Origin: Myxococcota bacterium
GTDB lineage: Bacteria > Myxococcota_A > Polyangia > Polyangiales > Houyiibacteriaceae
Direction: 5' to 3'
Assembly: GCA_028284955.1 (NCBI GenBank)
Contig: JANQQS010000101.1
Location: 1 to 48,511 of the forward strand
Length of the DNA: 48,511 nucleotides
Shown: positions 1 through 48,511 of the stretch, piece after piece
Layout of the letters: the number at the start of each line of letters is the position of its first letter
How positions within the stretch are numbered: the stretch's first letter is position 1
Made by a program: the position numbers and the translations under genes
The notes under the pieces: generated by a model
Seen by the model: the letters and a program-made list of their open reading frames with translations, nothing else
What the model was told of the DNA's origin: nothing
Databases searched by the model: none

Positions 1-27
1 TGCTCTAGAGCAGTGGTCAGTTTGCCT

Positions 28-117
28 GGGGGTCTGGCACCCATGGCACCCAGACCCTCTCGTCGGGGTACGACCCCGCCGATTCACCCAAACTCCCCCG
101 CCAGGAGGCACGTGACA
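28..117 (+). repeat. Structured repeat, type A, copy 1 (A1)
   Basis: First of three copies of a roughly 85-base element (others at 28405 and 35133). It has an 8-bp stem GGGTCTGG/CCAGACCC at 30-57. The loop here is enlarged because the GGCACC segment is duplicated. A second stem at 60-82 has the loop TACGA and one mispair. A pyrimidine-rich tail ending CCCCCGCCAGG follows, then a GCACGTGAC-like end. The gene upstream lies outside the window, so the position of this copy relative to a stop codon is unknown. Confidence 0.8.
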
Positions 118-204
118 TGGCGGCCGGGGAGTTCGTCGGATGTCTTTACGCTGCGTGATTTCGATCAGCCAATCCGACCACTGCCATAGTCTAGGTGGGT
201 GGTG

Positions 205-570
205 TCACGCTTCTCGGAGCAGCCGCCAGGCCGGTCGTTCAAAACGCTCCGGGTCTTCTCTGTCGATGGGCGAAGGCGACGCAGGTCGCAGCGGCACGAC
301 GTTGGATATCGTCTCGTCGCGCGTGTTCTGCGCGGCGGGCGAACCCGCTCGGTCAAGAGAGCACGCGAGCGAGAGCCCGCGCATCGTCAGGCGGAGTCGA
401 CCCGCATCGACCAAGCCTCGCTCCTCAAGCGCGACCAGCGCGCATTCCACGGCCTCGACGCTCGCGTCGAGCGCGACAGCCAGGTCGGCCGCGCTCGAAC
501 AAGGCCGCTCGGCCAGTTGAAAAAGCTCATTCAGGACCCGAATGCGAAGGTTGATGTGTTCGTGTGCCAT
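205..570 (-). CDS. Small winged-helix DNA-binding protein
   Basis: About 121 residues. Residues 1-65 read as a winged helix: a leading helix (NLRIRVLNELFQLAE), a helix-turn-helix (SAADLAVALDASVEAVECALVALEERGLV) and a short wing. The C-terminal half is low in complexity and rich in Pro, Arg and Ser. I chose the ATG at 570 because GAGGCAGG lies just upstream; a TTG at 585 is also in frame. The gene follows the GHKL-metallopeptidase gene on the same strand after a 165-base AT-rich gap. It could be a local transcription regulator, but the target is unknown and the family assignment rests on pattern only. Confidence 0.6.
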   Translation of the reverse strand: MAHEHINLRIRVLNELFQLAERPCSSAADLAVALDASVEAVECALVALEERGLVDAGRLRLTMRGLSLACSLDRAGSPAAQNTRDETISNVVPLRPASPSPIDREDPERFERPAWRLLREA

Positions 571-735
571 AACGACCTGCCTCAAATGTTGCGATGTAGT
601 TCAGAGATTTCTGCAATCGTATCGACGCGTACGTTCGCGTCGTCCTCTACGTAATCAACCCACTGATTCTTTGTCCAGTTTTTTGTTTTCAGTGTCTTTT
701 TGTTTAGGTAGGCGTCTTACAGACATTGCCCTTCA

Positions 736-2193
736 TCACGAAGAAAGCTTGTGTTCATTACGTTTTTGGTCCGGATCGCCGGCCCGGAGTCTCGCGATTA
801 GCTCGGGGGACGCTTCCGCGAGTACGCGCGTCGTCATGCCGGCGAGATACTGCAATCGGTCGATAAACGGATGGTCGTGCTCCGGATGGTCGAGATGAGC
901 GATTTCGTGCAACACCACACCGAGGGTCTGGGGGTCGAGAAAATCGTCGAATCGAAGCGGTCCGCGCACGTTGAACGAGATCACACGCGAGGTCGCGTCC
1001 GCCGTCGCGTCTTCAAGCAGCCCCGCGTCGTTGGGGTCGCGGGCAAAAAACCGCACCGTGATGACTCGCCCGGCAATGCGACGCGCGAGCCAACGTACCG
1101 ACTCGGCAAACCGCTTTTGGGTGGCGTTCGGCGCGACTTCTTCGCTTTCGAACTCGTGGGAACGCCGCCTGACATAATCGTCTGCGGTCTCCACCACTCG
1201 AGAGAGCGCCATGTACGCACCGTGGGAGACCGTCGAGGCGTCGATAATATGCGCGCCCAGCTGCGCCGCCCGGTCGTTTGCGCGACTTGTTCCGCCCAGC
1301 ACCGCCCCACGAGGAAACGCCCGAGACACATACGCATCGAGCACCGACTGCTTGACTGGAAAACGGCTGATGACGTCGAGCACCCAGTCGGCACGCAGGT
1401 CTTTCACGTCGAGATAGCGATGAAACATCGACTCGAGCAACGTGGCCTTGAGACGCAGCTTGAACCCATCGGGCACGCGATCGCGGCCGTCGGTGAGCGG
1501 GACCCGTTGCCCCACATCCACGTGCCACGGCACATCCCACGACTCGACCGGAAGACCCATTTCGTAAATATGCGCGACCTCATCTTCGGCCGGGGTGTAG
1601 AGCGAAACCGAGGCCATGCCGGTCACGGCTCGTTCCACGCCATCCACCACGACGACGGTTTCCAGTTCGCATGATGGTAAGGCCAGAAATCGTTTGCGAC
1701 GTTTGAGACGCTTGCCGTCCACGATCATCGAACATCGCTTGGGCGGAACGCAAAGTCGGAGCATTCGCCGCGCTTGCTCGAGCTCGTCAGCGGGGAACTG
1801 CCGCTGCAGGAAAATATGCGTGCCGCGTTCGCGATCGTTCGCCTTCACATGGCGACCGGTGTGATCGAATACGACCGTGGTACCCACCGCTTCGATGGTG
1901 GTCGCGTCCATAGCCGCGATCATTTCTTTCAACCCGCGGCCAAGCCGGCCTCGCTTACGAGGATCGCTGCGCTTGTTGGAGAGAAATACTGTGTAGACCA
2001 GCCGCTGGTCCGCGAAACCATCGGGAGAATCGTCTTCGATGGTGACGGCGTTCGGAGCAAGCTGCAGGTGAATCGACGTCGCGCCAGCGTCGAACGAGTT
2101 TTGTACGGCTTCGAGCAGCAGACGCCCGAGCGATCGGCGCGCCGCCAGCGTGTGCCAACCATCAGGAGAGATCTCGAACCAGCTCGGATGCAT
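736..2193 (-). CDS. GHKL (Hsp90-type) ATPase fused to HExxH metallopeptidase
   Basis: A 485-residue protein. The N-terminal part carries GHKL ATPase signatures: an N-box ExxxN at E28-N32 in the context LLEAVQNSFDAGAT, an acidic box EDDSPDG near 53-59, and a glycine lid GRLGRGLKEM near 82-91. The C-terminus carries HEIAH at 429-433, followed by H439 and F443. The spacing HExxH-x5-H-x3-F resembles the YgjP/WLM/SprT group of zinc peptidases. The middle (about 150-350) is unassigned. No signal peptide or membrane segment is visible, so it is probably cytoplasmic. The family role is not established; ATP-driven conformational control of a peptidase is inference. A winged-helix gene lies downstream on the same strand. 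Confidence 0.8.
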   Translation of the reverse strand: MHPSWFEISPDGWHTLAARRSLGRLLLEAVQNSFDAGATSIHLQLAPNAVTIEDDSPDGFADQRLVYTVFLSNKRSDPRKRGRLGRGLKEMIAAMDATTIEAVGTTVVFDHTGRHVKANDRERGTHIFLQRQFPADELEQARRMLRLCVPPKRCSMIVDGKRLKRRKRFLALPSCELETVVVVDGVERAVTGMASVSLYTPAEDEVAHIYEMGLPVESWDVPWHVDVGQRVPLTDGRDRVPDGFKLRLKATLLESMFHRYLDVKDLRADWVLDVISRFPVKQSVLDAYVSRAFPRGAVLGGTSRANDRAAQLGAHIIDASTVSHGAYMALSRVVETADDYVRRRSHEFESEEVAPNATQKRFAESVRWLARRIAGRVITVRFFARDPNDAGLLEDATADATSRVISFNVRGPLRFDDFLDPQTLGVVLHEIAHLDHPEHDHPFIDRLQYLAGMTTRVLAEASPELIARLRAGDPDQKRNEHKLSS

Positions 2194-2408
2194 GGCAGAC
2201 GCGAGCCTTTCGCCAAGGTGTGATGAAGATCACGAACGTTTCGATGAGGACCTCGTAGTATAGTCCGAAAGTTGCGCGATGGGAGTTTGATCCGCAAAAA
2301 CAAGTGTCTAGCTTTCGTTGTCGAGTTTTTTTGAAGGCCAACGTTGGGCACATCAACAGTTGCTTTTCTTGTGGATTCACGGTCAGATACCGCGGACGAG
2401 GGTGATCG

Positions 2409-2924
2409 ATGCCAGCCGAAGAAATCATTTGCACGGTATGCGGGTTCCGCAACAAGCCCAATCTTGAGCGGTGCACGGCGTGTGGCGCAAAGCTGCAACC
2501 TTTGGGCACGGTGGAGCTTTCCGCCGAAGAAGAAATGGCCCGCCGCCACCAGCAAGACACGTTCGAGTGGAAATGGGTGGGGGTGTCGGTCGCGATCTAT
2601 CTAGGGCTACAAGCCGTGATCTTGGGAATCCTACCGCTGGTCATCGACCAATACGATCCCCAGGGCTTGCCTGGGCTGCTGATATCCGCCGCGGTGTGGT
2701 TTGTCGGTGGAATCGTCGTCGGCGTGTTGTCCCCGGGAAAAACCTTCATTGAACCCGCGGTCGGCGCGCTCGTAGCCGTCGTGCCCACGATCTTGTTCCT
2801 CGCTCACATCGCGGACGTCCGTCAGCTATCGGTCGCCGCCTACGTTGTCGGCGGCCTACTCGGCGTCATGGTGACCCTCTTCGGCGCCTTCCTCGGAGAA
2901 AAGATCCAATACTCCATGGGCTAG
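2409..2924 (+). CDS. Zinc-ribbon membrane protein
   Basis: A 171-residue protein. It starts with a CxxC...CxxC zinc ribbon (ICTVCGFRN, then RCTACGAKL, within residues 8-28), then a charged linker and four hydrophobic helices at about 55-77, 88-108, 113-135 and 140-165. GAGGGTG lies upstream of the ATG. The architecture suggests an inner-membrane protein with a cytoplasmic zinc knuckle; no function can be assigned. It converges on the next gene with a 5-base gap, and a perfect 14-bp palindrome (CGTTTCTAGAAACG, 2925-2938) sits at the junction. Confidence 0.75.
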   Translation: MPAEEIICTVCGFRNKPNLERCTACGAKLQPLGTVELSAEEEMARRHQQDTFEWKWVGVSVAIYLGLQAVILGILPLVIDQYDPQGLPGLLISAAVWFVGGIVVGVLSPGKTFIEPAVGALVAVVPTILFLAHIADVRQLSVAAYVVGGLLGVMVTLFGAFLGEKIQYSMG

Positions 2925-2929
2925 CGTTT

Positions 2930-3682
2930 CTAGAAACGTACCCGGAGGCCAAAGGCAGGGACGATAACGAGCCCGCCTCGATCGAGAGAGACTTCACCGT
3001 GCTCCCCGAAGTGGCGCTCGTAGCCGAGCATGATTTCGAGTAGCGCATGAATACGGCGAAAGCCTGCAGCCATACCGAGCACGCCTCCTCCTCGGAGGAT
3101 GGTGGCTCGGGCGGATTCTTGGACAAAGCCTACCGAAGATGAATCGGCGGTCGCGAAATCGCCGGCCACGAATTCCGCGCCAGCCACGCCGCCGAGCCAT
3201 ACGTCGTAGAGCCCGCCGAAATCGATGCTGTAGGTGACCGGAACGAGGAACCCGAGCCGATAGCCTGCGCCCTGCCCATCGTCATCGGGAATCCACCCCG
3301 CAAACGGGGCCACCCCGTACACCACCGCGGGCCGAGTGGATGCCTCGCGAATCACTCGCTCGCCGCGCGCCTCAAGTTGCAGCGTAGTGCCCGAAAGCAT
3401 CATGCCCACGTCGGCCTTGCGGTGCACCCCGTGACGCACCATCGCGACAGGAACCACTCCGCCCGCTCGCGCCGCATCGCGATAGCGACTCATCATGGCG
3501 TCCACCCCGTCGCGCGACCGCAGCGCGCCGACAGGGACCCGAGCCGCGCCGCCGAGCGCTACGTCAGTGCGAAACCGCGGCGTCGTAGAGCCGCCGGAAA
3601 ACCGAGGCAGCGCGCTCGCGCAGCCGCCCACCAGGCCAACCAGCCCCCACGCGATCCATCGCGCCTTCGTTGCGTCGCCCAT
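2930..3682 (-). CDS. Lipoprotein, possible outer-membrane beta-barrel
   Basis: About 250 residues. An N-terminal signal WIAWGLVGLVGGC ends in a lipobox cysteine. The rest is glycine- and aromatic-rich with alternating hydrophobic stretches, ending in LVIVPAFGLRVRF, an aromatic C-terminal residue typical of outer-membrane strands. The ATG at 3682 is preferred over GTG at 3688 because GAGGG is better spaced. Family not recognised; surface localisation is inferred from the signal peptide and the strand pattern. Confidence 0.7.
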   Translation of the reverse strand: MGDATKARWIAWGLVGLVGGCASALPRFSGGSTTPRFRTDVALGGAARVPVGALRSRDGVDAMMSRYRDAARAGGVVPVAMVRHGVHRKADVGMMLSGTTLQLEARGERVIREASTRPAVVYGVAPFAGWIPDDDGQGAGYRLGFLVPVTYSIDFGGLYDVWLGGVAGAEFVAGDFATADSSSVGFVQESARATILRGGGVLGMAAGFRRIHALLEIMLGYERHFGEHGEVSLDRGGLVIVPAFGLRVRF

Positions 3683-3741
3683 CGCCACGGACCCTCACTA
3701 CCAGGTTCGCGCGAACGGGTCATTTGGGAAGGAAGCACTCG

Positions 3742-3905
3742 AACCCGATGCAGCACCAGACCCCGACGCCGATCCCGAACCCGTTGCCGATCCAGATCCC
3801 GAACCCGACGCCGATGCCGATGCTGAATCCGGTGCCGATCCCGAATCGGGCGCAGGGCCTGAATCTGATGCCGAACCTCGTGAAACCTGACGCCGATTCG
3901 GAATC
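3742..3905. repeat. Degenerate hexanucleotide tract (GAN-CCN/GCN)
   Basis: The plus strand alternates GA-beginning triplets with CCN or GCN triplets for about 160 bases, as in GATCCCGAACCCGTTGCC. Read in one frame it would give an acidic residue alternating with Pro, Ala or Ser, but that frame has no credible start and runs out of the antisense of the upstream lipoprotein gene. The tract lies in the divergent space between two lipoprotein genes. A similar tract begins near 48370. Confidence 0.6.
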
Positions 3906-4099
3906 TGAGTTTCGCGCCTACGTTGGCAGGCTTCCCACTGCCGAAGCTATTCCAAAACAGGCACGGTTATTGCTGCGTTCGTTACGACGAACTGCCGGGC
4001 GAGGAAGACCGCCAACGGCGGCGAAAGAGATGTTGTGCATTGAGTGGTTCGACCATCCAACGGAGAAAAGACCCGGACACAAGTTGCCCTCGTGTTTCT

Positions 4100-5098
4100 T
4101 TGCGTGCGCGCCACGCCCTGCTGTGTTGCTTGTTCGGCGGGTTATTGCTCGTCGCTTGCGAACCGAATGCGCCGGCCGAATCCGCGACATTCAAACAAGC
4201 GGTGCGCGGGCCGGTGGCGCCCCCCCAGAACTTCATTTCGGATACCAGTTGCCAAGTTCAAGAGACCGAGCTCCAAGCGTTCGACCAGCGAGACTTCGTC
4301 GAGCTCGAGTTTCCTGAGAACCTCCAGGAGGCCGTAAACAATGTGATCGCGAAGAGCGCTTACTACGATGCGTCTCTTCAAAAGGAAGCGACAGGTTTGG
4401 CGCAAGCGTTCCGACCACAAGCGCCAGACATCAGTACGGTCTACGAAATCGACAATTTTTTTTGGTGGAACAGCCAACCGCAACCACCGACTGAAGCGCG
4501 TCTTTTTGCCCGTAGCCAGTTCTCGACAGAGGCAATAACGATACTTTTTCCCTATCGCGAAGCCAAAGCGAAGCACATCAAACCGCTCTGGAATTTCCAG
4601 AGCAAAGTTGCTCCATGGATATTTTGCGTTTCGCAAACGCTGCTTCGTGCGAGCATGCTCCAGCCCCGCGGTCACCATATCAAATGGGTTCGAAACGCCC
4701 GTGGCGAAACAGAGGTTCACCGCGATGGTCATCGTAATCAGGGGGGGCCGGGTACCCATCCCGACGACTATGTGGACATTTCTGTGTTCTATACCTTTCC
4801 TGGCGCGACTCTGGATGGACGAACCACTTACCTCAATCGAGAGGCGCGACCGGAAGAAACCGATGCCACACAGATCGTCTTTGACCTGACCGGTAGAGGC
4901 GAGTCTCTAGCCCCAACATCAACCCAGGGCCTTCGTGCTGGTTGGCTTTCTTCTGCCTCGGGCAAGGTCGTTTTTCTTCGCCAAAACGTGCATCATCTCG
5001 AGCCACCGCCACCGCTGCGGATTAGGTCAAGAATGGTGCTGATCGCGACCGCCGCAGACCCATGTCGATCGCGTCAGCGGACTTCATCGTCGGAATAG
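4100..5098 (+). CDS. Lipoprotein of unknown function
   Basis: From the TTG at 4100 the product is about 332 residues with a typical lipoprotein signal: short basic n-region (RARH), hydrophobic core (ALLCCLFGGLLLVA) and the lipobox cysteine before EPNAP. In-frame TTG codons at 4040 and 3923 would extend it, but they place extra basic sequence in front of the signal. No ATG start is available. The mature part has no recognised domain; the motif IKPLWNFQSKVAPW and a His/Gly-rich stretch (HRDGHRNQGGPGTHPDD) are visible. The start and the last 40 residues, which are basic, are less certain. Confidence 0.6.
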   Translation: MRARHALLCCLFGGLLLVACEPNAPAESATFKQAVRGPVAPPQNFISDTSCQVQETELQAFDQRDFVELEFPENLQEAVNNVIAKSAYYDASLQKEATGLAQAFRPQAPDISTVYEIDNFFWWNSQPQPPTEARLFARSQFSTEAITILFPYREAKAKHIKPLWNFQSKVAPWIFCVSQTLLRASMLQPRGHHIKWVRNARGETEVHRDGHRNQGGPGTHPDDYVDISVFYTFPGATLDGRTTYLNREARPEETDATQIVFDLTGRGESLAPTSTQGLRAGWLSSASGKVVFLRQNVHHLEPPPPLRIRSRMVLIATAADPCRSRQRTSSSE

Positions 5099-5145
5099 TC
5101 GTCGCTCTGAATCCAGCGCCGCCTGCTCAAGGTTGTTCGCGCGTC

Positions 5146-5574
5146 TCAAACAAGCGGGTTTCTGCTCCGCAATCCTGGGAATCGGTCGAAGTCTGAGTCG
5201 TTCGTATGAAGCTCGCACCGATACTCCACCGCGAGCGCGGCGAGGTGGGCGTCGGTGGTCAGCCGACCCGCTGTGCCAGCAGCATCGAGCATTTCCCGAA
5301 GTAGCCGTACGTGCTCAGCGCCCGGATCGAGAGCATGGACGTGTCGCCGCTCGAACCACGCTTCGACATAGTCGAGGGCCGTTTCATGCGGCATCGGTGA
5401 CTTGAGCACGGCGGGGTGCGTGCATAGACGAACGAACCCGCAGCTCACGGCCCACGGGATTCCGACGCTCTCTTGCCCGTTCATGAGCTCCGTCCACCAC
5501 GCGAGCGCACGATCGTGAAATGGCGCTCCTCGGTTGTGGGCATAGATCAGCAGGTTCAGATCGGGAAGGATCAC
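5146..5574 (-). CDS. vapC: VapC-family PIN-domain toxin
   Basis: A 142-residue PIN-domain protein, the usual length for VapC toxins. The expected acidic residues are visible: D5 in ILPDLNLLIYA, an acidic centre near 85-95, TTDAHLAALA, and the C-terminal TNDSDFDRF. VapC proteins are Mg-dependent endoribonucleases that cut tRNA or rRNA and are held inactive by VapB. The ATG overlaps the last four bases of the upstream antitoxin gene (5571-5574), the usual translational coupling for this family. The RNA target is not predictable. Confidence 0.88.
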   Translation of the reverse strand: MILPDLNLLIYAHNRGAPFHDRALAWWTELMNGQESVGIPWAVSCGFVRLCTHPAVLKSPMPHETALDYVEAWFERRHVHALDPGAEHVRLLREMLDAAGTAGRLTTDAHLAALAVEYRCELHTNDSDFDRFPGLRSRNPLV

Positions 5575-5828
5575 TTCGATGCATGCGCGACGAAATCTTG
5601 TGCCTCAAGATCGTCGTTGATCTGGTTGATTTTGCGAGGGTCTACGCCCGGGCGGAGGGGACTGTGGTGCGGGACGAGCCGATATTCGCTTTGCGAGGAA
5701 TCGCGATTCGGAGAAAGGCCGCGCCTCAACACTCGATTTACCGTGTCTTTAAACGAACCACCTTCGGAACGAACGAGCGCCTTCAACTTGGCTGCGACGT
5801 CGTTTTCCAGCGTAATCGTCGTGCGCAT
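5571..5828 (-). CDS. vapB: VapB-family ribbon-helix-helix antitoxin
   Basis: An 85-residue protein from the ATG at 5828. The N-terminus MRTTITLENDVAAKLKALVR is a classic ribbon-helix-helix strand and first helix; the second helix follows (SFKDTVNRVLRRGL). The C-terminal part would wrap the toxin. Longer in-frame starts exist but run through the upstream repeat cluster and give low-complexity sequence, so they were rejected. The coding end overlaps vapC. The protein probably represses its own promoter through the palindrome at 5852-5865. Confidence 0.85.
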   Translation of the reverse strand: MRTTITLENDVAAKLKALVRSEGGSFKDTVNRVLRRGLSPNRDSSQSEYRLVPHHSPLRPGVDPRKINQINDDLEAQDFVAHASK

Positions 5829-5851
5829 ACAGACATCATGGTGCGCGTATT

Positions 5852-5865
5852 TCTTGATGTCAAGA
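5852..5865. promoter_or_regulatory. Candidate VapB operator
   Basis: TCTTGA-TG-TCAAGA, a perfect 6+6 inverted repeat centred about 30 bases upstream of the vapB start. Ribbon-helix-helix antitoxins usually bind short palindromes at this position. Confidence 0.4.
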
Positions 5866-5870
5866 TGCGA

Positions 5871-6014
5871 GAAGATTGGGGACGAAAGGCCTAGCAACAA
5901 GCACGGTTGCCGGGGCGAAGATTGGGGACGGCGAAAAGGCGAAGATTGGGGACGGCGAAGATTGGGACCGAAGATTGGGGACGGGGAAAGAAATTTCCCC
6001 GTCCCCAATCTTTC
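5871..6014. repeat. GAAGATTGGGGACGG repeat cluster with long hairpin
   Basis: The unit GAAGATTGGGGACG occurs at 5871, 5928, 5941 and 5970, with one divergent copy near 5957. The last copy forms a 19-bp perfect inverted repeat (5971-5989 with 5994-6012) closed by a GAAA loop. It lies directly upstream of vapB, in the space before a lipoprotein gene. The organisation resembles REP/BIME elements mobilised by REP-associated tyrosine transposases, but no transposase is in the window. Confidence 0.75.
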
Positions 6015-6082
6015 TCCTTCTCCGGGAAATCTCTTTCCTCAGACTCAGTCTGCGACCAAAATCAATCCCCGTCCGCGATCGT

Positions 6083-6688
6083 TCATGCGTCCGAAGCAGC
6101 TGTCCGCGTGCAAGATTCGAAGTACGGATTAAACGGGCCCTGGCCATCGCAGACGCAACTACCCCCGGAAACGTGTGTTCCATGTTTGGCGTCGCAACAT
6201 TCTATGAAGTCGTCCTTACTGGTGCATTCCCGCATCGGGCATTGCACCTGCGGCTTGAGCGTCTCTCGTTTCTGGAGATCACACTTCCATTCGGTGCGCG
6301 ACACGGCCTGATTTCCGTCTGAATCCGTGAAGCTTTGGCAGCGGCAAGAGGTGAACTTTTCCGTACAAACCCAACTTGAAACCGAATGCTCGTACCGAGC
6401 GGTCACGCAGGTTTCGCGAACGGTGCCAGGGGCACATGGTTCCCGAAACGTCCCGGTGGCGTGGCAAACCGCCAACGAGGTTGTGTTTCCACAACTGTCT
6501 TGGAGCACGTTGCGTGCTATCCGGCACTTCGTTGGGAACCCGAGGAGCTCAACTCTCGCCTCGAACCGCTCGACCCGTTTTTCGGCGTCCAGAGTGCCGT
6601 CCTCGGTTGAGGCAGTTATGCATCCGGCGAGCACGACCGGCGAGAGACAAAGAAACAGCGAGACTGAGAGTGACCGGCCGTAGGGCAT
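6083..6688 (-). CDS. Cysteine-rich lipoprotein
   Basis: A 201-residue protein. The signal SLSVSLFLCLSPVVLAGC places the lipid-modified cysteine at residue 23. The mature part has about 18 cysteines in short-spaced pairs, such as VCTEKFTSCRCQ and ECCDAKHG, which suggests disulfide-stabilised extracytoplasmic repeats. No domain is recognised. It is followed on the same strand by the VapBC region and preceded by the M23 peptidase lipoprotein, but gaps of 150 bases or more argue against one tight operon. Confidence 0.7.
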   Translation of the reverse strand: MPYGRSLSVSLFLCLSPVVLAGCITASTEDGTLDAEKRVERFEARVELLGFPTKCRIARNVLQDSCGNTTSLAVCHATGTFREPCAPGTVRETCVTARYEHSVSSWVCTEKFTSCRCQSFTDSDGNQAVSRTEWKCDLQKRETLKPQVQCPMRECTSKDDFIECCDAKHGTHVSGGSCVCDGQGPFNPYFESCTRTAASDA

Positions 6689-6847
6689 GGCTGTTTGCGC
6701 AGCATAAAGCGTGCCAGCTTCTGCACCCGGTTCGGGATGCGCCGGGATGGCCTAAGGGGGCCTAGGGCACACGAACGTCATACGACGTCTGCGTGGAACA
6801 CGTAAGCGGAGGCCACGCAGCGCGCCGTCTTATGGGCACAGCGTTGA

Positions 6848-7528
6848 CTAGTCGCAGAGCGACGGTCCGTCACCAGGTAGGTCGTGTTCGCAACGCTTCC
6901 CGTCGGTTCCGGAGTTGGCGGGTTGCGGCGTCGACGCTGGTGTCAACGGTTGTCCGGTTTCTGCGAGCGCGATTTCTTCCGGCTGGCAGTGGTTGCTGAA
7001 AGCGATGTGGCGCGCGGGGTCCGCCACGGCTCCACCCCCGGGATTGAACTCAAGATGCAAGTGCGGGCCGGAGCTGCGTCCTGTGGTACCCATTTCTCCG
7101 AGGAACTGGCATTTTCTCACCGCGACGCTCTCGCCATCTTTGAATGGCGGAATCTCGGTTTTTTTGAGATGGGCGAAAAAAATAAGCGTTCCGTCGCCGA
7201 GCTGGAGTTCGAGATGGTTACCATACCGTTTACCACAGCCCATATCACCCGCCGTGCAACCGTTCTCGCGCCGGATGATTCGCCCGTCCGCTGGTGCATA
7301 GATGGGAGTTCCTTCAGGCGCCGCGATGTCAATTCCACTATGGGGTTTCGTTCGATTCATCGTGCTGCCGAAAGGGTCTGACACTACCCCACGGGTCGGG
7401 GACTTCAAAGTAGACGACGAAGCTTTTCGGCCCTGAGAATCGGTCGATTCGCTTGCGCTATCAACCTGCGCGGTGCAGGCGACGCTCGCGATGCAGAGCA
7501 AAAAGGTGGGCAATGTTCGTATCGACAT
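6848..7528 (-). CDS. M23 (LytM-type) peptidase lipoprotein
   Basis: A 226-residue protein. The signal ends in IASVAC (C18), then a Ser-rich linker and a peptidase M23 domain at about 45-165. Zinc ligands are visible: H63 and D67 in HSGID, and the HLHLE motif with H156 and H158; H120 in FFAHL fits the catalytic histidine. M23 enzymes cut peptide crosslinks in peptidoglycan. It may be an envelope remodelling enzyme or an EnvC/NlpD-like activator; because the metal ligands are intact, an active enzyme is more likely. The C-terminal tail contains two cysteines and looks disordered. Confidence 0.88.
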   Translation of the reverse strand: MSIRTLPTFLLCIASVACTAQVDSASESTDSQGRKASSSTLKSPTRGVVSDPFGSTMNRTKPHSGIDIAAPEGTPIYAPADGRIIRRENGCTAGDMGCGKRYGNHLELQLGDGTLIFFAHLKKTEIPPFKDGESVAVRKCQFLGEMGTTGRSSGPHLHLEFNPGGGAVADPARHIAFSNHCQPEEIALAETGQPLTPASTPQPANSGTDGKRCEHDLPGDGPSLCD

Positions 7529-7747
7529 ACAGCTCTCTGACTTTACGCCTTAGGGGCGTACGACATTGCTGATTCAACTATTGTGCCGAGACGCGCTTGC
7601 TCGATAATCTCCTTTTGTTTCAGTGGAGTTACGTGTTTGATACGGGCCTATTGTGGGATTGAATATCGGGTCTTCTGTCCCCAGCTAAGGGGCAGATTTT
7701 TGAAGAACGCCAATTAGTTCATCTGGACTGAATCGTGGGCGCGGAGA

Positions 7748-9265
7748 CTACCGAGCGACTGGAAGCTGCAGTTTTCCGTTCACTCGGTCGACTGCGGCTC
7801 TCGGATCTGGGGCGCCGGGCGGGGCGTCGCGGGTGCCTTCGGCGTCGAGTAGGTCGGCGACGAGGTCGTAGTCTGCTGCATCGGTGACGAGGGCTTTGCG
7901 GAGCTCGCCGCGGTTCCCGGTGCCGCTGCAGAGAATGACTTTGCCGTCTACGTCGGGGGCTTGGCCAAAGTAGCGGCCGTCGAGCAGCCATTCGCTTTCG
8001 TCGCTCGGGCCGTCGATGAGCACGTCGAGTTCGGTGCCGATTCGCGCTCGCAGGCGCGCTCGGCTGATGCCGCGCTGAAGCTCCATAAGCTCGCGTTGCC
8101 GCTCCGCGATGACGTCGTCCGCGACGAGGTCGGTCATCGCGCCAGCATGGGTGCCTTCTTCGTGGGAATAAGAAAAGACGCCTACGTGATCGAACTCGGC
8201 CCAGCGAACGAAGGCGCAGAGCGCTTCGAAATCTGCGTCGGTTTCTCCGGGGTGGCCAACGAGGAATGTAGTTCGGAACACGAGATCGGGAATCGCGCTG
8301 CGCAACCGCTCGACGGTTTTGTAAAGGCGGTCGCCGCCATGTCCGCGGCGCATGCGCTTGAGCACTGCGGTCGAGGCGTGCTGCAGCGGCATGTCGATGT
8401 AGGGCAAGACTTTGGGGTGGTCCGCGAAGAGCTCGAGCAGCGGCGCGGTGAGTTTTTCGGGGTAGAGATAGTGCACGCGGAGCCATCCGAGGCCTGGAAT
8501 GTCGGCTAGCGTTCGCACTAGGTCGGCAAGCTCAGGACGAGCGCTACCAGAGCTCGATCCACGGCTCGCGGGCAGGTCGCGACCGTAGCGAACCGTGTCT
8601 TGGCTGACGAGGTTGACCTCCACCACGCCTTGGGCGACGAGCTGCGCGACTTCTCGGGCGAGGTCTTCAATAGAGCGCGAACGCTGGCCGCCGCGGATGC
8701 CGGGAATCGCGCAGAAGCTGCAGATGCGGTCGCAGCCTTCCGCGATTTTCACAAAGGCGCTGTGCTGTCCGGTGGAAAGCTGGCGCGGGTCGTCGGCGCG
8801 CATGGTGTAGTCGGCCGGGTTTCCGACGAGCATGCGGCGTAGATCAGACGCGTTTCCGAGGCGCCCGGAGTTCGCATGTCCGGATTTGGCACGGCCAAGT
8901 AGCCGAGAGGCTTCGAGCAGCGGCCGAAGCTTGAGCATGTCGCTCGAGCCGAGAAAGTGGTCCACTTCGGGCATCTCGCGCTCGAGCTCGGTTGCGTAGC
9001 GCTGAGACAGACATCCCGCGACCACCAGCTTGGTGCAGCGCCCCGTTTCTTTGTGCTCCGCCATCTCGAGCACGGTGTCGATCGATTCTTCTTTGGCCGG
9101 CCCAATGAACCCGCAGGTATTGACCACGATGACCTGCGCATCCTCCGCGCGGTCGACGACCCGAAAGCCCGACTCGCCGCTGACCCCCAGCATGACCTCG
9201 GTGTCGACGCGATTTTTCGCGCATCCGAGGGAAACGAAGTGAATGGTGTGATCCGGCGCGGTCAT
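7748..9265 (-). CDS. rimO: Ribosomal protein S12 methylthiotransferase RimO
   Basis: About 505 residues from the ATG at 9265, which gives MTAPDHTIHFVSLGCAKNRV; the longer in-frame extension crosses the divergent promoter and was rejected. The N-terminal MTTase domain has its three cluster cysteines in SLGCAKN, NTCGFIG and AGCLSQRY. The radical-SAM domain has CDRICSFCAIPG (CxxxCxxC). A TRAM-like C-terminal domain follows, plus a tail of about 40 residues past the usual end. RimO adds a methylthio group to a conserved aspartate of S12. The SLGCAKN...DTE pattern and the GCDRICSFCAIP context fit RimO better than MiaB. Confidence 0.95.
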   Translation of the reverse strand: MTAPDHTIHFVSLGCAKNRVDTEVMLGVSGESGFRVVDRAEDAQVIVVNTCGFIGPAKEESIDTVLEMAEHKETGRCTKLVVAGCLSQRYATELEREMPEVDHFLGSSDMLKLRPLLEASRLLGRAKSGHANSGRLGNASDLRRMLVGNPADYTMRADDPRQLSTGQHSAFVKIAEGCDRICSFCAIPGIRGGQRSRSIEDLAREVAQLVAQGVVEVNLVSQDTVRYGRDLPASRGSSSGSARPELADLVRTLADIPGLGWLRVHYLYPEKLTAPLLELFADHPKVLPYIDMPLQHASTAVLKRMRRGHGGDRLYKTVERLRSAIPDLVFRTTFLVGHPGETDADFEALCAFVRWAEFDHVGVFSYSHEEGTHAGAMTDLVADDVIAERQRELMELQRGISRARLRARIGTELDVLIDGPSDESEWLLDGRYFGQAPDVDGKVILCSGTGNRGELRKALVTDAADYDLVADLLDAEGTRDAPPGAPDPRAAVDRVNGKLQLPVAR

Positions 9266-9335
9266 GGAAGGCTTGTATGTAGCGCGAAACGGAGGGATCG
9301 CTGGTGAAACGGGCAAGAAATAGCGCAGTATCGAT

Positions 9336-9354
9336 AGTTGCAACAATTGCAACT
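9336..9354. promoter_or_regulatory. Operator palindrome of the ParDE-type operon
   Basis: AGTTGCAA-CAA-TTGCAACT, an 8+8 perfect inverted repeat about 20 bases before the GTG of the antitoxin gene. It is in the usual place for autoregulation by a ribbon-helix-helix antitoxin and lies in the divergent space shared with rimO. Confidence 0.6.
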
Positions 9355-9374
9355 CATGATATTTTGAGTGAGTT

Positions 9375-9662
9375 GTGACGACGGTCGGGCTCAAAATCGA
9401 CGACGAGCTTCGCGGACGACTCAAACGTTTGGGCGAACTCAAGCAGCGATCGACGCACTGGCTGATGAAGCAAGCGATTCTTCGCTATGTCGAGGAGCAA
9501 GAGCGCTACGAAGCAGAGCTCGCGGAAGATAGAGCCCGGTGGGAGCGCTACGTAGAGACTGGCATCGCGATCGACGGCGACGAGATGGACGCATGGATGG
9601 GCGAGCTAGAGGCGGCGGCGGAACGAGAGCTCGAGTCAAGCTCAAACGATTCAGATTCCTAG
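9375..9662 (+). CDS. Ribbon-helix-helix antitoxin (ParD/CopG type)
   Basis: A 95-residue protein starting at GTG with TGAGTGAG upstream. The N-terminal TTVGLKIDDELRGRLKRLG strand and helix, then STHWLMKQAILRYVEEQE, match ribbon-helix-helix antitoxins. A long charged helix and an acidic tail follow, expected to bind the toxin. It pairs with the RelE/ParE-like gene 19 bases downstream. Antitoxins of this group bind their own promoter; the palindrome at 9336-9354 is the likely site. Confidence 0.88.
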   Translation: MTTVGLKIDDELRGRLKRLGELKQRSTHWLMKQAILRYVEEQERYEAELAEDRARWERYVETGIAIDGDEMDAWMGELEAAAERELESSSNDSDS

Positions 9663-9681
9663 CAGATTGGACCCCGGGCCA

Positions 9682-9969
9682 ATGAAACTTCTCTGGCTAC
9701 CGGAAGCGAAAGCGGACCTCCGTCGCGCGTACGATTTTCTGGTTGCGCGCGACCACCGCGCTGCGATGCGCGCCATCCGATCGATTCGCGAAGCTGCCGT
9801 CGTGTTACGGAAGCATCCCGAAATGGGCCGGCCGCTCGGTGATTCGCTACGTCGCCGCGAGCTGTTTGTCCGCTTTGGCGCTGGGGCCCACGTGCTTCGT
9901 TATCGTCTTGATCGAGATGCGATCGTCATACTGCGGGTTTGGCACAGCCGACAACAGCGGGGCGAATAG
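9682..9969 (+). CDS. ParE/RelE-superfamily toxin
   Basis: A 95-residue protein from the ATG at 9682 (MKLLWLPEAKADL). The motifs LPEAKADLRRAYDFL, HPEMGRPLGDSLRRRELFV and VILRVWHSRQQ are characteristic of ParE-type toxins. ParE poisons DNA gyrase and RelE cuts mRNA at the ribosome; the sequence resembles ParE more closely, since the RWHSRQ-type C-terminus is typical there. A TTG 15 bases upstream is possible but less likely. Confidence 0.85.
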   Translation: MKLLWLPEAKADLRRAYDFLVARDHRAAMRAIRSIREAAVVLRKHPEMGRPLGDSLRRRELFVRFGAGAHVLRYRLDRDAIVILRVWHSRQQRGE

Positions 9970-10003
9970 TGCATCGGAAAGACACTGCGTTTGTCTATGC
10001 GAA

Positions 10004-10038
10004 AATTGCGACATTCATAATAGAATTGCGACATTCAT
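10004..10038. repeat. Two 15-bp direct repeats, 20-bp period
   Basis: AATTGCGACATTCAT occurs exactly at 10004-10018 and 10024-10038, so the copies are two helical turns apart. They lie between the toxin gene and the convergent barrel gene. Possible protein-binding sites or the remnant of a duplication. Confidence 0.5.
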
Positions 10039-10047
10039 GCGCTGAAC

Positions 10048-10878
10048 TCAGAAAGCGTACGCCACCCCGAGAGAAGCACGGAGCACGCCGTGTTTGTCGA
10101 ACAGGCTTCCGCGCGCGAATCCATAGCCGGTATACAGCTCGAGAAATAGCATCAGGTCGGCGGTGAGATTGGCTTCGAGGGCGCCCAGGAGCAGGATGGT
10201 TCCCACCGCGGAGTTGCCATCACCCGCGTCGGGCACGTCGACGTAGCCGATCGAGGTTCCCGCGCCCGCCGTCAACGTGAGCCGGTCGCGAATTTGAAAG
10301 CCGGCGCGCGCGGTCGATTCGAAGCCGATGCCGTAGCCGAAGTTGTCGGCGAAGTTGAGCTCCTGGCCGACCAGTGCTCCTTCGCCGACAATCACGAAGG
10401 GGCGAACATGGAGCGCGACGTCCATGGTGCTTCGAGCAAAGAGATGCAGACGAAAAGGCACCGAGACTTCGGCGCCGAGGCCTGTTCCGAAGCCCATGAG
10501 TGGACTGGCGTAGAGAAACGCTGCGCGAAGGCCGACATTGAAGCGAGACGACGGCGCAATCCAGCCTTCCACAAACGTGCCCGGAAACCCGGTGCCTGCC
10601 ACAATGGCGGTTTCGCCGTTGCCCATGGTGCGGCCGCTGAAGATGGAAAGGTCTCCGGAAGTCGGTCGGTACTGAGGTTGGGCGCGCGGTTTGGTTGGCG
10701 ATGCCTCCTGAGCGAAGCCCTGATTTTCCGGGAAACCTTGCGCCAGCGCCCGGGATGCAAGCGCGGAGGACGTCGGTGTCGGGGAAACGAGTGCCGGGGA
10801 AACGAGTGCCGGGGAAACGAGGCTGAGCACATCCGCGAAGACTGTGACCCAGAGCGACAGAGTTATTGTTCGAATCAC
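10048..10878 (-). CDS. Predicted outer-membrane beta-barrel protein
   Basis: A 276-residue protein from a GTG. A signal-like N-terminus is extended by an in-frame 15-bp repeat that gives ALVSP units (residues about 20-33), then a Pro/Ala-rich linker. From about residue 80 there are alternating amphipathic strands ending with GVLRASLGVAYAF; the terminal phenylalanine is typical of BAM-assembled barrels. Substrate unknown. The repeat in the signal region could change in copy number without breaking the frame. Confidence 0.65.
   Translation of the reverse strand: MIRTITLSLWVTVFADVLSLVSPALVSPALVSPTPTSSALASRALAQGFPENQGFAQEASPTKPRAQPQYRPTSGDLSIFSGRTMGNGETAIVAGTGFPGTFVEGWIAPSSRFNVGLRAAFLYASPLMGFGTGLGAEVSVPFRLHLFARSTMDVALHVRPFVIVGEGALVGQELNFADNFGYGIGFESTARAGFQIRDRLTLTAGAGTSIGYVDVPDAGDGNSAVGTILLLGALEANLTADLMLFLELYTGYGFARGSLFDKHGVLRASLGVAYAF
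10781..10825. repeat. 15-bp tandem repeat (three units)
   Basis: GGGGAAACGAGTGCC at 10781-10795 and 10796-10810, with a third, diverged unit at 10811-10825. It is inside the signal region of the barrel gene and preserves the reading frame. Similar 15-bp arrays occur at 13411, 22301 and 43964. Confidence 0.8.
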
Positions 10879-10930
10879 GAATCACGGCTTATCACGAGCG
10901 ATTGGGTAGCGCTGCTCGGTTCGCCTTGCC

Positions 10931-11644
10931 ATGCGGCACGGCCTCGGACATGTCGGTGGGGTGAACGTAGACGTCATCGTTCCCGCGCTGAACGAAGAGC
11001 AAGCGCTGCCCAAAGTGCTCGCGGACATTCCGGCGAGCGTGCGGCGCGTGGTGGTGGCGGACAACGGCTCGACGGATCGAACCGCAGAAGTCGCGCGCGC
11101 CCACGGCGCCGAGATTGTCACCGAGCCTGAGCGTGGATATGGCGCGGCGTGCCTTCGAGCAATCGCGCATCTTTCGTTGGATGCGCCGGATGTGGTGGTG
11201 TTTTTGGACGGGGACTACAGCGACTACCCGGACGAGCTTCCTCAGCTCGTGGAACCGATCGCGCGCGGAGAGGTCGATTTCGTGGTCGGCTCGCGAACCC
11301 GAGGCTTGTCTCAAGCGGGCGCACTTACGCCTCAGCAACGGGTCGGCAACGCGATTGCCACCACCGCGCTTCGCTTGCTCTACCGAGCTCCGTTTACCGA
11401 CTTGGGCCCGTTTCGCGCGATTCGATGGGCTACCTTGCTACGCCTCGGCATGCGCGATCGCAACTGGGGTTGGACGGTGGAGATGCAAATCAAAGCTGCG
11501 CGCCAGCGGGTGCCCTGGCGGGAAGTGCCAGTTTCCTATCGGCCGCGGATTGGTACATCCAAAGTAAGCGGCACACTCAAAGGATCGCTCGGCGCGGCCC
11601 GAAAGATTTTGTGGCTTCTTGCCAAGCATGCGGTAACCGGTTGA
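10931..11644 (+). CDS. Family 2 glycosyltransferase (dolichyl/polyprenyl-phosphate sugar synthase-like)
   Basis: A 237-residue GT-A fold protein. VDVIVPALNEEQAL opens the nucleotide-sugar domain, VVADNGSTDRTAEVA follows, and VVFLDGDYSDYPDEL carries the D-x-D metal motif. PFRAIRWATLL and the motif WTVEMQIKAA are typical of the DPM1/DPG-synthase group. No membrane helix is visible, so it is probably peripheral. It overlaps the next gene by four bases (stop TGA within TTGA) and is likely translated together with it. The lipid acceptor is unknown. Confidence 0.85.
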   Translation: MRHGLGHVGGVNVDVIVPALNEEQALPKVLADIPASVRRVVVADNGSTDRTAEVARAHGAEIVTEPERGYGAACLRAIAHLSLDAPDVVVFLDGDYSDYPDELPQLVEPIARGEVDFVVGSRTRGLSQAGALTPQQRVGNAIATTALRLLYRAPFTDLGPFRAIRWATLLRLGMRDRNWGWTVEMQIKAARQRVPWREVPVSYRPRIGTSKVSGTLKGSLGAARKILWLLAKHAVTG

Positions 11645-12318
11645 GCGTTTCGCAGGCGCATGTGTTCGTGCGGGCTCCAGTGGGGGGTCTCGCCAAAACA
11701 CGGCTCGCTCCGTGCCTCGGTCCCGAAGGCGCAGCAGCGCTTTATGCGGCGTTCGTCGAAGACGTGATAAGCGGCGTGGAAACGGCAGGGCTGAGGCTTT
11801 CGCTTTGGACGGCCGGAGATCCCGAACACGAGCTTTTTGTGGACTGCGCGCGACGAGGCTATGAACTTTTGGCGCAGCCATCCGGCTCGCTGGACGAACG
11901 AATCTGTGCCGCGCTCGGGGAAGGAATCAATCGCGAAGGGGCAGCGATGGTGGTGGGAAGCGACGCGCCCACATTGCCGCCTGAGTATCTTCAGCGCGCC
12001 GCGCAGTCTCTCGAGACAAGCGAGTTGGTACTCGGACCGACCCACGACGGTGGCTACTATCTCATCGCGGCGCGGGTGATGCCGAACCTTGATACAGTTC
12101 GCTGGTCCACCGAGCACGCGCTAAGCGACACGGTTTCCGTAAACGCGGCTCGTTCGGTGACGCTGCTGCCGCCGTGGTACGACATCGACGTAGAAGACGA
12201 TCTGAGGCTGTTGCGCATGCACCTCGAACTCGACTCTACGCTCGCGCCCGCAACTCGCCGAGCGCTTTCTCGAATGCCGATCCGTTCCGATCAAGGCAAT
12301 CGTTCAAGCTTCGGGTAG
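11641..12318 (+). CDS. DUF2064 / TIGR04282-type nucleotidyl-glycosyltransferase-like protein
   Basis: About 225 residues from a TTG overlapping the upstream stop. The opening VFVRAPVGGLAKTRLAP is a KTRLxP nucleotide-binding pattern of the DUF2064 family. VVGSDAPTLPPEYL holds the metal site, and GPTHDGGYYLIA is the family's other hallmark. The family often sits next to GT2 genes, as here, and is annotated as a transferase of the GT-A/CofC type. The product of the pair is not known. Confidence 0.85.
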   Translation: MSVSQAHVFVRAPVGGLAKTRLAPCLGPEGAAALYAAFVEDVISGVETAGLRLSLWTAGDPEHELFVDCARRGYELLAQPSGSLDERICAALGEGINREGAAMVVGSDAPTLPPEYLQRAAQSLETSELVLGPTHDGGYYLIAARVMPNLDTVRWSTEHALSDTVSVNAARSVTLLPPWYDIDVEDDLRLLRMHLELDSTLAPATRRALSRMPIRSDQGNRSSFG

Positions 12319-12339
12319 AATGGGCACGAGGAGATCGCG

Positions 12340-12993
12340 ATGGGCGACAAGGGGCTATGGGAGCAGGTCGGCAAAACGTGCGGGCGGGGCACGATGCTGT
12401 TTCGCGACGGCGATAGCGGCGACGCGATGTATGTGGTGCACGAAGGGCGCGTGCGTATTTTCAAACACGCCGCGAGCGGCGAAAAGACGCTGGCAGTCTT
12501 TGGAGCAGGCGAGTTTTTCGGTGAGATGGCGCTGCTCAACGACAAGCCGCGCACCGCTTCCGCCGAAGTCGTGGAAGACGCAAAGCTTCTTGTGATCGAT
12601 CGGCGCACATTCGGCGCGATGGTGGCCAGCAATCGTGAAATCGCCGTGCGGCTGATTACTAAGCTCGCGCAACGACTCGACCGCGCCAATGCGTTGATCG
12701 AAATTCTGATGCATAAGGACCCGCGCGCCAGGGTGATTCTTGGGCTCGCGCGAGAAGCGGAAGCGCGCGGCGTGGAGCAAGAAGATGCGAGCGTGGTCAT
12801 CCCGCTCGGCCGTGAAGAGCTTGCCGAGCACGTGGGGCTTGGCATGGATGACGTGGTGGGCGTGCTCAAACGACTCGAAAGGCTGCAGATCGTCGAAGAG
12901 AATGAACACGGGTTTTGCGTGCCCGACGTCATGCGACTGCACGAGTTTCTGGAATTTCTGCAGACGCGCTCCGAGCCGCCAGCTGCGGTCTAA
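12340..12993 (+). CDS. Crp/Fnr-family transcription regulator
   Basis: A 217-residue protein. The cyclic-nucleotide-binding fold spans about 15-120: RGTMLFRDGDSGDAMYVVHEG, then the phosphate-binding-cassette-like FFGEMALLNDKPRTASAEV. A dimerisation helix follows (LITKLAQRLDRANALIEIL), then a winged helix at about 155-205 (LGREELAEHVGLGMDDVVGVLKRLE). There are no Fnr-type N-terminal cluster cysteines. GAGGAG precedes the ATG. It lies 21 bases after the DUF2064 gene, probably in the same operon. Ligand unknown; GEMALLNDKPRTAS suits cAMP or a related nucleotide. Confidence 0.9.
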   Translation: MGDKGLWEQVGKTCGRGTMLFRDGDSGDAMYVVHEGRVRIFKHAASGEKTLAVFGAGEFFGEMALLNDKPRTASAEVVEDAKLLVIDRRTFGAMVASNREIAVRLITKLAQRLDRANALIEILMHKDPRARVILGLAREAEARGVEQEDASVVIPLGREELAEHVGLGMDDVVGVLKRLERLQIVEENEHGFCVPDVMRLHEFLEFLQTRSEPPAAV

Positions 12994-12996
12994 ATT

Positions 12997-13113
12997 TATC
13001 TGGAGGGGCTGGCCACAGCCCCCCCCCCCGCGGAATACGATTCCGCGGGGCCCCCCACCCGCCGCCGGCCGCTTTCGCGGCCGTCCCCACCGCGGAGCGG
13101 CGGGGCCCCGGTT
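12997..13113 (+). repeat. Structured repeat, type B, copy 1 (B1)
   Basis: Starts 4 bases after the stop of the Crp/Fnr gene, in sense orientation. Four hairpins in a row: stem GGGGCTG/CAGCCCC (13005-13022); a 10-bp stem with loop TACGA (13026-13050); CGGCCGC-TTTC-GCGGCCG (13066-13083); and CCCCACCGC-GGA-GCGGCGGGG (13085-13105). Other full copies lie at 28548 and 35236; shorter ones at 28238 and 35353. Stem bases differ between copies but remain paired. Confidence 0.85.
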
Positions 13114-13119
13114 TCGTTG

Positions 13120-13709
13120 TGCTTCAGTTGTGGGGCAAGACTGCGGGGCGATTGCAGCACCTCAACTCAGGCCCATCAGTCGCCGTTACGAAACCAGGTT
13201 ACGTGCCTCGAATAAACGAAAGCTGGATGTCTGAGACGGAACCGTCTATGATCCTGGTGTGAGGAACGTGCGCCCATGCGCGGACTCGCGCGCTGAGCTC
13301 GTTCGTTGCGTTTATGCTCAAGCATGGATGCAAACCGCGCCTTCGTCTTCTCTCGTTTGGCCTTTTGTAAAGATTGAGCGAATAGAAAACGCGGGCACAG
13401 CGTTTGGAAGAGCACTGCTTGGACGAACACTGCTTGGGCGAATTCAGCGGAGCGCGGTGGTTGGGCTTCGGCCCCGAAATGGTTCGAATTCCTTCGGGAA
13501 ACGCATCGCGTTGGAGCAGGGGACCAAGCAAGGTCCCCCCATCAGGAACGCTCTGAGAGGACTGGTTACGTTCGCGGACCAGAGACCCCAGGGCGCCGGC
13601 AATCGCCGGGGGAGGCAGATAGCGTATGGACACCAGTAGATTCGGGCTCTCACCGGAGGTGCGGGCGAACTAGCATGCCCTCTCCCTTCGATGGGAGCTC
13701 AAACGAACG
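13120..13709 (+). ncRNA. Possible non-coding transcript between crp-like and YceI-like genes
   Basis: About 590 bases with no convincing gene on either strand. Near its end are compact hairpins, CGGC-AATC-GCCG and CTCCC-TTCGAT-GGGAG, followed by an intrinsic terminator at 13710. Two short segments, ACGTTCG near 13566 and CGAACGA near 13704, are complementary and could close a domain of about 145 bases. It matches no RNA family I can name. The 5' end is not defined, and the stretch also holds a 15-bp tandem duplication at 13411-13440. Confidence 0.3.
13411..13440. repeat. 15-bp tandem duplication
   Basis: AGCACTGCTTGGACG followed by AACACTGCTTGGGCG: two units, 13 of 15 positions the same. Non-coding context. 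One of several 15-bp arrays in this window. Confidence 0.6.
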
Positions 13710-13745
13710 AAAGGGTGGCGACCTCTGTGTCGTCACCCTTTTCTT
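13710..13745 (+). terminator. Intrinsic terminator
   Basis: AAAGGGTGGCGAC pairs with GTCGTCACCCTTT around a 6-base loop (13 positions, one G-T pair), followed by TTCTT. It points rightwards and has no coding gene directly upstream, which suggests that the preceding intergenic region is transcribed. Confidence 0.75.
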
Positions 13746-13780
13746 ATGTCATACGGTATTTCTCAATTAGGAAGGCGGAG

Positions 13781-14287
13781 ATGAAATACGACGCGCGTAG
13801 CGCGGAGTGTACCGTGCACACGTTTCGAGACGGCGTGCTCTCCAAGCTTGGACACGACCTCGTGCTCCGTGTCGGTCACTTCGAAATGGAGATCGATGAT
13901 CAAACATCATCGATCGTCGCGCGATTCGACGCGGGAAGCTTGCGCGTCGAACGTGCCGAGGGAGGCGCGACTTCGCTTTCCGAAGGGGACAAACGAAAAA
14001 TCGAACGTACGATTTCAAAAGACGTGCTTTGCGCTGCGACCCAACCGACGATCGAGTTTCGATCGGTCGAAGTCACTCGCCATGATGCGGAGGCGCACAT
14101 TCGAGGCGAACTTCGTTTGAACGAGACCTCACGGACGATTCATTGCGTGGCTCGCCAGGATGATCGCGGCTGGTCGACAACTGTAACGGTGCACCAGCCG
14201 GACTTTGGCATCAAACCGTACCAAGCCATGCTTGGCGCCCTTAAACTTCGCCCCGACGTGCTCGTTCAAATCCGTATCGGCTCGTGA
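13781..14287 (+). CDS. YceI-like family protein
   Basis: About 168 residues from the ATG at 13781, with AAGGCGGAG directly upstream. The start KYDARSAECTVHTFRDGVLSKLGHDL fits the YceI lipocalin-like fold, which binds isoprenoid or fatty chains. FDAGSLRVERA and the later RGELRLNETSRTI are consistent with the same fold. There is no signal peptide, unlike periplasmic YceI, so this copy is likely cytoplasmic. It converges on ychF with a 13-base gap. Confidence 0.75.
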   Translation: MKYDARSAECTVHTFRDGVLSKLGHDLVLRVGHFEMEIDDQTSSIVARFDAGSLRVERAEGGATSLSEGDKRKIERTISKDVLCAATQPTIEFRSVEVTRHDAEAHIRGELRLNETSRTIHCVARQDDRGWSTTVTVHQPDFGIKPYQAMLGALKLRPDVLVQIRIGS

Positions 14288-14300
14288 CGCTAGAAACGCT

Positions 14301-15404
14301 TCAGACGTTGAACCGAAAGTGCATGACGTCGCCGTCCTGGACGGCGTATTGCTTTCCTGCGGTGCTCATTTTCCCCGCTGCTTTAACCGCCGCTTCGCTG
14401 CCTAGCTCGATCAGGTCGCCGCTGCGGATGGTTTCGGCGCGGATGAATCCTCGTTCGAAATCGGTGTGGATTTTTCCCGCTGCTTGCGGGGCCAACGTGC
14501 CTCGGCGAATCGTCCAGGCATGCACTTCGGGAGGGCCCGCGGTGAAGAAGGTGATGAGGTCCAAGATTTCGTAGCCCGTGCGAATCACCCGATGCAGGCC
14601 GGGCTCGGGAAGCCCGAGCGACTCCAAGAACTCCCCCCGCTCTTCATGATCGAGCTGCATGATTTCCGCTTCGATGGCGGCGGAGATTGCGACCGCAGGA
14701 ACGTTGCGTTCTTTGGCGGCGTCGATCACCTGCAGGACCAGTGCATCATCGTTGGCGGATGCGATTTGGTGCTCTTTCACGTTGGCGATGAAGAACATGG
14801 GTTTGCTTGTGAGGAGGAACAAGTCTCGAAGAACGGTAGCCTCGTCGTCGTCGCCTGGCTCGACGGAGCGGGCCGAGGTCCCTTGATCGAGCGCCGCAGC
14901 AAGCCGCTCGCAGAGCCCGATGGCTTTTTTCTCGATGGGGTCCGCGCCTTTGGCCGCTTTCTTTGCGCGCTCCAGCCGTTTTTGAACGGTTTCGAGGTCA
15001 CGAAGGATGAGCTCGGTTTCAATAGTCTCGATATCTGCTTGGGGGTCGACACGGTTGTCAACATGCACGATGCCCGAGTCTTCGAAGCATCGAACGACGT
15101 GCGCGATGGCATCGACTTCGCGAATGTGACTCAAAAACGCGTTGCCGCGCCCTTCTCCTTTGGAGGCACCGCGGACGAGACCCGCGATATCGACGAAATC
15201 TACGGTCGCGGGGACGACCTTGTCAGGCTCAAAAAGCTCAACCAGCGCATCGAACCGCGGATCGGGCACCGGAACGACACCTACGTTCGGATCGATGGTG
15301 CAGAACGCATAGTTGGCGGCCTCGGCGTTGTTCGCCGACAAGGCGTTGAATAGAGTGGACTTTCCTACATTAGGAAGCCCGACGATGCCCACGGAGAGAC
15401 TCAA
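14301..15404 (-). CDS. ychF: Ribosome-binding ATPase YchF (Obg-family)
   Basis: A 367-residue protein of the expected length. P-loop GLPNVGKS at 8-15, [14 protein letters not shown] (G3 region), a helical coiled-coil middle (about 130-210) and a C-terminal TGS domain ([19 protein letters not shown] onward). YchF/OLA1 prefers ATP over GTP and associates with ribosomes; the NVKE motif in [10 protein letters not shown] takes the place of the usual NKxD. Complete, no anomalies. Confidence 0.97.
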
Positions 15405-15554
15405 CTCAAGATCCTCGCGTTACTCATCTCGCGGGTGCCCTAGCGCCTTGTTGTCCTCTTGGCAAAGCCTTCCGGTTTGCGTCGCTGGCACACCCACGTC
15501 ACACAGCTGTCAATCTTCGTTTCTAGCATGGCGCTGAGCCACACGGATGTTTGC

Positions 15555-16256
15555 ATGACCCATCGCATTTTGGTTGTAGAAGACGAAGCAGACCTTGCCG
15601 ACCTGGTTGCGTTCAATCTGCGGCAAAGCGGTCATCAGGTGCAGATCGCCGGCTTGGGCAGCACCGCGCTGGCAGAAATTCGTCGGCAAAAACCCGACCT
15701 CATGCTGCTCGACGTGATGCTTCCGGATATCAGCGGGTTTGAAGTGTGTCGTCGGCTACGGCGCGAATCGGAAACGCTGCGGTTGCCCATCATCATGCTC
15801 ACCGCCAAAGGCGAGGAAGTGGATCGCATCGTCGGCTTTGAAGTCGGCGCGGATGACTACGTGGTGAAACCCTTTAGCCCTCGTGAGCTGGTGCTTCGGG
15901 TCGACGCGATGCTGCGTCGCATCGGGGAATGGAAGCAGGAGCCCGGTACTCAGACGATTCACATCGCCAGCATGACGGTGGACGTTCCCGCGCATCGCGT
16001 TCAAGTCGAGGAGCAAGATATCGCGCTTACCGCGCTCGAGTTTCGTCTGCTGCTTGATTTGGTCAAGCGCCGTGGCCGCGTGCAATCACGCGACGCGCTG
16101 CTCGAGCGGGTTTGGGGCTACGCCCCCGGGATCGAAACCCGCACCGTAGACACTCATGTCAAACGGCTTCGCGAAAAACTGGGCGCCGCCTCGAACTATA
16201 TCGAGACCGTACGTGGCGTTGGTTATCGCGTTCGCGAGACTGTCGAATCTTTGTAG
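15555..16256 (+). CDS. PhoB/OmpR-type response regulator
   Basis: 233 residues from the ATG at 15555 (MTHRILVVEDE). Receiver domain with phospho-acceptor D53 in LLDVMLPDISGF, T83 in MLTAKGEE and K105 in VVKPFSPRE. The C-terminal winged helix runs from about 130, with LTALEFRLLLDLVKRRGRVQSR and the recognition part TRTVDTHVKRLREKLG. It is closest in pattern to PhoB. The PhoR-like kinase lies 2.1 kb further on the same strand, after an opposite-strand gene, so the two are probable partners. Confidence 0.92.
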   Translation: MTHRILVVEDEADLADLVAFNLRQSGHQVQIAGLGSTALAEIRRQKPDLMLLDVMLPDISGFEVCRRLRRESETLRLPIIMLTAKGEEVDRIVGFEVGADDYVVKPFSPRELVLRVDAMLRRIGEWKQEPGTQTIHIASMTVDVPAHRVQVEEQDIALTALEFRLLLDLVKRRGRVQSRDALLERVWGYAPGIETRTVDTHVKRLREKLGAASNYIETVRGVGYRVRETVESL

Positions 16257-16310
16257 CACGGCGATTCCGAGCCTCGAGCGTCGTTCCTCTTCGGGTGCGC
16301 TTTGCGCGTA

Positions 16311-18176
16311 CTACTGCAGGTCTAGCTCAACACCCAACGTGGGTCCTCCGGTTGGAGGCGTACCGGCTCCGCCCGATTCTCTGTTGAACTCCGCCGCGAT
16401 GTGCCCTCCGTTGGGATCTAGAAATTCAAACACTGGTTGAGCCACGGCGGGTGGCGGTAGAGTAGGCAGCCTGTTCTGAGTTGCCAGCGTCGAAAGCGTG
16501 TGTTCGGCTTCTCGGATTTTGCGGTCGCGTACCGATGGATTCATGCGCATAGGAACCGCAAAGCCAAACCCCGCGAAGGAACGGCTGACGTATTCGGGCA
16601 GGCCATATCTCGACAGGCTCCGTTCGACGCCGATAGAAACCGGGAAGGCGTCAAATTCTTCTGACGTATCCGGCCACCGGTGTTCGCTCGTGACGCCATT
16701 GCATTGACCGGGGACGTCTCCACGGGTTTCGGCGCCCGCGTTTGACGACTGCGCACATGGAACCAGATAGCCGGCTTGGCTCCACGAAATATTCATCAGC
16801 TTAAGAATCAGCATCGCTCGGGCGTCCGCAAATTCCTCGGTATAGGCCAAACGAGCGGGCTGGCGTCGGGCCACCCTCAGAAGTTCTGCTGAGAATCCTT
16901 CGAGAGTTTTGAGGATGTCCCCGAGCGTTTGGTTCTTCTTCCAAATGCCCAACACTCGATCTCGATTGCTCGGCAACACGAACGCGTTTCCGAACAGGTT
17001 GCCAAACGCCTTCCGTCCTTCTGCGGATGGTTGACAGTCTTGGATATTTCTGCGCAACGCCGCGGCCGGATGGGTCCAATGTCCTTGGTCGTTGAACGTG
17101 TAGCTGCGAGGCAAGCCGTTCTCCGAGGTGCTTGGGTCCAGCGTCCAGTCGTAGGTTACTTGGAGACGGTTCAGTATCTTCAGCGCAAAGCCTCCGGTCG
17201 CTGGCCGATCAAGGTCTTTCGGGCCCAACCGGTCATTTCCCTCGACTTTGTTCTCGCAAAGCTGCTGCAGGGCTCGCTGAGAAACCTGGTTCTGAGCTGT
17301 CAATAAGTGTCGCGCGAGCGTGTATGTCCACATCGTATCGTGGTCGCGCGTGATTCTATTCGACAACAGACCAAGGCGCAGGTCTTGCGCCGCGCAGATG
17401 GCTTCGTGGTGAGGGTCGTTATTGGGTTGGCAGTCGAGCGCGCGCGCGGTCGCAATTCGAACGTTGTCGTTATGAATCAAGTGGGCAATCTCGTGCGCGA
17501 TCAATGCTGCCATCGCAGCGTCACTAAACTGTGTTACCGCCGTGGTAGACGCGAAAATCGCATGGACGGGGCGGGGCGTCGTGAGCACTTCGCCGATGGT
17601 CGGGCAGTTGTTCGGAGCCGATGCTTGAGCATCAAGGTTTTCGCAGTAGGGCTCGCGCTCTCCACCTTGGATGATCCGCTGGTCGATTGAAACAGTAAGC
17701 CCATGGACGTACGGAAGCCGTATGAGAACGACTTTCGGCGGACCCAGTTGTTGAAGCCGTGGGTTCGACGCCACTCGGAACTCGCCGTTTTTCCACTCAC
17801 CGAGCGTGTACATCGCCGCGGTCCAAAGATTGTTCGTCAACTCCTGCAGTTTGTTGTGGGTTCGCGGCGCCTCGCTAGGGGACACGATGTCGAGCGGCGA
17901 ACCGCCGCGGGTGCGAATCTGTCTGGCGATGCGACTCTGCAGCGCCCTGGACATGCAGGGCCAGCACAGTGGGTCAACATTGCTTTGAAATCCTAGCGCG
18001 GCGTTTTCGAGGCTCGGAAGCCAGGCAGAGCCCACAGCTTTATTGGTCGCATTGTCGCCTGCGCCCGCGGATGCCGCGCATCCCGTTCCAACAAGAGGCC
18101 CAAGAAATCCGGCGAGAAGCAGAAACATCGCGGGGTTCGCCTTCAGAGGTGGGCGCGATGATACAGAAGCGTCCAT
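16311..18176 (-). CDS. M48-like metalloprotease lipoprotein
   Basis: A 621-residue protein. Signal peptide to the lipobox VGTGC (C33). HEIAH at 228-232 sits in a helix AALIAHEIAHLIHNDN, and EEFADARAMLIL near 440-450 supplies an ExxAD third-ligand pattern as in M48 peptidases. Cysteine pairs (CWPCM, DCQPNNDPHHEAIC) suggest an oxidising compartment. The C-terminal half has no recognised domain. The gene is on the opposite strand, between the response regulator and the histidine kinase genes. It may be an envelope protease, but membership beyond the zinc motif is inferred. Confidence 0.8.
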   Translation of the reverse strand: MDASVSSRPPLKANPAMFLLLAGFLGPLVGTGCAASAGAGDNATNKAVGSAWLPSLENAALGFQSNVDPLCWPCMSRALQSRIARQIRTRGGSPLDIVSPSEAPRTHNKLQELTNNLWTAAMYTLGEWKNGEFRVASNPRLQQLGPPKVVLIRLPYVHGLTVSIDQRIIQGGEREPYCENLDAQASAPNNCPTIGEVLTTPRPVHAIFASTTAVTQFSDAAMAALIAHEIAHLIHNDNVRIATARALDCQPNNDPHHEAICAAQDLRLGLLSNRITRDHDTMWTYTLARHLLTAQNQVSQRALQQLCENKVEGNDRLGPKDLDRPATGGFALKILNRLQVTYDWTLDPSTSENGLPRSYTFNDQGHWTHPAAALRRNIQDCQPSAEGRKAFGNLFGNAFVLPSNRDRVLGIWKKNQTLGDILKTLEGFSAELLRVARRQPARLAYTEEFADARAMLILKLMNISWSQAGYLVPCAQSSNAGAETRGDVPGQCNGVTSEHRWPDTSEEFDAFPVSIGVERSLSRYGLPEYVSRSFAGFGFAVPMRMNPSVRDRKIREAEHTLSTLATQNRLPTLPPPAVAQPVFEFLDPNGGHIAAEFNRESGGAGTPPTGGPTLGVELDLQ

Positions 18177-18411
18177 AGTCGGCTGCCAGTGTCGCGTAGC
18201 TTCGCTCGCGTTGCGCCGGAAGCATGACCCGGTTTTGCTCTCGGGTCGAGCTGCTGATGTGCAGTTTCTACTTGTTTTTTCTGAGCTCCGGCTCAGTTCA
18301 TTGCTCAGCGTCGTGAGCCAGAGTCGATTGTGTCGATTCTGTTTCCCAAAGCGCTGACTTTGGAGGGTTTGCTGGGGTGATTGGACCCCTCAATGCGGCT
18401 AGGTTTTGAGC

Positions 18412-20133
18412 ATGTTTGGTACAGGCCTTCGCGGAACCCTCATCGGCGCGATCGTCACCGCCATGGGCGCGCTGGTGCTCACCATCGTGCTGCTCGAAGA
18501 TCCGCTCATCGAGTTTCAAATGGTGCGGCAGCTCGAGTCTGGGCTGCTCGAGTCGCTGCGCCGAGCGCAGCTTGAGCTGGACCAAGGAGGCAATCCGGAT
18601 CGTATCGCCGATCGCGTCGGAGCGGAACACGCATGTCGGCTGACCATTCTGTCGCCGGCAGGAGATGTGCTCGGCGACACCGCATTCGACGGAGACGAGC
18701 TCGTGCAGGCAAGAGCATGGGTGTCCTCAAAAGCATTTCTCGATTCGCAAGACCAGTCGCCCAGCAAACTCACCGACGAAGTGCTGTCTACCGCGAGACA
18801 TGTCGTGGCAGTTCGCGACGCCGAGGGGCGATTCATTCAAGCGACGAGCCTTCGCGCAGGCGTTCGCGCCACGCGCGCGAGCGTGCGAGAGCTATTGGCG
18901 CTCGGCGGAGTGATGGCGATTTTGGTGGCGTTCTTTCTGACTTGGGCGCTTTCTCGGGCGATGGTGGAGCCGACACGGGAGCTTACCGCGGTAGCGGATC
19001 GACTCGCCTCTGGCGATCTTGCGGCGCGGACGCGAAGCAGTCGCTCGGACGAACTCGGCGCCATCGGTCGGGCGCTTGATCGAATGGCGGTTCAGTTGGA
19101 AGATCGGATGGAAAGTTTGCGGGCCGAAGAGGCGCGCCTGCGCACGGTGCTTGATTCCATGGCCGAGGGTGTCTTCGTCACCAACGAGGAAGGTCGCATC
19201 GTGCAGACCAACCCTGCGCTCGATCGTTTCGTCGGCCACAAGACCCGCGGACGCACCGCCTTGCAGGCGATCGAAAACGCCTATCTAGACGAGGCGGTGC
19301 GCACTGCGCGAGAGCGGTCCGCGCCCAGCGATGTGGAGTTCGAAATGCTTCGTGGGGAACGCAACTTGTCGATGGCCGCTCAGGTTGCCCCGCTGCCTCG
19401 CCAGGCGGGCGTGGTGGCCGTATTGCGCGACGTTTCCCGCATCAAGATGGCCGAACGGGTGCGTCGTGATTTTGTCGCCAACGCCAGTCATGAACTGCGA
19501 ACGCCATTGACCGCGGTTCGCGGTTTCGCAGAAACGTTACGAGACGGCGCGCTTGGCGATCCGGCGGCGGCGAAGCGCTTCATCAATGTCATCCTCAAAC
19601 ATACCCACCGATTGGAACGGTTGGTCGCCGATCTGGCCGCGCTCTCCCAGGCGGAATCTCCGGATCAGCAGCTACCTCGGGAGCCGGTGAATGTGGCTGC
19701 GTTGGTCGACGAAGTGGTGGATGGGCTCGAGTCCCAGGCCCGAAAAAAGCGTATCTCCCTGACGAGCGACATTCCGGCGACACTTGGGCCCGTGATGGGG
19801 TCCGAAAAGGCCCTCGACCAAGTCCTCGTCAATCTGATCGACAACGCGATCAAATACACTCCCGAACAGGGAAGGGTCACGGTTCACGCCAGCACCCACG
19901 CCGATCACGTCGTGATTTCGGTATGCAACACCGGTCCGGGAATCCCCAAAGAGCATCTATCGCGTATTTTCGAACGCTTTTATCGCGTCGACCCAGGGCG
20001 CTCGCGAGACATGGGGGGCACTGGGCTCGGGCTCGCGATTGTGAAGCATCTCGTGGCCGGTATGGAGGGCGATATCAGCGCGGACAGTTCACCCGAAGAG
20101 ACAACGTTTCGGTTGCGTCTTCAGGCCGCATGA
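18412..20133 (+). CDS. PhoR-like sensor histidine kinase
   Basis: 573 residues from the ATG at 18412. Two membrane helices (about 7-28 and 163-182) flank an extracytoplasmic segment of about 130 residues, then HAMP, PAS (about 241-343, LDSMAEGVFVTNEEGRIVQTNP), HisKA with phospho-histidine H360 in NASHELRTPLTAVRGF, and HATPase_c (NLIDNAIKYTPEQG, GTGLGLAIVKHLV). The large extracytoplasmic part is unusual for PhoR, whose N-terminus is short, so the signal sensed may be something other than phosphate transport. It likely phosphorylates the regulator at 15555. Confidence 0.93.
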   Translation: MFGTGLRGTLIGAIVTAMGALVLTIVLLEDPLIEFQMVRQLESGLLESLRRAQLELDQGGNPDRIADRVGAEHACRLTILSPAGDVLGDTAFDGDELVQARAWVSSKAFLDSQDQSPSKLTDEVLSTARHVVAVRDAEGRFIQATSLRAGVRATRASVRELLALGGVMAILVAFFLTWALSRAMVEPTRELTAVADRLASGDLAARTRSSRSDELGAIGRALDRMAVQLEDRMESLRAEEARLRTVLDSMAEGVFVTNEEGRIVQTNPALDRFVGHKTRGRTALQAIENAYLDEAVRTARERSAPSDVEFEMLRGERNLSMAAQVAPLPRQAGVVAVLRDVSRIKMAERVRRDFVANASHELRTPLTAVRGFAETLRDGALGDPAAAKRFINVILKHTHRLERLVADLAALSQAESPDQQLPREPVNVAALVDEVVDGLESQARKKRISLTSDIPATLGPVMGSEKALDQVLVNLIDNAIKYTPEQGRVTVHASTHADHVVISVCNTGPGIPKEHLSRIFERFYRVDPGRSRDMGGTGLGLAIVKHLVAGMEGDISADSSPEETTFRLRLQAA

Positions 20134-20190
20134 AAACGGCGATTTTCCTGCGTGCGCGACCATTTGGGATCCAGTAGGCTCCGCCGCGTC

Positions 20191-21525
20191 ATGACTTCAT
20201 CGACCAAGAAAAATCCTGTCAAACGCGTGGGCATTATCTTCTCTGGAGGCCCTGCACCAGCGGCCAACGCTGTGATTTCCTCGGCCGCGATTTCGTTCGT
20301 AGAGGACAATCGCGAGGTCGTTGGTTTCTTTCATGGGTATAGCAACCTCCAAGACTATCACCCCGTCAGCCATCGTTTGCTCCCCGACGAACACTATCGC
20401 ATTTTCCAAGAAAAGGATTTGCGGGGGCTTCGCAACAGCCGCGGCATTATTATCGGCACCGCGCGCGCGAATCCGGGAAAAGGAATCGAGAAACCGGCGG
20501 ACCTGCGCGACGAGAACAAAACTGCGCGACTGCGCAATATCTACAACGCGCTGGTCGATATGGAGATCGACGCGCTGATTTCCATCGGTGGTGATGACAC
20601 CCTGAAGACGGCAAACTTTCTCTACGAGTTTCAAAAAACGCTCCCTGAGACCGCGCGCCGCGTGCGCGTCGTGCATCTTCCCAAAACGATCGACAACGAC
20701 TACCGAGGCATCGACTTTACGTTTGGTTTCTTTACCGCCGTGGACTTCATGGCCAAGGAGATTCAAAACCTCCGCGCTGATGCGATTGCGACGAGCAGCT
20801 ATTTCATCGTGGAAACAATGGGGCGTAAGGCGGGATGGCTCTCGTACGGAGTGGCCATCGCGGGCGAGTCAAACCTCGTCTTGGCGGTGGAAGACGTGCG
20901 CGGCGACCTCAGCATCGAAGAGACCGTGGAAGATCCAGCCACCGGTCAGACGAAAACCGAAACACGACTGTCGATTGACGCTCTCGCGGACCGCATCGTG
21001 GATCTCATCCTTACCCGCGAACGCCGAGGAAAACACTACGGGACGGTGGTACTGGCCGAAGGTCTCGCAGAAATGCTTCCGCAAACGTTTCTCGAAGGCC
21101 TGCCGCGTGACGATCATGGTCACATTTCGCTCGGAAAAATCGATTTGGGCAAACTGCTCGCGGGGGTCGTCGGCGAGCGGTACGAGAAGAAAACCGGGCG
21201 AAAAAAGAAGCTCAGCGGGGTTCAGCTGGGTTATGAATCACGATGTGCAGTGCCTCACGCGTTCGACGTGATGCTCGGCAGCCAGCTCGGTATCGGCGCC
21301 TATCGCGCGCTGGTCGAACGGGAGCTCGATGGACACATGGTGAGTGTGAGCGGTCAGCTCGACTTGGAGTACGTGCCGTTTAGCGAGCTCGTGCACCCCG
21401 AGACGTTGGTCACCGAGGTTCGGTTCATTGAGCTCGGAAGCGATTTCCATCAGCTCGCGCGGTTTTTGGAAACCCGCACCGACAAAATTACGGATTGGAG
21501 CCCTGGCCGCCGCGAAGAGGGCTAG
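20191..21525 (+). CDS. pfp: Diphosphate-dependent phosphofructokinase (PFP)
   Basis: 444 residues from the ATG at 20191. GIIFSGGPAPAANAVISS is the N-terminal phosphate-binding loop. GGDDTLKTA (133-141) has the Asp seen in PPi-using enzymes in place of the ATP-enzyme Gly, and PKTIDNDY (K165) likewise replaces PGTIDND. The enzyme converts fructose 6-phosphate and PPi to fructose 1,6-bisphosphate reversibly. It is 57 bases after the sensor kinase and may be co-transcribed with it. Its stop codon overlaps that of lnt, tail to tail. Confidence 0.93.
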   Translation: MTSSTKKNPVKRVGIIFSGGPAPAANAVISSAAISFVEDNREVVGFFHGYSNLQDYHPVSHRLLPDEHYRIFQEKDLRGLRNSRGIIIGTARANPGKGIEKPADLRDENKTARLRNIYNALVDMEIDALISIGGDDTLKTANFLYEFQKTLPETARRVRVVHLPKTIDNDYRGIDFTFGFFTAVDFMAKEIQNLRADAIATSSYFIVETMGRKAGWLSYGVAIAGESNLVLAVEDVRGDLSIEETVEDPATGQTKTETRLSIDALADRIVDLILTRERRGKHYGTVVLAEGLAEMLPQTFLEGLPRDDHGHISLGKIDLGKLLAGVVGERYEKKTGRKKKLSGVQLGYESRCAVPHAFDVMLGSQLGIGAYRALVERELDGHMVSVSGQLDLEYVPFSELVHPETLVTEVRFIELGSDFHQLARFLETRTDKITDWSPGRREEG

Positions 21526-24104
21526 CGCTCGCGCCGAATACGCGGCCGGTTTGAGTCGAGGGCTTTGAGCTCGAACCAAGCCGTTTTTTGGTAGTAGTAT
21601 TCGACTTTGAGGCGCCCCGGGGAGACGAGCTCCAGCCACTCGTGGGCGGCGGGAATTCGGGCTCGGTGCCGAACTCGACCCGTGGCTCGGTCGATGAGGA
21701 ACAAAAAATCCGGCTCGGCGGTGAATCCGTAGCCAGATACGATGTAGCGGTCGAGTACCAAGAAAACGTTGTTGGAGGTGCGGTTTCGGCTGCGCCAGAG
21801 GACGCGCGCATTCTTCGGATCGAATGCGACGAGGCTTGAACACTGCCCACCGGCTTCGGCGGAATACGATTGGCATGCCTCGTTCCAATAGAGCACTCCG
21901 CCGACGAACCGCACGTCCTGTACCTCGAGGTGATCGTCGCGGGAGAAAAACTGATTGAGCTCGTGCGTCCAGGCGATGGACTGGTCTGGCCGGTACAGAC
22001 GCGCGTGATAGCGGCAGTTGGCGTTCGTTCCCAGCGCGCAGCTCCCGGCCCCGTAGGGTTCGCGATAGAAGGCCACGATTCCTTCGGGGGCGTTTTCGAG
22101 GAGAAAAAGCTCTGCGTTGCCCTCGGCGAGCGCCACGTACTGCGGCACGGGCGGGCCTATCCAATTTCGAACTGTCCCTGTCGATAGACCGCCATCGATG
22201 TGGGCGCGAAGGCGGCCTCGGTCGTTGTCCGTTGGTTTCTGAGGCGGATCGCGTACCACGAGTTGGTTTCCCGCGCTGCGCACACCCCGTTCCACCGATT
22301 GCGGTTCGGGCGGTTGCGGTTCGGGCGGTTGCGGTTCGGGCGGTTGCGAAGAAGCGGGGGGCACAAATTGGACTGGCCGCGGACCATCTTCGATCGGTTG
22401 CGCGGTGTCGGTCGCCGTAGCGACAGGGCTCGGCGACGCGTTGCCACGATGGCTCGGGTTGCCGCAACCGGTAGCCAGGACGGCGTTTGCGAACGCGGCG
22501 GCCACCAGCATGAGTGCAGCGTTCGGAGCAAGCAGCGGCGCTGCCGCGCGTCGCCGGAAGGCCATCGCCAAGATGGCGATGAGCCCAAGCCAACCGGGCC
22601 AATCTCCAACATGCTGGTACACCGTGGAGCCATCCAAGGCGCGCACTTGCGCGTTCAGGGTGGCGCGTTCGGAGACGCCACTATGGGTGATGACCCGGCC
22701 CACCGGATCGACGACCGCGCTGACTCCGCTGTTGGTGGCCCGAGCGAGGTATCGATGGTGTTCCACGGCGCGAAACTTGGCGAGAGCCAAATGAATCCAG
22801 GGTTCCTGCGTGTCGCCAAACCAGGCGTCGTTGGTGATGTTCACAAGCAAATGGGGATTTCCCTTGGCCACGGCTTGACGGGTGAAACCGGGCAACACGT
22901 CCTCGTAGCAGATCAGTGTGGTGATACGGTGCTCTCCAAGAGGTAGCGGGTTTTGGTGATCGCCGGGTGTGAAATGCCCGCTGTTTGGAGACCAGTCGTA
23001 CAGCACGGGAAACCAATCCCCGAAGGGCATGTATTCGCCGAACGCCAGCAAATAGGTCTTGTCGTACGTCCCAGTAATGTCGCCGTTCGCTTCCGCCATG
23101 TAAGCGGTGTTGAACTGCTGAGCGCCTTCTGGGCCTCGACGCCGCGCGAGCCCGCCGAACAACACCGGAGTATTCAAAGGCCCAATGACGCGTGCCTTGA
23201 TATTCGTGACCTGCTCGGGAAGCCCAAACATGTAGGCCGACTCGGGCCAGATGATGAGGTCGGGTTGTACGTCGCGCTCGAGCTCCAGGCTCTGCTCTAG
23301 ATGGCGGCGATGTCCTTCGAAAGGATCTTCGCGCTTGGAGAAAATGCCCATGTTGACTTGAACGAGACCGACCGTCAGCGGTTTCGCGGCGTCGCTTCGC
23401 GCATCGACCTCGGAGACCCGGTAGGCCCCGTAAGCTAGCGTAAGCGCGAGGCCTCCAAACGAAACCGCGAGCGGAAGAGTAGGCAGCGCACGACGGTCGC
23501 GGAGGGCACACATCGCTTCGAACAACGCTCCGTTGATGGCGATACCCACCGCGCTTACCAGAATCGGTCCGCCAAGATCGGCGGTCTGAATCATGTACGG
23601 GAGCTGGTGATACGCGTTGGCGAAAAAGCTTGGAAACAACGCCGGGAACGCGAGCTCGAGCCCGCATAGTCCCGCCGTCAACGCGACCCACGCGGGCCAG
23701 CCACGGTCGCGCGCGCGCCGAAAGAGCCACGCCACCGCGGTCATTTGCAACGACTGAAAAAAGAAAAAGATGGAAGCGAACGCGGCGCTCGGCACGGGGC
23801 CGTACCCCGAGAACGTCTCCAGCATGTCGACCAACCAGTAGTACCCGCCAGCGTACGACACGAAGCCGTGCACCATCCCAAGCCCCACCGTGCGAATCGG
23901 GGCGAGCTTTGCAACTCGCTCGAACGCAAGCAGCATGGGCACCAGACACACGAAACTTAGCCACCACAAACCAAAGCCGGCAAAGCTCAGAAAGTGCAGC
24001 GTTCCGCTGAGCACCACGAGCGCCACGGACAGCAGACCTTTCGCGACGTGGCGGGGCGGCTGCGCGGCTGGCTTGTGGCGATTGGCTCCCGAACGCTTAC
24101 CCAC
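21522..24104 (-). CDS. lnt: Apolipoprotein N-acyltransferase fused to a lipoprotein-like domain
   Basis: An 860-residue protein; Lnt is normally near 510-530. Residues 1-515 are a complete Lnt: membrane helices at the N-terminus, a nitrilase domain with the Glu-Lys-Cys triad E288 (IIWPES), K349 (YDKTYLLAFGEYMP) and C399 (ICYEDV), and a last helix at about 503-515. After RRR (517-519) comes a second hydrophobic segment ending LATGC (C547), which looks like a signal peptide with lipobox. QPPEP repeats (about 587-602) and a domain with quinoprotein-like repeats (FDPKNARVLWRS, IDRATGRVRHRA) follow. No stop or frameshift separates the parts. The ATG of M514 (22565) could also serve as an internal start. 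Confidence 0.93.
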   Translation of the reverse strand: MGKRSGANRHKPAAQPPRHVAKGLLSVALVVLSGTLHFLSFAGFGLWWLSFVCLVPMLLAFERVAKLAPIRTVGLGMVHGFVSYAGGYYWLVDMLETFSGYGPVPSAAFASIFFFFQSLQMTAVAWLFRRARDRGWPAWVALTAGLCGLELAFPALFPSFFANAYHQLPYMIQTADLGGPILVSAVGIAINGALFEAMCALRDRRALPTLPLAVSFGGLALTLAYGAYRVSEVDARSDAAKPLTVGLVQVNMGIFSKREDPFEGHRRHLEQSLELERDVQPDLIIWPESAYMFGLPEQVTNIKARVIGPLNTPVLFGGLARRRGPEGAQQFNTAYMAEANGDITGTYDKTYLLAFGEYMPFGDWFPVLYDWSPNSGHFTPGDHQNPLPLGEHRITTLICYEDVLPGFTRQAVAKGNPHLLVNITNDAWFGDTQEPWIHLALAKFRAVEHHRYLARATNSGVSAVVDPVGRVITHSGVSERATLNAQVRALDGSTVYQHVGDWPGWLGLIAILAMAFRRRAAAPLLAPNAALMLVAAAFANAVLATGCGNPSHRGNASPSPVATATDTAQPIEDGPRPVQFVPPASSQPPEPQPPEPQPPEPQSVERGVRSAGNQLVVRDPPQKPTDNDRGRLRAHIDGGLSTGTVRNWIGPPVPQYVALAEGNAELFLLENAPEGIVAFYREPYGAGSCALGTNANCRYHARLYRPDQSIAWTHELNQFFSRDDHLEVQDVRFVGGVLYWNEACQSYSAEAGGQCSSLVAFDPKNARVLWRSRNRTSNNVFLVLDRYIVSGYGFTAEPDFLFLIDRATGRVRHRARIPAAHEWLELVSPGRLKVEYYYQKTAWFELKALDSNRPRIRRER
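22301..22352. repeat. 15-bp tandem repeat (three and a half units)
   Basis: GCGGTTCGGGCGGTT at 22301, 22316 and 22331, plus a partial unit. On the coding strand it encodes QPPEP units in the linker after the lipobox-like site of the Lnt fusion. Confidence 0.85.
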
Positions 24105-24106
24105 GG

Positions 24107-24514
24107 CTACTTGATGCGAAGCACTTTTTTGGCTTTGCTGAGCAAGTCGCTCTGCTTGAACGGCTTGGTCAGATAGTGGCGCACACCCGCGTTGATGCCT
24201 TCGACAACATCACGCGGCCCGTCTTTCGCAGTCAGCATGATGACGGGGACTCGTCCGAGCTTTGGGTCTTTCTTCATTCGCCGCACCAGGTCGAGACCAC
24301 CCATGCGCGGCATCATCACGTCGGTGATGAGAAGATCGGGGGCACGCTCTGCTGAACGCATCAACGCGTAGGCGTCCATGCCGTCAGAGGCCGTATGCAC
24401 CGTACCGAGACCGGAGAGCATACGAGACACCATACTGAGCACGTCAGGATCGTCTTCCACAACGACGATGTTGGGGGCCCCTTTGGGGCGATCGCTGATT
24501 CTTCCGCCGGACAC
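24107..24514 (-). CDS. Single-domain response regulator (CheY-like)
   Basis: A 135-residue receiver domain with an N-terminal basic leader. The acidic pair is in VVVEDDPDV, the phospho-acceptor Asp in LLITDVMMPRMGG, Thr in IMLTAKDGP and Lys in YLTKPFKQSD. No output domain. It is 2 bases upstream of lnt and almost certainly in the same transcript. A short receiver in front of lnt is unusual; its partner kinase cannot be named. Confidence 0.9.
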   Translation of the reverse strand: MSGGRISDRPKGAPNIVVVEDDPDVLSMVSRMLSGLGTVHTASDGMDAYALMRSAERAPDLLITDVMMPRMGGLDLVRRMKKDPKLGRVPVIMLTAKDGPRDVVEGINAGVRHYLTKPFKQSDLLSKAKKVLRIK

Positions 24515-24605
24515 GGCCGATGCATAGAGCGGCTTGAGAACCGACGCAACTAGGGCTGCCCGACGGGGCGCGACCGAACGACACCAGGCAGCTTGTCCCG
24601 CCGCT

Positions 24606-25040
24606 TTAGTTCTCGATCAGCTCATGGTCGCTCGGCGCTCTTTTTTGCACGAGCACCCAGGCGCTATCGGTCGCCTGGCTGAAGAAAAAGCGCACCCACA
24701 CGTCGAGCGTGTGCGAAACAAAGTAGAACCGAAACGGAATCACTTCGTTCAGCTGCTTCTGCGCAACGCCTTTCCGAAATTTTCCCGCAAACTCCTGCAC
24801 GTCGGTACAGGGAGCGACTTGCGTAAAGAAGTTTCTTCCAAGCACTTTTTGCGGGTCGCGCCCGGACAGTTTGGCTTCGGTCGCGCTGTACTGGAGGATC
24901 GTGCCGGTAGGGCTGAGCTCGATGGCTCCGTAGGGAAGGGCGTCGAGCTCGGCCTGGGCGATGGGCGCGCCTTGTTCAAGCTTTTCCCAACCGGGGAACA
25001 GATCTTCGATGAGAACGTTGTCGCGTTTGTCGGCTGTCAT
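24606..25040 (-). CDS. Photoactive yellow protein homologue (PAS domain)
   Basis: 144 residues from the ATG at 25040, with GGGAGGT just upstream. It aligns by eye with Halorhodospira PYP at a constant offset of nine: Y51 (Y42), E55 (E46), R61 (R52) and C78 (C69, in the VAPCTD motif that binds p-coumarate). GRDPQKVLGRNFF and EFAGKFRKGV also match. T50 is Ser here (S59). The key residues for chromophore binding are therefore present. The window holds no tyrosine ammonia-lyase or p-coumaroyl-CoA ligase gene, so whether it carries a chromophore is open. Confidence 0.88.
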   Translation of the reverse strand: MTADKRDNVLIEDLFPGWEKLEQGAPIAQAELDALPYGAIELSPTGTILQYSATEAKLSGRDPQKVLGRNFFTQVAPCTDVQEFAGKFRKGVAQKQLNEVIPFRFYFVSHTLDVWVRFFFSQATDSAWVLVQKRAPSDHELIEN

Positions 25041-25175
25041 CACGATACCTCCCGTTAACCGCGCAACATAGATCGATTTTTGCAACACTGATATCGCCAT
25101 TCGGGGACCGATGCTGGCATTCCGCGACAGGGTCGCTTGACCCGATGCGCTCCGCCGATCACCATCCCGCCTGCC

Positions 25176-26642
25176 ATGACCGCTCCGCGAGTTCGCTTTG
25201 CGCCTTCGCCCACCGGTTATCTTCATATCGGGAACGCGCGCTCTGCTCTGTATGCTTGGCTATGGGCACGTCAAAAGGGGGGCGCGTTCGTGCTCCGCAT
25301 CGAAGATACCGATCGCGCCCGAAGTACGCCCGAGGCCGTGCGCGCAATCTTGGATTCGTTGCGTTGGCTGGGGCTTGATTGGGACGAAGGCCCCGAGGTC
25401 GGAGGACCGCGCGGCCCCTATTTTCAAACCGAGCGGCTTGCGTTGTACGCCGAGCACGCCGAGCGATTGATCAAGAGCGGGCACGCCTACCGATGCTACG
25501 CGACCAAGGAAGAAATCGGAGCGGCCCGAGAGGCCTACGAGGCAAGCGGCAAGAAAGGGTTTCGTTTTCATAGCCCGTGGCGCGAGCGCGACGATGGTGA
25601 CCCCAGTGAACCTCATGTGGTCCGGTTTCGCGCTCCGAATCGAGGCAAGACGCGATGGGACGATCTGATCAAGGGCACCATCGAAGTCCGTCACGACACG
25701 CTGTCTGATTTTATTCTGATTCGGTCGGACAAGACGCCGCTCTACAACTTTGGCTGCGTGGTCGACGACGTGAGCATGGGCATCAACCTGGTCGCGCGGG
25801 GAGACGACCACATGATCAACACGACGCCCCAGCTGCTGCTGTACGAAGCGCTTGGTGCGGAGCCGCCCCAGTTCGCCCACATGCCGATGATTCTCGATCC
25901 GCGCGGTCAGAAGCTCTCTAAGCGGAACTCGGCCAAACTCGCGGGAACGAAAGAATACGTTCCGATCGGGGTGCTGGAGTATCGGGATGCCGGGTACGTA
26001 CCAGACGGCGTGATCAACTACCTGGCGCGGCTCGGCTGGTCCCACGGAGACCAGGAGCTTTTTGCTCGAGAAGAGTTAATCGAAAAGTTCGATTGGTCTC
26101 AGGTCGGCGCCACGGCCGCGCGCTTCGACCGAAAAAAGTTTGAGCACGTGCAGGGCCACCACCTGCGGTTGCTGCCGGATGCAGTGCTGGTTCAGCGAGT
26201 GGCGCCGTTTCTCGAGGCCCGAGGCCTGGATGTGAATCCACAAGCGTATGCCGCTGCGGTGCCGCACGTGAAGCTTCGGGCCACCACGCTCGGCGAGCTC
26301 GCAGATGGGCTCGACTACTTCGTGCGCGACTCGGTGACGTACGAAGAGAAGGCGGCAAGGAAGTTTTTGACCACGGAGCGATCGAAAACGCTCAGTGACC
26401 TCGTCGAGGTGGTCGGGGCGGTGGAGCCGTTTGTCGCGCCGTCGCTTGAGAACGTGGTGAATCGATGGCTGGACGCTGAGGGGTTGACGATGAAGCAAGT
26501 CGCGCAGCCGGCTCGGGTCGCGCTCAGCGGTCGCAGCCGCAGCCCGGGGCTGTTTGATGTGATGGAGCTCTTGGGTCGTGAGCGGACGCTCGATCGCCTT
26601 CGCCGCGGAAGCGAGTTTGCAGCGCGGCAGCAAAACAATTAA
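25176..26642 (+). CDS. gltX: Glutamyl-tRNA synthetase
   Basis: 488 residues from the ATG at 25176, the usual length. Class I signature SPTGYLHIGNAR (HIGH region) near residues 11-22 and the KMSKS-equivalent QKLSKRNSAKLA near 245-256. FVLRIEDTDRARS is the conserved glutamate-site block. The C-terminal alpha-helical anticodon-binding domain is complete. Whether it is discriminating or also charges tRNA-Gln was not determined. Confidence 0.97.
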   Translation: MTAPRVRFAPSPTGYLHIGNARSALYAWLWARQKGGAFVLRIEDTDRARSTPEAVRAILDSLRWLGLDWDEGPEVGGPRGPYFQTERLALYAEHAERLIKSGHAYRCYATKEEIGAAREAYEASGKKGFRFHSPWRERDDGDPSEPHVVRFRAPNRGKTRWDDLIKGTIEVRHDTLSDFILIRSDKTPLYNFGCVVDDVSMGINLVARGDDHMINTTPQLLLYEALGAEPPQFAHMPMILDPRGQKLSKRNSAKLAGTKEYVPIGVLEYRDAGYVPDGVINYLARLGWSHGDQELFAREELIEKFDWSQVGATAARFDRKKFEHVQGHHLRLLPDAVLVQRVAPFLEARGLDVNPQAYAAAVPHVKLRATTLGELADGLDYFVRDSVTYEEKAARKFLTTERSKTLSDLVEVVGAVEPFVAPSLENVVNRWLDAEGLTMKQVAQPARVALSGRSRSPGLFDVMELLGRERTLDRLRRGSEFAARQQNN

Positions 26643-26793
26643 GTTGCTTCTATCACCGGAAACCGTTGTAAAATCATAGAGTTGCGGCTGACAAGCCGAG
26701 ACGGTTACCGACAATCTATTACAAGTCAGTGCAATTGATGGTTCGCCAAATCGGGGCTTTCGTCCCAACTTGCTGTCGCCAGGAGAGTGAATA

Positions 26794-28236
26794 GTGGAAA
26801 CGCTTGTGATCACGATGTACTTGGTGGTGCTGGGGATTCTCGGAATCTTCGGATTTCACCGCGCGCAGCTGCTTATGCTGTATTGGCGCCACCGGAACCG
26901 CACCTTGGTTCCCCAAAATAGTTTCACCGAGCTGCCAACGGTGACCGTCCAGCTTCCCATGTTCAACGAGATGTACGTGGTGGAGCGGTTGCTCGACGGG
27001 GTTGCGCGCATCGACTACCCGAAGCACCGACTGGAGATCCAGGTTCTGGACGACTCCACGGATGAGACTCAGCAGATTGCGAAGCGAAAAGTTCAAGAGC
27101 TTCGGGATCGCGGGTACGACGCGGTCTACCTTCATCGAACCAATCGCGCAGGGTTTAAAGCAGGCGCGCTTGAAGAAGGGCTGCGTGTTGCGAAGGGCGA
27201 GTTCCTGATTGTATTCGACGCGGATTTTGTTCCCGTGCCGGATATCCTCCAAAAGCTCGTCCACCACTTCACCGACGATCGAGTGGGCATGGTTCAGGCA
27301 CGGTGGGGCCACCTCAACAAACATTACTCGCTGCTCACTCACGCGCAGTCGATGATGCTCGACGGCCACTTCGTGATTGAACATACGGCGCGTAATCGGT
27401 CGGGTCGATTCTTTAACTTTAACGGCACGGCAGGCATGTGGCGGAAGTCGACCATCGTGGACGCGGGAGGTTGGCAGCACGACACAGTGACGGAAGACAT
27501 GGATCTTTCGTTCCGCGCGCAGTTGAAGGGTTGGCGCTTCGTCTATGTGCCGAACGCTATCGCTCCGGCCGAGCTACCTTGCGAAATGAATAGCTTCAAG
27601 ACGCAGCAATTTCGATGGGCGAAAGGCTCGGCGCAGACCACGAAGAAATTGCTTTGGACGGTCCTGCGCGCGGACATTCCGCTCAAAGTTAAGGTCGAGG
27701 TGCTGTTTCACCTCACCAACAACTTCGCTTATCTCTTTCTTGTCGTGCTCGCGTTGCTGCAGTTGCCCAATATGTTGCTTCGGCGGCAGATGGATAATCC
27801 CGAACTTTTGCTTCTCGACGTGCCGCTATTCGCAGCCACCTGCGGCTCGATCACCGTGTTTTACCTGGTGACCCACCGCGCGCTTTACGGCGGACTGTGG
27901 GATGCCATCAAACGATTGCCGCTCATGATGGCGCTGGGCATCGGCCTCTCCATCAACAATGCACGCGCGGTCATCGAGGGGCTCTTTGGCCGTGACCTAG
28001 AATTCGTGCGCACCCCGAAACATGGCGTGACGACGAAGGACAACGTCTGGAAGAAAAAGAAGTACCGCGCGCGGTGGCCCGTTCACAGCGTAGTGGAGCT
28101 CGGCTTCGGCATGTACTTCGTAGTGACCATTGGACTCGCCATCGTGACCGGCAGCTGGATCAGCGTGCCATTCCTGGTCCTGTTCATGATCGGATTCCTC
28201 TACGTCGGCTCCCTCAGCCTCTACCAGAGTCGCTGA
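26794..28236 (+). CDS. Membrane glycosyltransferase, cellulose/mannan synthase-like (GT2)
   Basis: A 480-residue protein from a GTG with AGGAGAG upstream. One N-terminal helix, then a GT-A domain with VLDDSTDET, DADFVPVPD (D-x-D), TEDMDLSFRAQLKGW (third Asp) and QQFRWAKGS (the QxxRW motif of processive synthases), then several membrane helices. The layout resembles the CslA mannan synthase group. No PilZ domain and no BcsB-like gene are nearby. The polymer made is unknown. Type B repeat B2 begins one base after the stop. Confidence 0.9.
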   Translation: METLVITMYLVVLGILGIFGFHRAQLLMLYWRHRNRTLVPQNSFTELPTVTVQLPMFNEMYVVERLLDGVARIDYPKHRLEIQVLDDSTDETQQIAKRKVQELRDRGYDAVYLHRTNRAGFKAGALEEGLRVAKGEFLIVFDADFVPVPDILQKLVHHFTDDRVGMVQARWGHLNKHYSLLTHAQSMMLDGHFVIEHTARNRSGRFFNFNGTAGMWRKSTIVDAGGWQHDTVTEDMDLSFRAQLKGWRFVYVPNAIAPAELPCEMNSFKTQQFRWAKGSAQTTKKLLWTVLRADIPLKVKVEVLFHLTNNFAYLFLVVLALLQLPNMLLRRQMDNPELLLLDVPLFAATCGSITVFYLVTHRALYGGLWDAIKRLPLMMALGIGLSINNARAVIEGLFGRDLEFVRTPKHGVTTKDNVWKKKKYRARWPVHSVVELGFGMYFVVTIGLAIVTGSWISVPFLVLFMIGFLYVGSLSLYQSR

Positions 28237-28237
28237 G

Positions 28238-28335
28238 TTCCTGGAGGGTCTGACCGCAGACCCTCCCCCGTGCGGGTACGACCCGCCCGGGGCCCCCTCC
28301 CAACGCCGCTTCGCGCTGCGCGGGGGCCCCTACGC
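28238..28335 (+). repeat. Structured repeat, type B, copy 2 (B2, diverged)
   Basis: Begins one base after the GT2 stop, in sense orientation. Stem 1 is GGGTCTG/CAGACCC (28246-28263), paired by a T-A in place of the G-C of B1. Stem 2 is GCGGG-TACGA-CCCGC (28272-28286). The part carrying hairpins 3 and 4 is shortened and altered. Confidence 0.75.
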
Positions 28336-28404
28336 CCCCTTGCTCTCTTCGTGCGGTGTTCGCGACGATTGGCTGGCAGCTCTCGGAGCCTCCGCAGGCA
28401 CGCT

Positions 28405-28479
28405 GTTTGGCACCCAAACCCTCTCGTCGGGGTACGACCCCGACGATTCACCCAAGCTCCCCCGCCAGGCTGCAGGTGA
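28405..28479 (+). repeat. Structured repeat, type A, copy 2 (A2)
   Basis: Stem GTTTGG-CAC-CCAAAC (28405-28419) shows a paired C-to-T and G-to-A change compared with A1 and A3. A perfect 9-bp stem at 28424-28446 has the loop TACGA. Then the conserved tail ending CCCCCGCCAGG. It lies between B2 and B3. Confidence 0.85.
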
Positions 28480-28547
28480 CCTGGTTGTCTCCTGAGTGTA
28501 CTGCGGTCGTCTGTTCGCACAATCGTCGTAAACGAACGTGCAACGCG

Positions 28548-28694
28548 TAACCGGGGCCCCGTCGCAGAGCGATGGGGCGGCCGCGAAGGCGGCCGGCGTT
28601 GGGAGGGGGGCCCCGCGGAATCGTATTCCGTGGGGGGAGGGGCTGCGGTCAGACCCTCCAGAAACTCAGGGGCTGCGGTCAGGCCCTCCAGAAA
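28548..28694 (-). repeat. Structured repeat, type B, copy 3 (B3), with extra 5' segment
   Basis: On the minus strand it starts within 1-2 bases of the stop of the small exported-protein gene. The first segment (hairpin 1 with TTTCTGGAGGG) is present twice (28655-28694); then come hairpin 2 with loop TACGA and one mispair, hairpin 3 CGGCCGC-CTTC-GCGGCCG, and hairpin 4, where TCGC/GCGA replaces CCGC/GCGG of the other copies. Confidence 0.85.
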
Positions 28695-28695
28695 A

Positions 28696-29049
28696 CTACA
28701 CGGAGCATCGGACGACGGCTTTGAAAGCGCTTCCGGGGGCCCCGCGTCGGGTGAGGACGCTTCGTTCGGCGTTCGCGGGAACCGAAATCTCGACTGGCTC
28801 GGGTGTGACGTCGGTCGACACTTTGCACTGAGCGGTGTCGTCACAGTTGTTTTTGATGATCACGATATGTTGGTAGCCGTAGCCGCGATATCGCGCCTCG
28901 CTTCGATGCTCAATGCACGCGGGGTGGCTGCTCTCGTCGGCGCGTACCGGTTCCGTGTTTCCTACCGCGAAGACTCCGAGGCTGGCGAGCAGGGCGATCG
29001 CGCCGAATTGGACCACGACCGACCGACGTTTCGCTCTGCACGGAACCAT
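28696..29049 (-). CDS. Small exported protein with paired cysteines
   Basis: A 117-residue protein. Basic N-terminus, hydrophobic core (VVQFGAIALLASLGVFAVG) and a short mature domain of about 80 residues. Cys in HPACIEHR, NNCDDTAQC and the C-terminal RCSV suggest disulfide bonds. The motif IVIIKNNCDDTAQCKVSTD followed by Pro/Val-rich strands resembles small secreted proteins seen in deltaproteobacteria, but I cannot name the family. It shares a divergent region with the SNF2 helicase gene. Confidence 0.65.
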   Translation of the reverse strand: MVPCRAKRRSVVVQFGAIALLASLGVFAVGNTEPVRADESSHPACIEHRSEARYRGYGYQHIVIIKNNCDDTAQCKVSTDVTPEPVEISVPANAERSVLTRRGAPGSAFKAVVRCSV

Positions 29050-29146
29050 GGCTCAATTATGGGCAGGGGCTTCCGAACCCGCAAGAACACGTACGTTACC
29101 GCTCAAAGCCGGTTGATTTTGGCAATAGACACGTTACCAAGATCCT

Positions 29147-32100
29147 GTGCGTGCCGCCCGTCGGATTCCTGGACGCAACGCTCTGGAACACGATCTGATC
29201 GCGCTTGCGGGGCCGCAAACCTTCAAGCGCGGAATGGATTACCTGCGCCAAGGTCGCGTCGTTCATATCGCTCGACACGGCCGGGATGTCGTCGGACACG
29301 TGCAAGGACGCAGCGGTCGGCCTTATGAAACGGAGGTAAGCCTCGACGGTCAAACGCGCGTGATCGACTACTGGTGTAGTTGTCCAGTCAATGGACCCTG
29401 CAAGCATGTCGTGGCGCTCGCGCTCGCCGCATGTGGAACATCCAACCTGATGCCCCGAAAGAAAACTCGAGAACGAACCCGCCGGGGGCGCAGTGATTCG
29501 CTACAGGAAGAACAGACCGCACTCGAGCAAGAGTTCGGCGCGATTCATGGGCTCCTGACCGACTCGCACACCGAACACGAACCGGTGGCCGGCGACGAAC
29601 GTCTTGGATATTTGTGGTCGCCACCGCTTTTTGACTCGCCCGAGCGCGCGGCAGATTCAGCGGCAAGAGTATCGGGCGCCCGCTTGCCAGCGGTTCGGTC
29701 ACGCGCCGCGCAATCATCTGCCTTGCAGTCGTCCGCCGATTCTCGTTGCGTGATTCCTCGCCTTTCGTTTTTTCGTCACCGCCTGCGACAGGACGGGACG
29801 TGGGGTAAGCCGCAAGTCGCAAATCCACTCGACCGTTGGAACGGTTACCCTAGCTACGTAGCCCCCGAAGACCGAGGCATTTTGGACCTGTTGCAGAGTC
29901 TCGATGATCTTGCGACGTGCAACCCAAAGATTCGCAGCACGCTCTTTGAGTGGACAGCGCGCACGGGTCGGTCGCATTGGGGCTCAGTGAATCATCCGCT
30001 CGCCTGGAGCGATTCACGTTTGCTTGATTCTGTGTGGTCGCAGCAGGAAGACGGCAGCCACCGGCTCGATCCTGTGATCACTCCCTCGCCGGTCGCTTCC
30101 TCATCCAATGAGTCTTCATTGGAGCCGCGCGTTGGCGTGCCGGCGGCACGTTGCGGGGACTCGGGCGTCACGTTCGTAGTAGAGGGCGATCCCTGGCTCT
30201 ATATCGACACCAAAGACATGAAGGTGGGACCGCTTCGTGTCCGTCACGAACGCGGACCCGTCGAGCGCTTGCTCAAGTCTCCCCCACTTCCTGCAAAGCT
30301 CGCCGAAGCCCACCACGACATCGCATCCGCTCTTTCGCGGACGCTACAAATCGATGCTCCCCGCTCAACCCGCGTTCGCGACGTCTCGACACCGCCCGTT
30401 CCTCTCCTTCGGTTTACAACGCGCGAACCCGGGTTTGGTTTTGGTGCCGCGGAACCGTTGGTCGAAGTTCGGTTTCGCTACGGAAAACGGGAGATTGGTG
30501 GGTTGTCCGAGGCCGATCAGGTGACCTACCGAGACGGGGAAGGGAATGTCGTTCGTCACTCTCGCGACGATGCCGCGGAGCAACACGCGGTCGAGCAGCT
30601 ACGCGCTCAAGGCGCGCTCGAGCCTGTCTGGGCCGACGACTCAGACATATTGCTCGCGCCGACCGGTGATTGGACGCAAGTGGTTGGCGCTCGCGCGTCG
30701 CTCGAGGCTGCAGGGTACGCGTTCGCTATCGATGATGACTTCCCGGTTCCGCTGGACGTGGTGCATGCCTGGTATCTGGAGCTCGACGATCGCGGCGCGA
30801 GCGGCTGGTTTGACTGGTCGGTGGGTGCACGCATCCACGGTGAAGATATTAACCTCGTGCCCGCGATTGCCGACTTTTTGGCGCGCACTCCGGAGTCGAA
30901 ACTTCGTTCGCTCGCGCATCAGACAGACCCGGTCCCACTGCGGAGCGAGGATGGACGCACGTTTTGGGCGGAAGCGAAGCGACTATCCACGATCATCAAC
31001 GCGCTCATCGGTTTTTTCCAGAAAGACCATGGATCCGGACAAGATATGGGGCTGGCGGCGGCGGGAGGAGTCGCGGCGACACTCGACGAAGACTGGGTCG
31101 AACTTCGCGCCGCCCGCTCCCTCCGAGAACACCTTCGCGCGTTGGCCCGAGCGACTTCGCCGGAGGGCTCTGCGCCAGATTCGCTTCGCCCCGTTCCCAA
31201 AGGGCTCAAAGCAAAGCTCCGTCTCTATCAACATACGGGTTTTTCGTGGATGGGCGTGCTGCATGACGCAGGGCTCGGGGGCGTGCTCGCCGATGACATG
31301 GGGCTCGGAAAAACCGTTCAGTTTCTTTCCCATGTGCTCGCCCTCAAAGAAGGCGGCTCGATCCGAGAGCCCGCGCTAGTGGTGGCGCCGACCAGCGTGC
31401 TGAGCAACTGGCAGAGCGAGGTTGAGCGATTCGCTCCCGCGCTGCGCTGTCTGGTGTACCGCGGACCCGGTCGAAAGGCCGAGTGGGCCAGCCAGCCAGA
31501 TGTCGATCTGCTCATCACGAACTATGCGCTGTTGCAACGCGACGCCGATTCCCTGGCCGAGACCGCGTACAGCATCGTGTGTTACGACGAAGCTCAGGCG
31601 CTTAAGAATCCGCGCAGCAAAGTCACCCGTGCCGCAGCTTCCCTCAGCGCGGGGCAGCAAATCTGCATGACGGGTACTCCGGTCGAAAACCATCTGGGGG
31701 AGCTTTGGTCGATCATGAGCCTCGTGGCTCCTGGTTTGCTTGGGTCCCAAAAAGAGTTTCAAAGCTATTTTCAACGGCCCATCGAAAAGCGAGGCGACAC
31801 TGATCGGCTCGCTGCGCTTCGAAAACGCGTAACGCCTTGCTTGCTGCGCCGGAAAAAAAACGAAGTCGCTCGGGAGCTTCCTGCCAAGATCGAGCAGACG
31901 CGGCGCGTTCCGCTGACCGATGCCCAGCGCGACCTCTACGAGTCGGTGCGCGCCACCATGCATCAAAAAGTCCGCCGCGAAATCGCTCGAAAGGGCCTCG
32001 CGAGCAGCAATATTGTCGTGCTTGATGCGCTACTCAAGCTTCGCCAAGTGTGTTGTCATCCGGCGCTGCTCAAGAAGGAAGGCAAGAGCGCGAAATACGA

Positions 32101-32593
32101 AGAGCTGCTCTCGCTTGTAAGCGAGCTCGTCGACGCGGGTCGCACATTGCTCGTTTTCTCGCAGTTCGTACAGATGCTTCGGCTGATCGAACAAGGCCTC
32201 GACGCAAGAGGAATTTCGACGCTGAAGCTGACGGGCCGAACCAAGAACAGAAAAAAGCTCATCGAGCGGTTTCAGAACGGAGATGCGCCTGTATTTCTCA
32301 TCAGCCTGAAGGCAGGCGGTACAGGCCTCAATCTCACGCGTGCCGACACCGTGATCCACTACGACCCGTGGTGGAACCCAGCGGTGGAAGACCAGGCGAC
32401 CGACCGCGCGCACCGCATCGGGCAAACGCATAAAGTATTGGTGGAGCGACTCGTCTGTGAGCACACAGTAGAGGAAATGATGCTCGACTTGCAGTCACGC
32501 AAACGGGCTCTCGCAGAAGGGACTTTGGAAAAACCCGAAGGTTTCGCGCTGCGAGAAGAAGACATCGACAAACTCTTTGCGCCGCTCGCATAG
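29147..32593 (+). CDS. SWIM-domain SNF2-family helicase
   Basis: A 1148-residue protein from a GTG. SWIM zinc finger near the N-terminus: CSCPVNGPCKH (C77, C79, C85, H87). A long variable region (about 100-670) follows. The SNF2 motor begins with LADDMGLGKTVQ (motif I, near 715-725), has YDEAQALKNP (motif II, near 811-820) and MTGTPVENHLGELWSI (motif III), then the second lobe LLVFSQFVQML, LKAGGTGLNLTRAD and DRAHRIGQ (motif VI). SWI2/SNF2 motors are dsDNA translocases that remodel protein-DNA complexes; the SWIM finger is a common partner in bacteria. Target unknown. Confidence 0.93.
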   Translation: MRAARRIPGRNALEHDLIALAGPQTFKRGMDYLRQGRVVHIARHGRDVVGHVQGRSGRPYETEVSLDGQTRVIDYWCSCPVNGPCKHVVALALAACGTSNLMPRKKTRERTRRGRSDSLQEEQTALEQEFGAIHGLLTDSHTEHEPVAGDERLGYLWSPPLFDSPERAADSAARVSGARLPAVRSRAAQSSALQSSADSRCVIPRLSFFRHRLRQDGTWGKPQVANPLDRWNGYPSYVAPEDRGILDLLQSLDDLATCNPKIRSTLFEWTARTGRSHWGSVNHPLAWSDSRLLDSVWSQQEDGSHRLDPVITPSPVASSSNESSLEPRVGVPAARCGDSGVTFVVEGDPWLYIDTKDMKVGPLRVRHERGPVERLLKSPPLPAKLAEAHHDIASALSRTLQIDAPRSTRVRDVSTPPVPLLRFTTREPGFGFGAAEPLVEVRFRYGKREIGGLSEADQVTYRDGEGNVVRHSRDDAAEQHAVEQLRAQGALEPVWADDSDILLAPTGDWTQVVGARASLEAAGYAFAIDDDFPVPLDVVHAWYLELDDRGASGWFDWSVGARIHGEDINLVPAIADFLARTPESKLRSLAHQTDPVPLRSEDGRTFWAEAKRLSTIINALIGFFQKDHGSGQDMGLAAAGGVAATLDEDWVELRAARSLREHLRALARATSPEGSAPDSLRPVPKGLKAKLRLYQHTGFSWMGVLHDAGLGGVLADDMGLGKTVQFLSHVLALKEGGSIREPALVVAPTSVLSNWQSEVERFAPALRCLVYRGPGRKAEWASQPDVDLLITNYALLQRDADSLAETAYSIVCYDEAQALKNPRSKVTRAAASLSAGQQICMTGTPVENHLGELWSIMSLVAPGLLGSQKEFQSYFQRPIEKRGDTDRLAALRKRVTPCLLRRKKNEVARELPAKIEQTRRVPLTDAQRDLYESVRATMHQKVRREIARKGLASSNIVVLDALLKLRQVCCHPALLKKEGKSAKYEELLSLVSELVDAGRTLLVFSQFVQMLRLIEQGLDARGISTLKLTGRTKNRKKLIERFQNGDAPVFLISLKAGGTGLNLTRADTVIHYDPWWNPAVEDQATDRAHRIGQTHKVLVERLVCEHTVEEMMLDLQSRKRALAEGTLEKPEGFALREEDIDKLFAPLA

Positions 32594-32612
32594 CGAACTT
32601 ACGCTGAACGAT

Positions 32613-33575
32613 ATGCCTAGTCGTCTTTCTTTGTCGTTCGCTCTGCTTTGTACATACCTTGCCGTCGGATGCGGCGATGACTCGTCGCCCGCAGAGGATG
32701 GCGGGACGAATCCAGACCGCGACCTTCCAAGCGACGCATCAACCGATGCACGCGGTGATTCCTCAGCGAGCAATGATGTGTGTGCGTTGGGGCAGCCAGA
32801 CTGTGACCTGAGCCGATTGGTCGTGTCGACCGAGTGGCTCGCCGCAAACTTCGAAAGCAGTGAGCTTCAGATTCTCGATGTGCGCGACTCGTCGAGCTTT
32901 GAACGCGGGCATATCGCGGGGGCGCTCCATCTTAGTGCGGGGGAGCTTCGCGCAGAAATCGACGGGATTGGGGGTCAGGTTGCTTCGCAAGCCGACTCCC
33001 AGGCAGCCTTTCGTGCCGCGGGTCTGCGTACTGACGCAGCGATCGTGGTCTACGACGATCGAGTGACCACGGCGGCGGCGCGCGTGGTGTGGACTCTCCG
33101 GTACTACAGCCACGAGCGCGTGGCGATGCTCGATGGTGGGCTCGATGCATGGACCGCCTCGGGCGGAAGCGAAGAAACAGGCGCCTCCTCAGCCGCTGCA
33201 TCCAACTACACGATCGACGGAGTGCGCAGCGAGCTTCGCGTAAGCGCAGACGACGTAGAAGCGGGGCTCGATGATCCTCAAGTCGTGCAAATCGATGCGC
33301 GAAGCGACGGAGAATATCAAGCCGGCCGCATTCCCGGCGCGCTCAGCGTAGACTGGAACCGCAATGTCGACGATGGCCGTTTGAAGAGCGACGACGCGCT
33401 CTTTGCGCTGTACCCCGACCCAGCAGGTCAGACAATGATTACGTACTGCCAAACAGGTTCTCGCGCTTCGGTCGCGTATGTCGTGCTTCGCAAGCTTGGG
33501 TTTGCCGATGTTCGTCTTTACGATGGCAGCTGGGCGGAGTGGAGTAGTCGAAGCGATCTTCCTCGAGAGCCGTAG
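32613..33575 (+). CDS. Two-domain rhodanese lipoprotein
   Basis: About 320 residues from the ATG at 32613. Signal ALLCTYLAVGC (C20), an Asp/Ser-rich linker, and two rhodanese domains: the first with DVRDSSSFERGHIAGALHLS but no active cysteine (YDDRVTTAAA), the second with DARSDGEYQAGRIPGALS and the active loop CQTGSRAS (C279). This is the architecture of thiosulfate/mercaptopyruvate sulfurtransferases, exported here and anchored as a lipoprotein. Sulfur donor unknown. The next gene begins 27 bases downstream. Confidence 0.9.
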   Translation: MPSRLSLSFALLCTYLAVGCGDDSSPAEDGGTNPDRDLPSDASTDARGDSSASNDVCALGQPDCDLSRLVVSTEWLAANFESSELQILDVRDSSSFERGHIAGALHLSAGELRAEIDGIGGQVASQADSQAAFRAAGLRTDAAIVVYDDRVTTAAARVVWTLRYYSHERVAMLDGGLDAWTASGGSEETGASSAAASNYTIDGVRSELRVSADDVEAGLDDPQVVQIDARSDGEYQAGRIPGALSVDWNRNVDDGRLKSDDALFALYPDPAGQTMITYCQTGSRASVAYVVLRKLGFADVRLYDGSWAEWSSRSDLPREP

Positions 33576-33602
33576 TTTCGGCTTTCGACAACTCGGGACA
33601 TC

Positions 33603-35132
33603 TTGAGCACAGACGACACACGACGGAGCTTTCTGGCTACCCTCGGCAAGAGCGGAGTGCTCGGCGCGGGAGGAGCCTTCGGTGCCGCGATGAGCGTGTC
33701 CGGTGATGAAGCTAGCGCGCAGCCGCCGGGAGCTCGCGGGGCAGCCAACGTGCTCGCACCAGTGTTCAACGTCCGCAATTTTCGCAAACCGCAACACGCA
33801 GCAAACGCCGTGCCCGAAAGCGGAGGCACGCTGTATTTCCCGGCCGGAGTCTACGATCTTGGCGCAGGAACCATACGCGTGAAGTCCAAAACCCATGTGC
33901 TTGGCGCTGGTGCCGCGACCGTGTTGCGCCGAAGTGGTCATCAGACACAAGGATTGATCGACGCTCGCGGTGCCCGGTGCGTTCGCATCTCAAACCTTGC
34001 GTTCGAAATTGCGTACCGGGGCAACTACGTGACGGGCGTCAACCTGGTTGGGTCGGCTCATTGCCAAGTTGATTCGTGTACCTTTCGGCGTGTAGGTCCC
34101 CGACCAAAGTTTGGAGAAACGCTTCACGCCATTATGGCGCAAGGCGCGCGAAACATTCGAATCACGCGCAATCATGTTCGATGCATGCAAATCAAAGCGG
34201 GCGGAACCGGAGGCCACTCGAGCGCGGTGTGGATCACCGACAACTATTTCGAAGAACCGTTCAACTTTGCCATCAGCGCGGTGTGTGCGTCGGCAGACAA
34301 CGCGCTCTGCGACGTGGTCATTGCCAACAATGTCGTTCACAACCCAACCTCGCATGGCGGCATCTATTTCGGGGCAGATGGAGAAGGCGCGTCGATGGCG
34401 CGATGCCATCGCATCACGGTGCGTGGAAACACCATTGTTGGCAGCGCGCCTGCCAAACGAAGTCGCGCGCCAAAACGCATTCATTTCGGCATTCAGGGTT
34501 TCGTGGCGGGCGACTGCCAAGACTGGAACATCGTCGACAACGTCGTTGTGTTTGCGCCAGAGCATCAACCGACCCACGGCATCGAGATTAAGCAGACGCG
34601 GACAGCTGACGGCCATCTCAAGGGCTTGAGCATTCGCAACAATGCCGTACGTCACATCGACAAACACGGCATCGGAGTCTTCGCGAGTGTTCGGCAGTTC
34701 GATATCTCCTCCAACCAGGTCGAAGATACGCGAGGCATCGTGATCAATGCGGGACGCCGCGGGATTCACGAAGGCAGCGTGCGCGACAATATCGCCGAAG
34801 GAAAACACTTCGGTATCGTCGCGTGCACCTCGTTTGGATCGATTACCGACCTCCAAATTCGTCACAACATCTGCAAAAACCACCTTCACGCGGGCATCGT
34901 GCTTCATCGCACGGGTGGACACCGACTGGCTGCGGACGTCGTTGGCAACCGCTGCCACGACGACAGAAAAAACAAAACTCAGAAAGTAGGCATTCGCGAG
35001 CACGACACGTCCAAAGGCCGCGGCTCTTGGGACACCCGCTACATCGACAACGACGTGCGCGGCAACGCGCGATCCGGCTTCTCACGACTCAATTCAAAAG
35101 CATTCCGCCGCGACAACCGAACTGCTAGTTAA
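33603..35132 (+). CDS. Tat-exported parallel beta-helix protein
   Basis: A 509-residue protein from a TTG. Twin-arginine signal: DDTRRSFLATLGKSGVLG, then a hydrophobic stretch. From about residue 60 a pectate-lyase-3-like start (PESGGTLYFPAGVYDLG), then repeating short strands of the PbH1 type (NIRITRNHV, WNIVDNVVVF, FDISSNQVEDT, LQIRHNICKNH), which form a right-handed beta-helix. Probably a polysaccharide lyase, hydrolase or epimerase; the catalytic residues cannot be assigned. It forms a likely two-gene unit with the rhodanese lipoprotein. Confidence 0.85.
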   Translation: MSTDDTRRSFLATLGKSGVLGAGGAFGAAMSVSGDEASAQPPGARGAANVLAPVFNVRNFRKPQHAANAVPESGGTLYFPAGVYDLGAGTIRVKSKTHVLGAGAATVLRRSGHQTQGLIDARGARCVRISNLAFEIAYRGNYVTGVNLVGSAHCQVDSCTFRRVGPRPKFGETLHAIMAQGARNIRITRNHVRCMQIKAGGTGGHSSAVWITDNYFEEPFNFAISAVCASADNALCDVVIANNVVHNPTSHGGIYFGADGEGASMARCHRITVRGNTIVGSAPAKRSRAPKRIHFGIQGFVAGDCQDWNIVDNVVVFAPEHQPTHGIEIKQTRTADGHLKGLSIRNNAVRHIDKHGIGVFASVRQFDISSNQVEDTRGIVINAGRRGIHEGSVRDNIAEGKHFGIVACTSFGSITDLQIRHNICKNHLHAGIVLHRTGGHRLAADVVGNRCHDDRKNKTQKVGIREHDTSKGRGSWDTRYIDNDVRGNARSGFSRLNSKAFRRDNRTAS

Positions 35133-35213
35133 GGGTCTGGCACCCAGACCCTCTCGCTCGGGATACAATCCCGAGCGATTCACCCAAACTCCCCCGCCAG
35201 GACGCACGTTCTC
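35133..35213 (+). repeat. Structured repeat, type A, copy 3 (A3)
   Basis: Starts at the base after the TAA of the beta-helix gene. Stem GGGTCTGG-CAC-CCAGACCC (35133-35151). The second stem is TCGCTCGGGA-TACAA-TCCCGAGCGA (35154-35178), 10 perfect pairs. Compared with A1 and A2, the bases of this stem differ on both arms and still pair. Tail ends CCCCCGCCAGGA. Confidence 0.85.
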
Positions 35214-35235
35214 TGGTTACGTGGGGTTGAACTGC

Positions 35236-35349
35236 CGGGGCCCCGCCGCGAAGCGGTGGGGCGGCCGCGTGCGCGGCCGGCGGCGGGTGGGGGGACCCGT
35301 CGGGTCGTACCCGACGGGGGGAGGGGCTGCGGCCAGCCCCTCCAGAAAA
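35236..35349 (-). repeat. Structured repeat, type B, copy 4 (B4)
   Basis: Full type B copy in minus orientation: hairpin 1 GGGGCTG/CAGCCCC, hairpin 2 CCCGTCGGG-TACGA-CCCGACGGG (plus-strand 35296-35318), hairpin 3 CGGCCGC-GCAC-GCGGCCG and hairpin 4 CCCCACCGC-TTC-GCGGCGGGG. Hairpin 2 keeps 9 pairs with bases different from B1. Confidence 0.87.
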
Positions 35350-35352
35350 CTG

Positions 35353-35405
35353 ACGGGCCCCGCCGCTCCGCGGTGGGGCGGCCGCGAATGCGGCCGGATA
35401 CGGAC
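35353..35405 (-). repeat. Structured repeat, type B, partial copy 5 (B5)
   Basis: Only hairpins 3 and 4 are present (CGGCCGC-ATTC-GCGGCCG, then CCGC-GGA-GCGG). It is directly next to B4 and in the same orientation, about 60 bases past the stop of the DUF1592 gene. Confidence 0.75.
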
Positions 35406-35464
35406 CCGAGTCAGTCCTCCCAGCAACACAGTCAGAGCAGCTCGCTAGGACGTAGGAAACTCAA

Positions 35465-37126
35465 CTACTCGGAGGGAACGCGGGACTTGAAGCTCTCGTC
35501 GAGGGCGAGGGCCTGGAACAGTGCTCGGAGCGAGCCTCCTTGTTCCGCGTACGCGCCGTCGAGCGATTGGAGCAGCGAATCATCTCCAGCGGGAAGTTCT
35601 CGGCCTGTCGCGTATCGATAAAAGTTGCGCACCAAACATGGAGCCGCTCGCGCATCACCGCGGACGACTTTGGAAAGCGTACGCGGGCCATCGAACGCCG
35701 CGCCGTCGATTTCTCCGGTTGCATCGATGGGCGCTCCGTTGTCTTCGGTTTGCTCGAATCCCAGCGCGTCGAAGTATTCGAGCCCGAATCCGATCGGATC
35801 CATGAACTGATGGCACGCATTGCAGGCAGGCGCGGAGACATGCGCTTGCAGCTCGTCGCGCCGCGTATCGCCGGGCGACGCGGCGTCGCCCACGCTGTCT
35901 TGAACGTCGGGTGGAGGGTCGGAGATTTTGCTGCAGAGCAGGCGTTCCACCACGAACCGACCTCGAAGCGTGGGGGAGGTTTTTTCGGGCCCCGCCCATG
36001 ATGCCAAGAACGCCGGCTCGGTGAGCAAGCCGGTTCGGCGACTGTCGCTTGGCAACGAAATCTTGGCGAAGCCATCATCGGGAGACGAAACTTCGTATAA
36101 CTCCGCGAGACGCGCGTCGACGAACGCGAGGTTCGACTCGAGAATCGATAGAAAGTCTTGGTCTTCTCTCGCGATCTCTTCCGCCAAGAGAAAGACAGCC
36201 TCGTGCATGGAGTCGATCAACTTCGGGTTTGCGGAAGGAAATCGATCGGGATTCTTGTTGTAGCTTTCGACTTCGTCGAACATCATCAGATCCACCATGA
36301 ACGCTCGGACGGCGCGCATAAAGCGCGTCTCGTCGGCGAGCAATCGATCTACCTGACGGGCCAGTCCTTCCGGGGTAGTGAGTTCGTCGCGTTCCGCAGC
36401 GTCGAGCAGAGCCTCATCGGGGCTCGAATCCCACAGCAAGAACGAAAGTCGAGTCGCAAGCTCGTAGCTATCGAATATGCGTCGGTCGCCCACTGGGGTT
36501 CCCGATTCGACTCGATAGAGGAAAAACGGGGAAGCAAGCATGCCGGCCAACCCGAAACGGATTCCTTTCCAAAAACCATCGTAGTCCTCGGCGGCTCCTA
36601 TCGCTACTGCGACGTAGCGCGCGAGCTCGTCGTCGCTGAGCGGTCGCCGAAACACCCTTCGTCCGACACTGGACAGAACTTGTTCAGCACACGCGACGTC
36701 ATCAGGGCCGGTTGGCGAACAGTTCGCGTTGCTTCGCCAGGTGTCGCTATTGACGACACGACTGGCCACCAACTCCGCGGTTGTGGCGTAGCTTCGAAAG
36801 TCAGATTCGGCGATAGGAACCTGACGCGCTCCGATGCTATAGAACTCACCAATACGAAACTCTTCCGCGGCTTCGATCGGCACGCCGTCGAGCAAATCGG
36901 CCCCGAAGAGATCATGAAGCGTGTTGACGTATTCGGCTTGTGATAGCCGAATGATGCCGTTTTCCTCGGTGAGCGAGGCATCGGCAGATTCACCCGGGCG
37001 TTCGTCTGATTCGGATCCACTGCTCGGCCCCCCGAACGTTCCTTCACACCCCGGCATCGCCACAATTGCGCCCGCCACCAGCATGGCGCGCAATGCGTCT
37101 CGCGCGGCATCATGCAAGAAGGTCAT
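35465..37126 (-). CDS. DUF1592/DUF1588/DUF1585 lipoprotein
   Basis: About 553 residues from the ATG at 37126 (GAAGGATT upstream). Signal with lipobox VAMPGC. LSQAEYVNTLHDLFG opens the DUF1587/1595-like part; VGRRVFRRPLSDDEL and LASPFFLYRVESG belong to the DUF1592 block; NACHQFMDPIGFGLE gives a CxxCH motif (CNACH) of DUF1588; RNFYRYATGRELP is DUF1585. The CxxCH could bind heme c, although most family members are described only by the DUF set. It overlaps the DUF1552 gene by 17 bases; these two genes are usually paired in Planctomycetota and Myxococcota. Confidence 0.88.
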   Translation of the reverse strand: MTFLHDAARDALRAMLVAGAIVAMPGCEGTFGGPSSGSESDERPGESADASLTEENGIIRLSQAEYVNTLHDLFGADLLDGVPIEAAEEFRIGEFYSIGARQVPIAESDFRSYATTAELVASRVVNSDTWRSNANCSPTGPDDVACAEQVLSSVGRRVFRRPLSDDELARYVAVAIGAAEDYDGFWKGIRFGLAGMLASPFFLYRVESGTPVGDRRIFDSYELATRLSFLLWDSSPDEALLDAAERDELTTPEGLARQVDRLLADETRFMRAVRAFMVDLMMFDEVESYNKNPDRFPSANPKLIDSMHEAVFLLAEEIAREDQDFLSILESNLAFVDARLAELYEVSSPDDGFAKISLPSDSRRTGLLTEPAFLASWAGPEKTSPTLRGRFVVERLLCSKISDPPPDVQDSVGDAASPGDTRRDELQAHVSAPACNACHQFMDPIGFGLEYFDALGFEQTEDNGAPIDATGEIDGAAFDGPRTLSKVVRGDARAAPCLVRNFYRYATGRELPAGDDSLLQSLDGAYAEQGGSLRALFQALALDESFKSRVPSE

Positions 37127-38414
37127 CGATTGAATCCTTCGTGCGTGCGTCTTGTACGCCCCAGCTATCAATATCGGCACCGACCGCGCGCGCTACGGTC
37201 AAGCTTCCGCGCGATGTGGGGCCCGAGGCTTTGACGTGAACCCCGCCGCGAAGCGCGCCACCGGCTCGCCCTGCGATGATCATCGGATAGTTGGCAAAGT
37301 CGTGGCTCCAGCTGACTTCGGTCAGAATTAAGATGCCGGTATTGTCGAGCAGTGTGCCCCCGCCTTCGGGAATCTCCGCGAACGCGTCGAGAAAACCCGC
37401 GATGCGGCCCATCAGTGCAGGCACGGATTCGTTTTTCAGCTCAGGGTGCTGCTGTTTGGGCTTTCCGTTTACGGTATGGGCGCGATGCCCGAGATTGTGG
37501 TGGTTGGTGGTGAGCCCTCCTTTCCACTTCGTATTGGAGTTCGCGCCGCTGAGGCAATAGGTAAACACTTGGGTTCGTCCGCAAGCCAGCGCAGTGGCCA
37601 TGAGTTTGCCAAACAGGCGATGTTTTTCTGAGTCCGTGAACTCGGTTTGCGCGTTGTCGATGAGGTTGTTCGTATCCGCGCAGGTCGTGTTCGGTGCCTG
37701 AACGTCGCGCTGAAGTTCGCTTACGCCCTGCAGATATTGATCGAGGCGCAGTTGATCGGATGCGCCGAGCTGCCGCTTTAGCGAGGAGAGGTCTTCGCGA
37801 ACCGCGTCCAAATACGCGACCCGAGCGGGGGCGGCGAGCATGGCTTCGTCGTCCGAGCTTCCGGCGAACCCCGCAAATAGCTCGTTGAACAACTTTCGAG
37901 GGTTTTCGTGCGTCGGCAGCGGGGCGCTTTTGCCTCGGAACCCGAGCGGGCGAACGCTCCGCAGCCCGGCGTGCACCGACCGAAGCGCGCTGGGCGGCAC
38001 GCCGATGGAATCGGTGACAATTTGATCCATCGAAGGGGCGGCAGGTTTCCTCCCCTCAGGAGGATGCGCCGTAAGCACCGATGCCTCTCCCATGGGATGG
38101 CGATTGAGTCCGGCGTCGTTGTACGTGGCGATGTTCAAACCCGAAACCATGGATATGTTGTCGCGATGTCGCTCGAGCGGCGCGAATGGCTCGGGCAAGA
38201 CGAGCGTCCCAGTGTCCGAGGGCTGCCAGTTCTTGTGGAGCCCGGTTCCGTAGAAGATGACGCCGAAGCGAGGTTGTAGCGGACTGCCGTCGGCGTAGGC
38301 GTCGCCGTGGCCATTGAGCATGATATCGAGCACGGGTAGGCCGAGCGCGACAGTGGCTCCTCCCGCGAGCGTACCGCGAAGAAACCGACGGCGTTCCATG
38401 CGGAATCGAGACAT
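37110..38414 (-). CDS. Tat-exported DUF1552 protein
   Basis: About 434 residues from the ATG at 38414, with GGAAAGG upstream. Twin-arginine signal ERRRFLRGTLAGG, then GLPVLDIML. FGVIFYGTGLHKNWQPSDTGTL and the histidine-rich HHNLGHRAHTVNGK are DUF1552 hallmarks; the later EVSWSHDFANYPMIIAG is typical too. The fold is related to the DUF1501/sulfatase-like group. It is the first gene of a two-gene operon with the DUF1592 lipoprotein. The pair is probably an exported redox or carbohydrate-related system; no substrate is known. Confidence 0.9.
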   Translation of the reverse strand: MSRFRMERRRFLRGTLAGGATVALGLPVLDIMLNGHGDAYADGSPLQPRFGVIFYGTGLHKNWQPSDTGTLVLPEPFAPLERHRDNISMVSGLNIATYNDAGLNRHPMGEASVLTAHPPEGRKPAAPSMDQIVTDSIGVPPSALRSVHAGLRSVRPLGFRGKSAPLPTHENPRKLFNELFAGFAGSSDDEAMLAAPARVAYLDAVREDLSSLKRQLGASDQLRLDQYLQGVSELQRDVQAPNTTCADTNNLIDNAQTEFTDSEKHRLFGKLMATALACGRTQVFTYCLSGANSNTKWKGGLTTNHHNLGHRAHTVNGKPKQQHPELKNESVPALMGRIAGFLDAFAEIPEGGGTLLDNTGILILTEVSWSHDFANYPMIIAGRAGGALRGGVHVKASGPTSRGSLTVARAVGADIDSWGVQDARTKDSIDDLLA

Positions 38415-38749
38415 CAGACCTTTCCAACAACAGGCCGCGACCGCCAATATGTTCAGGCGCAAAAAGCCGTCGCGCCTACAGCCGCATCGAACCTACCGCG
38501 AGCGGGTTAAGGCAGGTGCAAAAAAAGTACCGCGAATCAGCTCGTTGTCGATTTAGAAAACACGAGTAATTACAGGGCCATTGCTGGGCGATGCGACGTT
38601 CGAACTGCCGAACAGAGTCCTCGTTCTAGGGATTACCCTGTAGGGTGAACCCCATGCCTTGGCTTGCCGGCACCTCCTCGCCTGAAGATACTGGCCCCCT
38701 CGCCTGAAGATGCTGGCTCGGAAGACGCTGGCCCGAGGACGCTGGCTTT
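38415..38749. other. Intergenic region between DUF1552 operon and aspS
   Basis: 335 bases with no gene. It should hold the promoter of the DUF1552 operon (minus strand) and the 3' region of aspS. ACCCT-GT-AGGGT near 38630 is a small palindrome. At 38680-38745 imperfect repeats of CGCCTGAAGAT-CTGGC follow one another. Confidence 0.5.
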
Positions 38750-40600
38750 CTAGCTTTCGACCGTGCGCAGCTTGAGCTCCATCAGCTGCTCTACGCTCGC
38801 CGGGCTTGGCGCGCCCGTCATGGCATCGTTGGCCCGCTGGGTCTTGGGAAACGCGATGACGTCGCGAATCGAATCCGCGCCCGCAGCGAGCATGGCGATC
38901 CGGTCCATGCCGAGCGCGATGCCTCCGTGGGGCGGCGCTCCGTAGGTCAGCGCATCGAGCAAGAACCCAAACTTGTCGCGTGCCTCAGTTTCATCAAGGC
39001 CAATCGCGGCGAACACTTTTTGCTGAACCACCGGGTCGTGAAGGCGAATCGAGCCGCCTGCAATTTCGAACCCGTTGAGCACGAGGTCGTATCGGTAGCA
39101 GTTGACCTTGCCGGGGTCGGTGTCGAGCAGTGCCACGTCCTCATCGTGAGGCCGCGTGAACACGTGATGCGCTGCGGTCCATTGGCCGCTCTGCTCATCG
39201 CGCTCAAAGAGCGGCGGGTTCACCACCCACAAAAACCGCCATGCGTTTTCTGGAGAGTCGTCGATCAGACCGAGCTTCTTTCCCAAATGAAGGCGCAGAT
39301 TGGCCATCACGGTCTGCACCTTCGCTTCCGCCCCAAACTGAAACAGGATCATGTCGCCCGGCTGGGCGCCGGTTGCCTGGTTGACGGCAGCGCGAAAATC
39401 GTCGGTTACGTTCTTCGCGAGTGGGCTCTGAACCCATGCTCCATCGTCTCCCAGCTTGGCGCGAGCGAGGCCTGCGGCACCCATTTGGCGCACAAACTTT
39501 TCGAGCTTATCCACATCGGAGCGGGAGAACGAAGCGCTCGCCGGAACCACCAGTGCTTTGACAATTTCTTCGGGGAGGTCGCGACGAAACGTCCCGTTTT
39601 TGAACTTCTCGGCGAGCGGCTGAAGCATCGGAATGCCTCCCCCACTGTGCTCGATCACCAAATCGGTTAGCTCGATATGCTCCAGACCAAAACGAACGTC
39701 GGGCTTGTCGTTCCCGAACCGGCGCATGCTTTCCTCGTACGAGAGGCGAGGAAACGTCCCATCCGGATAGAGGGTTTTGAGGTCGACGCCGAGCGCGTCG
39801 TTCCACAGTCGAAATACGAGCCCTTCAAGCATCGCAAAGAGGTCGTCTTGATTGATAAACGACATCTCGATATCGATCTGTGTGAACTCAGGCTGCCGGT
39901 CGATGCGCTGGTCTTCGTCGCGAAAGCAGCGAGTGATTTGAAAGTATTTATCAAACCCCGCGCACATGAGCAGCTGCTTATAGAGCTGAGGGCTCTCCGC
40001 TAGCGCGTAAAAGCTCCCCGAATAAAACCGCGAGGGTACGAGAAAATTGCGCGCGCCGCCCGGCGTGTAGCGAACGAGATAAGGGGTCTCCACCTCCGTG
40101 AACCCACGCTCGGTGAGATGCGCGCGGGTCGCGTGGCCGAGTCGGCTGCGCATGAGAATATTTTTCTGCAGCTCGGGGCGACGCAAATCCAGGTATCGAT
40201 ACTGCAGTCGCTTCTCTTCGTGCGTGTCGATGCCGTCTTCGATTTCGAAGGGCGGGGTCATCGCCTTGTTGAACACCGTGGCTTCGAGGCCCACCACTTC
40301 GATCTCGCCCGTCGCGAGATTTGCGTTACGCATCTCGCCACGGTCCCGCACCTTCCCGCGCACGCCGAGCACCCATTCGCTCCTCGCCTGGTCGGCCAGC
40401 GCAAACGCTTCCTCATTCTCGCTCGGATCGAACACCACCTGAGTAAGTCCCTCGCGGTCGCGAAGATCGATGAAGATGCAACCGCCGTGGTCGCGCCGAT
40501 TGTTCACCCACCCAAAAAGCACCACCTCGCCGCCCGCATCGGCAAGACGCAGCGCCCCACAAGAATGCGTCCGTTTTAGCTCATCGATGAATCGCGCCAT
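38750..40600 (-). CDS. aspS: Aspartyl-tRNA synthetase
   Basis: 616 residues, the bacterial type with GAD insertion. OB-fold anticodon domain with GWVNNRRDHGGCIFIDLRDREG; motif 2 FRDEDQRIDRQPEFTQIDIE; motif 3 GIALGMDRIAML near the C-terminus. H38 aligns with E. coli L30, the position where non-discriminating AspRS carry His. That suggests this enzyme also charges tRNA-Asn, with GatCAB making Asn-tRNA; gatCAB is not in the window. CAGGGA lies upstream of the ATG. Confidence 0.96.
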   Translation of the reverse strand: MARFIDELKRTHSCGALRLADAGGEVVLFGWVNNRRDHGGCIFIDLRDREGLTQVVFDPSENEEAFALADQARSEWVLGVRGKVRDRGEMRNANLATGEIEVVGLEATVFNKAMTPPFEIEDGIDTHEEKRLQYRYLDLRRPELQKNILMRSRLGHATRAHLTERGFTEVETPYLVRYTPGGARNFLVPSRFYSGSFYALAESPQLYKQLLMCAGFDKYFQITRCFRDEDQRIDRQPEFTQIDIEMSFINQDDLFAMLEGLVFRLWNDALGVDLKTLYPDGTFPRLSYEESMRRFGNDKPDVRFGLEHIELTDLVIEHSGGGIPMLQPLAEKFKNGTFRRDLPEEIVKALVVPASASFSRSDVDKLEKFVRQMGAAGLARAKLGDDGAWVQSPLAKNVTDDFRAAVNQATGAQPGDMILFQFGAEAKVQTVMANLRLHLGKKLGLIDDSPENAWRFLWVVNPPLFERDEQSGQWTAAHHVFTRPHDEDVALLDTDPGKVNCYRYDLVLNGFEIAGGSIRLHDPVVQQKVFAAIGLDETEARDKFGFLLDALTYGAPPHGGIALGMDRIAMLAAGADSIRDVIAFPKTQRANDAMTGAPSPASVEQLMELKLRTVES

Positions 40601-40729
40601 CCGAATCCCTGCCGTCGTTCTCTAGCTATCGTTCTCTCGGCGCCCGCGCGCCCAGAAGGCGTCGGTCGTAGCTTAAGATCGCGGTCCCGTCATGCAGACG
40701 CGTTTGTGGTCTTGGGTTTCGGGCAGAAG

Positions 40730-42415
40730 CTACCGGCCGAGACAGAAACTTCCCGGTCGTCCTGAGGTGACCAGAAAAACGCCGAACTGGGGAAAGGTTG
40801 TCGGCTTGATGATGTCGGGATGCGCGGTGGTGGAGGCGTCGTATCCGATGGGCTCACGCGTGGTCCATCCGCTCATGGGCACAAAGAGAGCCTGGCTCGG
40901 CTGGTATGTGCCGACCACGGGTTCGTCGCCGCAGAGGTTTTGAACGTTCCGAATCTCGTAGGGTTCGCCCTCTGAAAACCCGAGCGAGGATAGGTCGAGC
41001 TCGACGCGCGGATCGCGCTTCCAGTTGTACACCACCACGAGCCCTCGGCGATTCTCGTGGGCGCTCGGTCGGTATCGTACGACGTTGTCGGAAGGCGTCG
41101 CGTTGCCGCCGAGGTAGATCGTTTCGGTGCCCCCCGCGGCGGGCGCTCGGTCCGGCTTCAGCTCGCGAAACCCTGGCGCTCCCGTCCACGGGTAGCGCGC
41201 GGCGATCCCCGCCTGGTCCATCACTCGAAACGGCATTGCATGCGACCCGCCCCACCAATAGCGATTGTCGCCCCAGTCGCTTCCCCGTGGCGACGCAGCG
41301 AGGCTTTCCTCGCTGTATTCGAGAAAAATATTTCCGCCGCTCGCTACATGCACCTCGTTTTGTTGAAACACCTGCATGCCGCCCCAGTTCCATATTCGCA
41401 TGGCGTTGCCTTCGCGAATCGCCACCACGTTGCGCTGTGCGGTCAGCGAACCGTTTGCGCGACCGACGTGGCCGAGCTGCAGCGCGCCGTACATCGCGTT
41501 GTCGCGGAAGCTCAGGTCGCTCGCGGGGCCAAGAACGCGAAGCGGCTGGCCAAGCGCCACGTTTCCATCGACTTCGGCGCGCCCCTCGAGCTCGTCCAGA
41601 TCCATACTGAACGCGAAGTTATTCCAAAGGACGTTATCCGCGATCACCACATCCGTTCCGCCGCCCCGAATGCCCCGCCCGTGGCCGTGGGCGGGGCCGT
41701 CCCAGCCGTTATTGAAGATGAGATTTCCATAGATCGTCGCGTTCGCGACCGCGGTTTCGCCAGCGTTGACAAGATGAATCCCGTAGGTGCCGGTGTCGTG
41801 CACAATATTGTGTATGGCGGAGACGCCGGTTCCTTCGATGATGAGGCCTTCGAGCCTCTGGATTCCTATGGGCGGCGGTTGATCTTGGTCGACCTCGCTT
41901 TGTCGCTCGGGATGCGAATTCATGATTTCTAAGTCGCGCACCACGACCCAATCCGCTGCGATCTTGACCGATCCATTGATCGCGACGTGGTCTCCTGCTG
42001 GCCGGATGGTGACAGGTGATCCGGGCTCGCCGCTTGTGCCGAACACAAATTGATCGCGACCGCCGGTTCCATATTCGCCCCCCAAGAGGCATACCGTGGC
42101 CCCCACCGCCACCGATTCCTTGGCCGCGAGCCGCGTCAGGTTCCAGGGGTCGGATTGCGTGCCCGAACCGTTCCCTTCGGGGGCGACGTAGTGGTCGCAA
42201 CCCGCGCGTCCAGAATCGCGAGAGCCTCCGTCAGGCGTGGTTGAGGCTCCATTCGAGTCTACCCCCGAGCGCGTCGTGGTGGAACCGTCCGCATCGAGGG
42301 TTGCATTCGAATCGTCGTTGGCTTTCGGGCGAGTGCAGCTCGCGAGAAGGCCCACGATTCCCAAATACCCGCCGAGCCTGAGATATCGACCCACCCATCC
42401 GGTGCGCAAACCCAT
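40730..42415 (-). CDS. Beta-helix lipoprotein
   Basis: A 561-residue protein with an exceptional ribosome site (AGGAGGTG, 5 bases before ATG). Signal GYLGIVGLLASC, an Asp/Ser/Thr-rich linker, then a right-handed beta-helix from about 75, with CDHYVAPEGNGSGTQSDPWNL as the usual start of such domains and repeats IIEGTGVSAIHNIVHDTGTYGIHL and VIADNVLWNNF. A C-terminal strand-rich domain (from about 450) contains VVYNWKRDP. Probably a surface polysaccharide-acting protein; catalytic residues not assigned. Confidence 0.85.
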   Translation of the reverse strand: MGLRTGWVGRYLRLGGYLGIVGLLASCTRPKANDDSNATLDADGSTTTRSGVDSNGASTTPDGGSRDSGRAGCDHYVAPEGNGSGTQSDPWNLTRLAAKESVAVGATVCLLGGEYGTGGRDQFVFGTSGEPGSPVTIRPAGDHVAINGSVKIAADWVVVRDLEIMNSHPERQSEVDQDQPPPIGIQRLEGLIIEGTGVSAIHNIVHDTGTYGIHLVNAGETAVANATIYGNLIFNNGWDGPAHGHGRGIRGGGTDVVIADNVLWNNFAFSMDLDELEGRAEVDGNVALGQPLRVLGPASDLSFRDNAMYGALQLGHVGRANGSLTAQRNVVAIREGNAMRIWNWGGMQVFQQNEVHVASGGNIFLEYSEESLAASPRGSDWGDNRYWWGGSHAMPFRVMDQAGIAARYPWTGAPGFRELKPDRAPAAGGTETIYLGGNATPSDNVVRYRPSAHENRRGLVVVYNWKRDPRVELDLSSLGFSEGEPYEIRNVQNLCGDEPVVGTYQPSQALFVPMSGWTTREPIGYDASTTAHPDIIKPTTFPQFGVFLVTSGRPGSFCLGR

Positions 42416-42700
42416 TCAGCACCTCCTGCAGACGCGCGCTTCGTTTTGCCTCGCGTCTGAGCGTCTCGCAATGGCAAATGGCCGTCTTGAAAGAGCAGTG
42501 GTTCGACGCCGTCGCGAGCTCGTCCGATTTTCTGTCGCAGCTGTCTAAAAAACAGACGCGGACGAACGACCGTGGTGTCACCCGCTGTCCCAAAAACAAC
42601 CAGAAACTGCGCTTTTCCTTCGATGCGCGCGCTGGCTCGACCCTCGGCACGGCGGTTGCTGAAGAGCTCGCCGTCAGGTCACCACAGGAGGGAAACGACC
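42416..42700. other. Divergent intergenic region before the S1 protease
   Basis: 285 bases between the beta-helix lipoprotein (minus) and the S1 protease (plus). It should contain both promoters; nothing else is evident. Confidence 0.4.
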
Positions 42701-43621
42701 ATGAACAGAAAGAGCAGACAGATCGTTTGGTTCGTTGCAGGCGCGCTTGGACTATCGGCTTGTGTTGCCGATACAACAGAACCTGAAATAGGCCAGAACA
42801 CGCAGGAGATTCGCAACGGCGACCGCGTTACCCGCACCGACCCGGGGGCCAACATTGCGATCGGGCTTCGTTGGCCGTCGAGCGACAATTCCAATCGGCC
42901 ATTTTGCTCGGGCGTGATGATCAACAATCAGTGGGTTGCGACGGCTGCCCACTGCGTTGACGACGAGGTTCAACAGGGGCATCGACTCGAGATCGTCGCG
43001 GCCGATGAACACGGCGCGACTCAGCCGATCTATCGCGGCCGAGTTGCGTCGGTATACGTCCATCAGCGATGGTCGCGAGGATTGCAGCTGTCTCGCCGAA
43101 AAGCGGCAAACGATTTTGCGATGGTCGAACTTGAGGGTCGCGCGCGCACATGTCCACTGGCAGGATTCTGCGATCGGCTCCCGCATCTCGGCCCCGTGAA
43201 CGCGGCCATCAAGATCAATGGCAATCGGCAGCCGGGCGCCTGGCGAGTGTTCGGGTACGGAAGGACGAATCGTCAAGACGGTGACGGCGTGCTTCGAGTC
43301 GATCCCAAGATGGACAATCGCGGGAGCCGAATGTTCAATGGCGGGCGATGGCTTAAGGGGCGATGGCGTCGGGGCGGCGCCCGACCCTGCGGAGGCGATT
43401 CGGGCGGTCCTTGGGTATTCGAGCAAGACGGTCTCCACATCGTGTCCGGGCTTCACCACGGCGGCCGTCACTGCACGCGGCGGCGCGGCAAGTCGTACGC
43501 CATGGGGTTCACCCGAGCGAAGGCGCAAATCGTCCACTGGCTAGTGGCTGCTACGGGGGGCCGGTGCGTTGAATTTCAGGCTGGTCGCCACGACTACTTG
43601 CGCTGTCAAAATACTCAGTAA
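42701..43621 (+). CDS. Trypsin-fold (S1) serine protease, lipoprotein
   Basis: 306 residues from the ATG at 42701, with AGGAGG upstream. Signal with lipobox LGLSAC (C21) and a pro-region. The catalytic triad is visible as H84 (TAAHC), D138 (DFAMVEL) and S234 (CGGDSGGPW). The residue six before the serine is R228, where trypsin has Asp189, so trypsin-type cleavage after Lys/Arg is unlikely. The mature part is Arg-rich. Likely exported for degrading prey or environmental protein; that role is inference. Confidence 0.9.
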   Translation: MNRKSRQIVWFVAGALGLSACVADTTEPEIGQNTQEIRNGDRVTRTDPGANIAIGLRWPSSDNSNRPFCSGVMINNQWVATAAHCVDDEVQQGHRLEIVAADEHGATQPIYRGRVASVYVHQRWSRGLQLSRRKAANDFAMVELEGRARTCPLAGFCDRLPHLGPVNAAIKINGNRQPGAWRVFGYGRTNRQDGDGVLRVDPKMDNRGSRMFNGGRWLKGRWRRGGARPCGGDSGGPWVFEQDGLHIVSGLHHGGRHCTRRRGKSYAMGFTRAKAQIVHWLVAATGGRCVEFQAGRHDYLRCQNTQ

Positions 43622-43639
43622 GCATCGTTTGTAGCCGTC

Positions 43640-45637
43640 ATGCCCAAACTCACGCTCCAAAATCGAAATACCGAGCAAGTGTTCGTGGTGTTCCCTGGAG
43701 CCACGCTGGGGCGAGATCCCGATTGCACCATCGTCATTGATGGCTCGCAAGCGTCTCGGGTTCACGCCCGCATCGTGCAGCGGGAGCATGGCTGGGCCAT
43801 TTGCGATTTAGGAAGCCGCAACGGCACCTGGGTGAACGGCGTTCAGGTTCATGAAGCAGCGCTCACGCCGGGCGCCGTTATCGCCGTGGGCGGCTGCGAA
43901 CTCGCGCTCGTGGATGCCGCGTCGAATATGGACCGCGACCCGCGCGCCGTCGGCGGCCCAACCTCCCAAGATTTATCTTCCCAAGATTCACCTTCCCAGG
44001 ATCCATCTTCTCAGAACGTTCGGATTCCGGAAGGTGAGGAGCGATGCTCTCTTGAGGAGCATCGACACGCGGAAACCGAGTGGCCGCATCGCGCGCCAAG
44101 TCTTCCGATCGTCTCGCGTTTCGAAGCACTGTATCGCGGCGCAGTCATCGCAGGGCGCGCAGAGTCGCCGGACGACGTTCTTCAGGGTTTGGCCGAGATT
44201 GTTCAGGAGCTGTTTTCGTCCGAACTTCAGACAATCTGGTGGAACCAGGACGCTCCACGCGGCAAGGGTGAATCAGGCGCCGAGTTGAGCATTCGATACA
44301 CCTATCCCCCAAACGAATCTCATGCGCACGGCCCACGCTCATCGAAAAACCGCGCTTACGATACGCGCGACCTCGCCCAGCGAGCGTTCGAAGAAAAGGC
44401 AGCGTTGATGGAATATGCGGACGGCGGAACGCAATTGGCATCCGCGCTGCGCGTTCCACAAAAGCGCTACGGAGCGATCGTGATCCGCATTGCCGCGGAG
44501 CACGCGAATGGGCTGAGCAAAGAAGACCTTGAGCTCTTTGTTGCCTGCGTGAACCAGGCTGCGCTCGGTGTCGACGCCGTATCTCGGCGCCGGCGATTGC
44601 AACAGGAGAACCAGAACCTTCGTTCGCGTCTGTCCGGCAAGAACAAGATCGTGGGTGATTCGCGGGCCATTCAGCACGCTCGGGAGCTGATTCGTCGCGC
44701 CGCGACGACGTCCAGCACGGTGCTCATTCAGGGGGAAAGCGGAACCGGAAAAGAACTCGTCGCGGAAGCGATTCATCGAGCCGGCCCCCGCGCCGACGGA
44801 CCGTTTGTGGCGGTAAACTGCGGCTCGCTTACCTCGACGCTCGTCCAGAGCGAGCTCTTCGGTCACGAAAAAGGAGCATTCACTGGCGCGCAACAGCGCC
44901 ATGTCGGCTATTTCGAACGCGCACAGGGCGGAACGCTTTTTTTGGACGAAATCGCCGAGCTCCCGCTCGACGCCCAGGTTCGTTTGCTCCGCGTGCTCGA
45001 AACCTGGAGTGTGACGCGAGTCGGCGGGGTTCATGATATCCGGCTCGACGTTCGACTGGTGGCCGCGACCCATCGAAACCTTGCCCAGATGGTGAAAGAA
45101 GGCTCCTTCCGCGAAGATCTCTATTACCGCGTTCAAGTTCTCGTCATCGAGACGCCGCCTCTGCGCGAACGCCCTGAAGATCTGCCCGCGCTATGCGAGC
45201 ACTTGCTCGAATCGATCGGCCGCAAAATTACGGGTCCAACGCCATCGATATCGAGCGCCGCAATCGACACCCTGGCGTGCTATTCCTTTCCAGGAAACAT
45301 TCGCGAACTGCGCAATATCCTGGAGCGCGCCACGATTTTGGGGTCGGGCGGGGTCATTCAGCCAAGCGATCTGACTGGGCTACGGTCAGGTACGGACCTG
45401 AGTCCAAACGCGGCGCTGGGATCAACCCCTGCGCCAGGATCAAACGCCGAGCAGAAATCGACGCCCTCCGCCTCGCGCTCGCTTCGAGACGTAGAGCGTG
45501 AGCATATTCGAGGCGTGCTTGAATCGGTGGGTTGGAATAAAACCCGCGCCGCCGAAATCCTCGGCATCAAAAGGCAGACGGTTCACGAAAAAGTTCGCGT
45601 TTATGAGCTAGAGCCCCCGCGCCCCACCGACACATAA
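43640..45637 (+). CDS. FHA-domain sigma-54-dependent activator
   Basis: A 665-residue protein. FHA domain ([23 protein letters not shown]) at 1-95, a linker with 5-residue repeats (SQDL, SQDS, SQDP), a GAF-like region (about 165-315), AAA+ motor with Walker A GESGTGKE (near 366), HEKGAFTGA for sigma-54 contact and Walker [13 protein letters not shown], and a Fis-type helix-turn-helix ([22 protein letters not shown]). FHA domains bind phosphothreonine, so the Ser/Thr kinase at 46716 is a candidate partner. The 3' end overlaps the convergent TPR/PEGA gene by 71 bases. Confidence 0.95.
43964..44008. repeat. 15-bp tandem repeat (three units)
   Basis: TCCCAAGATTTATCT, TCCCAAGATTCACCT and TCCCAGGATCCATCT in succession. 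In frame in the FHA linker, giving SQD-type units. Confidence 0.85.
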
Positions 45638-46667
45638 GGCCCAGATCGGGGCTCGCGCCACATCGTGCTCGCGCGATTTCGTGGCGGGCGGTTCGCAAAC
45701 GTTTTGCGCGAATCAGAAGCGCGGCGCCAATCGCCGCCAGCACGCCCGTCGCGGCGGCGGTCGCGATGGCGTAGCGCTGAGCGCGGCGCCAGGTCGATGC
45801 TGTCCCGGGGCATTCTTCATCGCGAGATCGTCCCGGATCTTGCGCGCAGCGGTCGTCGTCGTTCCAGGTGCGAAGGTTTCGTTCACGGACGCCCCACGCA
45901 ACCGCCGAAGCAATCGCCGAGAGGCCCGCTCCCGCAAGCATCCACCATCCCGCGACGCGCAATCGCGGCGAACGCGAGTCGCGTGGCTCGTCATTTCGAG
46001 GCGCGATTGCGGGTTTGGTTCGCTCGATAGGGAGAGTCTGCGCGTCGGTTTGCTCGAGAGCGCGGCCTGCCGCCGGCCCCTGGGGAGTCAACACAAACTC
46101 CTCTCGCGCTTGCGCTCCCGCCGCAATCGTCACCGTTCGAGTGATCGGAAAATAGCCTGTCGCCGATACGTTCACCACGATCGAGCCCGTCGACGCGCGC
46201 AAGGGTGCAAGTGGGGTTCGGCCGCGGTCGCGTCCATTGATCCGAACTGAAGCGCCAGGCACGTTGCAGACCAGCTCGAGCGACCCGATATGCTTCCGGA
46301 TGGCCTCCAGCGATCGTTCGAGCGGCTCGCGATGGCGTCGTATCCAGGGATCGGCTTCGGCGTGGAGCGCAGCCAGCAGCTCTTGCTCAGCCCGCACCCA
46401 GTGGCCCAGTGCTTGATGGGCGAGTGCGATTTGCGCTTGCGCGCGAGGGCTCTTGGAAAGCCTATAGGCGGCTTCGAACCGCTCCAGCGCCTCGGCGTCG
46501 CGCCCCTGCTGCCGAAACTCAAGCCCTTCGGCAATCAACGCCTCCGGCGAACCGCCAGACAGCACGGTGGTTGACTGCGCGAACGCTGACGACACCCACC
46601 AGCTCACGCCGCATAACGCGAGGACGGCGATCAGATAGTTTGATTGAAAGATCGAGAAGCGTTCCAT
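45567..46667 (-). CDS. TPR and PEGA-domain membrane protein
   Basis: A 366-residue protein. Signal peptide to AFA (about 31), TPR-like helices at 40-110 ([28 protein letters not shown]), a PEGA domain at about 130-195 ([28 protein letters not shown]), and hydrophobic helices at about 240-262 and 299-318. Its start is 48 bases after the kinase stop, so it is probably in the kinase operon. TPR/PEGA proteins next to Ser/Thr kinases are common in Myxococcota. The last 24 codons overlap the activator gene on the other strand. Confidence 0.85.
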
Positions 46668-46715
46668 GGGCTGGTCAGGTGTATGGCGGTGACGTGTTGC
46701 GTCGACGGCGCAAGA

Positions 46716-48215
46716 TCAGTCGAGAATAATTAGCGCGTCGTTGGTTCCTCGGCGTTCGCTCGAGTCGCGTGGAGCAGGGTCTTTGGACGGCTGAACAGAA
46801 CCTCGCCGCTGGGGGCTTGCGGAACGTTCGTCAGTTTTTCGAGATGTTGCGTGCGCGCTATGCTCTTTTTTCGGCTTCTGCTTCGGTTTCGGTTCTCTTT
46901 CGAGCGACTGCGGGTCGGGGTTTCGCGAGCTGTGCTCTGTTGGGTCGGTGCCCGAGTTCGAGCCAAAGTTGCGAACTGGAGTTGCCGCGCGCGCTTGGGT
47001 GACCAGGGCCGATTCGGAGGGCTCGGCTTTGATGTTCTCGTCGGGTTCACCTTGAACGCCCAACCAATAGGTGAACGCTGTGCCTGCGATAGCGAGAATC
47101 GCCGCCGCTGCGATTAGGCCCCGCCGCGAAGCGCGGGGCGCCTTCCCGCGTTTGTCCGTATTGTCTAGCTTCTCCGAGTTGGCCGAGGCCGGGACCGGAA
47201 CCGAGCGCTTTTTCGCCCCGCCCGCGGTCGTTGCCGATTGCGTCTCGAGCAAATCAGGCACGTCCGACTCAAGCTCCACCGCAATATGAATGGGAAGCGA
47301 TGTTCCAAACTCGAAACGCTCAGCTCCGGCCGCTTGCGCTACCGCGCGAAAAAGTGCTCGTACGCTTGATGGTCGCCCGCTCGGATCTTTGTCGAGCGCG
47401 GTCCGCACCACATCGCTCACGCCAGCACCAACCTCGGGAACGACGCGAACTAGGGGCGTCGGCTCGTCGCGCAAAATCGCCGCGAGCACTTCCGCGCTGT
47501 CATCCGCATCAAACGGCACCGTCCCCGACAAGCACTGATACATCACCACCCCGAGCGACCACACATCGGAACGCGGGTCGATATCCGGGCACGCGCGCGC
47601 CTGCTCTGGTGACATATACCAAGGCGTACCGATCGCCCCGCCCGTCTGCTGCGAGGTTCGGTTGTCGGCGGTGGCCATGCCCCGCATGTATTTCGCGATC
47701 CCAAAATCGAGCAGCTTCGGCACCGTTTTTCCTGTGCGATTCACGCTCAGAAAAATATTCTCGGGTTTGATATCCCGATGGACGATGCCGCATTGGTGCA
47801 CGCTATGCACCGCATCCACAATCGGAGCGAGCACGGGCAGCATATGGGTCAGCGACAACGTGCGCTCTCGGTCGAGATATCGACTCAGCGGCTCGCCCTT
47901 GAGAAGCTCGAGCACGAGATAGACCTCGCCGCGGTCTTCTCCCATATCGAGCACCTCGGCGACATGGGGATGGTCGACCCGCGTGGCTGCGCGCGCTTCT
48001 CGCAAGAATCGCGACACCAGCTGCGGCGAATGCTCCGGCTGGGGCTTGAGCAACTTCACCGCGACCAGGCGCTGCGTCCACAAATGACGCCCGGCAAACA
48101 CCACGCCCATCCCGCCGCTGCCCAGCACGCGCTCGAGGCGATACTTCTCCGCGATTACGGACCCCAACCGCTGCTCTGGAATCTGCCACGCCAAAACGCA
48201 CCTAACGTGCCACAT
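46716..48215 (-). CDS. Hanks-type serine/threonine protein kinase
   Basis: About 499 residues from the ATG at 48215. Kinase domain with GSGGMGVVF (P-loop), VAVKLLK (K54), HRDIKPEN (D148), LDFGIAKY (D170) and GTPWYMSPEQ. A linker leads to one membrane helix (about 365-387), then an extracytoplasmic Pro/Ser/Arg-rich tail of about 112 residues without a PASTA domain. A TTG near 48194 is an alternative start with GGTG before it. The TPR/PEGA gene follows. Confidence 0.92.
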   Translation of the reverse strand: MWHVRCVLAWQIPEQRLGSVIAEKYRLERVLGSGGMGVVFAGRHLWTQRLVAVKLLKPQPEHSPQLVSRFLREARAATRVDHPHVAEVLDMGEDRGEVYLVLELLKGEPLSRYLDRERTLSLTHMLPVLAPIVDAVHSVHQCGIVHRDIKPENIFLSVNRTGKTVPKLLDFGIAKYMRGMATADNRTSQQTGGAIGTPWYMSPEQARACPDIDPRSDVWSLGVVMYQCLSGTVPFDADDSAEVLAAILRDEPTPLVRVVPEVGAGVSDVVRTALDKDPSGRPSSVRALFRAVAQAAGAERFEFGTSLPIHIAVELESDVPDLLETQSATTAGGAKKRSVPVPASANSEKLDNTDKRGKAPRASRRGLIAAAAILAIAGTAFTYWLGVQGEPDENIKAEPSESALVTQARAATPVRNFGSNSGTDPTEHSSRNPDPQSLEREPKPKQKPKKEHSAHATSRKTDERSASPQRRGSVQPSKDPAPRDSSERRGTNDALIILD

Positions 48216-48305
48216 CAGCCTGGGCACCGCCGCGAATTTTTGATCGCCAGAAGCAGCTAGAGCAGTAATCAAATGGCTGATTGCAACGCAAGGAGCATCC
48301 CATAG

Positions 48306-48321
48306 TCTAGACTAGTCTAGA
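48306..48321. promoter_or_regulatory. 16-bp perfect palindrome upstream of the kinase
   Basis: TCTAGACTAGTCTAGA reads the same on both strands and contains three CTAG tetramers, which are rare in GC-rich genomes. About 90 bases before the kinase start. Flanked by two imperfect direct repeats of about 27 bases that begin TAGAGCAG (48258 and 48322). Confidence 0.4.
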
Positions 48322-48344
48322 TAGAGCAGCGATCAGATGGGTTG

Positions 48345-48511
48345 ATGGTCGAACCAAGCGTCAAAAGCCGAGCCGGACCCGCTGAATCTGACGCGGACTC
48401 GGATACCGACGCAGACGCCGACGCCGATTCAGATACAGATGCCGACGCTGATTCAGATTCCGAATCTGCACCCGTGTCCGTATCAGATTCAGATTCTGCA
48501 TCCGCTCCTGA
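48345..48511 (+). CDS. Partial acidic repeat ORF, coding status uncertain
   Basis: Open from ATG at 48345 to the window edge with no stop. The translation begins MVEPSVKSRAGPAESDADSD and continues as Ser-Asp and Ala-Asp pairs. It could be the linker of an exported protein, but no signal peptide is visible at this start. It is equally consistent with a non-coding hexanucleotide tract like the one at 3742. Confidence 0.3.
   Translation, partial: MVEPSVKSRAGPAESDADSDTDADADADSDTDADADSDSESAPVSVSDSDSASAP

Follow-up and report, generated by a model that had tools for sequence, protein, structure and literature searches.

A photoactive yellow protein homologue with an intact chromophore pocket in a Myxococcota genome in which no aromatic ammonia-lyase was found

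A single-domain homologue of photoactive yellow protein (PYP) with an intact chromophore pocket is encoded in a 48,511-nucleotide stretch of DNA (the window) from a Myxococcota bacterium, in whose genome no aromatic ammonia-lyase of any kind was found. The protein is a genuine new member of a known family and, as a protein, an ordinary one, because the PYP family is already published and rich in Myxococcota. We consider it probable that it works as a blue-light sensor on p-coumarate obtained from outside the cell; chromophore binding, the source of the chromophore, the photochemistry and the signalling are steps that we infer.

The gene lies at 24606..25040 on the minus strand, an open frame that begins with an ATG at 25040 and gives a product of 144 aa. 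A probable ribosome-binding site, GGGAGG, is read about 7 bases 5' of this ATG (25041..25060, minus strand), and an in-frame GTG directly 5' of the ATG is an alternative start. A longer, 206-aa version of the frame would run into the divergent gltX gene, and the conserved domain is contained in the 144-aa version. In profile searches the protein matched TIGR02373 (PYP) with 112-113 bits (E ~1e-32), which falls below the curated equivalog cut-off of 143 bits for classical PYP, a value exceeded by only one of 377 Myxococcota genomes. The protein is nevertheless PYP-like by profile, with 113 bits for TIGR02373 versus 26.5 bits for Pfam PAS. The solved-structure sequences that it matched best in a phmmer search of the PDB were all PYPs or PYP-derived (E ~1e-25), and judged by sequence the match is far above chance. 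An AlphaFold model computed from a three-sequence alignment (pLDDT 75.5, pTM 0.71) likewise found only PYPs or PYP-derived proteins among its best 40 PDB matches in a fold search, and its TM-scores against 2qj7 were 0.74 (query) and 0.86 (target).

The residues of the pocket point the same way. In an ungapped alignment with an offset of nine, Y51, E55, R61 and C78 correspond to Y42, E46, R52 and C69 of Halorhodospira halophila PYP, and the VAPCTD motif is present, both as a first, sequence-only reading of this DNA had proposed; sequence, tree and predicted fold all support that reading's identification of a PYP homologue whose chromophore pocket is intact. The pocket comprises Y51, E55, S59, R61, F71, V75, A76, P77 and C78, and the protein has every one of the nine residues that make up the p-coumarate pocket as published (I31, Y42, E46, F62, V66, A67, P68, C69 and F96; PMC12826048). 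The PYP family (PAS_PYP) as delimited by Xing et al. (2022) calls for an equivalent of Cys69 for the thioester and at least one of Tyr42 and Glu46; here C78 aligns with Cys69 without a gap, is the sole cysteine of the protein, and is accompanied by both other residues. Among the Myxococcota domains examined, C69 is kept in 61 of 62, all with E46 and either Tyr or Phe at position 42. The arginine had also been offered as evidence of a PYP, and the match itself stands, but it is not diagnostic, with Arg at position 52 in 17 of the 61 Cys69-bearing Myxococcota domains and Leu52 as the family consensus (PMC12826048).

Compared with the H. halophila prototype (PDB 2qj7, 2phy), the window PYP is about 43% identical, likewise single-domain and alike in fold, and the two share Y42, E46, R52, C69, F62, F63, V66, A67, P68, F96 and W119. 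It differs at N43S, F92I and M100S, which together with D34S are departures from conserved PYP positions, and further at T50S and Y98F. Ser50 is shared with the PYP domain of R. centenum Ppr, a PYP-phytochrome-kinase fusion whereas the window PYP stands alone, and with the PYP of Salinibacter ruber; blue-shifted maxima of 432-434 nm have been reported for these Ser50 PYPs (PMC12826048). The trend of Dohmen et al. (2025) that links Ser50 with about 434 nm is based on two proteins and does not hold without exception, and the serine suggests an absorbance maximum of perhaps ~434 nm for the window PYP.

The PYP family has been defined by Cys69, with an origin proposed in Myxococcota, and no more than some 20% of its members are captured by TIGR02373 (Xing et al. 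2022; PMC9664959). Dohmen et al. (2025) counted 984 members and found that 16% of genomes have multiple PYPs (PMC12826048). In our search TIGR02373 matched at E 0.001 in 93 of 377 Myxococcota genomes, about half of the matches being strong and the remainder weak and at the level of PAS domains. A relative from the host family, G370 (L004, L063, L065, L090), carries four PYP domains, at least one of them in a 1105-aa frame, and has HAL as its sole lyase. The host genome itself has a second PYP (G000:C185:5237-5584) with Y42, E46, S50 and C69 and with Leu at position 52 (R52L). Since this paralogue keeps Y42, E46 and C69, and the C69 equivalent is the sole cysteine in both proteins, the thioester position is conserved across two diverged copies.

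The host assembly consists of 223 contigs and is 96.6% complete. The sequence-only reading had proposed a search of the genome for tyrosine ammonia-lyase (TAL) and p-coumaroyl-CoA ligase, and when this search was run neither TAL nor a PYP-type ligase was found. The aromatic ammonia-lyase family PF00221, which takes in TAL, PAL and HAL, had no match in the 96.6% complete genome. Neither hutU nor hutI was found there, and related HAL-bearing genomes do have hutI; HAL as the source of p-coumarate was therefore rejected, all three genes being missing from the host genome as assembled. The dedicated p-coumaroyl-CoA ligase TIGR02372 was not found in the host genome either, its best score of 47 bits falling far short of the cut-off of 335, and the five CoA ligases that were classified resemble general acyl-CoA or o-succinylbenzoate-CoA ligases. 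A PYP with its own chromophore pathway would bring a lyase and a dedicated ligase, as in the pyp-pCL-TAL operon of the H. halophila type; the window PYP has no such operon, and neither enzyme was detected in its genome.

How unusual this is can be judged from the other PYP-bearing Myxococcota, for PF00221 lyases occur, one or more per genome, in all 43 of those tested. The selectivity-loop motif of these enzymes predicts the lyase substrate. Read in this way, a TAL-type motif occurs in 4 of the 43 genomes (G023, G135, G150 and G217), where a Tyr-His-Leu loop aligns with the His-His-Leu of PDB 2o6y, which we take to be the Rhodobacter TAL and whose PDB record is titled putative histidine ammonia-lyase. 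In each of the four the TAL-type gene shares a contig with a PYP, within about 10 kb, and these loci (L094 in G150, L074 in G023, L096 in G217 and L159 in G135), several of whose PYPs lie in frames of ~350 aa, are likely complete chromophore modules of Myxococcota. The remaining PYP-bearing genomes have lyases with the HAL-type Ser-His motif, and some of these genomes have an additional lyase of another type. The loops of these additional lyases include Arg-Tyr/Phe-His-Gly, and there are also paired lyases with no recognisable TAL motif; for three of the lyase pairs the fragment that was fetched ended short of the selectivity loop. Unusual loops (RYHGCGTG, RFHGCGTG and GHCAGVG) were seen in PF00221 lyases at L158, L161 and L156 (G144, G172 and G211) and at L164-L171, and some of these genes stand in tandem with a HAL-type gene. 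In the published surveys of 2022 and 2025, no more than 5-10% of PYP neighbourhoods contained TAL (PMC9664959, PMC12826048).

A missing TAL is thus normal among Myxococcota PYP carriers, and the host genome goes further in that no lyase of any kind was found. The sequence-only reading had held that missing chromophore genes would speak against a light sensor; the absence is true of TAL and of the dedicated ligase, but it makes a poor criterion, the TAL motif being rare among PYP carriers, and it does not refute light sensing because lack of TAL is the rule in PYP-bearing Myxococcota. What the absence leaves is uptake of p-coumarate, another route of synthesis, or a function that needs no chromophore. 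Given the negative lyase search of the host genome, an external source is the most likely of these, and Dohmen et al. (2025) also name uptake of p-coumarate as a possibility (PMC12826048). A general acyl-CoA ligase would activate the imported p-coumarate; p-coumaric acid would then bind Cys78 as a thioester, its phenolate held in place by Tyr51 and Glu55, and the blue-light signal would arise through the usual PYP cycle of isomerisation, proton transfer and partial unfolding.

Synthesis within the cell, by a route of the non-MIO type or by a lyase encoded in the 3-4% of the genome that the assembly lacks, appears unlikely to us, even though the assembly is fragmented and incomplete to that extent and 13 of 33 genomes of the host family do carry a lyase. 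Two pocket-intact PYPs in one genome argue for an available chromophore, but hutU and hutI are missing beside the lyase, so that an entire pathway would have to have escaped assembly, and the other 20 genomes of the family, the host included, have no PF00221 match. Most of the other lyase-less genomes of the family are small and belong to one genus, and those covered by the phylum search showed no PYP. We know of no alternative, non-lyase route to p-coumarate.

Improbable, too, is a sensor with the PYP fold that dispenses with p-coumarate and acts through its single cysteine, through another acyl or hydroxycinnamoyl-like ligand, or through protein contacts only. Such a sensor would agree with the failure to find the chromophore pathway genes (PF00221, TIGR02372, hutU and hutI) in the host genome, and some methylobacterial PYP domains have been suggested to have exchanged light sensing for redox sensing (PMC9664959). 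In those proposed redox PYPs, however, another residue stands in place of Cys69 and two cysteines have been gained, whereas the window PYP keeps C69, Y42 and E46. Sensing by a redox disulphide was rejected for the window PYP, since an intramolecular disulphide is impossible with one cysteine.

The partner of the light sensor, whichever view of the chromophore is taken, is probably not the adjacent response regulator. This single-domain regulator (24107..24514, minus strand) does lie on the same strand 91 bases downstream of the PYP gene, where the sequence-only reading had placed it as a plausible functional neighbour, and a sequence scan of the 91-base gap (24515..24605, minus strand) found no terminator-like or promoter-like site. 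Yet the closest relatives of the regulator adjoin lnt in seven other genomes of the host family, with no PYP beside the pair in flanks of mostly ~1.5 kb on each side; one further relative showed neither lnt nor PYP. The other PYP loci examined had neither this regulator nor lnt as a neighbour. On this synteny the regulator belongs with lnt (apolipoprotein N-acyltransferase; 21522..24104, minus strand) and its position by the PYP gene is probably incidental; the proposed functional link is unsupported, and a single signalling unit of PYP and regulator is very unlikely. The lnt frame of 860 aa reads as N-acyltransferase to about residue 490, followed by a PEPQPPEPQ repeat linker and a long C-terminal extension of ~250 residues with no Pfam match. 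On the other side, the divergent glutamate--tRNA ligase gene gltX (25137..26642, plus strand; coding start probably at 25176) is a neighbour only.

The second PYP is a better candidate for a signalling unit than the window locus, because a histidine-kinase gene lies 5 bases away: its stop is 5 bases 5' of the gene for a 417-aa histidine kinase, and the two likely form a PYP-kinase signalling unit (locus G000:C185:5105-6849, L062). Apart from one weak match of 29%, this kinase was not found beside the other PYP loci examined, and a conserved PYP-kinase unit of this type was rejected on that account.

In named genomes, where the search could detect only close relatives, the nearest were PYPs of two Acidobacteriaceae MAGs (L131 and L132; 53% and 48% identity). 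These are single-domain like the window PYP and identical to it in the VAPCTDVQEF stretch, and their gene neighbourhoods are unrelated to the window locus; the L132 genome has HAL, and no lyase was found in the L131 genome, which may be incomplete. A search of plasmids returned only distant PYPs of 30-40% identity. A tree built from the prototype and 60 Myxococcota domains places the window PYP on an isolated branch with weak support. That the gene is a recent foreign acquisition or contamination without function in the host would fit this branch and the acidobacterial relatives, but is highly improbable, since the contig belongs to the host lineage by its regulator-lnt pair, typical of the host family, the open frame is unbroken and no pocket residue is missing, and both the tree placement and the reach of the search are as limited as stated above.

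The interest of the window PYP thus lies in chromophore supply rather than in the protein itself. The host genome is a clean case for a question raised by the surveys of 2022 and 2025: how PYPs obtain their chromophore in genomes without TAL. The fallback offered in the literature, HAL or PAL as the source, is unavailable here because not even HAL was found, unless the assembly missed it. With two pocket-intact PYPs and no lyase, the bacterium could, as a tentative proposal, depend on p-coumarate from plants or neighbours, so that its light sensing would also report on an external metabolite, and many Myxococcota may be alike in such a dependence on external p-coumarate.
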